The notes below the pieces were generated by a model that did no database searches, had not been told where the DNA came from, and saw only the letters and a list, made by a program, of their open reading frames with translations. The position numbers and the translations under genes are program-made. Of a stretch of DNA of 64,000 nucleotides, positions 1 through 64,000 are shown one piece after another (the stretch's first letter is position 1; each line of letters begins with the position of its first letter). Origin of the DNA: Lycium barbarum (Eukaryota > Streptophyta > Magnoliopsida > Solanales > Solanaceae); assembly GCF_019175385.1 (NCBI RefSeq), contig NC_083344.1, positions 10,258,725-10,322,724 on the forward strand. The letters are read 5' to 3'.

Positions 1-739
1 TGTAAATGTACTTTTGTCTAGATATAGATGTATTTGGGACTTTCAAATTGAGATATGAGACGGTGCATCTAACTGGGTCCATACATGGAGACCCTATGAA
101 TGGAGAATAGAGACCAGGAACTATATAACTCTACATGGGAAGGCCCACATGTAGTGAAATTTTTTCCAGACGGAGCCAAAAAGAGGTCAAGGTTTCAACA
201 ACAGCGTAAAACACGTGCTACCTATAAATTCCTACTTAAATACTTACAACACTAACAAGCAAAAAGGCATGTGCAATACGATACGGCGTTGGTGCCAAGT
301 GTCCTAAATGAGGTGCACGCAAAGCGCATGCCAATGACTAAACTTATACTCCCAAATGGTTAAATGAATAATAATAAAAGACAAAAAGATTCACTTGGGT
401 GCGCAAAGCGTTCTTCCGTGGGAGAATTCGGAAAAGGGTCGCACCTCAACGGGTGTGATTTGAGTTTGAAGAGATATAACACTCCAAGAAATATAATTTA
501 GATAGTCTATCCAAATACAAATATTAATAATAGTTTTCCCGTTTCAAACTCATAATCGGTAGGTCACACGCAAACAACTAAACTATTAGGCTCCCCTTCT
601 TATAGTTAACGAATAATGAATAATGAATATGTGATATGGATATTTTTAAGTGGTGTTTATCATCTAAACCATTACGGCTGATTATCTATTACTATCACTT
701 TATTATATGATTCTCAAACTAGATTATTTAATATGATAT
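1..739. other. intergenic, no gene seen
   Basis: AT-rich DNA with no convincing reading frame, splice pattern or repeat that I can define. It ends at the TRIM-like element. Confidence 0.5.
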
Positions 740-1071
740 TGTTAAGAAATGAATTTTGGATCTAACTCGATCCCAAATATTAATTCAAGAAATGAGTATT
801 GTTCAAGTCATATAAAGAGACCACTCATCCTCTTTACCAACTATGAGACTTCTTCACCTCATAACATCTGGGGAAAGCGTAATTTACTATAGGAGCACAA
901 CATCAGAAAATAAGAATTGGTATGAATCTTGCTCCGATACAATGCTAAGAAATGAATATTGAGTTTAACTCAATCTCAAAAATTAGTTCCATATGTGAAA
1001 ATTGACTGAACCATATAAAGAGACTACACATTTCCTTTACCATCAATTTAAGACTTTTTCACATATGCAAA
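740..1071 (-). mobile_element. TRIM-like miniature LTR retrotransposon
   Basis: Two related segments of about 125 bp (740-866 and about 944-1071, roughly three-quarters identical by eye) lie in direct orientation around only about 75 bp. On the minus strand the copy at about 944-1071 is followed directly by TTGTATCGGAGC (about 931-944), close to the TGGTATCAGAGC primer-binding site of plant retroelements primed by initiator-Met tRNA. The 740-866 segment has TG/CA ends. Two short LTRs, a primer site and no coding room is the TRIM layout. No clear polypurine tract or target duplication is visible, so this is probably an old copy. Confidence 0.55.
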
Positions 1072-1175
1072 TATTTTTTATGTGTGTCCATTTATACCAC
1101 TTAGAAAATTGTTACTTACATTAATTAAATATTTACAAAATAAATAAACTTTAAGATTCACAATTTTAAAAAATA

Positions 1176-2069
1176 CTTCTTCTGTCCCAATTTATGTGAC
1201 GATGCTCGGAATTTGAGAGTCAAACGAATTATCTTTTTACAATAATTTTTTTCATATGCGTTTTAATTATTGTAACTTATAGTATATTTTCGTAGTTTTC
1301 AATAATGTTAATTTTATATAAAAAATTTAAAAGATTCTTTGTCCAATGGAAAAAGGTGCAAATATACCCCTCAACTTTGCGATTTAGAGCTGATATACCT
1401 CTCGTTACAAAAGTGGTGTATATATACCCCTGCCATTACAAAATGATGCAAATATACCCCTACCGTTACAAAATGGTGCAAATATACCCTTTTCGCTGAC
1501 GGGATTTAAAAAAAAAAATCATTCAAGTTATTTTTTTAATTAAAAAAAATGCCCCGTGACTTTAAAAAATAAAAGTCTACCAATTGTTTTTAGTAGACAT
1601 ACTTTCTCAAGCCACATAGTAATTTTTTTTTTCTGATGGGTCGGGTCTAGTTCGATTTAAAAAATGGATAGACTTATTTTTTTAAACAAACTAGACTCGA
1701 CACACTAGAAAAACATTACCATGTGCTTTTAGAAAAATATGTCTACTAAAACAAATTGGTAGACTTTTATTTTTTAAAGTCACGGGGCATTTTTTTTAAT
1801 TAAAAAAATAACTTGAATGATTTTTTTTTAAAATCCCGTCAGCGAAAAGGGTATATTTGCACCATTTTGTAACGGTAGGGGTATATTTGCATCATTTTGT
1901 AACGGCAGGGGTATATATACACCACTTTTGTAACGAGAGGTATATCAGCTCTAAATCGCAAAGTTGAGGGGTATATTTGCACCTTTGCCTTGTCCAATTG
2001 TGCCTGCCGAAATCAAGAACTTTAAATCTCAAAAAGCAAAAAATACCACATAGGTTGGAACAGAAAAAA
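1176..2069. mobile_element. Stowaway-like MITE, split by a later insertion
   Basis: The left end (1176, CTTCTTCTGTCCCAATTTATG) and the right end (to 2069, about TTGGAACAGAAAAAA) are inverted copies of the Stowaway-type end usually written CTCCCTCCGTCCCA. The element is bounded by TA at 1174-1175 and 2070-2071, the expected 2-bp target duplication. The two halves total about 250 bp once the 642-bp element inside it (1348-1989) and one copy of its 9-bp duplication are removed. It is non-coding. Confidence 0.75.
1348..1989. mobile_element. Mutator-type palindromic MITE with 9-bp TSD
   Basis: A 642-bp element whose two halves are long inverted repeats of about 270 bp, beginning GGAAAAAGGTGCAAATATAC and ending in its inverse. 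It is flanked by a perfect 9-bp direct repeat, TTGTCCAAT (1339-1347 and 1990-1998). A 9-bp target duplication with long terminal inverted repeats is the signature of Mutator-like elements. It carries no transposase and was inserted into the Stowaway-like element around it. A short open frame across the left arm is just repeat sequence. Confidence 0.85.
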
Positions 2070-2071
2070 TA

Positions 2072-3361
2072 TTACCTAATCGTGACTAATATAAAATTTA
2101 TATACAAAGTAAATATCATTCTTTTATTCATATGATGCAAACACTAATTAGGAGTAACTTGTTTTCTATGTCTGCACAAATCGGACAATAAAGACCATTA
2201 CCGAGTTACTGGTTTAAAAGCTAAAAGCCCCCACCACCGATGATTATGACATGCCATTTAACATTGTTATTTTTCGTTTTTTAATCTTTTGGTCATTGGT
2301 GAATCGAAATGGAGAAAAAGCAAACTATTTTCCTCGAAAGTAAGATAATGATAATAAATAGTTTGCTTTTTATCCTCTCATTACAAAGTTAATTAATCTC
2401 AAACAAAAAGCAACTGTGATGATTTCCACACTTAATACATGTTTATCCCTACCACTGTATAATTACTACTACTACATAGCTACGCAAAATTATCTTTGAA
2501 TTGACAGGTCCTATAAAAAATATTAAAGAGGCAATTACCCATGTTAACTTAATTTCTCTTCAAACTTTTCTCAGGAAGTTTAATTGGGTAGCTGTTTAAA
2601 CTTTTCCATAGCTTTTAGCTTTTAGAAGATAAGTTCTTTATATAGGCCATATTTTTCTTAAAAGTTTTAAAACACTTACGCATGAATCAATCAACTAAAT
2701 ACTTTATCTGTGAGAACACTTCTTTAATTTTATTTTTCCTAAAAAAGTTGTCTAAACACAGACAAATGCTGGAAACCGTTGAATTTCTAAATTACTTTAA
2801 GCAAGTATCAATAGAAAGAATTTTATATACCAAATTGTTGATTTGAAAGATGGGATATTCCACGTAATCAATATTTATTATTTTTTAATAAAAAACACAT
2901 AAAGAATTGGTAATTTATTTAAAATACATTTAATTAAGTTTTTTCAAACTCCTAAAGTGAAAAAATTGAACAGATATGCTTTAGTTTTCTCTGTCTCTGT
3001 GTAGTCATTGTAGTCTGCTAAAATGAACATATAAAATAGTTCCTTTTCTTGTTTTCACGCAAATCTTACACCCGTTTTGAGGTCTCGATTAATTTAAAGT
3101 TACATTGTATACGGTTTATTAAAGAAAAACAACCCTTATTAAATATTTATTCCCGAAAATAAACGTTATGGAAGAAAAAGTTGATAAAACATGAAGAGTG
3201 GGGTCTACTTTTTTCTGGCCATTGCTTGGGTGACCGTGACCTTTGGAGAAGAACTTTTAACCCACTAAAAATCATTGTTCTAACTGTAACTTTTGATCAT
3301 TAACAAGTGTAATACGTCTATTGTAGACTAGGCACCTTAACATGTGTGAGCCCGTGGATGC
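2072..3361. other. intergenic, no gene seen
   Basis: AT-rich DNA without a supportable gene. The only structure noted is the short stem-loop at 2315-2371. Confidence 0.5.
2315..2371. repeat. 16-bp perfect inverted repeat (stem-loop)
   Basis: AAAAAGCAAACTATTT at 2315-2330 is followed after 25 bases by its exact reverse complement at 2356-2371. It could be the core of an eroded MITE or simply chance in AT-rich DNA. No function is claimed. Confidence 0.6.
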
Positions 3362-3371
3362 TAATCCTAGG

Positions 3372-5143
3372 TAAAGGTGGCAACTGGTTGCAACCGGAAC
3401 CGGACCGGTAACCGGTTAGGGAATCGGCCGGTTTCCGGTTAAAAACCGGAACCGCTTAACCGGTTCCGGTTTACCGGTTTGAAATCCCAAACCGGAACGG
3501 TCCAGTTCAAAGTGGTTAAAACTTTTTTTTTTAATTTTTTGTATTATATATATTATAGTATTTATTAGTATATTGTAGGTATATTTACATATGTTATACA
3601 AGTTTATAATTAAAGTTTAAATATTTACTGACTAACAGGCTAACAGCAAGTCAGCAATACAGAATAGTGCTTTTCGTATACATATATATGTATAACTTAT
3701 ATATACTTATATATATGTATAACTTAATATATATACTATATATACTTATATAAGTATATATATACTTATATATATGTATAACTTAATATATATATATACT
3801 ATATATACTTATATATATGTACTATATACTATATATACTTATATATATGTATATTAAGTTATACATATATATACTATATAGACTTATATACTATATATAC
3901 TAACTTAATATATATACTATATATGTATATAAGTATATATATACTTATATACTATATATACTATATACTATATATACTTATATATATGTATAACTTAATA
4001 TATATACTATATATACTATATATACTATATACTATATATACTTATATATATGTATATATGTATAACTTAATATATATACTATATATACTTATATACTATA
4101 TATACTATATATACTTATATATATGTATAACTTAATATATTTACTATATATACTTATATACTATATATACTATATACTATATATACTTATATATATGTAT
4201 AACTTAATATATTTACTATATATACTTATATATATGTATAACTTAATATATTTACTATATATACTTATATACTATATATACTATATACTATATATACTTA
4301 TATATATGTATAACTTAATATATTTACTATATATACTTATATACTATATATACTTAATATATATACTATATAAATTATATATACTTATATACTATATATA
4401 CTTATATATATGTATAACTTAATATACATCTATATTTACCTATATACTATATATACTTATACACTATATATACTTATATACTATATATGCTATATATACT
4501 TATATACTATATATACTTATATATATGTACTATATACTATATATACTTATATATATGTATAACATAATATATATACTATATATACTTATATACTTATATA
4601 CTATATATACTAAATATATATACTTATATACTATATATACTTATATACTATATATACTTATATATATGTATAACTTAATATATATACTATATATACTTAT
4701 ATATATGTACTATATATTATATATGTATATAAGTATATATATACTTATATATATGTATAACTATAAGTATATATATACTTTATATACTTATATATATGTA
4801 CTATATATTTATACTATAAGTATATATAAGTATATATATACTTATATATATGTATAACTATAAGTACTATATATACTTTATATACTATATATACTATATA
4901 TACTATATATACTTATATATATATATATATGTATATGTATATAAGTATATATATATATATACTCTTTTTTTTTTTTTTTAATTTCACCGGTTAAACCGGT
5001 TTAACCGGTCCGGTTCCGGTTTAAAAAATATTGGAACCGGACCGGTAATTTTTAAATGGTTAACCGGAACCGGTTCTACCGGTTCCGATTTAACCGGTCC
5101 GGTTACCGGTTTTAACCGGTTAAACCGAACCGGTTAACAGGTT
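3372..5143. mobile_element. non-autonomous hAT-like element with CCGGTT subterminal arrays
   Basis: Both ends (about 3385-3530 and 4983-5143) are dense arrays of CCGGTT/AACCGG in mirror orientation, surrounding a TA-rich core. The left end reads TAAAGGTGGCAACTGG, like other plant hAT ends (AGGGGTGGCAA). The flanks share TAATCCTAGG (3362-3371 and 5144-5153), which contains an 8-bp duplication as expected for hAT. Subterminal hexamer arrays are known transposase-binding sites in the hAT element Ac. No transposase gene is present; reading frames in the core are low-complexity. Confidence 0.7.
3665..4965. repeat. TA-rich satellite-like array
   Basis: About 1.3 kb made almost only of TATATAC/TTATATA variants, with longer units that recur as blocks (TTATATATATGTATAACTTA followed by ACTATATATAC steps). 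G and C are nearly absent except for single spaced bases. It fills the core of the hAT-like element. Apparent open frames rich in Tyr, Ile and Leu are artefacts of the repeat. Confidence 0.9.
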
Positions 5144-5216
5144 TAATCCTAGGCCTACTTTTTCATAACAAAATTTTGGCTTAATACAAACTTAAAATTA
5201 CAGCAAATTTTATTTA

Positions 5217-5800
5217 GGAGCCGTCTGGACATGATTCCATCCCATGAGATGAAATCATGAGATGAAATCATATTTGGACATACAATTTGGATTTCTTAAG
5301 TTGCAATTTCTTTTATAAACATAAAACCCCCACAAGTTGTGAAAACCATCAAAATTTTCCCAATTCTTATACAATCTTACCAAATGAGTAAATCATAGTT
5401 CATAATAAAATTAATACGTTGCCAGAAGACCTTTCTAAAAAATACAACATCAATTGATCAAACTTTAGTTCAATAAAAAGGAAAATTTAACATGAATATT
5501 AATGTAACTATTCTTTAATATAATCCTCCCACATGATACGAACAATATATCTACCAACTTATGGTTGGTAAACATGATTGGTAAATATATCTACCAACTT
5601 ATGGGTCTTTTTTTTTACAAAAAATAAACGTATGGGTCAAATTTTACATTTATATTATTTGAAATCATGATTTCAAATCCCAAATCATGCCTTTTTGGAT
5701 GATTTAGGATTTCATCTCATGAGATGAAATCAGAGATGAAATCGCATGTCCAAACGCTGATTTCATCTCATGAGAAGAAATCACATGTCCAAACGCCTAC
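5217..5800. mobile_element. Tourist-like (PIF/Harbinger) MITE
   Basis: The ends GGAGCCGTCTGGACATG and CATGTCCAAACGCCTAC are imperfect inverted repeats related to the GGSCNNGTTTGG end of Tourist elements, with TTA at 5214-5216 and 5801-5803 as the 3-bp target duplication. Repeated GATGAAATC/CATCTCATGAGATG motifs lie at both sides. It abuts the next element, so the right TTA could be coincidental. Confidence 0.65.
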
Positions 5801-6240
5801 TTAGACACTCGAATTATGGCGCGTTCCAACTGAACACATGATAAAATATTTCTATTAGACACTTTCGGTTCAAATTTTAGAAAAACTTTTGCGCCTTTTC
5901 TCAAGTGTGCTCACTATGTAAATAAGTTAACTACCTGAAATAAATCATCTCTTTAAATTATACGCATTCATCTTTTGAAATAGATCATCTCTTTAAATTA
6001 TACGCATTCGTCTCAATAAAACCGTAAAGCCCAGACGTTTAGTAATTGAGGCTGATGTGTATAATTAAAGGAGATGACATATTTTATGTAGTTAACTCAA
6101 CTACCTAATAAACATTTCATGAGAATATACACAGAAGTTTTTTCAAAATTTGAATCAAAAGTGTCTAACATATATGAACATTTTATTGTGTGTTCAGGTA
6201 CTCATCGAAACAAATTTTAGTTTAAGTGTCTAAATGAAAT
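5801..6240. mobile_element. palindromic fold-back MITE
   Basis: The left half (TTAGACACTCGAATT, then TAGACACTTTCGG) is matched in inverse in the right half (AAAAGTGTCTA at about 6155, then AAGTGTCTAAAT). The palindrome runs almost end to end with a centre near 6015. An internal direct repeat with TTTAAATTATACGCATTC sits at about 5952 and 5992. It is non-coding, and its family was not assigned. Confidence 0.6.
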
Positions 6241-6790
6241 TTCTGACAAATTTAAGTGGCTATCAATGTATCAAGCCTAAAAAGTTTCTTCTAGTAATTC
6301 TACATTATGGTATTTTTGTACGTTCATGCATGTATGTTCATCAGACCCCACTTGTGAAATTACACTGAATATGTTAGTTGTTGCATTCATGTGTGTCCTC
6401 AATTTACTATATTATCTTTTGCATTCCTTTCATTTGGACTTTAATGAGTATGCATGGTATATGGTATTCCTTTTTTCATTTAGACTTATTCTATGAGAGT
6501 ACAAAATGCAAATTGAATAAGCAAAAGAGAAGGGTGAAATAATGAATACACTACGCTTGCGCGTGTGTGCCATTTTGTTATCCAGGTATATAGACAGCTG
6601 CTAAATACATTGCGTGCATGAGAGATGAGCTAATTATCCTTCTTTTTAATACAATAATTTTTAATGAAAGCAGTTTTGTCTGCTTCTTAGCTAAAAGCAT
6701 AAAAAGTACAAGGAAAATATCAAAACAAAAGATGGATAATGTTGGAGCTCCAATGAGGTGACCTTAGTGCCACGTTACACGATACAATTA
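6241..6790. other. intergenic, no gene seen
   Basis: AT-rich DNA; nothing supportable. Confidence 0.45.
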
Positions 6791-6791
6791 T

Positions 6792-6980
6792 GTGGCGGAG
6801 TCAAAATTTCTACTAAGGGGATTTAAAAAATATAAAGAGTAAACAAACAAAGAAGCCAATATGGTTCAACATCTATTATATATACATAAAAATATAATTT
6901 TAATCTTGTATATGTAAAGTATTTTTTACCCAAGGGGGTTCAAATAAAATCCCTTGGCCCAACCTAGCTTTGCCCTGTAT
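6792..6980. mobile_element. short hAT-like MITE (CAGNGGCGGAG family)
   Basis: It starts GTGGCGGAGTCAAAATTT and ends AGCTTTGCCCTG, an imperfect inverted pair. The body (TTCAACATCTATTATATATAC and TTTTAATCTTGTATATG) is shared with the copies at 10593-10778 and 11586-11775. No clear target duplication is visible. Confidence 0.6.
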
Positions 6981-7075
6981 GCAACTACAACGCTCGATTG
7001 GATATTATTTAGGAGAATAAGACAAAATTTAGGACATATAACAACGGAATCATGGAGAAATCCAGTGGCTGAAAT

Positions 7076-7259
7076 CAGGGGCAGATAACGAATTCATGTG
7101 AATTCAATACTTTCAATTCGAAGTATAAATTTATGTGTAAAAATTATTGGAATTGTAATAAATAATAGATATAAACCTATAATTTTTAAAATATAATGAG
7201 TACAACAAAAGAACCTTAAAAATTGAACTCGTACAACCTAACTTTTGAATCCGCCTCTG
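7076..7259. mobile_element. short hAT-like MITE
   Basis: The ends CAGGGGCAGATAACG and TTGAATCCGCCTCTG form an imperfect inverted repeat of the CAG...CTG type. The flanks share TGAAAT, possibly a decayed 8-bp duplication. It is 184 bp and non-coding. Confidence 0.55.
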
Positions 7260-7879
7260 GTGAAATTAAATATATATGGCAAAATGTACTATTGGTGAAT
7301 TAGCATGATAAAGAACGAAATATTCGGGCTTTTCGTTTGGGGAATACATCAGCCACGTTCTTGGTCTTTGTCATGACCTCCTTTTTTTTTTATTTTAATT
7401 TTGCTAGATGGAGTGAGACCATTCAAGTGATCAGTATTGTTCGCTTTAATTCAACATACATCAATACAATATGTTCGAAATTGTTAATCACAAGACTTAA
7501 TTGTTATATATAATGATTTACACTCACGTTAAATGTATTTTTTTCTCAATCTTGAATTTGTATCTGGTCAGACATTTACACCTTATGTTCTAATTGGATA
7601 TATACACGTTCACATTGCATATTATCAGACTTATTTCAACTCTAATTCAGTAGCCTTTTGTAGTAATTGAGTGAATAGAAAGCCAAGTGCCAGAGCAAAA
7701 TCAGAGCTTAATTTCTTGTGAGCAGTAAGTCAATAATTATATGTCATTTTGAAATCTGTGGCTTCTTAAAGCAAGATTACTAGAAATAGCTTCCTCCAAA
7801 TTTAGAACAAATATAACGCTGAGTACAATGATTATATTGTTCTGACTTCTAACAACGACGACTAGTAATGCAATAAACC
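7260..7879. other. intergenic, no gene seen
   Basis: AT-rich DNA; nothing supportable. Confidence 0.45.
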
Positions 7880-8044
7880 CAGGGGTGGAACTAGTGTAGA
7901 GCTTAGGGATTCAATATATTTAATTCAAATCTTGTGTTTGTTTTGAGAAACTCATTGAATATGTATAAATTATTAATTTTTAGAACTCAATAACGTAAGC
8001 TAGAATCCCGAAACCATCAACTTCAAATCTTAACTCCGTTTATG
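7880..8044. mobile_element. short hAT-like MITE with perfect 8-bp TSD
   Basis: A 165-bp element starting CAGGGGTGGAACTAG and ending AACTCCGTTTATG, with AATAAACC directly repeated at both sides (7872-7879 and 8045-8052). The 8-bp duplication and CAGGGGTGG end fit hAT MITEs. Confidence 0.7.
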
Positions 8045-8209
8045 AATAAACCCAATTTATTTTGGGCACACCATTAAAATTTTTAAGAGTTCTAATATCC
8101 CAAACACCAAAGAAGCCTTGCGTTGAAGAGAGATGATTTTGTGCATTATTATTATTGTTGTTGTTAGGACATAATATCAGTTAGAGCTAGTGTGTGATTT
8201 TCCTCTACT

Positions 8210-8389
8210 AATACTTTTTTTTTTTTGAGATAATTACATTCAGTATCAATTGGGGTACCAATGCTATCAAATTTAGCCCATATTTGAGTTTCTTGCCCAC
8301 AGTAGCCCATATTCAGTTTAAACAAAAAATATTTGTCAAAAAATGACCCATTCCCCTCTTCCTCCCCTTCTCTCTCCACTGCGTCCTTC

Positions 8390-8420
<31 letters not shown>

Positions 8421-8985
8421 TTAAATTTTTTTTGGAGTTCGCTACTGCCTCCTTTTTTTATTTATTTTTTTAATTTCCCATCTCCCTCTGTCACGTCGGA
8501 TCTTTAATTTTGTTTTAGTTTTTTTTTATTTCCCCTCTCCCTCTGTCACACCAGATCTTTGATGTTTGAACAGTTGGTTCTAGTGGCGGTGTTGGAGTTC
8601 GCCGGAGAACGGAACTCCGGTGATGACGGTATATGGGTGTATATGAGTGTATAATACTGTATGTCGGTGTATATGTCGGAGAACGGAACTCCGGCTATGA
8701 CTATATATGGGTGTATATGAGTGTATATGAGTATATGGATTATAATGTTGTATAATATTGCATATGAGTGTATATGGGTATATCAATTATAATACTCTAT
8801 TAAAATTTTTTAAAAAAAACAATAATAACAAAAAAAAAATTAAAAAAAAAAAACACGAAAAAGAAGGAGTCAGTGGAGAGAGAGGGGAGAAGAGGGGAAT
8901 TTTGGGTTAGAGCTTTGCAATGTAAGTTTTGAGCTATTTTTTTTGCAATGTAAGTGACCCAATCGTATATTTATGAAATTTCCCC
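8210..8985. mobile_element. fold-back element with internal minisatellite
   Basis: Arms at about 8345-8395 (TTCCCCTCTTCCTCCCCTTC) and 8860-8905 (GGGGAGAAGAGGGGAA) are inverted copies, with long poly-T and poly-A next to them. The centre holds two GGAGAACGGAACTCCGG blocks and an array of TATATGGGTGTATATGAGTG (about 8625-8790). The outer limits are approximate. It may be Mutator-derived. Confidence 0.5.
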
Positions 8986-9641
8986 TTTTTTTTTATCCTT
9001 TGCGATTTTTTCTCATTTTAAATATAATTAGAACGTGAATGAAATTAGTGTATACCAGTGTATCAGATGTGACGATTTTTTTTAAAAATGTGTTATGTCA
9101 AAAGTGAAGCTCTTCTAGAGGGGTTTACAGAATTTGTGGTGATACCAATAGTTAATTAGTACTAATGCTCACAGCTTAAAACCGGGTGCCAGTTTTGTTG
9201 ATGTGAAGTTTGATGTTTATGTTTATTTTTGTAACCTGTACACTACTAGTAGTTGTGTAGTTTGAAGTTTTTTGTTTCTTTTTTCCATGAAGGATAAGGC
9301 AAATTACGCTACTAAAATGGACTCCAGAAAATATTTATTTCTTGTAAATAGATAATAAGTCTACGAGGAATTAGGTTTTGTAAACATTAATGGTCTTGCG
9401 AGAAAATGCAGTTTTATATTGAATTCTAATTACAAGTTATTAAACCATTTCATTCAACATACTGAAGCTCGTTTAACACCCAGCTTGTCATGATTAAATG
9501 ATAAATTAAGGTGTTATATAATCATGATTAAGTAAAAGATATGTATGTAAATATATATTATATTCATTGGTTTTGTGTGAACATTAAGTAGTGTAAGTAG
9601 TTTTTTTATTTTTTTATTTATGTGATACTGTATTAGACTCA
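8986..9641. other. intergenic, no gene seen
   Basis: AT-rich DNA; nothing supportable. Confidence 0.45.
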
Positions 9642-9950
9642 GGTGCTGTTTGACCATAAATATAAAAAATAAATTCACTTTTTTTGAAATTTTTGAAGTT
9701 GGAGTTAGAGTTGGATTTGTGTTTGGCTATAATTTTTGAAATTGTAGTTTTTGGTAAAATGTAGTTGTAAAAAAATGAAAAAAATGATTTTTTTTTTAAA
9801 AAAAAGTTTTTTGAGTTTTTGGTATTCCGGAATACAACTTCAAGTTGTATTCGGAATATTTATGGCCAAACGCCCAAAAGTGAAAAAAATGAAAAAAATT
9901 ATGGAAAAAAGTGAATAATTTTTATGACCAAACGGCAACTCAAGTTGTGA
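9642..9950. mobile_element. Tourist-like MITE remnant
   Basis: The left end GGTGCTGTTTGACCATAAAT is mirrored by ATTTATGGCCAAACGCC near 9858-9874, with a further ATGACCAAACGGC near 9930-9942. The GTTTGG/CCAAAC ends suggest Tourist. The inner palindrome is centred at about 9835. Limits are uncertain. Confidence 0.5.
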
Positions 9951-10499
9951 AATTGTGAAGTAAATCTTCACTATAGCCAACCTTACTATTAGCTTATCGA
10001 TATGAGTCAAATTCCAACTAGATTAGTGGTACACATAAATGAATATACCACACGTACTTAACAATGACAAAAGCTAAAGAAAGGAAAGAAAAAACTACTT
10101 TTTGTTTCCATAAATAGGGGCGTTATACAGAACATTCTTTTAATACAGGGTATTCTTGTTAAACTAATTGTAGCAAATATAAATAGGGACGTTATATACG
10201 TGCCAGTCAAAAAGTTTGAGAAGCTAAAGGAGGAAATAGCAACAGTATAAGACCAAAGTTCAAGGAAAGAGCTTAATTAACGCCATGATTTGACTGAATA
10301 CATGCATTTGCCTTTTATATAATACAATGGATTAAAATTATATATACTGGCAATATAAATATTTCTTTTAATTATTAGTGTAATTTGACATGCGATAGCA
10401 GGTTAATTATTATTTATTATTAGATTACTAGTTAATTATATCATAAAAATTACCAGTAATTACTTTAAAATGAGTATTTAAGCATTTTACACTAACACT
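9951..10499. other. intergenic, no gene seen
   Basis: AT-rich DNA; nothing supportable. Confidence 0.4.
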
Positions 10500-10931
10500 G
10501 CACCGCATTTGTCCCAATTTATGTGGCACCGTTTCGAGTTCGAGAGTCAAATCCTTCGCATTTTTTGAAATAAAATTTATATATTTAGAGATCAGTGACG
10601 GAGCTAAAATTTTCACTAAGGGGTTCAAAATATGAAAAAGTAAACGCATGAAGAAGTCAAAGGGATTCAACATCTACTATATATACATGAAAAATAATTT
10701 TAACCATGTATAAATAGTATAATTTTCTATCAAATGGGTTTTGGATGAACCCCTTGACCCTTCCTCCATCCGTCCCTGTTAGAGACTATGTGAAAAGTAC
10801 TACATATTAGCTAGTCACAATAATTAAAAATCCAAAATATTTAAAAAATATATATATAAAAAGTTATGGTCAAAAAAATTCGTTTGACTCTCAAAATCTG
10901 AACGGTGCCACATAAAATAGTTCCCCTTTTA
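10500..10931. mobile_element. Stowaway-like MITE, split by a hAT MITE
   Basis: The left end at about 10500 (TTTGTCCCAATTTATGTGGC) and the right end to about 10931 (GGTGCCACATAAAATAG) are the two ends of the same Stowaway-type family seen at 1176 and 16986, including the internal GAGAGTCAAA/TTTGACTCTC pair. The element is interrupted at 10593-10778 by another transposon. The TA duplication is not clear. Confidence 0.65.
10593..10778. mobile_element. hAT MITE with 8-bp TSD, nested in Stowaway
   Basis: A 186-bp element with ends CAGTGACGGAGC and CATCCGTCCCTG, flanked by TTAGAGAT (10585-10592) and TTAGAGAC (10779-10786), an 8-bp target duplication with one change. Its body is shared with 6792-6980 and 11586-11775. 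Confidence 0.8.
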
Positions 10932-11585
10932 TAAAATTTCTTTACTAGGATTTGTTTGGAATTTTCATTTATTAGACGGTGCTGGTTAGTTCATTTTTCT
11001 TCTCCAAAAATAGTGAACACGACTTATCATATTTTTCATTTAGGATAAGCTGTAGCCACACAGTAACAGAGACATTTCCCAAAAAAGAAAAAAAATTGTT
11101 CTTTCAGAATTGTGAACAAAATAAATGTCAAATTAGATTGAGTAAATTTTGGGTTAATAATTTTGTATTATTCCCAACGGGATATTTGGATAATTTAATG
11201 GAACAATAAAATGTTTAACAAACAAAAGCGTGTAAAAGTACAGCTTGCTTTTATATTCACATACAGATAGAAAAGAGCAACTATTTTCAAACTCAATGGA
11301 ATATTTAAGGAAAATCTAACTGGATTTGAGTCATTGACATATGATTTATTGTACTATTTATGAAAGAGAGAGCAGTACTCATACGAGTATATCTATATTT
11401 ATAGAGAGAACCAATTTTCCAGAAGAAAAAAAAAAAGTGAAGCATTTGCAATTAGATTTAAATTATATATATGCTGACATGAATCTTTTACAATATCAGT
11501 ATAATTTAACTTGTTATAAAAGATTAACATTGTTTATTCTAGGTTACCTATTATTGGACTGTTAATGTCATCTAAACCGTCCGAC
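10932..11585. other. intergenic, no gene seen
   Basis: AT-rich. Short open frames here have no recognisable features. Confidence 0.4.
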
Positions 11586-11775
11586 CAGTGGAAGAGTCAG
11601 TATTTTCAGCGAGCTGACTCAAAATATACCCAAGAAATAAACACACAAAGAAGCCAGGGGAATTTAACATATACTATACATACATAAAAATTAATTTTAA
11701 CCTTGTATGTATAATGTAATTTTCGGATGAAGGGGATTCACATGAACTATCTTCTGCCCTGTAGCTCCGCTCATG
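11586..11775. mobile_element. short hAT-like MITE
   Basis: It starts about CAGTGGAAGAGTCAG and ends CCCTGTAGCTCCGCTCATG. The body shares AAAGAAGCCA and TTTTAACCTTGTATGTATAA with 6792-6980 and 10593-10778. No target duplication was found; the limits are approximate. Confidence 0.5.
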
Positions 11776-12007
11776 ATTTCGAAATTCATTATTTTTTCGA
11801 TTGATCTAATTGTATAAAATATATTTTATATTTGTTAGTGCATATAACTTAATTTTTTTTCTTTTCCTTTGGAAGGTCTTTATTAAGATTCCATAAATAA
11901 TTTTGGCTTTCCATGATGGGAATTGGTTGGTCTATACCGCACCTTCTTTTGTCCTGTTTGGTTTTAGTTTCCTTCTATAAAATACATAGTACAACTCACT
12001 CTCCTCT

Positions 12008-12015
12008 TATATAAA
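12008..12015 (+). promoter_or_regulatory. TATA box of the DUF1635 gene
   Basis: TATATAAA lies 75 bp before the start codon at 12090. It is followed by CT-rich sequence (TCTCTACTTTCTCCACTTCT at about 12050-12069), resembling the pyrimidine patch of plant core promoters. Transcription would be expected to start near 12040. Confidence 0.65.
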
Positions 12016-12089
12016 ACTCCCTCTCAATTAACTTTTTAAGATTACCTTTCTCTACTTTCTCCACTTCTTCTTTCAAGTTCATAGAGAAA

Positions 12090-14215
12090 ATGGAAGAAAT
12101 TGATTCTTTATGGAGTTACCAAGAGGTGAGTCATTTATTTTCTTGTTTTGCTAGTGTCTCAATTCATTTATTTTCTTGTTTTTGAAGTGTCTCAATTAAT
12201 TTATTTCTTGTTTTGCAAGTGTCTCAATACATTTCTCTTCACAGTTTTAATGAGTCTTATTCATTTTTTAGATTCACTCGACTCTTTGTTAAAATTTTCC
12301 CTCATTGGGTTATTAATGCATCATTTACTTCCGGAAATAAGTTTTTAATGAATCTTTTTCCTTCAACAAGTTTTCATTGTGTTCAATTCATACTTCTCTT
12401 CAATGTGTCACTTCATATTCTCTGCAAGAGTCCTACCTTTACTCTGTTTTTCTATTTAAAGGGTCTTTAATGGAGTATGTATTTACTGAATGGCATTAGA
12501 TTGGCAACACTGAATTTTGTAAAAGTAAATGATGTTGAGTTCTCTTTTTGAGAGTCTTATAATATTGGATTGAGACGGGTTTACATAGAACTATTTGGAT
12601 GCGAGAATTCATACATCAGACTTCAATTTGTTTGGATTGAGACGTAGTAATTGGCTGTGTTGCTCGGACTCTTTAAAAGTATTGCTAGGTGCGTGTTGGC
12701 CTCTCCAAAATAAGTGCAAGTTTGGGGAATAGACACGAATGGAAACTATTTTGGAGAGTCCGAACAATCTAGTTAATTATTATTGTTATTGTAGGCTTAG
12801 TGGCTCACTACAAGCTTTTGTTGGGTAAAAATGGTGCAGTCTCATTTTCTTCTAGTTGAGAACATGCTTCCGTTAAGGACTTTCAAGAGTAATAGTAGAA
12901 TTATATTAGTGTCAAAGAGTTGTTTTCAGTGAATTTCAAGAATTCATCATTCAGGGCCCAACGCACTATGATATTCTTAAATACAGGTATCCAAGGGTAA
13001 ATCATGGTTTATATTTACTGTATCTCAATTTATGTGGCACCGTTTGAATTTAGAGAGTTAATCACTTTTTTTTTTAACCACGATCATATGCCTTCTAAAT
13101 ATATTGCGGCTTATAGTACTCTTTGTATAGTTTCCAAATATGTCCTATAATGGGCCCTCTCTATGACTTTGCTGTTTCTCCCAACTTTGAATAACTTATT
13201 CATGTTCTAATAGTTTTTAAAAAGATAGTTGCATTAAAAATTCTGTTACTTAGTCATTATGTTAGGATATTTTCATGAGTGTTCACATGGCTAAAGACTC
13301 ATGTTTTTTTTTCTGAAATGAGTTATATTTTTTAATGTATTTTTTTTCCTCTGACTAGATTTTTGATAAATTTTGCAGACTATGGATGAAATGAGACAGA
13401 AGCTTCAATACACTAGTCTTGAACTTGAAAGACTGAATATGGAAGCAAGTGAAGAAAAGAGGAAGAACAATCAATTAATCCAACTCATAAAGATGGCTTA
13501 TCAAGAAAGAGATGAAGCAAGAGATCACCTTCAGAAACTACTCAACAAAATTAATCAGTCTCAAATCCACGTCGTTGATAGTCCTCTTGGTAAGGCGCCA
13601 AAAGCAAATTCAAGCACGATTGAGTCGAACAGCCTTAGTGAAACATACAATTATCATTCACATAATTCATCATCACCGGTCGAGTCCTTTTTGGATGTTG
13701 TCTCATCCCCTGACCTTTCCAATGGCATCAACGTGGCTGAATCAAATGCATTGGGATTCGTGAAACAGCCCCTCGTGAACAATAACATTATTCCGGTTTC
13801 ATATGCTGTCGTCCCTCAAGAAGTACAAAGTGTTGATCAAGCCTCATTGGTTATCGACAGTCTTGTCAAGGGAAAGACATTGCCTCAACAAGGCAAATTT
13901 CTGCAAGCTGTTCTCGAAGCGGGCCCACTTTTGCAGACACTACTTGTAGCAGGCCCGCTTCCAAGATGGCGTAATCCGCCTCAGTTTAAGCCGTTACATA
14001 TTCCGCCGGTTTCAATTAAAGGTTGTGAAGGTGGCATAGTAACTCAAAATACTGCTCCAAATTCTAGCCATTTTGTGAACTGTCAACCTTATTTTGAGAT
14101 GTCTTGTGCATCATCCCAAATGATATCACCTTATTTAGGATATCAGAGGTTAGTATCTGCTGGTGCAAATTGTAACAATTTTGTCCACCTAGACAAGAGA
14201 CAAAGGCTGCAGTGA
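12090..14215 (+). CDS. DUF1635-family protein, two exons, 290 aa
   Basis: Join 12090-12125 and 13379-14215. Exon 1 encodes only MEEIDSLWSYQE and ends at a GTGAGT donor. Exon 2 follows TTTTGCAG and continues in phase 0 with TMDEMRQKLQ. Residues 1-65 form a charged helix or coiled coil (ELERLNMEASEEKRKN, then MAYQERDEARDHLQKL), characteristic of the plant DUF1635 family. A second family-like block lies at about residues 180-215 (GKTLPQQGKFLQAV, then AGPLLQTLL and AGPLPRWRNPP). The middle is Ser/Asn-rich. The TGA stop is at 14213. There is no signal peptide or membrane segment. The family is plant-specific and its biochemical role is not established; no function is assigned. The start codon is supported by the upstream TATA box, CT-rich leader and family-like N-terminus. 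Nothing looks broken. Confidence 0.88.
12659..12768. mobile_element. short palindromic MITE in the intron
   Basis: The ends GTTGCTCGGACTCTTTAAAA and TTTTGGAGAGTCCGAACAAT are inverted. The middle has the paired CCTCCAAAA/TTTTGGAG motifs of a small MITE family I know as abundant in Solanaceae. It is 110 bp; no target duplication was resolved. Confidence 0.65.
13018..13100. mobile_element. Stowaway-like MITE, one end only
   Basis: ATCTCAATTTATGTGGCACC followed by GTTTGAATTTAGAGAGTTAATC matches the left end of the Stowaway-type family at 10500. The matching right end is not seen, so it is a truncated copy within the intron. Confidence 0.5.
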
Positions 14216-14408
14216 GAGAACTTGAAGCATATGCCTATGCTTCTGATTTTTGTGTAAAACTGATTTTAAGTGAAATAGCTATAACTTATTGATGCCATCT
14301 TTGTTTTACATTTTTACTGTCATTTTCTGTCTGCTTGGTGATGCCTTTTCCTATGTTTAGGTGTTGTTGGGCAGAGTTATTGGTACATGTGTGATGTGCC
14401 TGTGAGTG

Positions 14409-15675
14409 TCAAATGGGCTGGTGGGGTAGAATTGGGCGGGCAAAATAGGTTGGGCTAAAAAGCGAATCATAATCATACCCGCTCAATTCTAATTAAGTTT
14501 TCATTTCTTTTTTTGTTTGTTTATAAATTTTTTTAAGTATCTCATAATAAAATTATGTATTATGATTAGGGGTGTACATGGACCGGGTTGGTTCGGATTT
14601 TTTAAACACCAAATCAAACCAATTGCGTCGGGTTTTTAGATTTATACACCAAACCAAACCAATAAAATTCGGATTTTTTTCAACCTCGGGTTTTTCGGTT
14701 TTCTCGGGTTTTTCGAGTTTTTTTTTCCGGAATAGTCTAGATACAATACATATAACTTTTACTTCAAATATTTTTGTCCTAGTAAGATACAACTATATAA
14801 TTAAGGTGTTTCTTAAGAAAATAACACAAAATGTGAGAAGAGTGATGATATTGTATTAAAATATTCAACAAAAACTAATAAAATCGGTTAAAATAAATAT
14901 TACTAATTAACAAGCCATAAAGAAAATGACCATAATCTAAAAATATTAAGTCATGCTAAAATAAGTACGGCTAATAAGTATTAATTACATGACAAAGAAA
15001 AAAAAATTAAGTTATGTATTTTCACTCTCTAAACTAATTATGCAAAACTAAAGAATAGATATCCAACATTATTGTCATTCCTAGTGGTAAATTGAATTTC
15101 TTTTATTAGCGTTAGTGTTGAGCTGGTTTTGGTTTGAACTTTATTTGAGTTACAAATATCCATAGGATATAAAACTTATTGACATTAAAGATTCTAAGTT
15201 CAAGCTTGAATAAGAGGATAATAGATTAAAAAAAAACTACGAAAAAATAAAAGAAATATTTATAAATTCCATTACAAATAAATATTTTTATGTATACAAT
15301 ATTTTAAAAATTGAATACATGTAATATCGGGTTGGTTTGGTTCGGTTTGACTTTTTTTAGTTAAAACCAAACCAAACCAATTATGATTGGGTTTTTTTTC
15401 TCAACATCAAACCAAGTCAAACCAAACCACTAGTCGGGTTTTTTCTCAGTTTGACTCGGTTTGGTGCGGTTTGTCGGTTTACTTTGTACACCCCTAATTA
15501 TGATTATATATAACATATCATACAAAATTTTTGAAATATTTTTGACAAAGTTTCTCATGGTCAATTTAGGCTACTTATAAGTCTATTTTTAAGTGGTTGA
15601 ATTGGGTGGGTCAAAATAGGCTGAGCCAATAATGATTCGCCCAAACTTGAGCGGGTTGGGCGGATAATGTTTTCG
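14409..15675. mobile_element. degraded hAT-like element split by a younger hAT element
   Basis: The left part (GTCAAATGGGCTGGTGGGG, then TTGGGCGGGCAAAATAGG) and right part (GGGTGGGTCAAAATAGGC, then GAGCGGGTTGGGCGG) have the GGGC/GCCC-rich subterminal sequence of plant hAT elements. The 14567-15496 element lies between them. The right end is missing, so limits are approximate. AATAAA at 14546, inside this remnant, is a possible but unproven poly(A) signal for the upstream gene. 14216-14408 is presumed 3' untranslated and flanking DNA. Confidence 0.45.
14567..15496. mobile_element. non-autonomous hAT element with perfect 8-bp TSD
   Basis: It starts TAGGGGTGTACA and ends TGTACACCCCTA, a 12-bp perfect terminal inverted repeat, and is flanked by ATTATGAT at both sides (14559-14566 and 15497-15504). 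Subterminal regions are rich in GGTTTGGTT/AACCAAACC and GGGTTTTT motifs. At 930 bp without a transposase it is non-autonomous. Confidence 0.9.
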
Positions 15676-15676
15676 T

Positions 15677-16690
15677 GGAAGAAATTGCACGGTTTGTCCT
15701 TCAAACGGATTGGTCATGAATTTTTGCCCTTAACATGAGCTAGTCTTTAATTTTTGCCCTTCAAAATCGAACTTATGCCTAGCGAAGCATAAATTCTTTA
15801 AGGGCGGGGGCATAACTTGTGGGATATTATGATACGAAAATATAAATGTTGCCCTACAAAAAAGTTGTTTTACTTGAGGGGCAAAAATAAGACCAGCACA
15901 AAATAGGGACGAAAGTGTAAATGACCCGTTTTCAAGGGCTAAATTTGCTACGTGTACATGTGCCGATAAGAGGTAATAGGTAACTGATAGGATAATCGAA
16001 GAGCGCGTAATTTGGACCAAGCTCCCTCCATATTTACAAAAGAAATTCACACGAATGCCCCTATCTTAGGGTGGTCTTTAAATTTTTCCCTCAAAACGCT
16101 GGTCTCTAATTTTTCCCTTCGGCACTCAAGTAATAAAAAAGTGGCCGAAAATATCCCTGACATCGAAAAAATAAAAAATAAAAAATTCGGATCTATGACC
16201 TAATTTGCAAGGCAAAGTTTCATAGAAACTATGCCTTGTCGGATAAAGTTACATAGAAATTATGCCTTGTCTGGAATAGTTTTGTAGAAATTTCTACAGA
16301 GTTATTCCAGACAAGGCAAAGTATCTATAAACTTATTTCGAGCGAATTAGTTACTACTTACTACACAAATTTTTATTAAATGAGAAACATGAACTAAAAT
16401 TAAAGACCATCAATTTGAGGGGCAAAAATTAGAAAACACCCCAAGATAGGGGCGTTTGTGAGAATTGACCATTTCTTTTTAAATATGGACGGTGCTTGGG
16501 ACAAATTACACGCACTTCGACTATTCTACAATTACCTATTACCTCCCATCGCCACATGTAGACGTAGCAAAATTAGCCCATAAAACGGGTCATTTGCACT
16601 TTTATCCCTATTTTGTGTTGGTCTTAATTTTCATTAAATGAGAAACATGAACAAAAATTAAAGGTCAGTCTGTATGAGGGACAATCTCCC
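15677..16690. mobile_element. large fold-back (palindromic) element
   Basis: The segment 15886-16100 is repeated in inverse at about 16400-16632; for example GACCAGCACAAAATAGGGAC at about 15892 pairs with CCCTATTTTGTGTTGGTC at 16606. Other pairs include GGTAATAGGTAACT and TACCTATTACC. The inner core (16215-16330) has its own inverted pair around AAGGCA...TGCCTTGTC. The element is non-coding. Several related elements may have been stacked; family not assigned. Confidence 0.55.
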
Positions 16691-16713
16691 CCCCCCCCCC
16701 CCAAAAAAAAAAA
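16688..16713. repeat. C15-A11 homopolymer pair
   Basis: Fifteen C followed by eleven A. The true length is uncertain because such tracts are prone to sequencing error. Confidence 0.85.
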
Positions 16714-16720
16714 GAAATTT

Positions 16721-16985
16721 GAGTTCCAAGTCTTTTTCTCAATATAATACTCAAACCTGAAATAGTTGAAGGAAAGAGAAGGTTTTTTTTTTTTTTTTTT
16801 TTTTTTGAGACACCTTCAGCTCATCATTCACAATCACAGAGATTCTATAAAGTGTGGTGCCTCCATTAATAAATCTCTGTAGTTTTTTGGGGACAATTTC
16901 AAGTGACGTTTTAACATTTTCGTTTCCAACTGTAACATCTTGGTGATTTTGCACAGTGAATTTCAGCAGCATCAGAAAGTTCCTA
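16721..16985. repeat. left copy of a ~260-bp direct duplication
   Basis: It begins GAGTTCCAAGTCTTTTTCTC and ends with CAGTGAATTTCAGCAGCATC near 16,970. It is matched at 17304-17553, with about 80% identity by eye. A 22-24-base poly-T inside this copy (about 16,783-16,806) is absent from the other copy. Confidence 0.8.
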
Positions 16986-17203
16986 CTCACCTATCTCAAT
17001 ATATGTGGCATCATTTGATTAGGCACAGATTTTAAGAAAGAAATGAAGACTTTTAAAATTTATAGTTTAAAATAAGTCTTAAATATTTGTGTGACTGTAA
17101 ATTATCTCACAAAATTAAATAGTTTCGAAATTTAGAATGCTGACATTTTTTTTTTGGGACAAACCAAAAAGGAGAGTGATCACATAAATTGGGACAGAGG
17201 GAG
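16986..17203. mobile_element. Stowaway-like MITE between the two duplicated copies
   Basis: A 218-bp element with ends CTCACCTATCTCAATATATG and CATAAATTGGGACAGAGGGAG, bounded by TA at 16984-16985 and 17204-17205. The internal TTTTTTGGGACAAACCAAAAA is typical of this family. Confidence 0.85.
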
Positions 17204-17303
17204 TATAATATATTAGGATTATGATACGCTCAAATTTAATAAGTAGCTAAATCGTCGAGGTACGCGCAAGCTGATTCAAACACCATCCTTATTTAAAAAG
17301 GAA

Positions 17304-17553
17304 TTGGAGTTCCGAGTCTTTTTCTCACTATACAGGTCAAACCTGGAATAGTGGAAGGAAAGAGTAGTTTACATTTATTTGTGAGACACCCTAAGCTCTT
17401 CAAGATTCCATAAAATATTGTGACTCAATTGCTAAATCTCTATAATTCTTTTGGAGACAATTTCAGGTGGTATTTTAGCATTTTGGTTTCCAACTGCAAC
17501 ATCCTGGTGATTGCACAGTGAATTTCAGCAGTATCAGAAAAATTCTACAATCT
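17304..17553. repeat. right copy of the ~260-bp direct duplication
   Basis: It starts GAGTTCCGAGTCTTTTTCTC and ends CAGTGAATTTCAGCAGTATC. It differs from the left copy by substitutions and small indels that shift the reading frame on the minus strand. Confidence 0.8.
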
Positions 17554-17785
17554 AAGTAGTGCAAAGAATTCGTGCCAGGGACTGAACCGACAAACTAAGG
17601 AAGTTTCCAATACTGACATCAGCTCCTGGCTCCTGCTGAAGTGATTTTAGCAGCTCTTGCATTGATTTGCACTTTCTGACATTTTGAGTTTATAATTTTC
17701 TCATGGGGTTTCCATTAAGATTTTCTTTTCTAGAACACTCGCCTTGTAGACTCTTCTTTGTGTTCTTAATCTTGGACGTTGAGAT

Positions 17786-18749
17786 TAGGAGTGGCAAACG
17801 GACCATTTGGGCTAAAGTTGGCGGGTCCAGATGGGCTGAACCTATAGATGGGCCAAAGCCCAACCCTGCCCAAAGCTTGTTTGGCCTAAGATGGGCTGGG
17901 TCAAGATAGGCTAAATGAAGAGTCATAACCCAACCCGCCCAACTTAACCCACCTTTTCAACATTTTGAGAAACTAAAAATATCGATATTCTTTGATTGCA
18001 AATATTCTCTTGCTCATGCTTTTCTAAATAAACGGTGTTTTGAAAATTAATTTTAAATACTTTTTGGATATAAAAACTCAAACGTATGCTTTTGCTCAAA
18101 ATAATAAAGATATTCACTGTAAATATTTCTTCATAAGTTATTCTAGTACATAAATTATATTCGAAATAATTTCAAAAAGTAAATCAAAAGAAAATTAAAT
18201 GTTAATTAATGTAATGAATAGTGATTTTGTCAGAATCCTCTCTTTTACCCCTTTGCCTTATGTATATATTTTTATAGTTGTCTTGTACATAACTAGGAGT
18301 GACAAACGTGTGTCGGATATAGGTGGGTCGAAAATACGTTAAACAAAAATGGAAAGCATAGGCCCTCAGGAAAAAAATTAAAAATAAAAAAATTACCAGT
18401 AAAAAATTTAAACAAGAAAATAAAAAATAAAAAAATAAAATAAAAATATTTTTTTCTAAAATTATTAAAAATAAACATTTTAAAAAATAAAAATAACTAC
18501 AAAAATAAATTTAAATAATAATTAAAAAAGAAGTTAACCATGTATTGTAGCTTTTATACTTATGAATGAATGACAATTGATAGGTCAGTTTGGGTTCATT
18601 TAATGGGCTAGTTTGGGTTGATGATTTGTGATGGGTCGACTTGGGCTAGCCCAAATCAGCCCATCTTCAAAATCACTCTAGCCCAAACTCATTAAAGCTT
18701 GGGAGGGTTGGGCGAGTCAAATGGGTTTGGGCAAATTTTGCCACCCCTA
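17786..18749. mobile_element. non-autonomous hAT element with perfect 8-bp TSD
   Basis: The ends TAGGAGTGGCAAACGG and TTTTGCCACCCCTA are inverted, flanked by GTTGAGAT at 17778-17785 and 18750-18757. Subterminal GGGCT/AGCCC clusters are present at both sides. A second left-like end (TAGGAGTGACAAACG) at about 18295 suggests a related element lies inside or that the element is a chimera. No transposase. Confidence 0.88.
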
Positions 18750-19582
18750 GTTGAGATATTCGTAGGCTAGACAAGCGGTATGCTGATTTAATAATGTTCT
18801 TCATTAGATAGAGTCAAATGTTTAATTCTTAAAATCTTCACTAATCCTGTTTGTCAATTTGTGTTCCTCAGATATAATTGTAAGCTTCATCTGAAAAAAG
18901 TTAGCATAAACTTTGTGTGCTCTCCAATTACTCCTAGACTATCCTCAAATTTGCAACAACAAAGTTTCTTATAAGCTTTTTTCAAATCTAAAAATTCATC
19001 AATCAGCATATGCCTTCTAGCCAAGCAAAGTCGGAATCCGCATTTGAAGCTTATGGGTTTTGGATGTGAACGAAAACTACTAGATTCGAACCCCTAGCCA
19101 ACACTCTAGCAGCACCCTTAAGTCCAAGCTCCTCTCAATACTTAGTGACTTCACATTGGGATCCACTGGTGATTGCCTCAGTTGAGTTTATTTGTTTGAT
19201 CTTTCTTCTATTTAGTTATTTCAACATACTACAAAAAAATTGTTGTGTTTTAGATCGTTACCTTTCTTTAGAAACCCAACTCAAAGGCATCATCTAAATG
19301 TGGAAATTTCTCAAGATACTGTTTTAGAGTTCCAAAACCATGGGCTAGATTCCTAAAAAAATGATGAATAAACCAGAGGAAATGATACAACAGATTGGGC
19401 AACTTGTTTGGGTGAATTTGAAGGTGGTTGAAACACTTGGCCAATTGTTCACTTTTCTTCCATATTTCTTATACCACTTGTTTCAGCCTCATTCAAACTA
19501 CTCTCCATGCAAATCAAATGTATATAGTTTCAAAATGCAACAATAGCATTCCATTTCTCTTGACACAATATTGGAAACTCTA

Positions 19583-19935
19583 TGTGTTTGGCATGAGGGA
19601 AGGTGGCTTCCCAGTCATTTTCTACTGTTTGGTATGATGGGAGACATTTTCTACGGGAAATATTTTTTATCAAAAGGAGGAAAATGACTTCCACACTTAC
19701 GGGTGGAAGTCATTTGCCATAAAACTATCTTGCCTGTTAACGTGATATTACTTGCTTCAACTAACACTTGCGCATTATTATTAATCTCTCTAATTCGCTG
19801 ATATTATTATTAGCTATAATACATATGTTTACTGGAAAATATTTTTCATTTACCAACCAAACACTAGAAAACATTATAGAAAAGTATTTTTCATGGAAAA
19901 TGACTTTCGTCTTAACAAACACACACTTAGTGGCC
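19583..19935. mobile_element. MITE remnant with TTTGGTA/ACCAAAC ends
   Basis: GTGTTTGGCATGAGGGAAGG at the left and ACCAAACACTAGAAAAC at the right are inverted. Inner GGAAAATGACTTCCAC is matched by GTGGAAGTCATTT, and a second GGAAAATGACTTTC lies at about 19,895. Limits are approximate. Confidence 0.5.
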
Positions 19936-20059
19936 TTGTGCCTAACCAATATTGATGCTCCATTACATTGATGTAGTTGTTGAGCAATTTGCTTTCATGC
20001 TTGTCGTTTGGTCATCCCCTCAGCTAGGAGCAATGCATTGGAGATGTGAGCATTAACTT
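19936..20059. other. short flank, nothing seen
   Basis: Unassigned sequence between the MITE remnant and the copia LTR fragment. Confidence 0.4.
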
Positions 20060-20148
20060 CGGAAGGAATTAGATACGGGTCAACTCGGACCATATAAGTA
20101 ATAATTAAAAAATAAAAATATATTTGTTATATATTTAATTTATATTTT
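20060..20148 (+). mobile_element. fragment of the copia 5' LTR
   Basis: GGAATTAGATACGGGTCAAC and the following AT-rich stretch match the first ~90 bp of the LTR at 30885. Integrase-like coding sequence follows at once, so the rest of the LTR, the gag region and protease have been lost by deletion. Confidence 0.65.
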
Positions 20149-20226
20149 TCTGATGCGTTCAAACAATTGTGTGATGAAAAGGGAATTCAAAGGCAATTAA
20201 CTACTCCCTACACTCCACAACAAAAT

Positions 20227-21926
20227 TGTCACGACTCAAATCACGGATCGCGCGGGCACCTATCCCTTCCCACCTGGTAGGAGAACCCGTCCCTTAGTCA
20301 ATAAAGTAAATAAGGAGAAATAGCAGTCTAAAATCATAGATAGATAATCATGCGGAATCTACATCATACAACTAAGTAATAAGTCCAATACCAAACACAT
20401 GACAACAAACGAAATCACAACAAAGAGGCGACAAGCCCACAAAGTCAATAACAATACCAACCTAAGAATATCCATCCCACCTTCATACCCGAAGGTTTAA
20501 CATGATTTCTCCATCAATAACTAACTCTACATACGCTTTGCTAACTGGAGTCTAACTAAAAAGGTAAGTCGTAACCTACCTCGCTGCTGAGCTGGTGCCA
20601 CGAACAATTAGATCTGAGCCTTGCCCTTCCGAAGAGCCTTCAAATACTCAAAGTCTAGCCATTATCGAAATCTAAGTTAGAAATGGAAACCAACGGTACC
20701 CATATTGCTATACATTCGTTCGAATCAAGATCAACTAAGGAAAAGAGGGAAATCAGGCCCACAAGGGTAAAACGGGTATTTCAAAGATGGAATTGGTAAC
20801 CCAAAGTTCTAGAAGTTCAATTCTACTCTCCAATTGCTAATTTTCCTCAAGTATTAATCAACTTCATCATTCAAGGCAAAACCCCCAAATTAGGCATAAA
20901 CCCTAGCTTTTCCTTATTCAATTCCTTAACTTAAATGGAAGATTCAAGCCTTTTGGTTACTAATTAATGAAATTCTATGCTTAGAATAGACAAATCCATC
21001 AATTAATCTCACATTTAAAGCCTAAAATTCAAATAACAAAATTAAGGTTGAGACTCATCTTCTTCAACTAGCTTTCTAGATTTCCACCATAGATTCAAGC
21101 TTAGGAAAGGTAAATAATGGATAACAAGGTGGAAGAGACTTACCCCAAGAAGAATCCACTTAGAAACACTTCAAATCGCTCTTGAGACCCTTTGGAAAAG
21201 TAATTTTGGGAATGAAAAATGAAGGGTTTAACTTAGTTATTTAATGAATCCGGAACAACATCTTCCGCTCCAGCAGAAGAAGTCCCGTGGTCGCTCATTC
21301 GCCTCAGCCGAATACCATCCGTTGGGGCAGATTTCTATAGAATCCACAACTTCCGTGCCGACGGACCAAGGCTCGCCAAGGCGGGTCCTCTGTGGTGCAC
21401 CCAATCTCGTTGGGGCGAGACATCAGAAACCAGTTATTTCTGTTTTTTCACCAAGTTCTCCTCAAATCCCAACAATCACCGAAGACATCCCAGATACAAA
21501 ACGGATATGCACACATACATAAAAACACACTGCGGACTTACTCGTGGTCTCAAAATTCCCATCAGAGGTCTATTTGATCGGGTCAACCCCCAATTGCCAA
21601 AAACCAACTTTCCAACCCAAAGCCTAAAACATTTCTAAGTGCCTTGGGAACCAAACTGAACATCCCATCAAGTCATAATCGACCCTCCGGACCTCACAGA
21701 TTCGACGGATTTCCACAATAGGTTTGTTTATCCAAGAGTCAAATATCGGTCAACGATTTTTCACTTTAAGGTTCTAATTCCCATAAGTCACCATAAAACT
21801 CACCCGATTACCTCGAGAATCATGTCGCCCACCCCCGCGGGTCAAAATCGTACTAACAAGGCTCGAGGAAGAGTCAACAGAGGTAAATGGGTCAAAAGTA
21901 CTATAACGACCAAACGGGTAGTTACA
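20227..21926 (-). mobile_element. solo LTR (gypsy type) in copia integrase
   Basis: On the plus strand it starts TGTCACGACTCAAATCACGG and ends ACGGGTAGTTACA; the sense strand is minus (TGTAACTACCCG). AAAAT is duplicated at 20222-20226 and 21927-21931. It interrupts the PQQN-G codons of copia integrase. At 1700 bp with no internal region it is a solo LTR. Open frames inside are not genes. Confidence 0.9.
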
Positions 21927-23558
21927 AAAATGGTGTTGCGCTACGACGAAACATAACCTTGTTAGAAATGGTTAGGTCAATGATGACACATGCCAAATTC
22001 TCAATTACCTACTGGGGTGATGCATTGCTCACTAATGCATTTGTACTTTATCGTGTCCTTTGTAAGTCGGTTACATCTACACCATATTAGTTATGGATTA
22101 ACAAAAAGCCTGATTTGAGCATTTAGAAGCCTTGGGGATGTGCTAATTTTATTCATAATCCATTTTCCTGATATGAGAATTAGGTCCAAGGGGAAGAAAG
22201 TGTATGTTTATATGATACTCTGAATAGTCTAAGGGTTATGTGTTCTTAAGTGAAGAAGATAGTGGCATTGTAATTGAAGTTGAATCATGCGATGTTACAT
22301 TCTTAGAGAGTGGTTTCCTAAGAAGGGCGAGATAGGTCAAGACTTATCTCTTTATGAAACTACGGACCAGATCGCTTCCACTATAGACGTTTCAAATGGA
22401 TTTGAGTGGGAGTCACTAAGATGATAATGGATCAGTTCTTACTACTACAAATACTCCATCAATGTTGAATCCTTCTGATATTGTTTGTCCAAGTGGGAGT
22501 AACTTACCAATTGATAAATCAATTTATCAATATCAACCTCGACGAACGAGTCATCCAAAAATTCCCCATTGTTGATTTGAGATCGAAGGGGAAACATTTA
22601 TAGTTACTCCATAAGATGAAGAAGAGCCACGAAATACAAATAAGGCTCTTACATGCCCTGTTAAGGATAAATGGTTAAAAACAACGGAGGAGAAAACAGA
22701 GTCAATGAAATCAAACTAAGTATTGGTTGATCTACCTATGGGTCGTAAAGCTATTGGGAATAGATGGATTCTCAAAATCAAGCGTAAGACCAATGGTAGT
22801 ATCAAAAGATATTAAGCTCACCTCATAGCTAAGGGGTATACGCAATAGGAAGGAATCGATTATGAGGAAGCCTTTTCACCTGTTGTAAGGTTTACCTCAA
22901 TAGGGCTAATGTTGTCAATGGTTGGTAATTTAGATCTTGAATTGCATCAAATAGATGTAAAAACCGCATTTCTCAATGGAGAGCTAGAAGAGGAAATCTC
23001 TATGGATCAACCTATAGGTTTTGTGACAAAAGGTCAAGATCATATAGTATGCCGATTTCGTAGGTAAATGTATGGCCTTAAGCAATCTTCTAGACAATGG
23101 TATGTATGTTTTCATAATGGGATTCATATGGTTCCACTATGATTCATGAGGAACATTTTGTGTACATCAAAAGATCTAAAGATAAGTTTGTGATCTTATC
23201 ATTATATATAGACGACATACTTATAGCTGCAAGTGACATCGAGTATGTTAAAGAAATAAAATGGTGGCTATCATCAACATTTGAGATGGAAGGTATAGGT
23301 GAAGCATCATGTATTCTAGGAGTTAAGATTTCAAGAAATTGTTGTCTCATTCACAAGAGCCTTATATAAAGAAACTTCTTGAACGATTTAATATGCACGA
23401 CTGCAAACCTATAAACATTCATGTTTCTAGATGTGAAGCTTTAAGCCGGAGGATGTGTCCTCAGATTCCACAAGAAAAGTAACAAGTGAGAAAGGTTCTG
23501 TATGCCAATGCCATCGGTTGTCTAATGTATGGTATGGTGTGTACTAGACCTGATATCT

Positions 23559-26082
23559 TATAATAGCCCGTACCTTCAGGCTAAGGTTGACCCGTAAGAT
23601 AAAGGTATAATGGAACCAATATGAGGTGTGTATAAAGGGTTTTGAAACCTAATCAAGGCATAAGAAGAGTCTTAGGACAAAATAAAGTCGGAAGCTACTC
23701 TACTGCGCCTGTTTTCAAGTGAGTTTGCATAGAGTCTCACTTTAAGTGAGTATTCGAGAAAATATATAAGGAATTTGATGAAACTTTATCATGAAAGTTG
23801 TAGATCTTTGAAATACCTTTCCAACGATATGTGGTGGAGGCCGAACGGAGCGATGTACAAGAAGTTATGCCTATTTTATTGAACACTGCATAGAAGCCGA
23901 CACCGACAGCACGCGATGGCCATGACCAGTGCGTGGGGGCCTGTATGATGGCCTCGCTCCATGGGTCCAGCACACAAAAAGTTCCTCTCTAAACTTTTGA
24001 CCTGCAGAGGGTCCCCCGATGTCCTGGCGTCACGGGCTCAACACGAATGGGTCGGGTTTCGGGTCAAAACTTTAGATTTTCTCGTTCTTATGTATATTTA
24101 AGCTTGGAGTTTATTTCCCTAACTCCCTAATCACAAAATTTCATCCTTAAGTCAGAGAGAACAAGTCCCAAGCCTCCAAGGTAAGTTCTTCAATAATTCT
24201 AGATTGAATTCAAGTCCCTATTCCCTTATTAACTCGATTAAAGCCATTCTAATCCATAGAATTGCAATTGAAATGTCGTGGTTGGATAAGGAACCCTAGA
24301 TTTTGAATTCAAAGGGATAGAACTTCAAAAGGGAAATCCTTTCCCCATATAATAAATTGTAGTTATGAATTGATGAGTTCTTGGGAGATAAGTTAATGGG
24401 TTTGATAAAGAGAATGATGTGAACTATGGTAGGGTTTTGGATTTGTTGACTTAGGATTGTTATAATCATATGGGTGATGAAGAGTGGTGTTAATTACATC
24501 TAAATGAGATTGTAGAATCACCTAGAAGTAATAAAATGTGAATTGGGCGAAGAAAACACCATTAATGAAGGTTGTGGGGCTTTATGCCCACCAATGTTTG
24601 ATGTAATGCCTAGATGGCCAAAACATGTGTATTGTTGCTGATGTTGATTTCCATTGACATATATTGATATATATTAAAGTCGAAGGGAGGCGATGAACAT
24701 TGTATACACTTCAAGGCATGAATTATGGTATGTAGAGCTCTATCCATGTGTGGGAACATCATTGTTCTTCCCCATGCAACATTAATTCATGAAACACGTT
24801 TTCTCCTCAGAGTTACATAATTATGTCTCAGTTCATGATAGACCCTCGATGCATATCAATAATTCTATATTTTCTTTCTCAATCATGTTTTCGTTATTTT
24901 TATTCATGAATATCAATTCGATTACCATGAATCTGTCCGTAATCCACGAATACCCATGTTTGAATTCCAGGGTTCTCAGTTACAAGTCATGATTCAAGAT
25001 TATTCTACTTCATGCATTTTACATGCTTCCATGCTTTACACAAGTGTTATATATGTGTATATATATATATAATACTTACAACTCATGTCTACAAGCCACT
25101 TTACAAAAGTCATGTTATAAAAACCATGTGTTTAGAGGCCACCTATATTCATGTTCATGTTTTGGGAGTAGCATAGGTTTACCGAGAAGGTGCAGACCAC
25201 CTGAAACTACGTATGCCAACGTAGGGCAAAGATCGCTCCGCCCAGTTAGGACGATACCTTCAAATTATTGAATGGATCCTTTCATGTCATGTTTATGTCT
25301 CATACTCCGGCAAGGTATAGGATTGCTTTGCTGGTTAGGCCAGGTACTATACTCCGCGTACTCACGTGGTGATTTTATATTGTCGGTTATACTAAGGCTC
25401 TCCTACTTAAAAATATTTTATTTAAGTTATATTCTATTTATGTCAGATGTTATTCATGTTCATGATCAGCTTGTAGTTTTAGTTTCTTATTTCTTAATGT
25501 ATCCATGTTATTAATTTGGATTGCCTATTCCCCGAGCACCACACTTACCATTCTTTCATTCAGTTGCTTTACATACCGGTACAATTCAAATGTACTGACG
25601 CTCCTTTTACCCAGTGCTTGCATTTCACGATAAAGGCGTTGACTTATAGGACGACGGATCTGCTCGCCAAGATTTCTCTCATATCAGCTATTGGTGAGCC
25701 CCATTTTATTCGGGGTGTTGTCTTATTTTATATTATGTTATGTCATGCAGTAGAGGTATACCGGGGGCCTTGTACCGGTAAACAGTTTAGCATTCAGACT
25801 CATGTCAGAGGTTTCTTGGACTAGTCGAGCATGTCATGTCAGATACTCAGTTGGGTTTAGCCTTGTCGGCTACATTATCATGATTTCCGTACTTATGTTT
25901 AAAACGTTATTTTCAGACTTATGATTACAAAATCTCATGCTTATTTAGATTTTCATGATCTAACTTATATTTCGCATCAGTACATGTCCCATGTTGATTC
26001 AACAAGGTATGTGATTCGCTCGGTCACATGCAACAAGGCACCGAGAGCCGTGTTACGCAAGGCCATGGTTCAGGGCATGACA
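23559..26082 (+). mobile_element. solo LTR (Tekay/Del-like) in copia RT/RNase H
   Basis: It starts TATAATAGCCCGTACC and ends TTCAGGGCATGACA, flanked by TATCT at 23554-23558 and 26083-26087. The first bases are TA rather than TG. It is related to the LTR at 55511-57357: both contain a TGAAACTACG-type block followed by ATCGCTCCGC and AGTTAGGACGA. The insertion lies after the RPDI motif of copia RT. 2524 bp, no internal coding. Confidence 0.9.
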
Positions 26083-26427
26083 TATCTGTTATGCCATAAG
26101 GCTAGTTAGCAAATTTCAATTTGACCCAGGGCAAGGACAATGGAAAGCAGTTAAAAGGATATTAAGCTATCTTAAGGCACAATCCAGTATTCCTTGTGTT
26201 ACCAAAGAAATGATCTGCAACTCAAAGGATATACTGATGCTAATTGGGGAGGAGATTCAGATGAGAGAAAATCCACCTCTGGATATGTATTCTTGCTTAA
26301 CGATAGCACCATATCATGAAGTAGCAAGAAGCAGTCATACATAGCCTTATCGACAATGGAAGCTGAATTCATAGCACTTTCAGCAGCTGTGCAAGAAACT
26401 ATTTGGCTTAAATGTTTTCTGGTCCAC

Positions 26428-27574
26428 TGATAAGTTGGTATTTTACCAACTTATCTCTTTTTTAATCTTATATTTTTGCTATGTTTGATTGAAAAAATAG
26501 TGCATTGAATATCGTTTACATCTATTTTGCAGGTTTTATGTGATTTAGAAGTGATCGGAAGAAACCAAGTGAAAATAAAGTCAAAAAGAGGCCAAATTGG
26601 ACAGTTTTGCAAAAACGGGTCAGATTTGCAAAAAACGAAATCAGGGGTTGTTTTGGTCTAATTTTGAGTGGAAAAATTTTGGGACTACAAAAGCAAGCTT
26701 GAAGACATTATTTTTCATCTTTGGCCATTTCATACAAGCTTGGAGAGCTAGAGTTTCATCTACACCATTGGAGGAGAAGATTGGAGCACTTTAATGAGAT
26801 ATTTCTTAAAGCTTTCTTCAATTTCTTGTTTTGTATTGAATATTTAAGTGTGTAGTATTTTCTTCTTTCACTTGAATCTTGTTTATGATATTATTCATTA
26901 TCAAGTGTTGGATTAAATCTCTTGTTATGCTTATGTATTGAATGATTTTTATTTCTAATGAAGTGAGTCTTTGTTTCTTTAATTAATATCGTTCATTAAT
27001 ATTTCTTAAGGGAGTAACTAACCCTAAGACTCGCCCATTTACTTTGATTGAGCTCGGAAGAGGAAATCTAGGTTGGGAAAGATTAATTAACAAGAATTTG
27101 GGTCATTAAACCCATCTAATAACTTGAGCTCGGAATAGGATAGTTACTTGAGGTTAAATTGATTGTGCCTAATATCACACTCTAAGGCTTGAAAACGCTT
27201 AGGGTGAAATTCATTGATTTGGTTGGAAGACTTTCAATGAGATTTTAGAAATCATTATCTATTAACATAAACCCGCTCGTAGTTGTAAAATCATAAAATA
27301 TATTGGATCGTTACTTGAGAGTTCCTTGTATCCATGCTTGTGACCATTGATCATTTTACTTGCTTTCTAGGTTAGTTTTATCTTTGTTAGTTTCAAAATC
27401 AAAAACCAAATATTATCAAGTGTTTGTCTTAGTGTAGAAAGTGATAATTTCTACTTGCTTAAATCGCCCAGTATATTGTTCTCTGTGGGTTCAACCCTGA
27501 CTCATAGTTGGGTATATTATATTGCATACGATCGTGTACACTTTCTCTTTGAGGAGTGGATTTGGACGTTATCA
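26428..27574 (+). mobile_element. solo LTR or TRIM-like insertion in copia RNase H
   Basis: It starts TGATAAGTTGGTATTTTACC and ends GGACGTTATCA, flanked by TCCAC at 26423-26427 and 27575-27579. The 3' part has CTCTGTGGGTTCAACCCTGA and CGATCGTGTACACTTT, which resemble the 3' ends of plant LTRs. No second LTR, primer site or coding region was seen. Confidence 0.8.
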
Positions 27575-27840
27575 TCCACTTGGGTGTGTATAATAATGAT
27601 GTCGAACCTGTCACCATCAATTGTGATAGTCATGCTGCAATAGCCTACACAAAGGATTCAAAATACCATGGGAAGACAAAACATATTGATATTAAGTATA
27701 ATTGTTAGAAGCATGTTTGTACATAAATAAGTGAACGCGAAATACATATCTACGCATAAAATGATAGCAGGTCCCTTACTAAACCCATAGTATGTGATGC
27801 TTATGAAAGATATGTGAAGTCATTGGGTTTGCGTAGATTC

Positions 27841-28450
27841 AAATGTATTTATGTTTTATTTTTCTGAATCATGTTCATGCAAAATTACATTATTGAAGTT
27901 AATGTTAGTTTATGCCTAATTATCTATTCTTTTTGGTTCATATAGATATAAGATTTTATGTTTAGTACCTAAATTTTTATTTATAAGAAATATGTCAGGT
28001 AGACAATAAGATTGGCCCATTCACATATGCAATTACCTCTGTTGTCTAAGTGACTGATAGAGATGAGGCAATTATAAACTAATTATTGTCAGAAGTGATA
28101 ATAAAAGAGAGCTTGAAGTTTATAAAAAGAATGTCGTTTTTTTTTTTTTTTTGTGTTTAATCATATGTGACTAAAATGAGTGAGTGTGTTCTTAATGCCG
28201 GATGTGAGTTCTAATGAATAAAATGATTGAGTAGATTTGTGAACTTAAAGTTAGATATGAGGTGTATGAGCTATCAATTGCACAATATTTAATTTGTAAA
28301 GACATATGCTCCATGGGAAAGCATTTAATACTGTGATACATACTTCATATCATGTATGCATATGGTGACCCATAAGGGCGATACAAGTTTAATCTCTACT
28401 TGCTATCGCGTGAATCCTTGAAAATTATAAGTAATTTTCCACATTATACC
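27841..28450 (+). other. 3' untranslated part of the copia element
   Basis: AT-rich DNA after the RNase H remnant, with a 16-base poly-T at about 28136-28152. No gene seen. It continues at 30257 after a solo-LTR insertion. Confidence 0.5.
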
Positions 28451-30256
28451 TGATGGAATAGAGGGATAAACAGTGGAAGCAAATAACTAGGATCAAACTT
28501 ACATGTAATATAAATAACACATAATCAAGTTTTTAATCAAACATAAAATCGATACTTATCTTTTGAAGCATGAATGCTACCACAAATCTAGCCTTCAAGC
28601 TTGAGCAAAAATCATCTACGGGATCATCCTCTAGTTCCACGGTCTTCTATTGTGTAACTTGAATAATACCAGAATCTGCGAAATTTGTGTGTGCGAATTT
28701 CTACGGAAAAAGTGTAGAAACTTGTAATAATCTCAGCCTCCTAATGGAATAAAACCCTTTTTATAACTACATGTTTTAGGGTTTAAACCCTTTTTTGAAA
28801 CCTACTAGGTTTTTCTTTTCCACCAAGAAATCAGGTTCAATTTAATTCTTTATAATTCAGGCACAACAGGGACCAGGGGCGGACACACCCTGTGTGGAGG
28901 GGTGTCATCCGACACTGCTTCATCGACTTTTAAAAAAAATAAATATATGTATGTGTATAATCTGAAAAAATAGAATTTCAACTACATAAACAATAAATGA
29001 CACCCCATGAATATAGTAGCTTTGTGGCTTGCTGGTTAGTTTCCTCGCTAACGCAGGAGTCCACCCGAGTTCGAGCTTAGCAAGTGTATTTTCCATATTT
29101 GGAGTCCACCCGAGTGGAGGTTCGAACTTCCTGACTTCTTGTCCAGTCATGATAATATAGACTAGCCTAATTAGGACTCATTTCTTCAATTTTTTTTAAT
29201 TAATATAATGTTGGTATATCAATTTACTTATTTAGATATCGACACTGCTTATAAAAAATTCTGCGTACGTCACTGGCAGAGACCACAAAATTTAATTAAC
29301 AAGGCTTCCTGTTATGGAATTAATTCAAAATATCTGAATTAATCTTAACCTAATAAATTATGAATTATTCCACTAAAAATTATGATTGCACTCCTCAGTT
29401 CAATTTTGAAATATTTCATTAAATTTTATTTAACTCCCCATGTTAAGATTACAGATACCAGTCAATTAAATTAAATTATTGATAATTTAATTCATTGACT
29501 AATTGAATCCTTTATATTTCCGCTTAACTTTTATCATGTGATGGATACAAAATTCACCTGCAGGGTTTTCACATGAGACTTATAAGCATCCATAAAGGGG
29601 TATCATTAATCTCAAAGTCGAGACATGGATTCTATCAACTAACTATTATTCTCACAAATGTATTTTACCATTATCCAATTTACCAGGAATACATAGACCC
29701 GCAATTGAGTCGTACCTTTTAATAAATCATAATAATGCACAAATTGCATTGATCATAATAATTATATCAAGATTAAGACTATAAGTACATTTAATGAGCT
29801 AGAGAGGTTGTTTTATATATTTAGTACAAAAACACTTATCGCTACTTGGTTCGTTCAATACATACAAAATGTACTAGCACAAGAAGTCAGAACTATACTG
29901 TTCCCATAATGAAGATAATTATATTTAATCTTGTGTTATAATCATACCGATAGCTTTGTCCAATTTCCATCTTAGATTTTGAGCATAAACTTCATACTTA
30001 TAAGAACCAATGATTTAATCTTCCGTGTATAAGCTAAACTCTATACACTCTCTATAAGTAAAGGGCACACATACTAGTGCATGATCTATTTAACTCTTTA
30101 TTAAAAATTGAATAAATAATTCTTCTATAATAAATACTATATCCAAACACATGGTTCATAGTATAATCCCATTCATCTTCCACATAGACTTTTAACCATG
30201 ACAATTGTTAGAATATACCATATTTAAATGCATGGTTAATGGTATATACCCCAACA
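28451..30256 (-). mobile_element. solo LTR in the copia 3' region
   Basis: The sense strand is minus: it starts TGTTGGGGTATATACC (from 30256) and ends CTATTCCATCA (28451). Plus-strand flanks are ATACC (28446-28450) and GTACC (30257-30261), a 5-bp duplication with one change. 1806 bp including a 402-bp hAT-like element. No coding region. Confidence 0.75.
28874..29275. mobile_element. hAT-like element nested in the solo LTR
   Basis: The ends CAGGGGCGGACACACC and GCGTACGTCACTG are imperfect inverted repeats; ACAGGGAC (28866-28873) and GCAGAGAC (29276-29283) form a decayed 8-bp duplication. A reading frame inside with two GWTP repeats comes from a short internal duplication and is not judged a gene. 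Confidence 0.65.
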
Positions 30257-30884
30257 GTACCCTCATGACTTTGATTAGTGTTTTGAGATTCAATTTGGTG
30301 TTTTCTATCTTAGAATATTGCCAAGAGATCATGGTTGATTCGGTCTGGCGGGACATTTCTAGAAAATCATATCACATTGAGATTAAAAGATTCACGAGAA
30401 GAGGAAGATCGTTAAGTATTTTCACATTAATTGTGTTCATTGGCCGGTCCTTTATGCTTGTCTTTGAGACAAGAACATAATGAAAAACTCAAATTTAAGA
30501 TAAAAGAGATTGTGAGAGATATGAATGTGATAAATGATCTAGGGTACTGCATACTATAATCTACTCTAAGTTTCATTGATCGAGATGCTATATATTCCTA
30601 ATAGAAGTATAGCAATGAAGCTTTCGAAGTATGCACTGATCACATGGTCTAGTCGTTATGTATGAAAGTTACAGAATAAGAATGAGAATTGGCCCCACTA
30701 TGTGGGAATAGGGTACTGCATACTATAATCTACTCTAAGTTTCATTGATCGAGATGCTATATATTCCTAATAGAAGTATAGCAATGAAGCTTTCGAAGTA
30801 TGCACTGATCACACGGTCTAGTCGTTATGTATGAAAGTTACAGAATAAGAATTAGAATTGGCCCCACTATGTGGGAATAGGAGA
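30257..30884 (+). other. copia 3' untranslated region and polypurine tract
   Basis: Non-coding DNA ending in GGGAATAGGAGA (30873-30884), a purine run directly before the LTR, as expected of a polypurine tract. It contains the tandem duplication at 30542-30879. Confidence 0.55.
30542..30879. repeat. 169-bp tandem duplication
   Basis: 30542-30710 and 30711-30879 both start GGGTACTGCATACTATAATC and end ACTATGTGGGAATA. Two differences were seen (CACATGG/CACACGG and GAATGAGAA/GAATTAGAA). The repeat lies just before the polypurine tract. Confidence 0.93.
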
Positions 30885-31300
30885 TGAAGGAATCAGATAC
30901 GGGTCAACCCCGATCCATATAAATAATAAATAAGAAATAAATATATATTTTTCATATATTTAATATATATTAAATGGATGAAAAGACATAATGGTTAGGA
31001 CTCCTCCTAAACAGATGTCTTGTGTATGTTAAATAAGAGGAGAGAAACTCCTGCGTTTTATCATCTGGAAAATACAAACAAAACTTCTCCTTCTTCCTTA
31101 TCTAATTCTACAAAGTTCCTTTGAAGATTCTATTGGAGATTCTTGCTCGAAAGCATGAACGAACTTCTGTAACTAAGGTATGATAATAAACTGCGACTAT
31201 TTCGGTGTAGTTCATTTTTATAAACATGTGATTACACTATTCAATTAGTGAAATAAATTCAATGATCCTGGAAACTGTGTGTTTGGATTTAATTCTTCGT
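30885..31300 (+). mobile_element. copia LTR
   Basis: It starts TGAAGGAATCAGATACGGG after a purine tract and matches the LTR fragment at 20060. It runs to just before a primer-binding site at 31301, which defines its 3' end. CA is not evident at that end. About 416 bp. Confidence 0.65.
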
Positions 31301-31313
31301 TGGTATCAAAGCC
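31301..31313 (+). other. primer-binding site (initiator Met tRNA type)
   Basis: TGGTATCAAAGCC matches the common TGGTATCAGAGC plant primer site with one change. Its place after an LTR that also ends a pol region implies this LTR serves two elements. Confidence 0.7.
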
Positions 31314-31994
31314 TAGGGTTAATGTCTGTTTCCTAGTCTCAATGTTTCTTCCATGAAAAAAATTATCATCTACGGGTTGTTGAATTTTGTTTTGTTTGGT
31401 GTTTTTGGCGTAACTAAGATTATAATCTGGAAAGATTGGTATTTGTTTTTCTGTTTGTATTCTTTATTGCTGAATCAAACTAAACACCAAAAACAATAAT
31501 AGAGAAAGGTTTTTGAAGGATAAACTTATTGAACAGTTAATGCAATTCGTTAACCAAAAATATGTCTGCTGCGTTTTTTTCCTTGAACACATGTGAACAA
31601 GGAAAAGAAAAGTTAATACTTGCAATATTCTGACGAGTGGAATAGTTGTACTCTCTGCTATATTCTTTTTGCACGTTTTTGTTTTCTTGTCCTCTTTGGA
31701 AAGATAAGAGTTTAAAGTTCTTTGGTTTTGTTTGTCTCGCAAGGAAAAGTTATGTTAATTCCCTCCTTGTTTCTTTCATTATTTTTTTTTTTTTTGAGAT
31801 CAAATCTCTTTGTGAAATACTTTTTTAACAAGAGATAGCAATTTTCCTGTCCAAGTTATTCACTGTTCGGCTGTTTTTGCTTTTGTTTTTGGAACATGCC
31901 TAACTTCTCTTACTTTATTAGATGACATTACAAAAAAACTTGGAAATGGGCAATAAATTTGCTGCAACTGTTACACGAGAAAAGAGTAACGTTT
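31314..31994 (+). other. untranslated leader of a second copia element
   Basis: T-rich, non-coding leader. A short gag-like start (AAACTTGGAAATGGGCAATA at about 31936) may lie near its end, before an LTR fragment cuts it. No complete gag is present. Confidence 0.4.
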
Positions 31995-32547
31995 TGTCAC
32001 GTTTCGAACCATGGTCTGGGCATAACATGACACTTGGTGCCTGACTATATATAACCGAGGAAACCACATGGCTGGCTGCATCAACATGAGGCATGGACTT
32101 ATGCGGAGTGTAATCTAAACATGCATGGCTTGTGTAAACATGGCATCCAATAATCATAAGTCTGAAAATAATAACACATCATGAATGCGGAATTAGTATG
32201 AAAATATAATAAGTAATGAGCCATCATTGGCTATACGACTCTGAACATCTGACATAACATAACTGACTAGTCTAGTCTATGAAACCTCTGACATGAATCA
32301 GATTGCTAAACTGTTTACAGGGACAAGGCTACCGGCATACCTTAACTGCATACAACAACAACAACATACCCAGTATAATCCAACAAGTGGGTCTGTGGCT
32401 CACCCATAACTGTATAACTGACAATAAATAAATAAATAAGGATAAAACCCCGAACGAGATGGGGCTCACCAATAGCTGATACGAGCAAAGCCCTAACAAG
32501 CTGATCCGTCGTCTTGTAAATCTGCATCGTGAAATGCAAGCCCCTCA
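31995..32547 (-). mobile_element. truncated Tekay/Del-like LTR
   Basis: TGTCACGTTTCGAACCATGG and the following blocks (ATAACTGACTAGTCTA, TGGGGCTCACCAATAGCTGATACG) match the inverted 3' half of the LTR at 55511-57357. The sequence stops near 32547, so only the 3' part remains, cut off or replaced by the neighbouring Tat-type LTR. Confidence 0.7.
32344..32397 (-). mobile_element. 5'-truncated Au-like SINE
   Basis: CAACAACAACATACCCAGTA followed by TAATCCAACAAGTGGG is the inverse of the 3' end typical of the Au SINE family (CCCACTTGTGGGATTATACT, then GGGTATGTTGTTGTTG). It lies within the LTR fragment, in a spot where the related LTR copies have no such sequence. Confidence 0.65.
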
Positions 32548-33158
32548 AAATCAATTTACCAATTAAATCCCTTTAAAGTACGTCCATATACGCATAATGA
32601 CCATTAATTGCGATTATAATCTAAATTAACATTTAATAAGCAATTGACTATTTCAAATATTGCCTTAATTACATAATAGTTAATTTGGTTATTTCAATTA
32701 TAAACACAATTAATTACATAATTAAACGTAGCTAATCAATTGTAACCATTTTAAAGGATAATTACAATTAAAATCAAATTTGTGCATAATTAAAGGTGAA
32801 ATTAATTATTTTACTTAATCGATTAAACTTCTTGTTTTAAACAGAGTGAGATAATGTCATATATATATTTCAGAAATTTATAAATTAGCTCAAATAATTA
32901 ATTTAATAATTATTTTCACTATTTAAAAATCTTTAAAAATCATATAAATATCTTTAACAATTATGTAAATTATGCAAAAAATTTAAATGAGTTATAATAA
33001 TATATACTAAGATGTTTTGCCAAATGAAATGGCAAAATGTCACCGGAATAATTTATAAATCATTTTGTTTTCCCAGAAATGCATATTTCACTTCGTTTGT
33101 ATACAAGAAGTAAAACCAATTAAGTAGAATTATTGGAGGCCAAAATTAGGTGCCAACA
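32548..33158 (-). mobile_element. partial 3' LTR of a Tat-type gypsy element
   Basis: Read on the minus strand from 33158 it starts TGTTGGCACCTAATTTTGGC, right after the purine-rich GAAGGGGCAGC. AT-rich sequence follows until it meets the truncated LTR at about 32547. The downstream end is missing. It does not obviously match the LTR at 47254-48770. Confidence 0.5.
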
Positions 33159-33954
33159 GCTGCCCCTTCATTTTTCAAGAATGGCGAAGCCATCCGTGAG
33201 CAAGGAACGTTGACGGACCTATTTTTCGTCTGAGCGAATCAATTCCTTCCTTTAATCACGCGCAAGACACTTTCAAAAATATGGCCGGACCTTGGTTTCT
33301 GGGTTTCCTACATAGCTTAGGTCTCATATGAACTCAGGCCATTTGTAGTTCGACTATATCCCTTATGTGGGAATGCCTTGACTCCGGGATTTTGTTGAAC
33401 AAAAATCTGAATGGGACGGAGATCGGCTGTTCTGAACCTTCTGATGATGATGCACTACACACCCGAAGGTGATAGCTTGCATATCCTCATCTCCCTGTCA
33501 GTTATCCGAACGACTAGTCATCCATTCTAAAATTGCTCTGATAAATGCCGATCGACTGCGATTTTTAGCAAAACAATTAGAAAATACTTAAAATGAAACG
33601 AGCGTGGTTGAGTGTGGTCCGAAGTGATCTTCAACTCCTGTCCAGAGAGATTCTCGGGGAACCCTATCTCGACCGGCTGCATAAGAAAAAGTTTCATGTT
33701 TGCTCCACATGCTCCAGGATCTGGTCCGGTTCAGCCTGCTCCTCCTTTGGTGGCTACCGAAAACTTGTTTCCACCTGCTAGGCAGACAATGTGTTTGTAT
33801 TTTGGTTTTGACCGCACCTTTGCGGTCATGCTACCATATTCCTTTTTCAGTTGTCCTTCTTAGCACCTTTAACTGTTTTGGACCTCTTGCCGTCGTTGCA
33901 TTTTTTACCACGCTTGCGTGGTTCTCATTCTCAATGACCCTCTTATCACCTTTT

Positions 33955-34215
33955 GTTATGATATGACCCTCTTGGCAGTTTGTATGAATGGCCCTATTGG
34001 CAGTTTGTATGAATGACCCTCTTGGCATATTTTTATGAATGGACATCTTGGCATGCAGATGAATGATCCTCTTGGCGATGCAGATGAATAGCCCTCTTGG
34101 CGATGCAGATCAATGGTCCTCTTGGTGATGCAAATGAATGGCTCTCTTGGAGATGCAAAATGAACAATCCTCTTGGAGATGCGAATGAATGGCCCTCTTG
34201 GTGATGCAAATTAAT
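33955..34215. repeat. ~29-bp minisatellite
   Basis: About nine imperfect units of the type TGAATGACCCTCTTGGCGATGCAGA. The constant core is CCTCTTGG. Confidence 0.85.
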
Positions 34216-34319
34216 GACAGATATATCCCTTTTGCCTGGATTGTCTTTGTTTCATCCTTCGTATCGGCTATGACCCTCTTTGGTCTGTTGTGCTGTTCTA
34301 CTCGTTATGTACCCTCTTG

Positions 34320-34590
34320 GTTTGAAAGTGGTGTCCTTATGATGTTATGCTCCTTATAGCCCATTTGTCTTGATAATGGTCTCCTTACGACGGTACGCTC
34401 TTTATAGCTCTTTTGGCTAGATAATGGTGTCGTTATGCTCTTTATAGCCCTATTGGCTTGATAATGCCAACCTTGTGGCGCTTATGTCCCTTATAGACCT
34501 TCTGGCTCGATAATGTCACCCTTATGGCATTTTGTCTTTATATAGCCCTTTTAGCTTGACAATGTCACGCTTGTGGCATTTTGTCCGTCT
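34320..34590. repeat. degenerate ~50-60-bp tandem repeat
   Basis: Four or five units built from TTGATAATG, CCTTATGG and CTTTATAGCCC blocks. Unit length varies. Confidence 0.6.
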
Positions 34591-34904
34591 TTCCTTGTTG
34601 ACAAGGGCCTTCTTGACAATTTTCCTTCACCTGTCGGTCATCAAGAACAAACATGTTAGTGAATGAGATGGTCTTTCGCATGACAACCTTGGAAACCTGC
34701 ATAAGAAAGGGGTTAGTTCCTTAATGAGGTTGATTCGCATCGGTCTTTCTCCATGTCAATTTGTCTAGGGCTCGGTAGAGTAAGAGATGAATTGCGTAAT
34801 TTTTGAGAAAATATCTAGTAAAACTTTAGTTTAAAATTATTGGTTAAATTTTATTGTCATGACGTATTTCGTTTTGAGTGAGCACTCCTACTTATCCTTT
34901 CCTG

Positions 34905-35170
34905 GTAAAATTTTGAGACCCTCTTGAAAATTCTGCCCCAGTTCGGTATCCGATACTGATGAACTCTTGTATTTATGCGGCAATTTTTGAGATCTTCTAA
35001 AGAATTCTACCCCAGTTGAAGATTTGTATCAATTGACTCTTATGCCTACCTCTTGATGAAGTAATTTTTGAGAACCTTTTAAAAATTCTGCTCCAGTTTA
35101 ACTTGTATCGGCTGACTCTCGTGGCGACCTCTTGATGAAGGAATTGTTGAGATCCTCTAAAACATTTTGC
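34905..35170. repeat. degenerate tandem repeat (CCCCAGTT units)
   Basis: Repeated AATTTTTGAGA, AAAATTCTG and CCCCAGTT blocks, three to four imperfect units followed by TGACTCTTATGCC-like or CTCTTGATGAAG sequence. Confidence 0.6.
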
Positions 35171-35478
35171 CTCAGAGGCTTCCTAAGGGTTTCTTGGGTT
35201 TTTCTTTTGGTATGATCAAGTTCAAAGAGCGCCTACGTATCCTGGTGCAACAGGAATCAGTTCAGACGTTATTCGAAATAAAATATGGGGGTTTTCTATT
35301 AATGTGACTGAATCCTTGCGGACTGCCTATGTATCCCCTTTTTTTGGGCAAGTTAAGTCATTGCGTAGTTCATTACAAAGATATTTGATTTTTCATTGCA
35401 AAGAAAGACCTCCTCTGCTAAGAGGTAGGTCGAACCTAGTGCTAATAAACAAAAGAGCGAATACAAAGAATACGCTGT

Positions 35479-36304
35479 TCATGCGTAGTATTTCTTGATG
35501 GAGTCTGAATTAATGGGCTTGGGCCAATCTTGACCATTCATTTCTACTAACACCACTTCTCCTCTGGAGACTACCTTGTGGATTACATACGGGCCTTGCC
35601 AGTAGGGTGCGAACTTTTTCAGTCGCTTGAGGATGGGCTCTACGATCATCGTAGATTGGGCTATGAATCGCCCGATGTAATTCAGTCTTCCCAGGAAGCT
35701 CATACCTTCCTTCTTTGTTTCAGTGGTGGTAACTCCTGTATGGCTTTGATCTTTAACGGATCCAGCCCTATGCCCCTCCGACTGATAAAAAACCCGAGCA
35801 ACTTTCCAACGGGTACTCCGAATGCGCATTTGGCTGGGTTTAACTTTAGATTATACTTCCGGAGTCTATCGAAGAATTTCCACAGTTGTGTGGTATGCTT
35901 CAAACATTCTCTGGATTTTATTATGACATCATCTACGTAGACTTCAATCTCTTTATGGATCATGTCGTGTAAGACAGTAGTCATGGCTCTCATGTAAGTG
36001 GCTCCGGCATTGTTGAGACTAAACGACATTACCCTATTGTGTTACACTCTCCACGATGTGATGAAGGATGTCTTTTGTGTGCCATTTTGCTCATCAAGAT
36101 TTGATGATATCCCGCGAAGCAATCGACAAATGATTGTAACTCATGCTTAGCGCAGTTGTCGATGAGTATGTGAATGTTCGGAAGTGGAAAATTACCCTTT
36201 GGACTGGCTTTGTTGAGGTCGCGATAGTCCACGCAAATTTGTATCTTCCCGTCCTTCTTCGGTAGTGGCACGATGTTGGTCAACCATATCGGGTATGAAG
36301 TCAC
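35479..36304 (-). pseudogene. Tat/Ogre-like RT fused to integrase C-terminus
   Basis: Minus-strand reverse transcriptase remnant: WLTNIVPLPKKDGKIQICVDYR, SFVDCFAGYHQI (first catalytic Asp kept), a frameshift and a stop near 36045, then NNAGATYMRAMTTVLHDMI and EVYVDDVIIKS (the YVDD box), to SFLGRLNYIGRFIAQST. The reading then passes directly from EPILKRLKK to FAPYWQGPYVIHKVVSRGE and PKPINSDSIKKYYA, the usual C-terminus of integrase. Connection, RNase H and the integrase core are all missing. It is an internally deleted, non-autonomous remnant. Confidence 0.85.
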
Positions 36305-36757
36305 TTACACTACTCTAGATTTTATCTGCTTTTGAACTTCCTCCTTAATACGGACGCTTAAATCCGGTTTGAACTGTCTAAGTTTCTGCTTCACTGGTGC
36401 ATAACCCGAATTGCTGGGTAGTATGTGAGCTACAATATCAGTACTTAGTCCAGCCATGTCGGCGTTGGGCCAAGCAAAGATGTTCACATATTCCCTTAGA
36501 AGATCTATCATTTCTTCTTTCTGGGGTGCATCTAAGTGCACGCTTATCCGGGTTTCTTTGATAGTTTCATCGTTCCCCAGGTTTATCAGCTCAGATTCAT
36601 CTAGGTTGGGTTTTTGCTTGTTCTTGAATTGCTCTACCTCTTCGACAAGACCTTGTAGAAACATCGGTGCTTCATCTTCACTCATATCCTCTGGCCCACT
36701 CAATTTGTGACACATCATGACATTCAAGGTGGTTTTATTATTATTACTGTAAAACAA
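36305..36757 (-). pseudogene. Tat/Ogre-like pol, region before RT
   Basis: An open 150-residue stretch with ISVHLDAPQKEEMIDLLREY, VNIFAWPNADMAGLSTDIVAH and KQKLRQFKPDLSVRIKEEVQ. This is the conserved stretch that precedes the RT fingers in Tat-lineage gypsy elements. It joins the RT remnant at a stop near 36,305. Confidence 0.8.
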
Positions 36758-37214
36758 GGCAAAACAAGGTTAGAAGTATAACTATAAAGTAACAACGAAA
36801 TTTATTTTCCTTAAGTTGAGGCTCTCATTGATTTGAAAATAAGTACAGATTACGGTCCTGACTCGGATCAATCATCGAATCATTTCTATTTTTGAAACAT
36901 CACGAGGGTGAAGCAAAATAAAAGGTGAGTGATCGGGCCCCAACCGATCAACACCGATTTATAATTAAAGATTCATCATATCTACCGAGGCGCCAAGAGC
37001 GGGGTAGAGGTTTAGTTGGTCAACGTCTTCCCCGGATCTGCATCTCGAATTGTGGGTGCTTCAAAGCATTCCTTTACGATCACATGGCATTCATCTTCTT
37101 GGAATAACATCCCTAACCCTTCTCTTGAATCATCCTCTGTGAGGGTATTCTAACTTGGAATGACTAGTATAGATCTGGGATTGGTTTCCAAAAGTTCGAA
37201 GCACACTTTTTTTC

Positions 37215-38329
37215 CTAGGCATCTGAGGCCCCCTGGGCGCTGGGGACATACCCAAGCCCAAACTGATAATTGTCTTGAGGAATCTTGATAGGCTTTGCCA
37301 TACCTTGTAGGTTTTTTCCCAAGCCTCTTCTTAGTTCGAATCCACTTTGAATCATTATGGACGCGATCATTTTATATACTGGTGGCATGGGGATTTGCAT
37401 ATTGTCCCCCTCGTGAATTGCTCTTACCAACTCTTTTATGTGGAAATTTGAGCCTATTGGCGCCTCTACAATTACGCACTGAGTTTTCTATGTAGTTGTG
37501 AATACTACCTTCACCACGTATGAGAACCTCATGATCCTTCCATATAAAATTTTGGGATTGGTGGTGTGGAAGGTACCGCCCCGACCATATGGATCCAAGG
37601 CCTTCCTAGTAGCAAGTTGTAATTAGCGGAGACCTCCATGACCTGGAATTCCATGGTGAATTCCGCAGGACCTAGTTTAATACGTAGATCGATTTCTCCC
37701 TATGGCTCACGTTGAGCCCCGTGGATAGCTCTGACACTCGTGCAGCTCCGACATTTTTTCTCGACGTTGTAGCCCAAATAGTTGAGTGTTGGTCTAGGAC
37801 AAATATTCATACCAGCCCTATTATCCACAAGTACCCTAGTTATGATTTTGTCTCTGTACTTGACTGTTATGTGCAGTGCTTTGTTGTACTCTAACGCTTT
37901 TCGGGGTAGTTCCTCCCTAGTGAACGAGATCTGGTACTCTTCGATAACGTGGGCTACTATGCCCGGTATATTTTTGCTGCTCATCCCTGCGGGGACATGG
38001 GCTTCGTCTAACACTTTCATTAAGGCTTGACGATGCTGCGTCGAACTTAATAGCAATGCGAGGACTGAGATTTGGGCCGGTGTTTTCTTTAAATGCTCCA
38101 CAATGGACTATTCATTTGGTTGCATCCTCCGCCAAAAATCCTCGGCTTCACCTTTTGTGATATGATGTTTTTGGTTATTCTCCCTTTTCGGTGCTCCCTG
38201 CACTAGTTCTTTCGGAGTGTAACACCTTCCGGATCGTGTCATCCCATGTGTGAGTGCTGTGTAGACGATGAGTTCTTTTCTTGGAGCTGGGATTATCACT
38301 TCCTGAGATACTTGCGCTACAACCAGCAC
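37215..38329 (-). pseudogene. Tat/Ogre-like protease and G-patch region
   Basis: 37700-38101 holds a retropepsin-like segment with ITRVLVDNRAGMNICP (usual form VLVDNGS, the Asp is kept) and LNYLGYN. 37215-37430 holds MIQSGFELRRGLGKNLQGMA and NYQFGLGYVPS, a G-patch-like motif often found between protease and RT in Tat elements. 38108-38329 looks like the gag/protease linker. Frames are broken. Confidence 0.75.
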
Positions 38330-38691
38330 AAGGATTATTATCTTGAACTGTGGATATTCTTGGAGAGTTAGAGAGGTAACTACTTGTTCCAGAGCCTCGA
38401 GGGGGTTTTTATTTAAAGGCTTTCATATTGCCCAATCTTCCTCTCTTTCAATCATATGTATGACATTATTAACATGATCGTGCAGAGGGTTTGTATTGAC
38501 ATTGGCCGCTATTTGCAAGATGATCTCTTTTTTGTCAATCAGGTCTTGTATCTTATGTTTCAGATTGATACAATCCTCAGTGTTGTGTCCGGCCCCTCCG
38601 AAATGAGAGGCACAAGTTTGATCGGGCCGATAAAATCGGTTGCCATTGTTAGCAGGTTTAGGCGGGATTGTTCGAATTAAACCGACAACGT

Positions 38692-40290
38692 TTATCCTTT
38701 CATATAGCTAGGATCGTGTTTCAGTTCGAGACGTGAATACACGGGATAGTTTCTTTTGAAATTGGCCCGTGGCAAATTGTATGTGTTGGGCGGAGGTTGG
38801 TTTTGGTAATTTTGTGGAGCTGGGTACGCGTGTGCTGGTATTTGGTAGTTTGGCTGTGGAGCTAGGTATGTGGGTATTTGGAAGCTTGGTGGTGGAGCCT
38901 GGTAGGTGGGGACTGATGCTGGAGGTCTAGGTTGTGCATAAAAGACTGTTGTAGGGCTGCAATGTATTGGTGAGAAATGGTTGCGGGATGGTGATTGGTA
39001 TGTCTTGGGGGGATATGAGTCTTTTTTTTTATTTAGGACTGGGAGTATATGAGACGTTTTCCACATCCTTCTTCTTCTTAGGGGAGGCCCCACGGAGTTT
39101 TGAGTGCTGGCCTGAGCCAAACTAATAATTCTGCTGATTTTAGTCCATCCTCTATCGCCTCTCCCATTTTGACTGGTTCAGAGAATGGCCTCCCAGTCAT
39201 AGAAGGCATTCAGTTGTAGAAATCTACGTCATGTGTGTGGATGAAGAAACTACCAATTCATCTTCACCCATTGACGGGTGCACACGAGTCGCCTCGGCTC
39301 TCAATCTACTAGCATATTCCTAGTAATTCTCAGTAGGCTTTTGTTTGATCTTTTCGAGGGAACACCATTCGGCACAGTCTCGACATTGAAACCAAACCTT
39401 TCAATGAAGGATTCCGCCATTTCTTCCCACTTAATCCATCGCTGTAAGTTTTGGGTGGTAAACCGCTCTGTGGCTTCACCTGTCAGGCTTCTAATGAATA
39501 AGCGCATGATCAGTGCTTGATTTCTTTTTACTCCGACCAGCTGATCACAGTAAGATTTCAAATGGGCTTTGGGGTTTCCTAACCCGTTGAACATTTTGAA
39601 CTTGGGTATTTTAAAGCCCTCAGGCAAGTCAAAATCCGGATGTATGCAAAGATCGTCGTAGCTTAGGCCCGTGGTCTTCGTGGTAGCCAGGATGGATTTT
39701 TTGACCATTTATATCAACCTTTGCTTTATCTCCCGGTTGTTTCTTTCTTGGTCAGCTCTTCATACCTTTTCCATTTCCTCATAGTGATTGAGCTCTGGTT
39801 GCTCCGGGGAGAAATTATGTTGAGTTAGGGGAGTATGGAAGGATACGGTTGGGTGCGTTTGGCCTTTTCTGGGGAGGTGGGTATTTTATGGGGTTGGCAA
39901 CATAACTCCACTTGGATGGTTGTTGGGAGTATGATGGGTGGATAAAGGTGCTTGGTAAGAAGGGGTTGAACGTGCGGTTCCGGCAACCGGGTTCGTATTT
40001 GGGGGTGGAGTTTGGTAAGACGTGCCTATGTTCTATGCAACGGGCGGAGAGGAAAAGGTACTCCCCGGGGCATGTGGAGGAATTTTTTTTGGTATTAGAG
40101 AGCTCATAGATGGAAACAGTGGTGGTGGCCTCTTTGCTTCACCGGGGACTTCCTCAATACTTTTACCTTCTTGGTTTGTTCTATCTCTTTTTAAAGGTCG
40201 GTGACTTTCCCAAATAGATATTGATCAGGTCTTCAGTGTGACCTGGCTCTGTTCGGTTCGAGGACACAACCTCCCTTAAAACAAGTTTGT
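38692..40290 (-). pseudogene. Tat/Ogre-like gag remnant
   Basis: The order on the minus strand is a Pro/Ser-rich N-terminus (about 40,290-39,720), the gag core at 39301-39708 (GLSYDDLCIHPDFDLPEGFK, NPKAHLKSYCDQLVG, LIMRLFIRSLTGEATERF, WEEMAESFIERFGFN) and a Pro/Tyr/Gln-rich linker at 38692-39120 (TYQAPPPSFQIPTYLAPQP). The core matches the retrotransposon gag domain of Tat-type elements. Stops and a frame change separate the blocks. Confidence 0.8.
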
Positions 40291-41680
40291 TTACATTATG
40301 CTTGTTTTTACGTTACCAGTCATTCTGGTATCTTTGTTCTGTTAAGAAAGGAATGCTATTGCGCCTTTGGATCTCGTAAAGTAGGCCAGTGTGACATGGT
40401 GCAAATCAACCTGTTTATTTAAAAGAAAAACAACTCAAAGGCAAATGACGTTAGTATGTTAGGCATAACAATAAATACAAGATAATTTGCATAAATAAAC
40501 ACGTAGGAGCACAGAAATTCCACACATTCTGAATCGTAAAATCAATTGGCTCAACATTGCATAGCTGTGGGATTCTCAAGGCTTGTGGTTTATTGGATCT
40601 TGGTAAGGGGATCTATACGGTCAATTTGCTACCTCTCAATATTCTGATGCGGGTTTCTTTGTCCCGACATCTTTCCTTTAGAAAATCTTTATGGGAAAAA
40701 ATATATTTTTAATAATATAGGGGCCGAGTCTAGGGTGGACTGCCTATGTATCTCACTAGGGAGAATTCAGGCCCTTACGTAGTTCGGTAGATAATTTCCC
40801 AAATGTTTTCTTTCATTAATGGTCCAGGCTTAAAAACTAGACACGCTTTTACAACTATAAAAAGATAAAAGTGCATAAAGAAAAAGACGCCTAGGTTACG
40901 CAAAAGATGGTTTCCTCTTAAAACCATGGCAAGCTGCCGTCCTTACAGCCCGCATTTCAAAAGGATGAACCTTTTAACATTCGGGAGGGAGTACTACCAA
41001 AATATCCCTGCTTTGAATCATCCGTGCCAGCTTGAATTTGAAAGCCTCACATTCTTTGATGTCACGCCCCGGAGCTCCAGAGTGGTACGAGCATACTTCC
41101 TCTCGGTAGAACCCACTGGGTATCCTTCTCTGGGAAGTTCCAATTGACTCAATATTTTCGGTATTGCTAATTCATTGAAGATGCTAGCGCATGACTCCTT
41201 GAAGATGGTGAAATTATAGTGCTAGATCTGAGTGTCCAAAGTTATCCTTTCACTCGGGATAACTGGGTCATGTACGAGCAAGGAATGTGGGTCCTACATC
41301 TTTTTGATAGTCCCGTCCTGAATCAACTTTACAATCCTCCTTCTAAGAGCCATACATCCATTAGTGGTGTGACCTACTTGGTTCATGTGGAACAAATATC
41401 TTCTGTGCACATAAATGGGAGCGCATGGTGGTAATTCTTCAGTGCTAGGATTAGTGGCCCCCACATATCTCATAGCTTCATAGATATTTGCGGATTGCAC
41501 TAGCCTAGGTGCGACTCGAAAAGGAAAAGCATGGACCTTAAAAGTGATCGCCCACAATGTTGAAGATGGTGCGCGATCCGAATTTTGGGTATTTCTTGAT
41601 TGCCGATGTCTGCGTTTGACGCGGTGGTAACGACCCTTTTGTATGGCCTGTCTGACTCTTCTTCTGAAGGATACCACTTT
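40291..41680 (-). pseudogene. second Tat-derived fragment with gag zinc-knuckle-like motifs
   Basis: On the minus strand, 41294-41686 contains RRYLFHMNQVGHTTNGCMALR and LIQDGTIKKM, and about 41,105-41,000 reads EEVCSYHSGAPGRDIKECEAF, both resembling the CxYH...GH...C motifs of Tat gag. They lie upstream of the gag core instead of downstream, and the 3'-untranslated phrase ACTGCCTATGTATCTCAC follows at 40737. This suggests a piece of another copy, or a rearrangement, rather than part of the same reading unit. Confidence 0.45.
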
Positions 41681-44483
41681 TGTCACGACCCAACCCTGTA
41701 GGCCGTGTGCCCGAGCTGGACACTCGTATGTACCTGTTAACTATAATCATCCACAACTAGCATAATACAGACTTATCAATATAAAGGCAAGACGTTGTCT
41801 CAAAACTGTCGCATTATATAGATGTATCATAACAACCTGTCTCCTGGGGAGTTACAACTTTGTTCAGATAATGTAGTACATAAGCCGGCAAGGCTCTCAT
41901 AATATAAGGGAACATCCCCGCCATACACGAACCGACAAGGCTATCATAGCACATAACTTCCCAAAACATATATATCTACGCAAGCCGACAAGGCTGCTAC
42001 TACGAATGGGAACGTCCCAGAACATAAATCGCACAGACACAACTGAACAACATCGATACACAACCCACACATATGTCTACATACCTCTAAGAGTAACAAC
42101 AGTATCATATGACGGGACAGGGCCCCGTCGTGCCCCTGGATAAAATACATATACACCACAAGAGATTCTATACCAAAATCTAGGCTCCGGAACAAGGGAG
42201 CTCTCCAAGATAGCTGAATAGGACTCCTAAGCTAGCGGGTTACCAACGTGAGCATCTGTACCTGCGGGCATGAATGCAGCCCCCCGAAGAAAGGGGGTCA
42301 GTACGGAATATGTACTGAGTATATAAAGCATAAATACGATAAACAGGATCATACTGAAGTGAGGAGTACAGAAAAAACCAGTACAATGATCAGAAACCAC
42401 AAGGCTTACCTTTGAATCATAAATCATGGTGTCAATATCAGGATTAACTCGTTATGAAACTTAATGTCATAATTAGATAACCATCTTATTCATATGCATA
42501 TGTATAACGTGCCCCGGCCCTCTAGTGAGGGACTCGGTAAATAAAATCATATCATCATCATGTATATATATAACGTGTCCCGGCCCTCTAGTGAGGGACT
42601 CGGTGAATAAGATCATCATGTGCCATCCTGGCCGCCGTCCCCATATCATCATGTCATCATATCATCATATACATATATATATATCGTGTCCCGGCCCTCT
42701 AGTGAGGGACTCGGTGAATAATGCAGTGGATCTGCGCACGAAAACATGTCCTGCCCCGAGACTCAGTGAAGGATGTAACGGTAAGCACGAGCAGAGTGAT
42801 AAGCAACCATATACATACAAATCATCTTTTGAGACTCAATAGATAAGTAAACTATCCAGCCCTCAAGTATCAGGATAACAATCTTATTAAGTTCTTTTTA
42901 GAAGTCGTTACGAACTATAACAAAGAGCGTTTCAGAGATCATAGACATGTATCCAATTAACATGAGATAGCTTATGAAAGTCAAGGACACCTCTAATTAT
43001 GGAATTCTTTAAGAATAGAAACTCCTATGCATCATATATTAGTCAATCATATAATAGACTCGAGACAATAGCTCGACTATCCTGAAAGTTCTAACATCAA
43101 GAACAAATAAAAGTCATGAGTCATGCTTGGAACTAGTGAGTAGAATTACCCCAAGGCTCATATCATATCTTTACTTATATCTAGGACATGCCAAAAGAAA
43201 GAAGGGATAGGCTTTACATACCTTTAGCGTTTACTCGCAACAGAACGCGTATACGCTGCCCAATAGCATCTCAACATATATTAGACGTCAAGAACTACAA
43301 TTAAACTAAGAAGAGATTCAAGACGTATTCTAACATTAGTAACTTCTTTTCTAAACTGTTCGGCGACATTTCCTTTACATTCAATTAACCATATGTAATC
43401 AAGTCGCCACCAATGTTCCTACGTGCAAGTGTTAACCCGAGACCTTTCAAATAAGACTCGAAAACACTTCGGACAACTTGCACAATATTTCACACAGCCC
43501 AACCAATATCCCAAACCACCCGCAAATATCCAAACTTGCCGAGAACAACAACAACATTTTTCTTCTTTCCAATTCCACAAATCCTATCAACAACCACATG
43601 TTTAACTACATCATTATACAAATACAAGAAACTATATTAACTATATCTTAGCTTCTACCACAGCCCACAACGAGTACAACATCAATCTGGACCATTTAAA
43701 CTTCATCCTCACGGTAATGTTTATAACGACAAGAACAAACAAAACTTCAATTAAATCAACCTACCAATCCCATTTAACACAGCCCCCCACACGGCTTCAA
43801 CACCAACATACATGACTTCATAAATTTCATCCATAACTACACATTACAACACTCTCAATTCACCCTTAATACATGTAAAAGAGAGTTGAATCTTACCTTA
43901 ACAAGTTGGCTCCTCAATTTAGCCGATACGTAGTGGACCAAAACGTTGCACCTTCTTGATATTCCAATGGATAATTATCACTCTTATGACCTTCAATTTA
44001 CCTAGAACACCTTGTAAAATTAACTTGAAATCAAAGCTTGAGAGCTTAGCTTCATTCTGCCATGGCCGTGCTCTCCCTCTCTCTATCCTTAGGTTCCAAT
44101 GTTTGTGATTGTGGAAATGAATTAAGTTGGTCCATATTAGTCATCATATGAATATTTATATGGAGTTTGTGGGCTGAATACGTGTCCCACCCAAGGCATA
44201 GGCCAATCAAATTTGGCCATGCCATGGTGGGGTCCACACGGCCCACTAAGTGCTTAATTATCAATAATTTAATCACTAATCCCACTTAGTAATCTAATCA
44301 CAATTTATAAATTCCTAATCTCCAATAACAATATTTCTATGCTAATGGAAATTGCAACCAAGTCGTGCCATATTTATATCGGGGATTAAAAGTCCTTGTC
44401 TCATATCCAAAAATAATCTTGTTCTTGGATTTATGTCGATTGACTTACGAATAATCCGTCGTATAAAAATACGGGGCATAACA
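41681..44483 (-). mobile_element. solo LTR (gypsy type), no matching TSD
   Basis: On the plus strand it starts TGTCACGACCCAACCCTG and ends ACGGGGCATAACA; the sense strand is minus (TGTTATGCCCCGT). 2803 bp, no coding. The flanks are ACTTT and ATCCG, so no 5-bp duplication is present, unlike most other solo LTRs here. A TATA-like CATATAAATATT lies at about 44,150 on the sense strand. Confidence 0.8.
42510..42722. repeat. three-copy repeat inside the solo LTR
   Basis: GGCCCTCTAGTGAGGGACTC followed by GGTRAATAA occurs at about 42515, 42580 and 42692, each preceded by a CGTGYCCC block. Each unit contains its own small inverted pair (CCCTCTAGTGAGGG). Confidence 0.9.
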
Positions 44484-44811
44484 ATCCGATTCCGCTTCGG
44501 ATTCCTCCACCTTAGGTTCGTGTTCTTCTGATCTCTCAATGAGAGGTTCATAGCTATTCACCATCTTCTTCACTTCATCCGAGAGGTTTTCACTGTAGTG
44601 TTTAGTTCTCGTGATTCCTTCCGGTGGATCCCCCACCAATTCCAAAATTGTGTCGGCTTCCTTGATATTTTCTTTAACTAAGTTGATTGCCTACTCTAGC
44701 TTGCTAATCTTTTCATGGAGTGAAATCATGTTTTCTCCTTCTCCGAAGAAATTGACGCTTTTACTGTTCTGGCGGTCCATTGTAGAAAATCAACCTTTGA
44801 AATGGTGTTAA
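44484..44811 (-). pseudogene. gag-proximal coiled fragment of the Tat element
   Basis: On the minus strand: FGEGENMISLHEKISKLE, a stop, then ELVGDPPEGITRTKHYSENL and ERSEEHEPKVEESEAESD. It is acidic and helix-forming, between the upstream ORF and the gag region. It breaks off at the solo LTR. Confidence 0.4.
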
Positions 44812-45148
44812 CGAAATTAGGCTTATATCTGGGAGATGATTCTTATTTGGTGTTTTTCTTTAGTGTATTTATTTTGGGTAGTGGCTGGAATATTAAACCA
44901 ATCAACATTTGAATCAAGAATGTATGAAAGCACACAAACAGATAATCATGTAATCAGATATTGCAGTTTATCTATTAAAGGTGTTTCCTAAGACTTTTGT
45001 ACCAAGACTTTCTAATCATTTGAAACATATTTTTTGCTATTGAATCGAACCATTGCCCCCAAAATCATGTATAGTAATAATATTTTCCCAAACATGGTTA
45101 CAAAAGAACATGATTAAGCCGAAAAAATAAAAAACAAGGGAAAACTGC

Positions 45149-46608
45149 TCAGCAGAAGTGCCCTCCGATAGTTGAGGATGATGCTCTGTCAGTCCTAGCT
45201 TTCTTGGCCCTTTGAAGGGTGGTCTGGATCTGAAAGTGGGTTGAATTCAGCAACGATCCCATCAAACGACCCTTTTCTTCATTAGTTATCGAAGCAGTAT
45301 CATCCATGGCTTGTCTCATGCAAGAGTCGAGATCCTCCAAGCACTCATGAGTTAGGTCCAATTCTTGGGTCAAGCTTTCTATGTTGGCTTGATCACAGTC
45401 TATCTCCTCCAAAAATTTGGCATCCCTATCCTCTGCTCTTCTTACTATCATACGTGCTCTTATTTCGGCTTTCGAGACCTTATCGAGGACCCAATGGTAA
45501 AAGTTGGGACCAGGGGTAAGAGTGCCTTGTAGGTGGGCCCTCAACCAATTTGGATAATCCTCATCGCACCCCGGGTTAAACCTGATGGGCATAGTCTTAG
45601 GCCCTAAAATCAATCTACTTTTCCACTCTCGGATGATTTCCCAGACGTTCTCAATCTTATCTCCCCCATAATCAACAATGTACCGACCCATAGTATCTAC
45701 CTGAGGCACGGCTTGCTTTCTCCCGAACTGTCTCAAAACCCTAGCGGGTGCATAAGGGTGGATCCCTCGTATTACAATAAGTGGTAGATATGGACACGTT
45801 CTACCTCGAACCACGACGCTATTAGAAATGAAATCCAGGAACATCCATTGTTTGCTTTCTTCCGGAGCCTAGAAAACACAAAAGCCCAACCCTCTTTGAT
45901 TTGGTGCCCAAACTTAGTACACTGAATCTTCAATCGGTCCTCTCTATTGTAATACTCAGTAAGAGGCTCCTCTGGATTTGATCAAGTGTTTGGTGATCCA
46001 CCATTGAAGTAGGAGCTTGTAGCCTTGGAAATATTAGTAGTGGTTTCAGTATGGTCCCAAATCTCGGTATAAGCCGGGAAGAATAACGGGGACAATGTCA
46101 AAGTATTTAGTGATCCCGTGTCGGGATATGCCATGAAAGAAGGCATGGGTGGCAGATATAACTCGGATATCTATGGCTAAGTGGGGTCCTTGGGGGAAAA
46201 CTAGAGTTCCGAATAGGCAAATGGCAAAGGCTAAGGGTTGAGTAGCTTCCCAATCTCTGTAGCTCTAAAATTCAACGAAACATTTAATAAATCCGCTTCT
46301 GTCGGATAAACGGATGTGTAAATCCCTGAAGGCTAAGTCGGGATAGAAATCCAATTGGTTTTCTTGAGGGCTAGTAACTTCAAGATCTCAGCGGGGGTGG
46401 GTTTGTTTAGGATATATAGGTTATGGTCAGGTTTCTTTATCCTCCTATTACAAGTCCTATTGCTATCTATGACATCCCGGAATACCATTCTCTCACAATC
46501 CCAAAAGCCGGTAAGGACCTCAATCAATTCTCTAGAACCTTTCATTGTCATTTGAGAGGACAAATGTCCTACACTTTTGCTAACCACCTTTTGTTGTTCA
46601 TCACTCAA
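45149..46608 (-). pseudogene. upstream extra ORF of the Tat/Ogre-like element
   Basis: Two open blocks: 46333-46608 (ELIEVLTGFWDCERMVFRD) and 45149-45844 (GIHPYAPARVLRQFGRKQAV, NVWEIIREWKSRLILGPKTM, NWLRAHLQGTLTPGP, and a helical C-terminus). The pattern resembles the extra protein upstream of gag in many Tat-lineage elements, related to the plant mobile domain/DUF7745 type; its function is not known. The frame is broken between 45,845 and 46,332. Confidence 0.65.
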
Positions 46609-47235
46609 TTTGACCCATCATATCTTTAACAACTCGTGAGCCTCAAGAACCATGTAAAACTTTAAATTTGGAGCCATCCACAAAAATAAAGCACGGTTAA
46701 TTCCTCCCCCCCCCCCCCCCCCCCCCCCAAGGTCAATGGTTCAAATCATAGCACAAAATATGTTTCCATTTAGCACGTAGTTGGATGCAAGTCTTCGGGT
46801 CGTGAAACCGTCAGATGCAAGGTGTCTCTTAATGTGTTTAAATACGTCTCAGATATTCAATTCTGTCTAAGTAGAGTATGCGCTAGGTTAGAAGGATTTG
46901 GCTTCGCTCTATCTTAGGCGGACAAGATTTGGCTTTCGAATGACTTGGGGACCCAAGCAGACTACTCGAACTAAGCCGTGGTTGACAGTTAGACCAACCG
47001 TGATCCAACTAAATTCTTCCACAGGCTCCAAAAAAGATATTTGGTTTTTAAGTGAAAGAATGATCCTAGATCTGCGTAATATTCTTTGAAACCATGCAAT
47101 TATTTGTCATGAGTGGTAAAGTTTATGTAGTGCATGCCATGACAGTTATATTTACAAGAAATAAACAATTAAGCAAATAATTACATGACAAAGCCAACAA
47201 ATATTGAAACCCTTATGGTTATAAACTATTTAAAA
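46609..47235 (-). other. leader of the Tat element with poly-C tract
   Basis: Non-coding region between the primer-binding site and the extra ORF. A 23-base run of C lies at 46706-46728. Confidence 0.5.
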
Positions 47236-47253
47236 TCCCCAGCAGAGTCGCCA
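47236..47253 (-). other. primer-binding site of the Tat/Ogre-like element
   Basis: On the minus strand the sequence is TGGCGACTCTGCTGGGGA, the primer-site type I associate with Tat/Ogre-lineage gypsy elements, which are reported to use tRNA-Arg. It fixes the element's orientation and the end of its 5' LTR. Confidence 0.7.
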
Positions 47254-48770
47254 TCTTTTACGCAAGCATAAAAGCTACTAAGAGGTTGTGGACTCTATTT
47301 AGATTTATTATTTTTTAGACTCGCCACCTAATTTTTTATGAAAATCAGGAAAACCGTGTTTGAAAGAGTTTATCAAAAAAAAGATGAATTCTTTATTTAA
47401 ACAGAGTTCGAGGTAAGGGTTCTGATGATCCCCTAGGGATGGTTTTATCCACCCTAGTATTAAAGATCCATAGAAAACGGTTCACCTTCTAGTCTCAAAA
47501 TAGAAGCTTTAAATAATCATTTTTTTAAATAGTTTATTTTCTTGTAAAGACTTGTCATGGCACAACATAAAACACTTGGCAAAAGCTTTTATTTTTTGAA
47601 GGAAAAGAGTTGGATTTTCCTTTGGAAATCATATAAAAATGTAAGGTTGAATATCTCATTTCTAGACCAAAACCCATTTAAGATTTCTCTTAAGTAGAGT
47701 TCTACTATTCTTGGTCCTAATGGCATATCTCCCTTATGATGTTTTCTCAAAAATGGTTTTATCTTGAAATGCCATGCAAGCTTTCACTTAGAAAAAATAA
47801 GAAAAAGGGGAGTTTATAATTTGTCCACTTTTGAAGGTCAACCATATACCTAATGAGCAAAAACCCTTATATAAACCTTGGTTTTAGAAGAACTCTTCCC
47901 TGTTTGAGTTCATAAAGGCAACGTTTTATTGAACTATATCACTTCAAAAATTTTAGTTTTGAAAGTCCTTCGAAAAGAGCCCAAATTGAAAACCAACTTT
48001 TTTTTGAAAGAATGACCAAGTCAAACCTTTATCCCTTTAAAAGAGTTTAAAATCCATAAAATTGTTTGAAATAGAAAGGTAAAAATAAACCATTTTTTCT
48101 TGATTAAGATTTGTAAAAAATAATCAAGTATCCTTTATTCCTCTGTATCTTTTTGGGTCTTGTGTGAAAATCGTATCAGGGCATCCGAACCATTCTAAAG
48201 GACATTAAAATAGTTTCTCCTAGGTTTTCAACTACGTTCTACTATAAGGGTTTCATTAATCACACATGTTTTACAAATACATAAAAAACTAAATAAAATA
48301 GAATAAAGCAGTGGGCTGAAGGGTGTACTAAGCCCATTGCCTAAATATGCAATTTTCACCAATTGTTGGGCCTTCATCATTTCCAATATTTTCTTCCCTT
48401 TCATATTTTCTTCCCTTCCAATTAATTGTTGCGGGTTTGACTCAAAGAAAAATGAAGTAATTAGGCCCTAGCTGACCAAAAGAGAAAAGAAAATGTAAAT
48501 CCCAAGTCCACATAAATATGAATCAAACATTCTTTAAGCTCACAAAAGGGAAATCCAATAGCCCAGTATGCATAAGGCGAAGCAATAAGCCCAAAAGATG
48601 CAGAGGTGGCCCAATAATGCCCAGACAAAACGACAACAATCAAAGAAAGACAAAATAAATCAAATAACTTTCCGGCCTACAAATAGGCCAAAACGGTTCT
48701 GAATTCATTTTAAGGCCCAAAATCATTTTAATTTTTTTTGACAAAAAACAAACACATAGCAGGCCCAACA
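47254..48770 (-). mobile_element. 5' LTR of the Tat/Ogre-like element
   Basis: Read on the minus strand from 48770 it begins TGTTGGGCCTGCTATG and runs to the primer-binding site. About 1.5 kb, no coding. CCACCTAATTTTTTATGAAA near the inner end is a motif I associate with Tat LTRs. The opposite LTR at 32548-33158 begins TGTTGGC but then diverges, so the two may not be a pair. Confidence 0.55.
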
Positions 48771-48839
48771 GTTACCTTACTTAAAAAGACAAGACTAACA
48801 ACGTGATATACATAGATATACTCAATATATATTGATGTA

Positions 48840-51800
48840 TGCTATGGTTGTGGCCAGCAGGGCCATTTTCAGAGAGATTGTCCGTCAGCTAGATAAGGTA
48901 CCTGGGTTAATGTGGCCCAGTCCACAAATTCAGCAGCTCCTCGTAATTCTCAAGCCCAACAAGGGAGTGAAGACGTGAAGTACGGCAATACGGGCTGTGG
49001 TCAGAACCGTTTGTATGCGCTAGCAGGTCGTCAAGATACAGAGGCACGTGTAGATGTTGTCACAGGTACACTAACAGTTTTCATTTTTGACGTCTATGCC
49101 CTTATTGACCCAGGATCCACCTTATCTTATGTGACCCCATTTGTTGCTAAGAAATTTAGGATTGAACCAAAAAAACTTGCATGAATCCTTTGAGGTGTCC
49201 ACCCCAGTTGGTGAATCAGTTACAGCTAGACGTATATATAGGGGTTGCCCTGTTTTAGTCTATCACCGCAGAACTATAGCCGACTTAGTAGAGTTGGAGA
49301 TGGTAGACTTTGATGTAGTCATGGGTATGGATTGGTTCTCTTCATGTTATGCCACAGTAGGCTGTAGAACCAAAATAGTGAGATTTGATTTTCCTAATGA
49401 ACCACTCATATAGTGGAAAGACAATTCAATAGTACCCAGGGGTAGGTTTATTTCCTATCTAACAGCCAGAAAGATGATTTCCATGGGGTATATTTATCAC
49501 TTAGTTCGAGTTAGGGACACAGATGCCCAGAATCTAGCCCTCCAGTCTGTACCAATCATTAATGAGCTTCCAGAGGTCTTTCCAGAAGATCCTTTCGGAG
49601 TCCCTCCTGACAGGGAGATTGACTTTGGAATTGATCTACTTCCTGACACTCAAATGATATCCATTCCGCCATACAGAATGGCTCCAGCAGAGTTAAAAGC
49701 CTAGTTAAAACATCTCCTTGATAAAGGATTTATTACGCCTTGTGTTTCACCTTGGGGTGCGCCAGTCTTGTTTGTCCGAAAGAAAAATGGCTCCTTATGC
49801 ATGTGCATTGACTACTACCAGTTGAACAAAGTCACCATTAAAAACAAGTATCCTCTCCCCACAATAGATGGCTTATTTGACCAACTTCTGGGTGTCCAGT
49901 GTTATTTAAAGATTGACCTCAAATCAGGTTACCATCATATAAAGGTTAAGGAAGTTGATATTAGACCGCTTTCAAAACCCGTTATGGCCACTTTGAATTT
50001 CTTGTTATGTCTTTTGGGTTGACAAATGCGTCAGCTGCTTTCATGGACCTTATGAATAGAGTCTTCAAGCCTTATCTTGATTTATTCATCATTGTCTGCA
50101 TTGATTATATTTTGGTGTATTCCCGTAGTAAGGCGCAGAACATCTCAGAATAGTGCTGCAGACACTTCAGGACCGTGAGCTTTATGCTAAATTCTCAAAG
50201 TGTGAATTTTGTCTTAAGTCAGTGGCATTTTTAGGCCATGTAATTTCGGTTGAAGGTGTGAAAGTTGATTCTCAGAAGATAGATGCCGTAAAAAAATTGG
50301 CCGAGACTCACTTCAGTTTTTGATATAAGAAGTTTCTTGGGTCTGGTAGGCTATTATAGACGTTTCGTAGAGGGATTTTCCTCTAATTCTGCTCTGTTGA
50401 CTAAGTAGACTCAAAAAAAGTTTATGTTTCAGTGGTCAGATGCATCTGAGCAAAGCTTTGAAGCGTTGAAGAAGAGGTTGACTTCTGCTCCAGTTTTGAC
50501 GTTGCCAGAGGGAACCGAAGGGTTCATAGTTTATTGTGCTGGTTCGGAAATTGGTCTCGGATATGTCTTAATGCAGCATGGTAAGGTGTAAGCTTGTGAA
50601 TCTCGTCAGCTTAAGACTCATGAAAAGAATTATCCGACTCGTGATCTAGATTTGGCAGTCGTGGTTTTTACACTTAAGATATGGCGTCATTATTTGTATA
50701 GAGTGCATGTTGATATTTTCACTGATTATAAAAGCATGCAATATATCTTCAAGCAAAGGGAGCTGAATCTTAGGCAGAGAAGATGGCTTGAATTGCTTAA
50801 GGACTATGATGTGGATATTCTCTATCATCTAGGGAAAGCGAATGTGGTAGCTGATGCTCTTAGTCAGTGTTCCATGGGAATTTTAGCTCGTGTTGAGGCG
50901 GATAAAAGAACTATAACCAAGGAAGTTCACCGTTTAGCTAATCTAGGAGTTCAATTCTTGGACTCCGAAGATGGTGGTGTGGTTGATCAGAACATAACTC
51001 ATTCCTCCTTAGTGGTTGAAGTTAAAGAGAAGCAGTTTAGTGATCCCTACTTGTTACAACTGAAAGAGGGGATTCAAAAGCATAAGACAACGACTTTTGA
51101 ACAAGGGGGAGATGATGATACCTTGAGGTACCGACGTAGATTATGTGTTCTAGATGTAGGTGGGCTCAGAGAGCGAATTATGTCAGAAGCTCAGAATTTC
51201 AGGTATTCATTCATCCAGGTTCCACTAAGATGTATCATGATCTTGAAGAGATCTATTGTGGAACGATATGAAAAACAATATGGCAGATTTTGTGGGTAAA
51301 TGTCCTAATTGTCAGCAAGTGAAGGCCGAACACCAGAGGCCTAGTAATTTGGCCCAGAATATTGATATTCCTGTTTAGAAATGGGAGATGATAAACATGG
51401 ACTTCATAATTAGTCTACTTGGTTCATCCCATAGACATGACTTGATATGGGAGATTGTGGACCGACTTACTAAGTCAGCACACTTCTTGCTAGTTAAGAC
51501 CATCGATTCAACAGAAAATTATGCTAAGTTGTATCTTCGTGAGATTGTCAGATTGCATGAGACCTCATTGTCTATTATTTCAGATCGTGGTGCCCAGTTC
51601 ACAACGAACTTCAAGAAATCCTTTTAGAAAGGATTGGGTACTAAGGTAAACCTCAGCATAACTTTCCACCCTCATTCAGACGGCCAGGCAAAGCGTACCA
51701 TTCATAATCTTCAGGACATGTTGAGAGCATGCGTCCTAGATTTTAAAGGTAATTAGAATGATCACTTGCCTTTCATTGAGTTTGCTTATAATAACAGTTA

Positions 51801-52113
51801 TCATGCTAGTATCAAGATTGCACCGTTTGAAGCTTTGTATGGGCGAAGGTGTACATCACCTATTGGTTGGTTTGAAGTTGGTGAAGCAAAATTGCTAGGA
51901 CCAAATTTGGTCTATCAGTTTATGGAGAAATTCAAGTTAATTCAGGAGCGTTTGAAAATGGCTCAGAGTCGCCAGAAGTCCTGTACAGATGTGAGGCGAA
52001 GAGACTTAGAGTTTCAAGTTGATGATTGGGTATTCCTTAAAGTCTCACCCATGAAGGGTATTATGAGATTTGGAAAGAAAGGGAAGCTTATTCCCTGATG
52101 TATTGGACCTTAT
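48840..52113 (+). pseudogene. Tekay/Del-like gypsy gag-pol remnant, main block
   Basis: In order: a CCHC zinc knuckle (CYGCGQQGHFQRDCPS, 48840-48887), protease (YALIDPGSTLSYVTPFVA, 49,100), RT ([39 protein letters not shown], broken after 50,022, with FLGLVGYYRRFVEGFS at 50,330), RNase H (50652-50880, [16 protein letters not shown]), integrase (PNCQQVKAEHQRP, IVDRLTKSAHF, IISDRGAQFTTN, HPHSDGQAKRTIH, NNSYHASIKIAPFEALYGR). Many in-frame TAG and TAA stops and frameshifts. The catalytic Glu of integrase (usual GQAERT) reads Lys. The element is cut at its 5' side near 48,840 and by a solo LTR at 52114, continuing at 54934. Confidence 0.93.
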
Positions 52114-52924
52114 TGTCACGCCCTAAAACTCACCCTGGACGTAACCGACATCCGACGTCATGAACAACATCGGAAGAACCTAAATGACACAATAATAATA
52201 CTTGAACCCCCTAGGTTCAATACTCGCCTCCAACAGTTTATAAAATAAATGTAACATCAAGGTCCTTTTTAATACTCTTTCCTTATTAAATTAAACTAAG
52301 TTATAAGTAACGGCATATATAAGGACCATAATTAAGGAATAAAATCAGCGGAAGTCTAATATAAGTAAATAGTCATAAACGTAGCAACACCCATTGAGTC
52401 ATATGAGACTTTGACAATCTACCCACAATTCTGACAACTATCTATGGAGCTTCTAAGAGACACAACAATCATCTAACTTCGGGACGCAGCTCGAAAATCT
52501 AGAATAATAAATGAAACAGGAAGTGTCCCACGAACAAGGATGTGGGCTCACCAAATCAACAACAGCAGCAAGTTCTCCTAAGCGTCGAGGGTATCACGAA
52601 CCTGCTCTTCTCCGTTACCTAACATACCATAAAAAACAACAATGGTATGCCTGAGTACTTTCGTACTCAGTGAGTGCCTCGGGGACAACAAGTAATATAA
52701 AAATAAAATATAATAATACATAAAGAAATCAGTTCTGGAAAGATAGTATAAAAACTGTCATTCCACTTTATGATTCTTAATATCATTTGTTAAACAGTTT
52801 ATAAAGCCATTTCAAAATCCCAGTTTCAATTATGCTTTAAATCGATTAGGCATAAATACCAGTTCCATAATAAATATGGATATCAAAATCGCCCATATAG
52901 GCCCAACTCAATATCAACAACACA

Positions 52925-53162
52925 AAGCAATACACCGGAATATGGATTCACGGTGGCTACTCTTCCTCCCGAATAGCAAGGCACACTGCGCAATACACTG
53001 GAATATGGATTCACGGTGGCTACTATTCCTCCCGAATAGCAAGGAAATTAATACACCACAGGTAGCAAACCCGGAAGTGGCCACTCTTCCCCCCGAATGG
53101 CAAGGCAATTAATACACTAGGATCCATAGTGGCTACTCTTCCTCCCGAATAGCAAGGCAAAC
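52925..53162. repeat. ~65-bp tandem repeat in the solo LTR
   Basis: Four imperfect units containing GGTGGCTACTCTTCCTCCCG followed by AATAGCAAGGC. Confidence 0.85.
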
Positions 53163-53605
53163 ACAACAACAAGGTCCATGGCATAGAAGCCGATTCATAA
53201 TTTATCTCAAAGTAGTCACACCATCAATAACGTTAAAGTTCATTATGCCATATCGAAAGATTAAGTCATTCCAGACAATGTTTTGAAAACGTATAACTCC
53301 TTTACAAAAGATTTTCATGTCTCAATTCATCAATAAGAATGTCATTACCAACTCTTAACCATAATTATTTAGCATCTCTCATAGAGGAAAACATTCATAA
53401 TATCTTATACATATATAGGGTTTGTTACAATCTAGGTTTAATGTGGGTTTGTCCCCTCACACACATTAACCACCATTTAGACATGAATTAAGGTTCAAGA
53501 AACATGAAAAAAATTACTTTTCCTTTCATTCATTAAAGAATCTTGAATAAAATTTATACTTCCAACAATAGGTTCAAAAGTGATTTTCATTCAAAATAAG
53601 TTTCC

Positions 53606-53960
53606 AAAAGAGAGACATACGAATCATCTTTATAGTAAAAAATGATTTTAAAAAGAGACCTACAAATCATCCGTATAGTCAAAAATGATTTTTAAAAGAG
53701 ACATACAAATCATCCTTATAGTCAAAAATGATTTTTAAAAGAGACATACAAATCATCCTTATAGTCAACAATGATTTTTAAAAGAGACATACAAATTACC
53801 TTCATAGTCAAAGAGTATGTTCAAAAGAGACATACAAATTACCTTCATAGTCAAAGAGTATGTTCAAAAGAGACATACAAATTACCTTCATAGTCAAAGA
53901 GTATGTTCAAAAGAGACATACATCCAAAATAAGGTTTTTAAAAGGGAGACATACCTTAAA
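53606..53960. repeat. 43-bp minisatellite, about eight units
   Basis: Units start GAGACATACAAATCATCCTT or GAGACATACAAATTACCTTC and fall into two sub-types arranged in separate blocks. The same array, base for base in the stretch compared, is inverted at about 63,295-63,649. Confidence 0.9.
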
Positions 53961-54933
53961 TCCCGTTAAAATATTCCAAACTTAAGCTTCATGCTTCAAA
54001 GAATCATTCTACATCTAATTGAGGTTTGTATGACCAATAAACTATAAATATTCACCAAATTCGCAGCTACTGTTCATAGCTTAAAACGCACAGTTACAGG
54101 CCTCGAAATCCGATCTTCACTATTCACATTTAAGACCTATATGTTGGGAAAACTCAGTTCAAATTTGGGCTCAATCCAATGGTTAGATAAGCGGGAAGCG
54201 TCAAATTTAATATGACTGGTCGGAGGAAATTCTACAGCAACAATACTAGGGTTTTGTTTTTAATAAAGTGCATCTAAATCAATCCTATTTCATGATTCTA
54301 CCAAATATCCATAAAAGTGTGAGGGTGTTACCTTTTTGAAGAAATCCCAAAGCTTCGTCTCATATTTTACCTTAGAATGAAGTTTCCACAATCTATCGAT
54401 TTCATGTAATGATTTGGTGTTAATCTAGTGATTTGTTAAGGTAATTAACTTAGGGATTTGAGTAAAAACTCACCTTAGAGAGAGGATATATGGCTCTGGT
54501 GGAAAAACCCTCTCCTTGGACTTTTTTTTTTGGGTTGTATTTATAGGTTTATAAAGGCTTGGGCTTTAAAACCTAATCCTACAAGAATCAGGATTTCCAT
54601 TTTACACAACTTCAGTAAATCAGTCATAACTTTTTACTCACACGTCTGTTTGGGCTGCATAATATATTTTTGAAAAGGTATTTTAATTCCCTACAACTTA
54701 TATGTTTTGAGTTTTTCCAAATGTCAAACTAAAGTACCCGAAACTGGACATAACGGGAAATTCTCTCAAACTTGACGAATTTAAAGATTTTTAAGGAACT
54801 TCCTTATCTCATTTGACCCCAAAAAGATTATTTAACACTATTATCCATCCCAAAGGGATCCAAAACGTTAAAATGACATCTAAACCCTAATTATTTCACA
54901 ATGACACCTAACTCGGATTTACGGGATGTTACA

Positions 54934-55205
54934 CTTATAGAATCCTGCGAAGGGTTGGTCTAGTAGCTTATGAGCTTGAATTACCACAAGAGTTGGTTGT
55001 TGTTCATCTAGTATTCCATGTGTCTCTGTTGAGGAAGTGTGTGGGAGACCAGTCGTTGGTTGTTCCTGCTGATACTATAACGATTAAGGATGGTTTGACC
55101 TATGAAGAGATCCCCGTAGCAATCCTTGATCGTCAGGTTTGTAAGTTGAGAACTAAAGAGGTTTCCTCAATATAGGTTTTATAGAGGAGTCAGAAAGTTG
55201 AAGTG
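54934..55205 (+). pseudogene. gypsy pol C-terminal block with chromodomain-like end
   Basis: Continuation of the pol after the solo LTR: LAYELELPQELVVVHLVFHV, SLLRKCVGDQSLVVP, TYEEIPVAILDRQVCKLRTK, then a stop and EVATIEAEEDIKSRNPHLFE in a shifted frame to about 55,260. This is the integrase-linked chromodomain region of Tekay/Del elements. It has an inverted twin at 62050-62321. Confidence 0.85.
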
Positions 55206-55497
55206 GCTACAATAGAAGCCGAAGAAGACATAAAATCCAGAAATCCCCATTTGTTTGAAGAGCAAGCAGAGAACGCTCAAGGTAACCCTTCCATAGTCTA
55301 TGTCATGTCTCATGTTTCATGCTCATGTCATGTATCCAGTGCCCATGTTCCATGTCTTAGTAATCATGTTTCCATGTAGCCATGTCATGTTAATTCAGTC
55401 TCCATGTTTCATGTCATGTTTCCTTCACGTTCATGTATTCAAGCCATGTCTAGTCCCAATCTTAACCATGACCCATCATTCGAGGACGAATGATCCC

Positions 55498-55507
55498 AAG
55501 GGGGAGA
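55498..55507 (+). other. polypurine tract
   Basis: AAGGGGGAGA directly before the LTR, following the CGAGGACGAATGATCCC sequence I associate with this point in Tekay/Del elements. Mirror copy at 61748-61757. Confidence 0.8.
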
Positions 55508-55510
55508 TAT

Positions 55511-57357
55511 TATAATACCTCGTACCTTTAAACAAAGCCGCGTCTATGACTCAGGGATACCGGAAGCCAAAAAGGGGAGTTTAAGTCGCAAACCAGACTC
55601 AGTTCTACAGGTGACATTCGACGGCCAGAGGGACGGACCGTCAGAATGCACCGTCCCTAGAACCTCATTTTGTAAACTCTCTGGATTTTCTCAAGCTGTT
55701 GACAGTACGGTTGAATCGACAGACCGTCAATGATGCACCATCAAAAGTCTGACTCAGACCGTCAAAGCAACTCGACGGACCATCGAATTTCGTCGGACCG
55801 TCAAAGTGTATCGTCAATCTTCCCCGACAGCAAACAGTATAAATACGACACTTCATTCTAGAAAATCAGTTTTCACGAATCCCAAGCCCTAGCACGAAGG
55901 TTTTCTTTTCCCAACCATATTCTACATCAAGGTAAGTCCTTTCTGCGTATTTTTAGGCAATTCTATCATTGTATAATCAATTCCTAAGCGAGCACCACTA
56001 TTCTTAACATAGGGTTTTCAAACAAACCCATCTTAGTGTTCAAAGTTCAAGCTTTTGGAATTCTATTGCAAGTTTGGAGCAATAACAGGTATGTAGGGTT
56101 TCTATCTACGTGTGGGAACATATTTGTTCTTCCCCACGCCATGTTCTTCCACGAAAGTATGAAATTACACCCAAAACTAGGGTTCTAGCTATGTTCATGA
56201 TAACCCTAAGCACATTTACTATGATATAACATGATTATACATATAATTCGTTATTGTTTTCTTAATACTCCATTTTGGTTATTGAGAATCCGTCCGTAAT
56301 TCATGAAAACCCATGCTTTGATTCCATGGGTTCTTAAATACAAGTTATGAACTATTATGCTTAATTTCATGAAAATCCTACATGTATACACGTTTTCATG
56401 AAAGTATATTATATAACTGTATTCATGTTATAATACAAGTCATTTTATGAAATTCATGAGCTTCTTAGCCAACTATATCCTGTCCACATTTTTGGGAGTT
56501 GCACAGTTACCAAGAAGGGTTTATACCTGAAACTACGTTTGCTAGCGTAGGATAAGGATCGCTCCGCTCAGTTAGGACGACTCCTTCATATTGTCCCCAT
56601 TGAGGGATTCAGATCCATTCATGTCATGTTCATGTCTTGTATCCCAGCAAGGTACAAGATGGCTTAGTTGATCGGGCAGGGATCAGACGCCACGTACTAA
56701 TGTGGTGGTTTCATGTCGGTTACATTAATTCTCTCCCACAAATATTTTTACTCATGTTATCTATATATATCTATATATATATATTACAGTTTCAGTATCA
56801 GTTCTTATCATGTTATTTCCTATGCCATGTTTATTTCATTCAGTTGCTTTACATACCAGTACATTCAATGTACTGATGTCCCTTTTCTATTGCCCGTCGG
56901 CCTGTATTTAACGATGCAGGTACGGACTTACAGGACGATGCATCTGCTTAGTAAGACATTAAACGTATCAGCTGTTGGTGAGCCCCATATTCTTCGGGGT
57001 CTTGTCATTATTTACTTTTATGATAGTTATGCAGTTAAGGTATGCTGGGGGCCTTGTCCTAGCAATCATTTTTAGCAGTTCAAACTCATTTAGAGGTTTC
57101 ATAGACTAGTCAGTTATGTTATGTCAGATATTCAGAGTCATTATTATTATGTTTATTCAGACTATTCCGCATTATGCTATTATAATATTTTCAGACTTAC
57201 GATTTATAGTCCCACGCTTTACTTAAATTGTGCATGTTCATAGTTTATTCCGCATCAGTTCATGCCCTTGAGTTAGCAAGTCATGTGGTTCACTCGGTCA
57301 CATGCAGTTAGGCATCAAGTGTCGTGTTACGCCCAGGCCATGGTTTGGGGCGTGACA
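55511..57357 (+). mobile_element. 3' LTR of the Tekay/Del-like element
   Basis: It starts TATAATACCTCGTACC after the polypurine tract and ends GGTTTGGGGCGTGACA. It is related to the solo LTR at 23559-26082 and the fragment at 31995-32547. Like the former it starts TA rather than TG. About 1.85 kb. Open frames inside (for example 55665-55856 and 56637-57075) are not genes. The mirror copy is at 59898-61744. Confidence 0.85.
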
Positions 57358-58612
57358 TACTTGGGAACAAATAACCAAACAAATAAGTCCCTTAAGGTCT
57401 AACAACTCTCATATACCAGAATTAAACCCATAAATACAAGGCATGGATTCATATCTTAAATCAGAAATCCCTTCTTAATCTTGGACTAATATCATTTAAA
57501 CATTACTAATTCAAATGACATACCAACAATATCTATAAGCTAACCCCTATTCATCAAAAAAAGGCTTAAAATAGTTTAAAGTCTAAAACATGACATAACA
57601 CCCTAAGAATGCTTTTATCACAATCATTCTTTAACGTAACAACATAGATAACATAAACTAAGCATCAAAGCCTAAAACAGGAACTAGACTAAACAAATCT
57701 AAGCATTTAAGCACTTAATAAAACACAACTCCTATCTAAAGCAAACATAACAAAACACATAGGTGTGGACAAAAATAAGCAAACTAACACATAATTAAAT
57801 AAATGAAAAAAGGATAGGAATTTTACCTTTTTTCCAAGCAGCCTTTTATCGAGAATGGAATTGAACCTTGCCTCCTTCCACACGATCTCAGCCACAAAAC
57901 CCAAAGAAAAAACAATTAAAAAATTTAACTCAAACACTTGAAACTTAAAGGTCTGCAAAATGCTTAACCCTAGGTTGTGGAATGTTTGCTCAAAAGCCTA
58001 AAATTTTAAGGATTTCAAGACCTATGCTCATTCAAGCCTGTTTTTTGAAGTGAAATAAGGTATCCTTTATATAGGAGCATAAAACCCCTAAAAATTGGTT
58101 CCCATCCGATGTGGGAGAAGCGATTTTGTCAAGGATTCATCTTGAATCCATGACATTTGCTACAAACCAATAAAAATTGAGTTTTCAAGTCGGCTAAGGG
58201 ACAAAAGCCATTAATTTGTTGAGGAAATGAAAGGGGAAAAAGGCAAAGGCTTACAATGCATTTGAGGTTGAACAAGGGTGAGATTGGGCGAGAATTGGTA
58301 GAGCAATTAATGCTCTTGTCATTCTTGGCTCTGCTCTACCGTACGAGGACCGCCGTGGGCCCTCGACTTTGCTAATTCCGGCCATGTGACGTGAGGATTC
58401 GAAGAGAGATAAAGAGACAAGGGTTTGAACCCTTGTCTCAATTTGGGACAAATGAAATGAAGGGGTCCTTTGGATGCGTTTAAATGCAGACCTAGGCCGG
58501 GTTAGCCCATCTTGAGCTGGACTCGGCCAGTTTTAAAAAGAGAAAGGGAGGGCCCAACATTTAACATATATACACATGTATACAATTATGTATATATGTG
58601 TATATATATGTA
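57358..58612. other. flank of the gypsy LTR, left palindrome arm
   Basis: Non-repetitive-looking DNA between the LTR and the palindrome centre, identical to 58643-59897 inverted where compared. On the minus strand it has TATATAAA (58066-58073) and CCCACATCGGATGGGAACC, a motif common in plant LTR or promoter sequences. A minus-strand frame at 57707-57958 has no recognised domain. Confidence 0.55.
58066..58073 (-). promoter_or_regulatory. possible TATA box, left arm
   Basis: TATATAAA on the minus strand, in CTCCTATATAAAGGATACC. It directs transcription away from the palindrome centre. Mirror of 59182-59189. No downstream gene was identified. Confidence 0.4.
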
Positions 58613-58642
58613 CATTTAAATTTTTCGTTTTTGGCCCCTATA
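58613..58642. other. 30-bp spacer at the palindrome centre
   Basis: The only non-mirrored stretch: CATTTAAATTTTTCG then TTTTTGGCCCCTATA. It is flanked on both sides by AT-rich TATATATG/CATATATA steps that could themselves form small hairpins. Confidence 0.9.
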
Positions 58643-59897
58643 TACATATATATACACATATATACATAATTGTATACATGTGTATATATGTTAAATGTTG
58701 GGCCCTCCCTTTCTCTTTTTAAAACTGGCCGAGTCCAGCTCAAGATGGGCTAACCCGGCCTAGGTCTGCATTTAAACGCATCCAAAGGACCCCTTCATTT
58801 CATTTGTCCCAAATTGAGACAAGGGTTCAAACCCTTGTCTCTTTATCTCTCTTCGAATCCTCACGTCACATGGCCGGAATTAGCAAAGTCGAGGGCCCAC
58901 GGCGGTCCTCGTACGGTAGAGCAGAGCCAAGAATGACAAGAGCATTAATTGCTCTACCAATTCTCGCCCAATCTCACCCTTGTTCAACCTCAAATGCATT
59001 GTAAGCCTTTGCCTTTTTCCCCTTTCATTTCCTCAACAAATTAATGGCTTTTGTCCCTTAGCCGACTTGAAAACTCAATTTTTATTGGTTTGTAGCAAAT
59101 GTCATGGATTCAAGATGAATCCTTGACAAAATCGCTTCTCCCACATCGGATGGGAACCAATTTTTAGGGGTTTTATGCTCCTATATAAAGGATACCTTAT
59201 TTCACTTCAAAAAACAGGCTTGAATGAGCATAGGTCTTGAAATCCTTAAAATTTTAGGCTTTTGAGCAAACATTCCACAACCTAGGGTTAAGCATTTTGC
59301 AGACCTTTAAGTTTCAAGTGTTTGAGTTAAATTTTTTAATTGTTTTTTCTTTGGGTTTTGTGGCTGAGATCGTGTGGAAGGAGGCAAGGTTCAATTCCAT
59401 TCTCGATAAAAGGCTGCTTGGAAAAAAGGTAAAATTCCTATCCTTTTTTCATTTATTTAATTATGTGTTAGTTTGCTTATTTTTGTCCACACCTATGTGT
59501 TTTGTTATGTTTGCTTTAGATAGGAGTTGTGTTTTATTAAGTGCTTAAATGCTTAGATTTGTTTAGTCTAGTTCCTGTTTTAGGCTTTGATGCTTAGTTT
59601 ATGTTATCTATGTTGTTACGTTAAAGAATGATTGTGATAAAAGCATTCTTAGGGTGTTATGTCATGTTTTAGACTTTAAACTATTTTAAGCCTTTTTTTG
59701 ATGAATAGGTGTTAGCTTATAGATATTGTTGGTATGTCATTTGAATTAGTAATGTTTAAATGATATTAGTCCAAGATTAAGAAGGGATTTCTGATTTAAG
59801 ATATGAATCCATGCCTTGTATTTATGGGTTTAATTCTGGTATATGAGAGTTGTTAGACCTTAAGGGACTTATTTGTTTGGTTATTTGTTCCCAAGTA
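58643..59897. other. flank of the gypsy LTR, right palindrome arm
   Basis: Mirror of 57358-58612. Read on the plus strand it has the TATA-like box at 59182 and a T-rich stretch, then meets the inverted LTR at 59898. Confidence 0.6.
59182..59189 (+). promoter_or_regulatory. possible TATA box, right arm
   Basis: TATATAAA in CTCCTATATAAAGGATACC, mirror of 58066-58073, directed away from the centre. Confidence 0.4.
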
Positions 59898-61744
59898 TGT
59901 CACGCCCCAAACCATGGCCTGGGCGTAACACGACACTTGATGCCTAACTGCATGTGACCGAGTGAACCACATGACTTGCTAACTCAAGGGCATGAACTGA
60001 TGCGGAATAAACTATGAACATGCACAATTTAAGTAAAGCGTGGGACTATAAATCGTAAGTCTGAAAATATTATAATATCATAATGCAGAATAGTCTGAAT
60101 AAACATAATAATAATGACTCTGAATATCTGACATAACATAACTGACTAGTCTATGAAACCTCTAAATGAGTTTGAACTGCTAAAAATGATTGCTAGGACA
60201 AGGCCCCCAGCATACCTTAACTGCATAACTATCATAAAAGTAAATAATGACAAGACCCCGAAGAATATGGGGCTCACCAACAGCTGATACGTGTAATGTC
60301 TTACTAAGCAGATGCATCGTCCTGTAAGTCCGTACCTGCATCGTTAAATACAGGCCGACGGGCAATAGAAAAGGGACATCAGTACATTGAATGTACTGGT
60401 ATGTAAAGCAACTGAATGAAATAAACATGGCATAGGAAATAACATGATAAGAACTGATACTGAAACTGTAATATATATATATAGATATATATAGATAACA
60501 TGAGTAAAAATATTTGTGGGAGAGAATTAATGTAACCGACATGAAACCACCACATTAGTACGTGGCGTCTGATCCCTGCCCGATCAACTAAGCCATCTTG
60601 TACCTTGCTGGGATACAAGACATGAACATGACATGAATGGATCTGAATCCCTCAATGGGGACAATATGAAGGAGTCGTCCTAACTGAGCGGAGCGATCCT
60701 TATCCTACGCTAGCAAACGTAGTTTCAGGTATAAACCCTTCTTGGTAACTGTGCAACTCCCAAAAATGTGGACAGGATATAGTTGGCTAAGAAGCTCATG
60801 AATTTCATAAAATGACTTGTATTATAACATGAATACAGTTATATAATATACTTTCATGAAAACGTGTATACATGTAGGATTTTCATGAAATTAAGCATAA
60901 TAGTTCATAACTTGTATTTAAGAACCCATGGAATCAAAGCATGGGTTTTCATGAATTACGGACGGATTCTCAATAACCAAAATGGAGTATTAAGAAAACA
61001 ATAACGAATTATATGTATAATCATGTTATATCATAGTAAATGTGCTTAGGATTATCATGAACATAGCTAGAACCCTAGTTTTGGGTGTAATTTCATACTT
61101 TCGTGGAAGAACATGGCGTGGGGAAGAACAAATATGTTCCCACACGTAGATAGAAACCCTACATACCTGTTATTGCTCCAAACTTGCAATAGAATTCCAA
61201 AAGCTTGAACTTTGAACACTAAGATGGGTTTGTTTGAAAACCCTATGTTAAGAATAGTGGTGCTCGCTTAGGAATTGATTATACAATGATAGAATTGCCT
61301 AAAAATACGCAGAAAGGACTTACCTTGATGTAGAATATGGTTGGGAAAAGAAAACCTTCGTGCTAGGGCTTGGGATTCGTGAAAACTGATTTTCTAGAAT
61401 GAAGTGTCGTATTTATACTGTTTGCTGTCGGGGAAGATTGACGATACACTTTGACGGTCCGACGAAATTCGATGGTCCGTCGAGTTGCTTTGACGGTCTG
61501 AGTCAGACTTTTGATGGTGCATCATTGACGGTCTGTCGATTCAACCGTACTGTCAACAGCTTGAGAAAATCCAGAGAGTTTACAAAATGAGGTTCTAGGG
61601 ACGGTGCATTCTGACGGTCCGTCCCTCTGGCCGTCGAATGTCACCTGTAGAACTGAGTCTGGTTTGCGACTTAAACTCCCCTTTTTGGCTTCCGGTATCC
61701 CTGAGTCATAGACGCGGCTTTGTTTAAAGGTACGAGGTATTATA
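59898..61744 (-). mobile_element. inverted copy of the gypsy 3' LTR
   Basis: Starts TGTCACGCCCCAAACC on the plus strand and ends GGTACGAGGTATTATA. Mirror of 55511-57357, with four of the five noted mismatches between the arms. Confidence 0.88.
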
Positions 61745-61747
61745 ATA

Positions 61748-61757
61748 TCTCCCCCTT
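61748..61757 (-). other. polypurine tract, mirror copy
   Basis: TCTCCCCCTT on the plus strand, the inverse of the tract at 55498-55507. Confidence 0.75.
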
Positions 61758-62049
61758 GGGATCATTCGTCCTCGAATGATGGGTCATGGTTAAGATTGGG
61801 ACTAGACATGGCTTGAATACATGAACGTGAAGGAAACATGACATGAAACATGGAGACTGAATTAACATGACATGGCTACATGGAAACATGATTACTAAGA
61901 CATGGAACATGGGCACTGGATACATGACATGAGCATGAAACATGAGACATGACATAGACTATGGAAGGGTTACCTTGAGCGTTCTCTGCTTGCTCTTCAA
62001 ACAAATGGGGATTTCTGGATTTTATGTCTTCTTCGGCTTCTATTGTAGC

Positions 62050-62321
62050 CACTTCAACTTTCTGACTCCTCTATAAAACCTATATTGAGGAAACCTCTTT
62101 AGTTCTCAACTTGCAAACCTGACGATCAAGGATTGCTACGGGGATCTCTTCATAGGTCAAACCATCCTTAATCGTTATAGTATCAGCAGGAACAACCAAC
62201 GACTGGTCTCCCACACACTTCCTCAACAGAGACACATGGAATACTAGATGAACAACAACCAACTCTTGTGGTAATTCAAGCTCATAAGCTACTAGACCAA
62301 CCCTTCGCAGGATTCTATAAG
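62050..62321 (-). pseudogene. inverted copy of the gypsy pol C-terminal block
   Basis: Mirror of 54934-55205. The translated chromodomain-like part is identical; one silent difference (62113) changes TGT to TGC in a Cys codon. Confidence 0.85.
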
Positions 62322-64000
62322 TGTAACATCCCGTAAATCCGAGTTAGGTGTCATTGTGAAATAATTAGGGTTTAGATGTCATTTTAACGTTTTGGATCCC
62401 TTTGGGATGGATAATAGTGTTAAATAATCTTTTTGGGGTCAAATGAGATAAGGAAGTTCCTTAAAAATCTTTAAATTCGTCAAGTTTGAGAGAATTTCCC
62501 GTTATGTCCAGTTTCGGGTACTTTAGTTTGACATTTGGAAAAACTCAAAACATATAAGTTGTAGGGAATTAAAATACCTTTTCAAAAATATATTATGCAG
62601 CCCAAACAGACGTGTGAGTAAAAAGTTATGACTGATTTACTGAAGTTGTGTAAAATGGAAATCCTGATTCTTGTAGGATTAGGTTTTAAAGCCCAAGCCT
62701 TTATAAACCTATAAATACAACCCAAAAAAAAAAGTCCAAGGAGAGGGTTTTTCCACCAGAGCCATATATCCTCTCTCTAAGGTGAGTTTTTACTCAAATC
62801 CCTAAGTTAATTACCTTAACAAATCACTAGATTAACACCAAATCATTACATGAAATCGATAGATTGTGGAAACTTCATTCTAAGGTAAAATATGAGACGA
62901 AGCTTTGGGATTTCTTCAAAAAGGTAACACCCTCACACTTTTATGGATATTTGGTAGAATCATGAAATAGGATTGATTTAGATGCACTTTATTAAAAACA
63001 AAACCCTAGTATTGTTGCTGTAGAATTTCCTCCGACCAGTCATATTAAATTTGACGCTTCCCGCTTATCTAACCATTGGATTGAGCCCAAATTTGAACTG
63101 AGTTTTCCCAACATATAGGTCTTAAATGTGAATAGTGAAGATCGGATTTCGAGGCCTGTAACTGTGCGTTTTAAGCTATGAACAGTAGCTGCGAATTTGG
63201 TGAATATTTATAGTTTATTGGTCATACAAACCTCAATTAGATGTAGAATGATTCTTTGAAGCATGAAGCTTAAGTTTGGAATATTTTAACGGGATTTAAG
63301 GTATGTCTCCCTTTTAAAAACCTTATTTTGGATGTATGTCTCTTTTGAACATACTCTTTGACTATGAAGGTAATTTGTATGTCTCTTTTGAACATACTCT
63401 TTGACTATGAAGGTAATTTGTATGTCTCTTTTGAACATACTCTTTGACTATGAAGGTAATTTGTATGTCTCTTTTAAAAATCATTGTTGACTATAAGGAT
63501 GATTTGTATGTCTCTTTTAAAAATCATTTTTGACTATAAGGATGATTTGTATGTCTCTTTTAAAAATCATTTTTGACTATACGGATGATTTGTAGGTCTC
63601 TTTTTAAAATCATTTTTTACTATAAAGATGATTCGTATGTCTCTCTTTTGGAAACTTATTTTGAATGAAAATCACTTTTGAACCTATTGTTGGAAGTATA
63701 AATTTTATTCAAGATTCTTTAATGAATGAAAGGAAAAGTAATTTTTTTCATGTTTCTTGAACCTTAATTCATGTCTAAATGGTGGTTAATGTGTGTGAGG
63801 GGACAAACCCACATTAAACCTAGATTGTAACAAACCCTATATATGTATAAGATATTATGAATGTTTTCCTCTATGAGAGATGCTAAATAATTATGGTTAA
63901 GAGTTGGTAATGACATTCTTATTGATGAATTGAGACATGAAAATCTTTTGTAAAGGAGTTATACGTTTTCAAAACATTGTCTGGAATGACTTAATCTTTC
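62322..64000 (+). mobile_element. inverted copy of the solo LTR, cut by the window end
   Basis: It starts TGTAACATCCCGTAAATCC, and ATAAG (62317-62321) is the mirrored target duplication. It contains CTATAAATACAA at about 62,709 and the mirrored 43-bp minisatellite at about 63,295-63,649. The remainder lies beyond the window. Confidence 0.88.

Follow-up and report, generated by a model that had tools for sequence, protein, structure and literature searches.

The right-hand end of the analysed window, a 64,000-bp stretch of Lycium barbarum DNA (C8:10,258,725-10,322,724), carries a 13-kb palindrome that runs past the window end and looks like a real, fairly recent rearrangement rather than an assembly error. 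We consider that it probably formed as a genuine in-place inverted duplication with a linked deletion of 505 bp, most likely through inter-strand template switching during replication. Because relatives of the repeat persist in the genome, both junctions of a multi-kb palindrome with a short spacer can here be read directly, along with its local hairpin, the segment that was lost and the order before the rearrangement.

A sequence-only reading of the window had described a near-perfect inverted duplication with a 30-bp spacer, and this holds: 53,255-58,612 is the reverse complement of 58,643-64,000 apart from 6 mismatches over 5,358 positions, and there are no indels. The same reading had put the arms at 5.36 kb at least, continuing beyond the window, and once the 60 kb that follow on the contig are included (124 kb examined in all) they measure 6,589 bp. 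The left limit it gave, 53,255, is merely the mirror image of the window end, and the true left end lies at 52,024. The full palindrome spans 52,024-65,231 (13,208 bp), with 8 mismatches and no indels between the arms. It consists of the left arm (52,024-58,612, plus strand), continuous with the left flank, the spacer (58,613-58,642, minus strand), made of an extra C at 58,613 and 29 bp, and the right arm, an inverted copy on the minus strand that extends from 58,643 to 64,000 and on to 65,231 (C8:10,323,955), 1,231 bp past the window, where native downstream sequence (X) follows. Both outer ends and the centre are sharp, and the mirror stops inside a 133.5-Mb contig, not at a contig end. A match of this kind cannot have arisen by chance. 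Within the 124 kb, and among the best 40 candidates of a genome search with the palindrome centre, there are two copies of the arm and no third. The genome searches covered the assembly of 1,669,677,424 bases in 164 contigs and scored the best 40 candidates each; further copies may exist. When 171,000 bases, too few to gauge genome-wide rarity, were scanned for inverted matches crossing their own centre (400 bp or longer, with an identity of 90% or more), one other was obtained, a small inverted repeat centred on itself at 1,352-1,986 (644 bp aligned at 92%), which may be a fold-back or MITE-type element.

The arms are built of repeat sequence. From outside to inside they contain a gypsy integrase-like part, a nested insertion, the rest of the gypsy element with its 3' LTR, and a low-copy sequence (Q). 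The gypsy element is decayed, its Ty3/gypsy integrase-like frame being broken by many stops, and an RNase H match lies at 50,592-51,296 in the left flank. Since the integrase-like frame passes uninterrupted from the left flank through 52,024, it is the left arm that represents the original; the outer end of the right arm is the same point of the frame, there adjoining other sequence, X. The nested, solo-LTR-like insertion (52,114-54,933, unstranded) is bordered by CTTAT on both sides, and its portion at 52,500-53,670 has many relatives at 90-96%. As it is mirrored in the right arm, the insertion is older than the duplication. The remainder of the gypsy element (54,936-57,357, plus strand) includes an SH3_Tf2-1 match at 54,936-55,160 and the 3' LTR from about 55,515. 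Q follows at 57,358-58,612 (plus strand), with relatives on C7 (90%) and C6 (86%). A search of the 124 kb recovered neither the gypsy 5' LTR nor the initial 30 bp of Q, so that part of the history of the left side is older and unexplained. An ARAGORN scan returned no tRNA gene.

The order of the locus before the duplication is preserved in an unrearranged relative on C7, with support from partial copies. Using the palindrome centre as query, we found that the relatives on C7 and C6 match the spacer jointly with the right arm, while their match to the left arm ends at 58,612 (C7) and 58,615 (C6). The spacer thus goes with the right arm, its orientation being inverted with respect to the left one, and in the relatives the 29-bp segment directly follows the arm in the opposite orientation. 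On C7 the older order is found in one piece, running from the arm end through the 29 bp and a further 505 bp into X. In coordinates of the fetched C7 piece, 7285 is the last position of the arm and 7314 that of the 29-bp segment, and X starts at 7820; of the 534 bp that separate arm end and X, 29 bp are kept, inverted, at the palindrome centre and 505 bp are lost. The C7 match to X covers 155 bp at 92% and stops where Q stops. These relatives are just 86-92% alike, C7 alone covers the entire older order, and X is matched to Q over about 150 bp. The C6 relative runs from the arm end through both the 29 bp and the missing segment, and other sequence interrupts it no more than about 20 bp from the X start. 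This break in the C6 copy of Q (about C6:91,081,113), so close to where X starts at the palindrome, reflects either chance or a shared weak spot. A second partial copy of Q in the same window (32,547-33,158, plus strand) covers 460 bp of the lost 505-bp segment as well as the first stretch of X. Because C7 has this order, and C6 and the copy at 32,547-33,158 have overlapping parts of it, the right flank of the palindrome is native to the locus, being its downstream sequence with 505 bp removed. Judged by this comparison, the palindrome evidently carries the 29 bp inverted, lacks the 505 bp and has a reverse copy of the arm placed before its native downstream sequence, for a net gain of 6,589 + 29 + 1 - 534 = 6,085 bp.

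Both junctions show short matches. At the outer junction ATC is common to both sides, and the match between X and C7 continues for 3 bases of the right arm, as far as 65,229. ATC is also present in C6, and the copy at 32.5 kb has ATA, so that one of the three relatives lacks ATC. The inner junction has a TA match (at most 2 bp) and one extra C. Junction matches of 2-3 bp support any mechanism only feebly. Five nucleotides before the inner junction lies an AT-rich hairpin (58,566-58,607, plus strand) whose stem measures 19 bp and whose loop has 4 nt. Its predicted stability has a z of -4.27, with 0 of 200 shuffles as stable. The same hairpin is predicted in the unrearranged C7 relative (z -3.63, again 0 of 200 shuffles), and for this reason it most likely predates the duplication event.

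The arms have aged as separate copies. All eight differences between them are substitutions, and comparison with relatives assigned a direction to six, four of them new in the left arm and two in the right. New in the left arm are those at 52,148 (all four relatives carry the other base), 52,999 (five of six by best match per locus; 11 C, 2 T and one gap over all 14 rows), 56,962 (seven of nine) and 57,545 (eight of eight rows, representing just two independent places). In the right arm the new bases correspond to 56,204 (six of eight, one relative siding with the right arm) and 57,168 (seven of eight, one gap). Position 57,177 is mixed in the relatives (3 A, 3 C, 1 T and one gap) and was assigned no direction; 55,142 has no relative for comparison and was left unpolarised. 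C-to-T or G-to-A accounts for four of the six polarised changes, a pattern usual in methylated plant repeats. As evidenced by derived substitutions in both arms, these are two DNA copies that aged separately, which argues against a fold-back read. At a substitution rate of 6.5e-9 (PMC8175696), taken as per site per year, 8 differences over 6,589 bp correspond to about 93,000 years, with a Poisson range of 40,000-184,000; the true age would be higher if conversion had acted between the arms, and lower if methylated sites mutated fast.

Together, the hairpin in the C7 relative, a right flank that is native apart from the missing 505 bp and the private derived substitutions of each arm support the earlier suggestion of a structural event, by fold-back or template switching at an AT-rich hairpin. 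The reverse-copied arm is inserted between the arm end and native X, consistent with two jumps, from one locus and back to it. In the mechanism that we propose, the growing strand would arrive at the arm end beside the hairpin (point 1) and change templates, landing on the opposite one 29 bp further on (point 2). It would then copy the 29 bp in reverse, followed by 6,589 bp of arm (point 3), before a second jump, at a 3-bp match, whose landing site in the native sequence lies 534 bp beyond point 1 (point 4). By our own assignment the four-point order is 3-1-2-4, or 1-3-4-2 when read from the other direction. As point 2 lies ahead of point 1 in both readings, the argument put forward in PMC7954356 excludes an intra-strand switch. 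The landing point ahead of the departure point is seen in the inverted 29-bp segment, for which a later flip is possible: recombination or switching between the arms could turn the spacer round, voiding the orientation argument, and spacer inversion via template switching has been described (PMC8604942). As it stands in the sequence, the spacer orientation appears to disfavour a single-strand snap-back to the same fork and to favour either a switch between strands or a fusion of broken sisters; it supports the inter-strand switch without proving it.

Broken sisters lead to the alternative that deserves the most attention, possible in our view yet rather doubtful. A double-strand break beside the hairpin, followed by fusion of the broken sisters or by fold-back priming, would give a palindromic intermediate, which would break again 6.6 kb away and be rejoined to the distal side of the first break, minus about 505 bp. 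Break repair predicts the same junctions and the same single-copy spacer, and via palindromic sister fusion it yields the same product with either spacer orientation. The one-base insertion at the inner junction suits end joining, and 13 human fold-back junctions with 2-8 bp of microhomology and single-copy spacers have been reported (PMC3907307). This route, however, requires two breaks, and the distal piece must be kept and reattached to the locus it came from. If a simple fold-back had occurred with no dicentric stage, the spacer should be direct, whereas the observed one is inverted, and the human spacers mostly measure a few kb compared with 30 bp here (PMC3907307). Sequence alone cannot separate jumps at a replication fork from break repair; that the jumps occurred by replication, with the hairpin as their trigger, is what we infer.

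It is very unlikely that the second arm stems from a fold-back or chimeric long read or from an assembly mis-join, even though palindromic chimeras do occur among reads, most of all following whole-genome amplification (PMC6218980), and PacBio 20-kb libraries underlie the assembly, if it is that of PMC8175696. A fold-back read would mirror the left flank up to the read end, whereas here the mirror stops at 65,231 and native sequence resumes minus 505 bp; moreover, the arm differences are exclusively substitutions and arose in both arms. A Lycium barbarum assembly from a haploid has been described with 1.67 Gb in 12 chromosomes of 106.53-172.84 Mb (PMC8175696; PMC10912414), obtained from the 20-kb PacBio libraries of a haploid plant by Canu read correction, Flye assembly and polishing with Arrow and Pilon (PMC8175696). 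Two joined haplotypes were also considered as a source of the arms and are unlikely if the sequenced plant was this haploid. Finally, the arms do consist of retrotransposon sequence, as a mobile element with very long inverted ends would, and we nevertheless give this origin almost no credence. With its left end inside the decayed Ty3/gypsy integrase frame, the palindrome unit is not a mobile element: it starts within that frame, includes a nested LTR insertion and ends inside Q. Its outer ends carry no target duplication, and no second copy of the whole centre was present among the best 40 candidates scored in each of two genome searches.

Several described systems come close to the palindrome. 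Four-point template switches of great apes (PMC7954356) likewise involve two jumps and a reverse-copied stretch; their points can be placed in order along the sequence as it was before, and part of the cases start at a hairpin-prone site. Those events are short-range, over tens to hundreds of bases, whereas 6.6 kb were copied back here, and the orders 3-1-2-4 and 1-3-4-2 do not occur in the main text of that study. The nearest model of an inter-strand switch is yeast ODIRA (PMC10766183), which generates inverted triplications with a preferred spacing of 40-80 bp and repeats of 2-14 bp; the present locus, with two copies in the 124 kb and among the candidates of the search with the centre, is a duplication, with a spacing of about 30 bp and a repeat of at most 2 bp plus an extra C. 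Human fold-back inverted duplications (PMC3907307) share the inverted copies around a single-copy spacer, here the 29 bp present once, and the short microhomology. They adjoin terminal deletions or translocations, unlike the present palindrome, which is interstitial: distal to the inverted copy 505 bp are lost and native sequence then resumes, with no terminal deletion. Gene-scale palindromes are found in other organisms, for example 11 in a springtail (PMC5490193). A literature search at the level of titles and abstract beginnings returned no recognisable report of this locus, and the main text of PMC8175696 contains neither 'palindrom' nor 'inverted'.

The locus is a concrete example, from a plant, of inverted duplication in two jumps, a kind of event already known. 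Polarising the differences between arms and finding an unrearranged relative offers a way to separate real palindromes from artefacts of fold-back reads. For users of the assembly, ambiguous read mapping is to be expected over 52,024-65,231. A function can be imagined, with little likelihood on our analysis: the palindrome might be a natural silencing locus, supplying small RNAs that target the gypsy families from which its pieces derive, in the manner proposed for Mu killer. The 3' LTR of the left arm would then drive transcription through the centre, and the resulting hairpin RNA, its stem exceeding 1.2 kb, would reach into gypsy LTR sequence. Mu killer of maize is likewise a partial inverted duplication of a transposon, potentially read into a long hairpin RNA; it silences its target (PMC3440606), an effect that is hypothetical for the present palindrome.

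Elsewhere in the window, a TA-rich tandem array of about 1.3 kb occupies 3,677-4,963 with periods of 2, 111 and 137. The minus strand at 5,718-5,770 matches the MIR1886 microRNA precursor family with 67.2 bits against a gathering score of 62. An open frame of 281 aa at 13,370-14,215 has a strong DUF1635 match (E 6.9e-46) and is probably an exon of a host gene. At 30,540-30,881 a 169-bp unit is present in two tandem copies with 98% matches, a recent local duplication.
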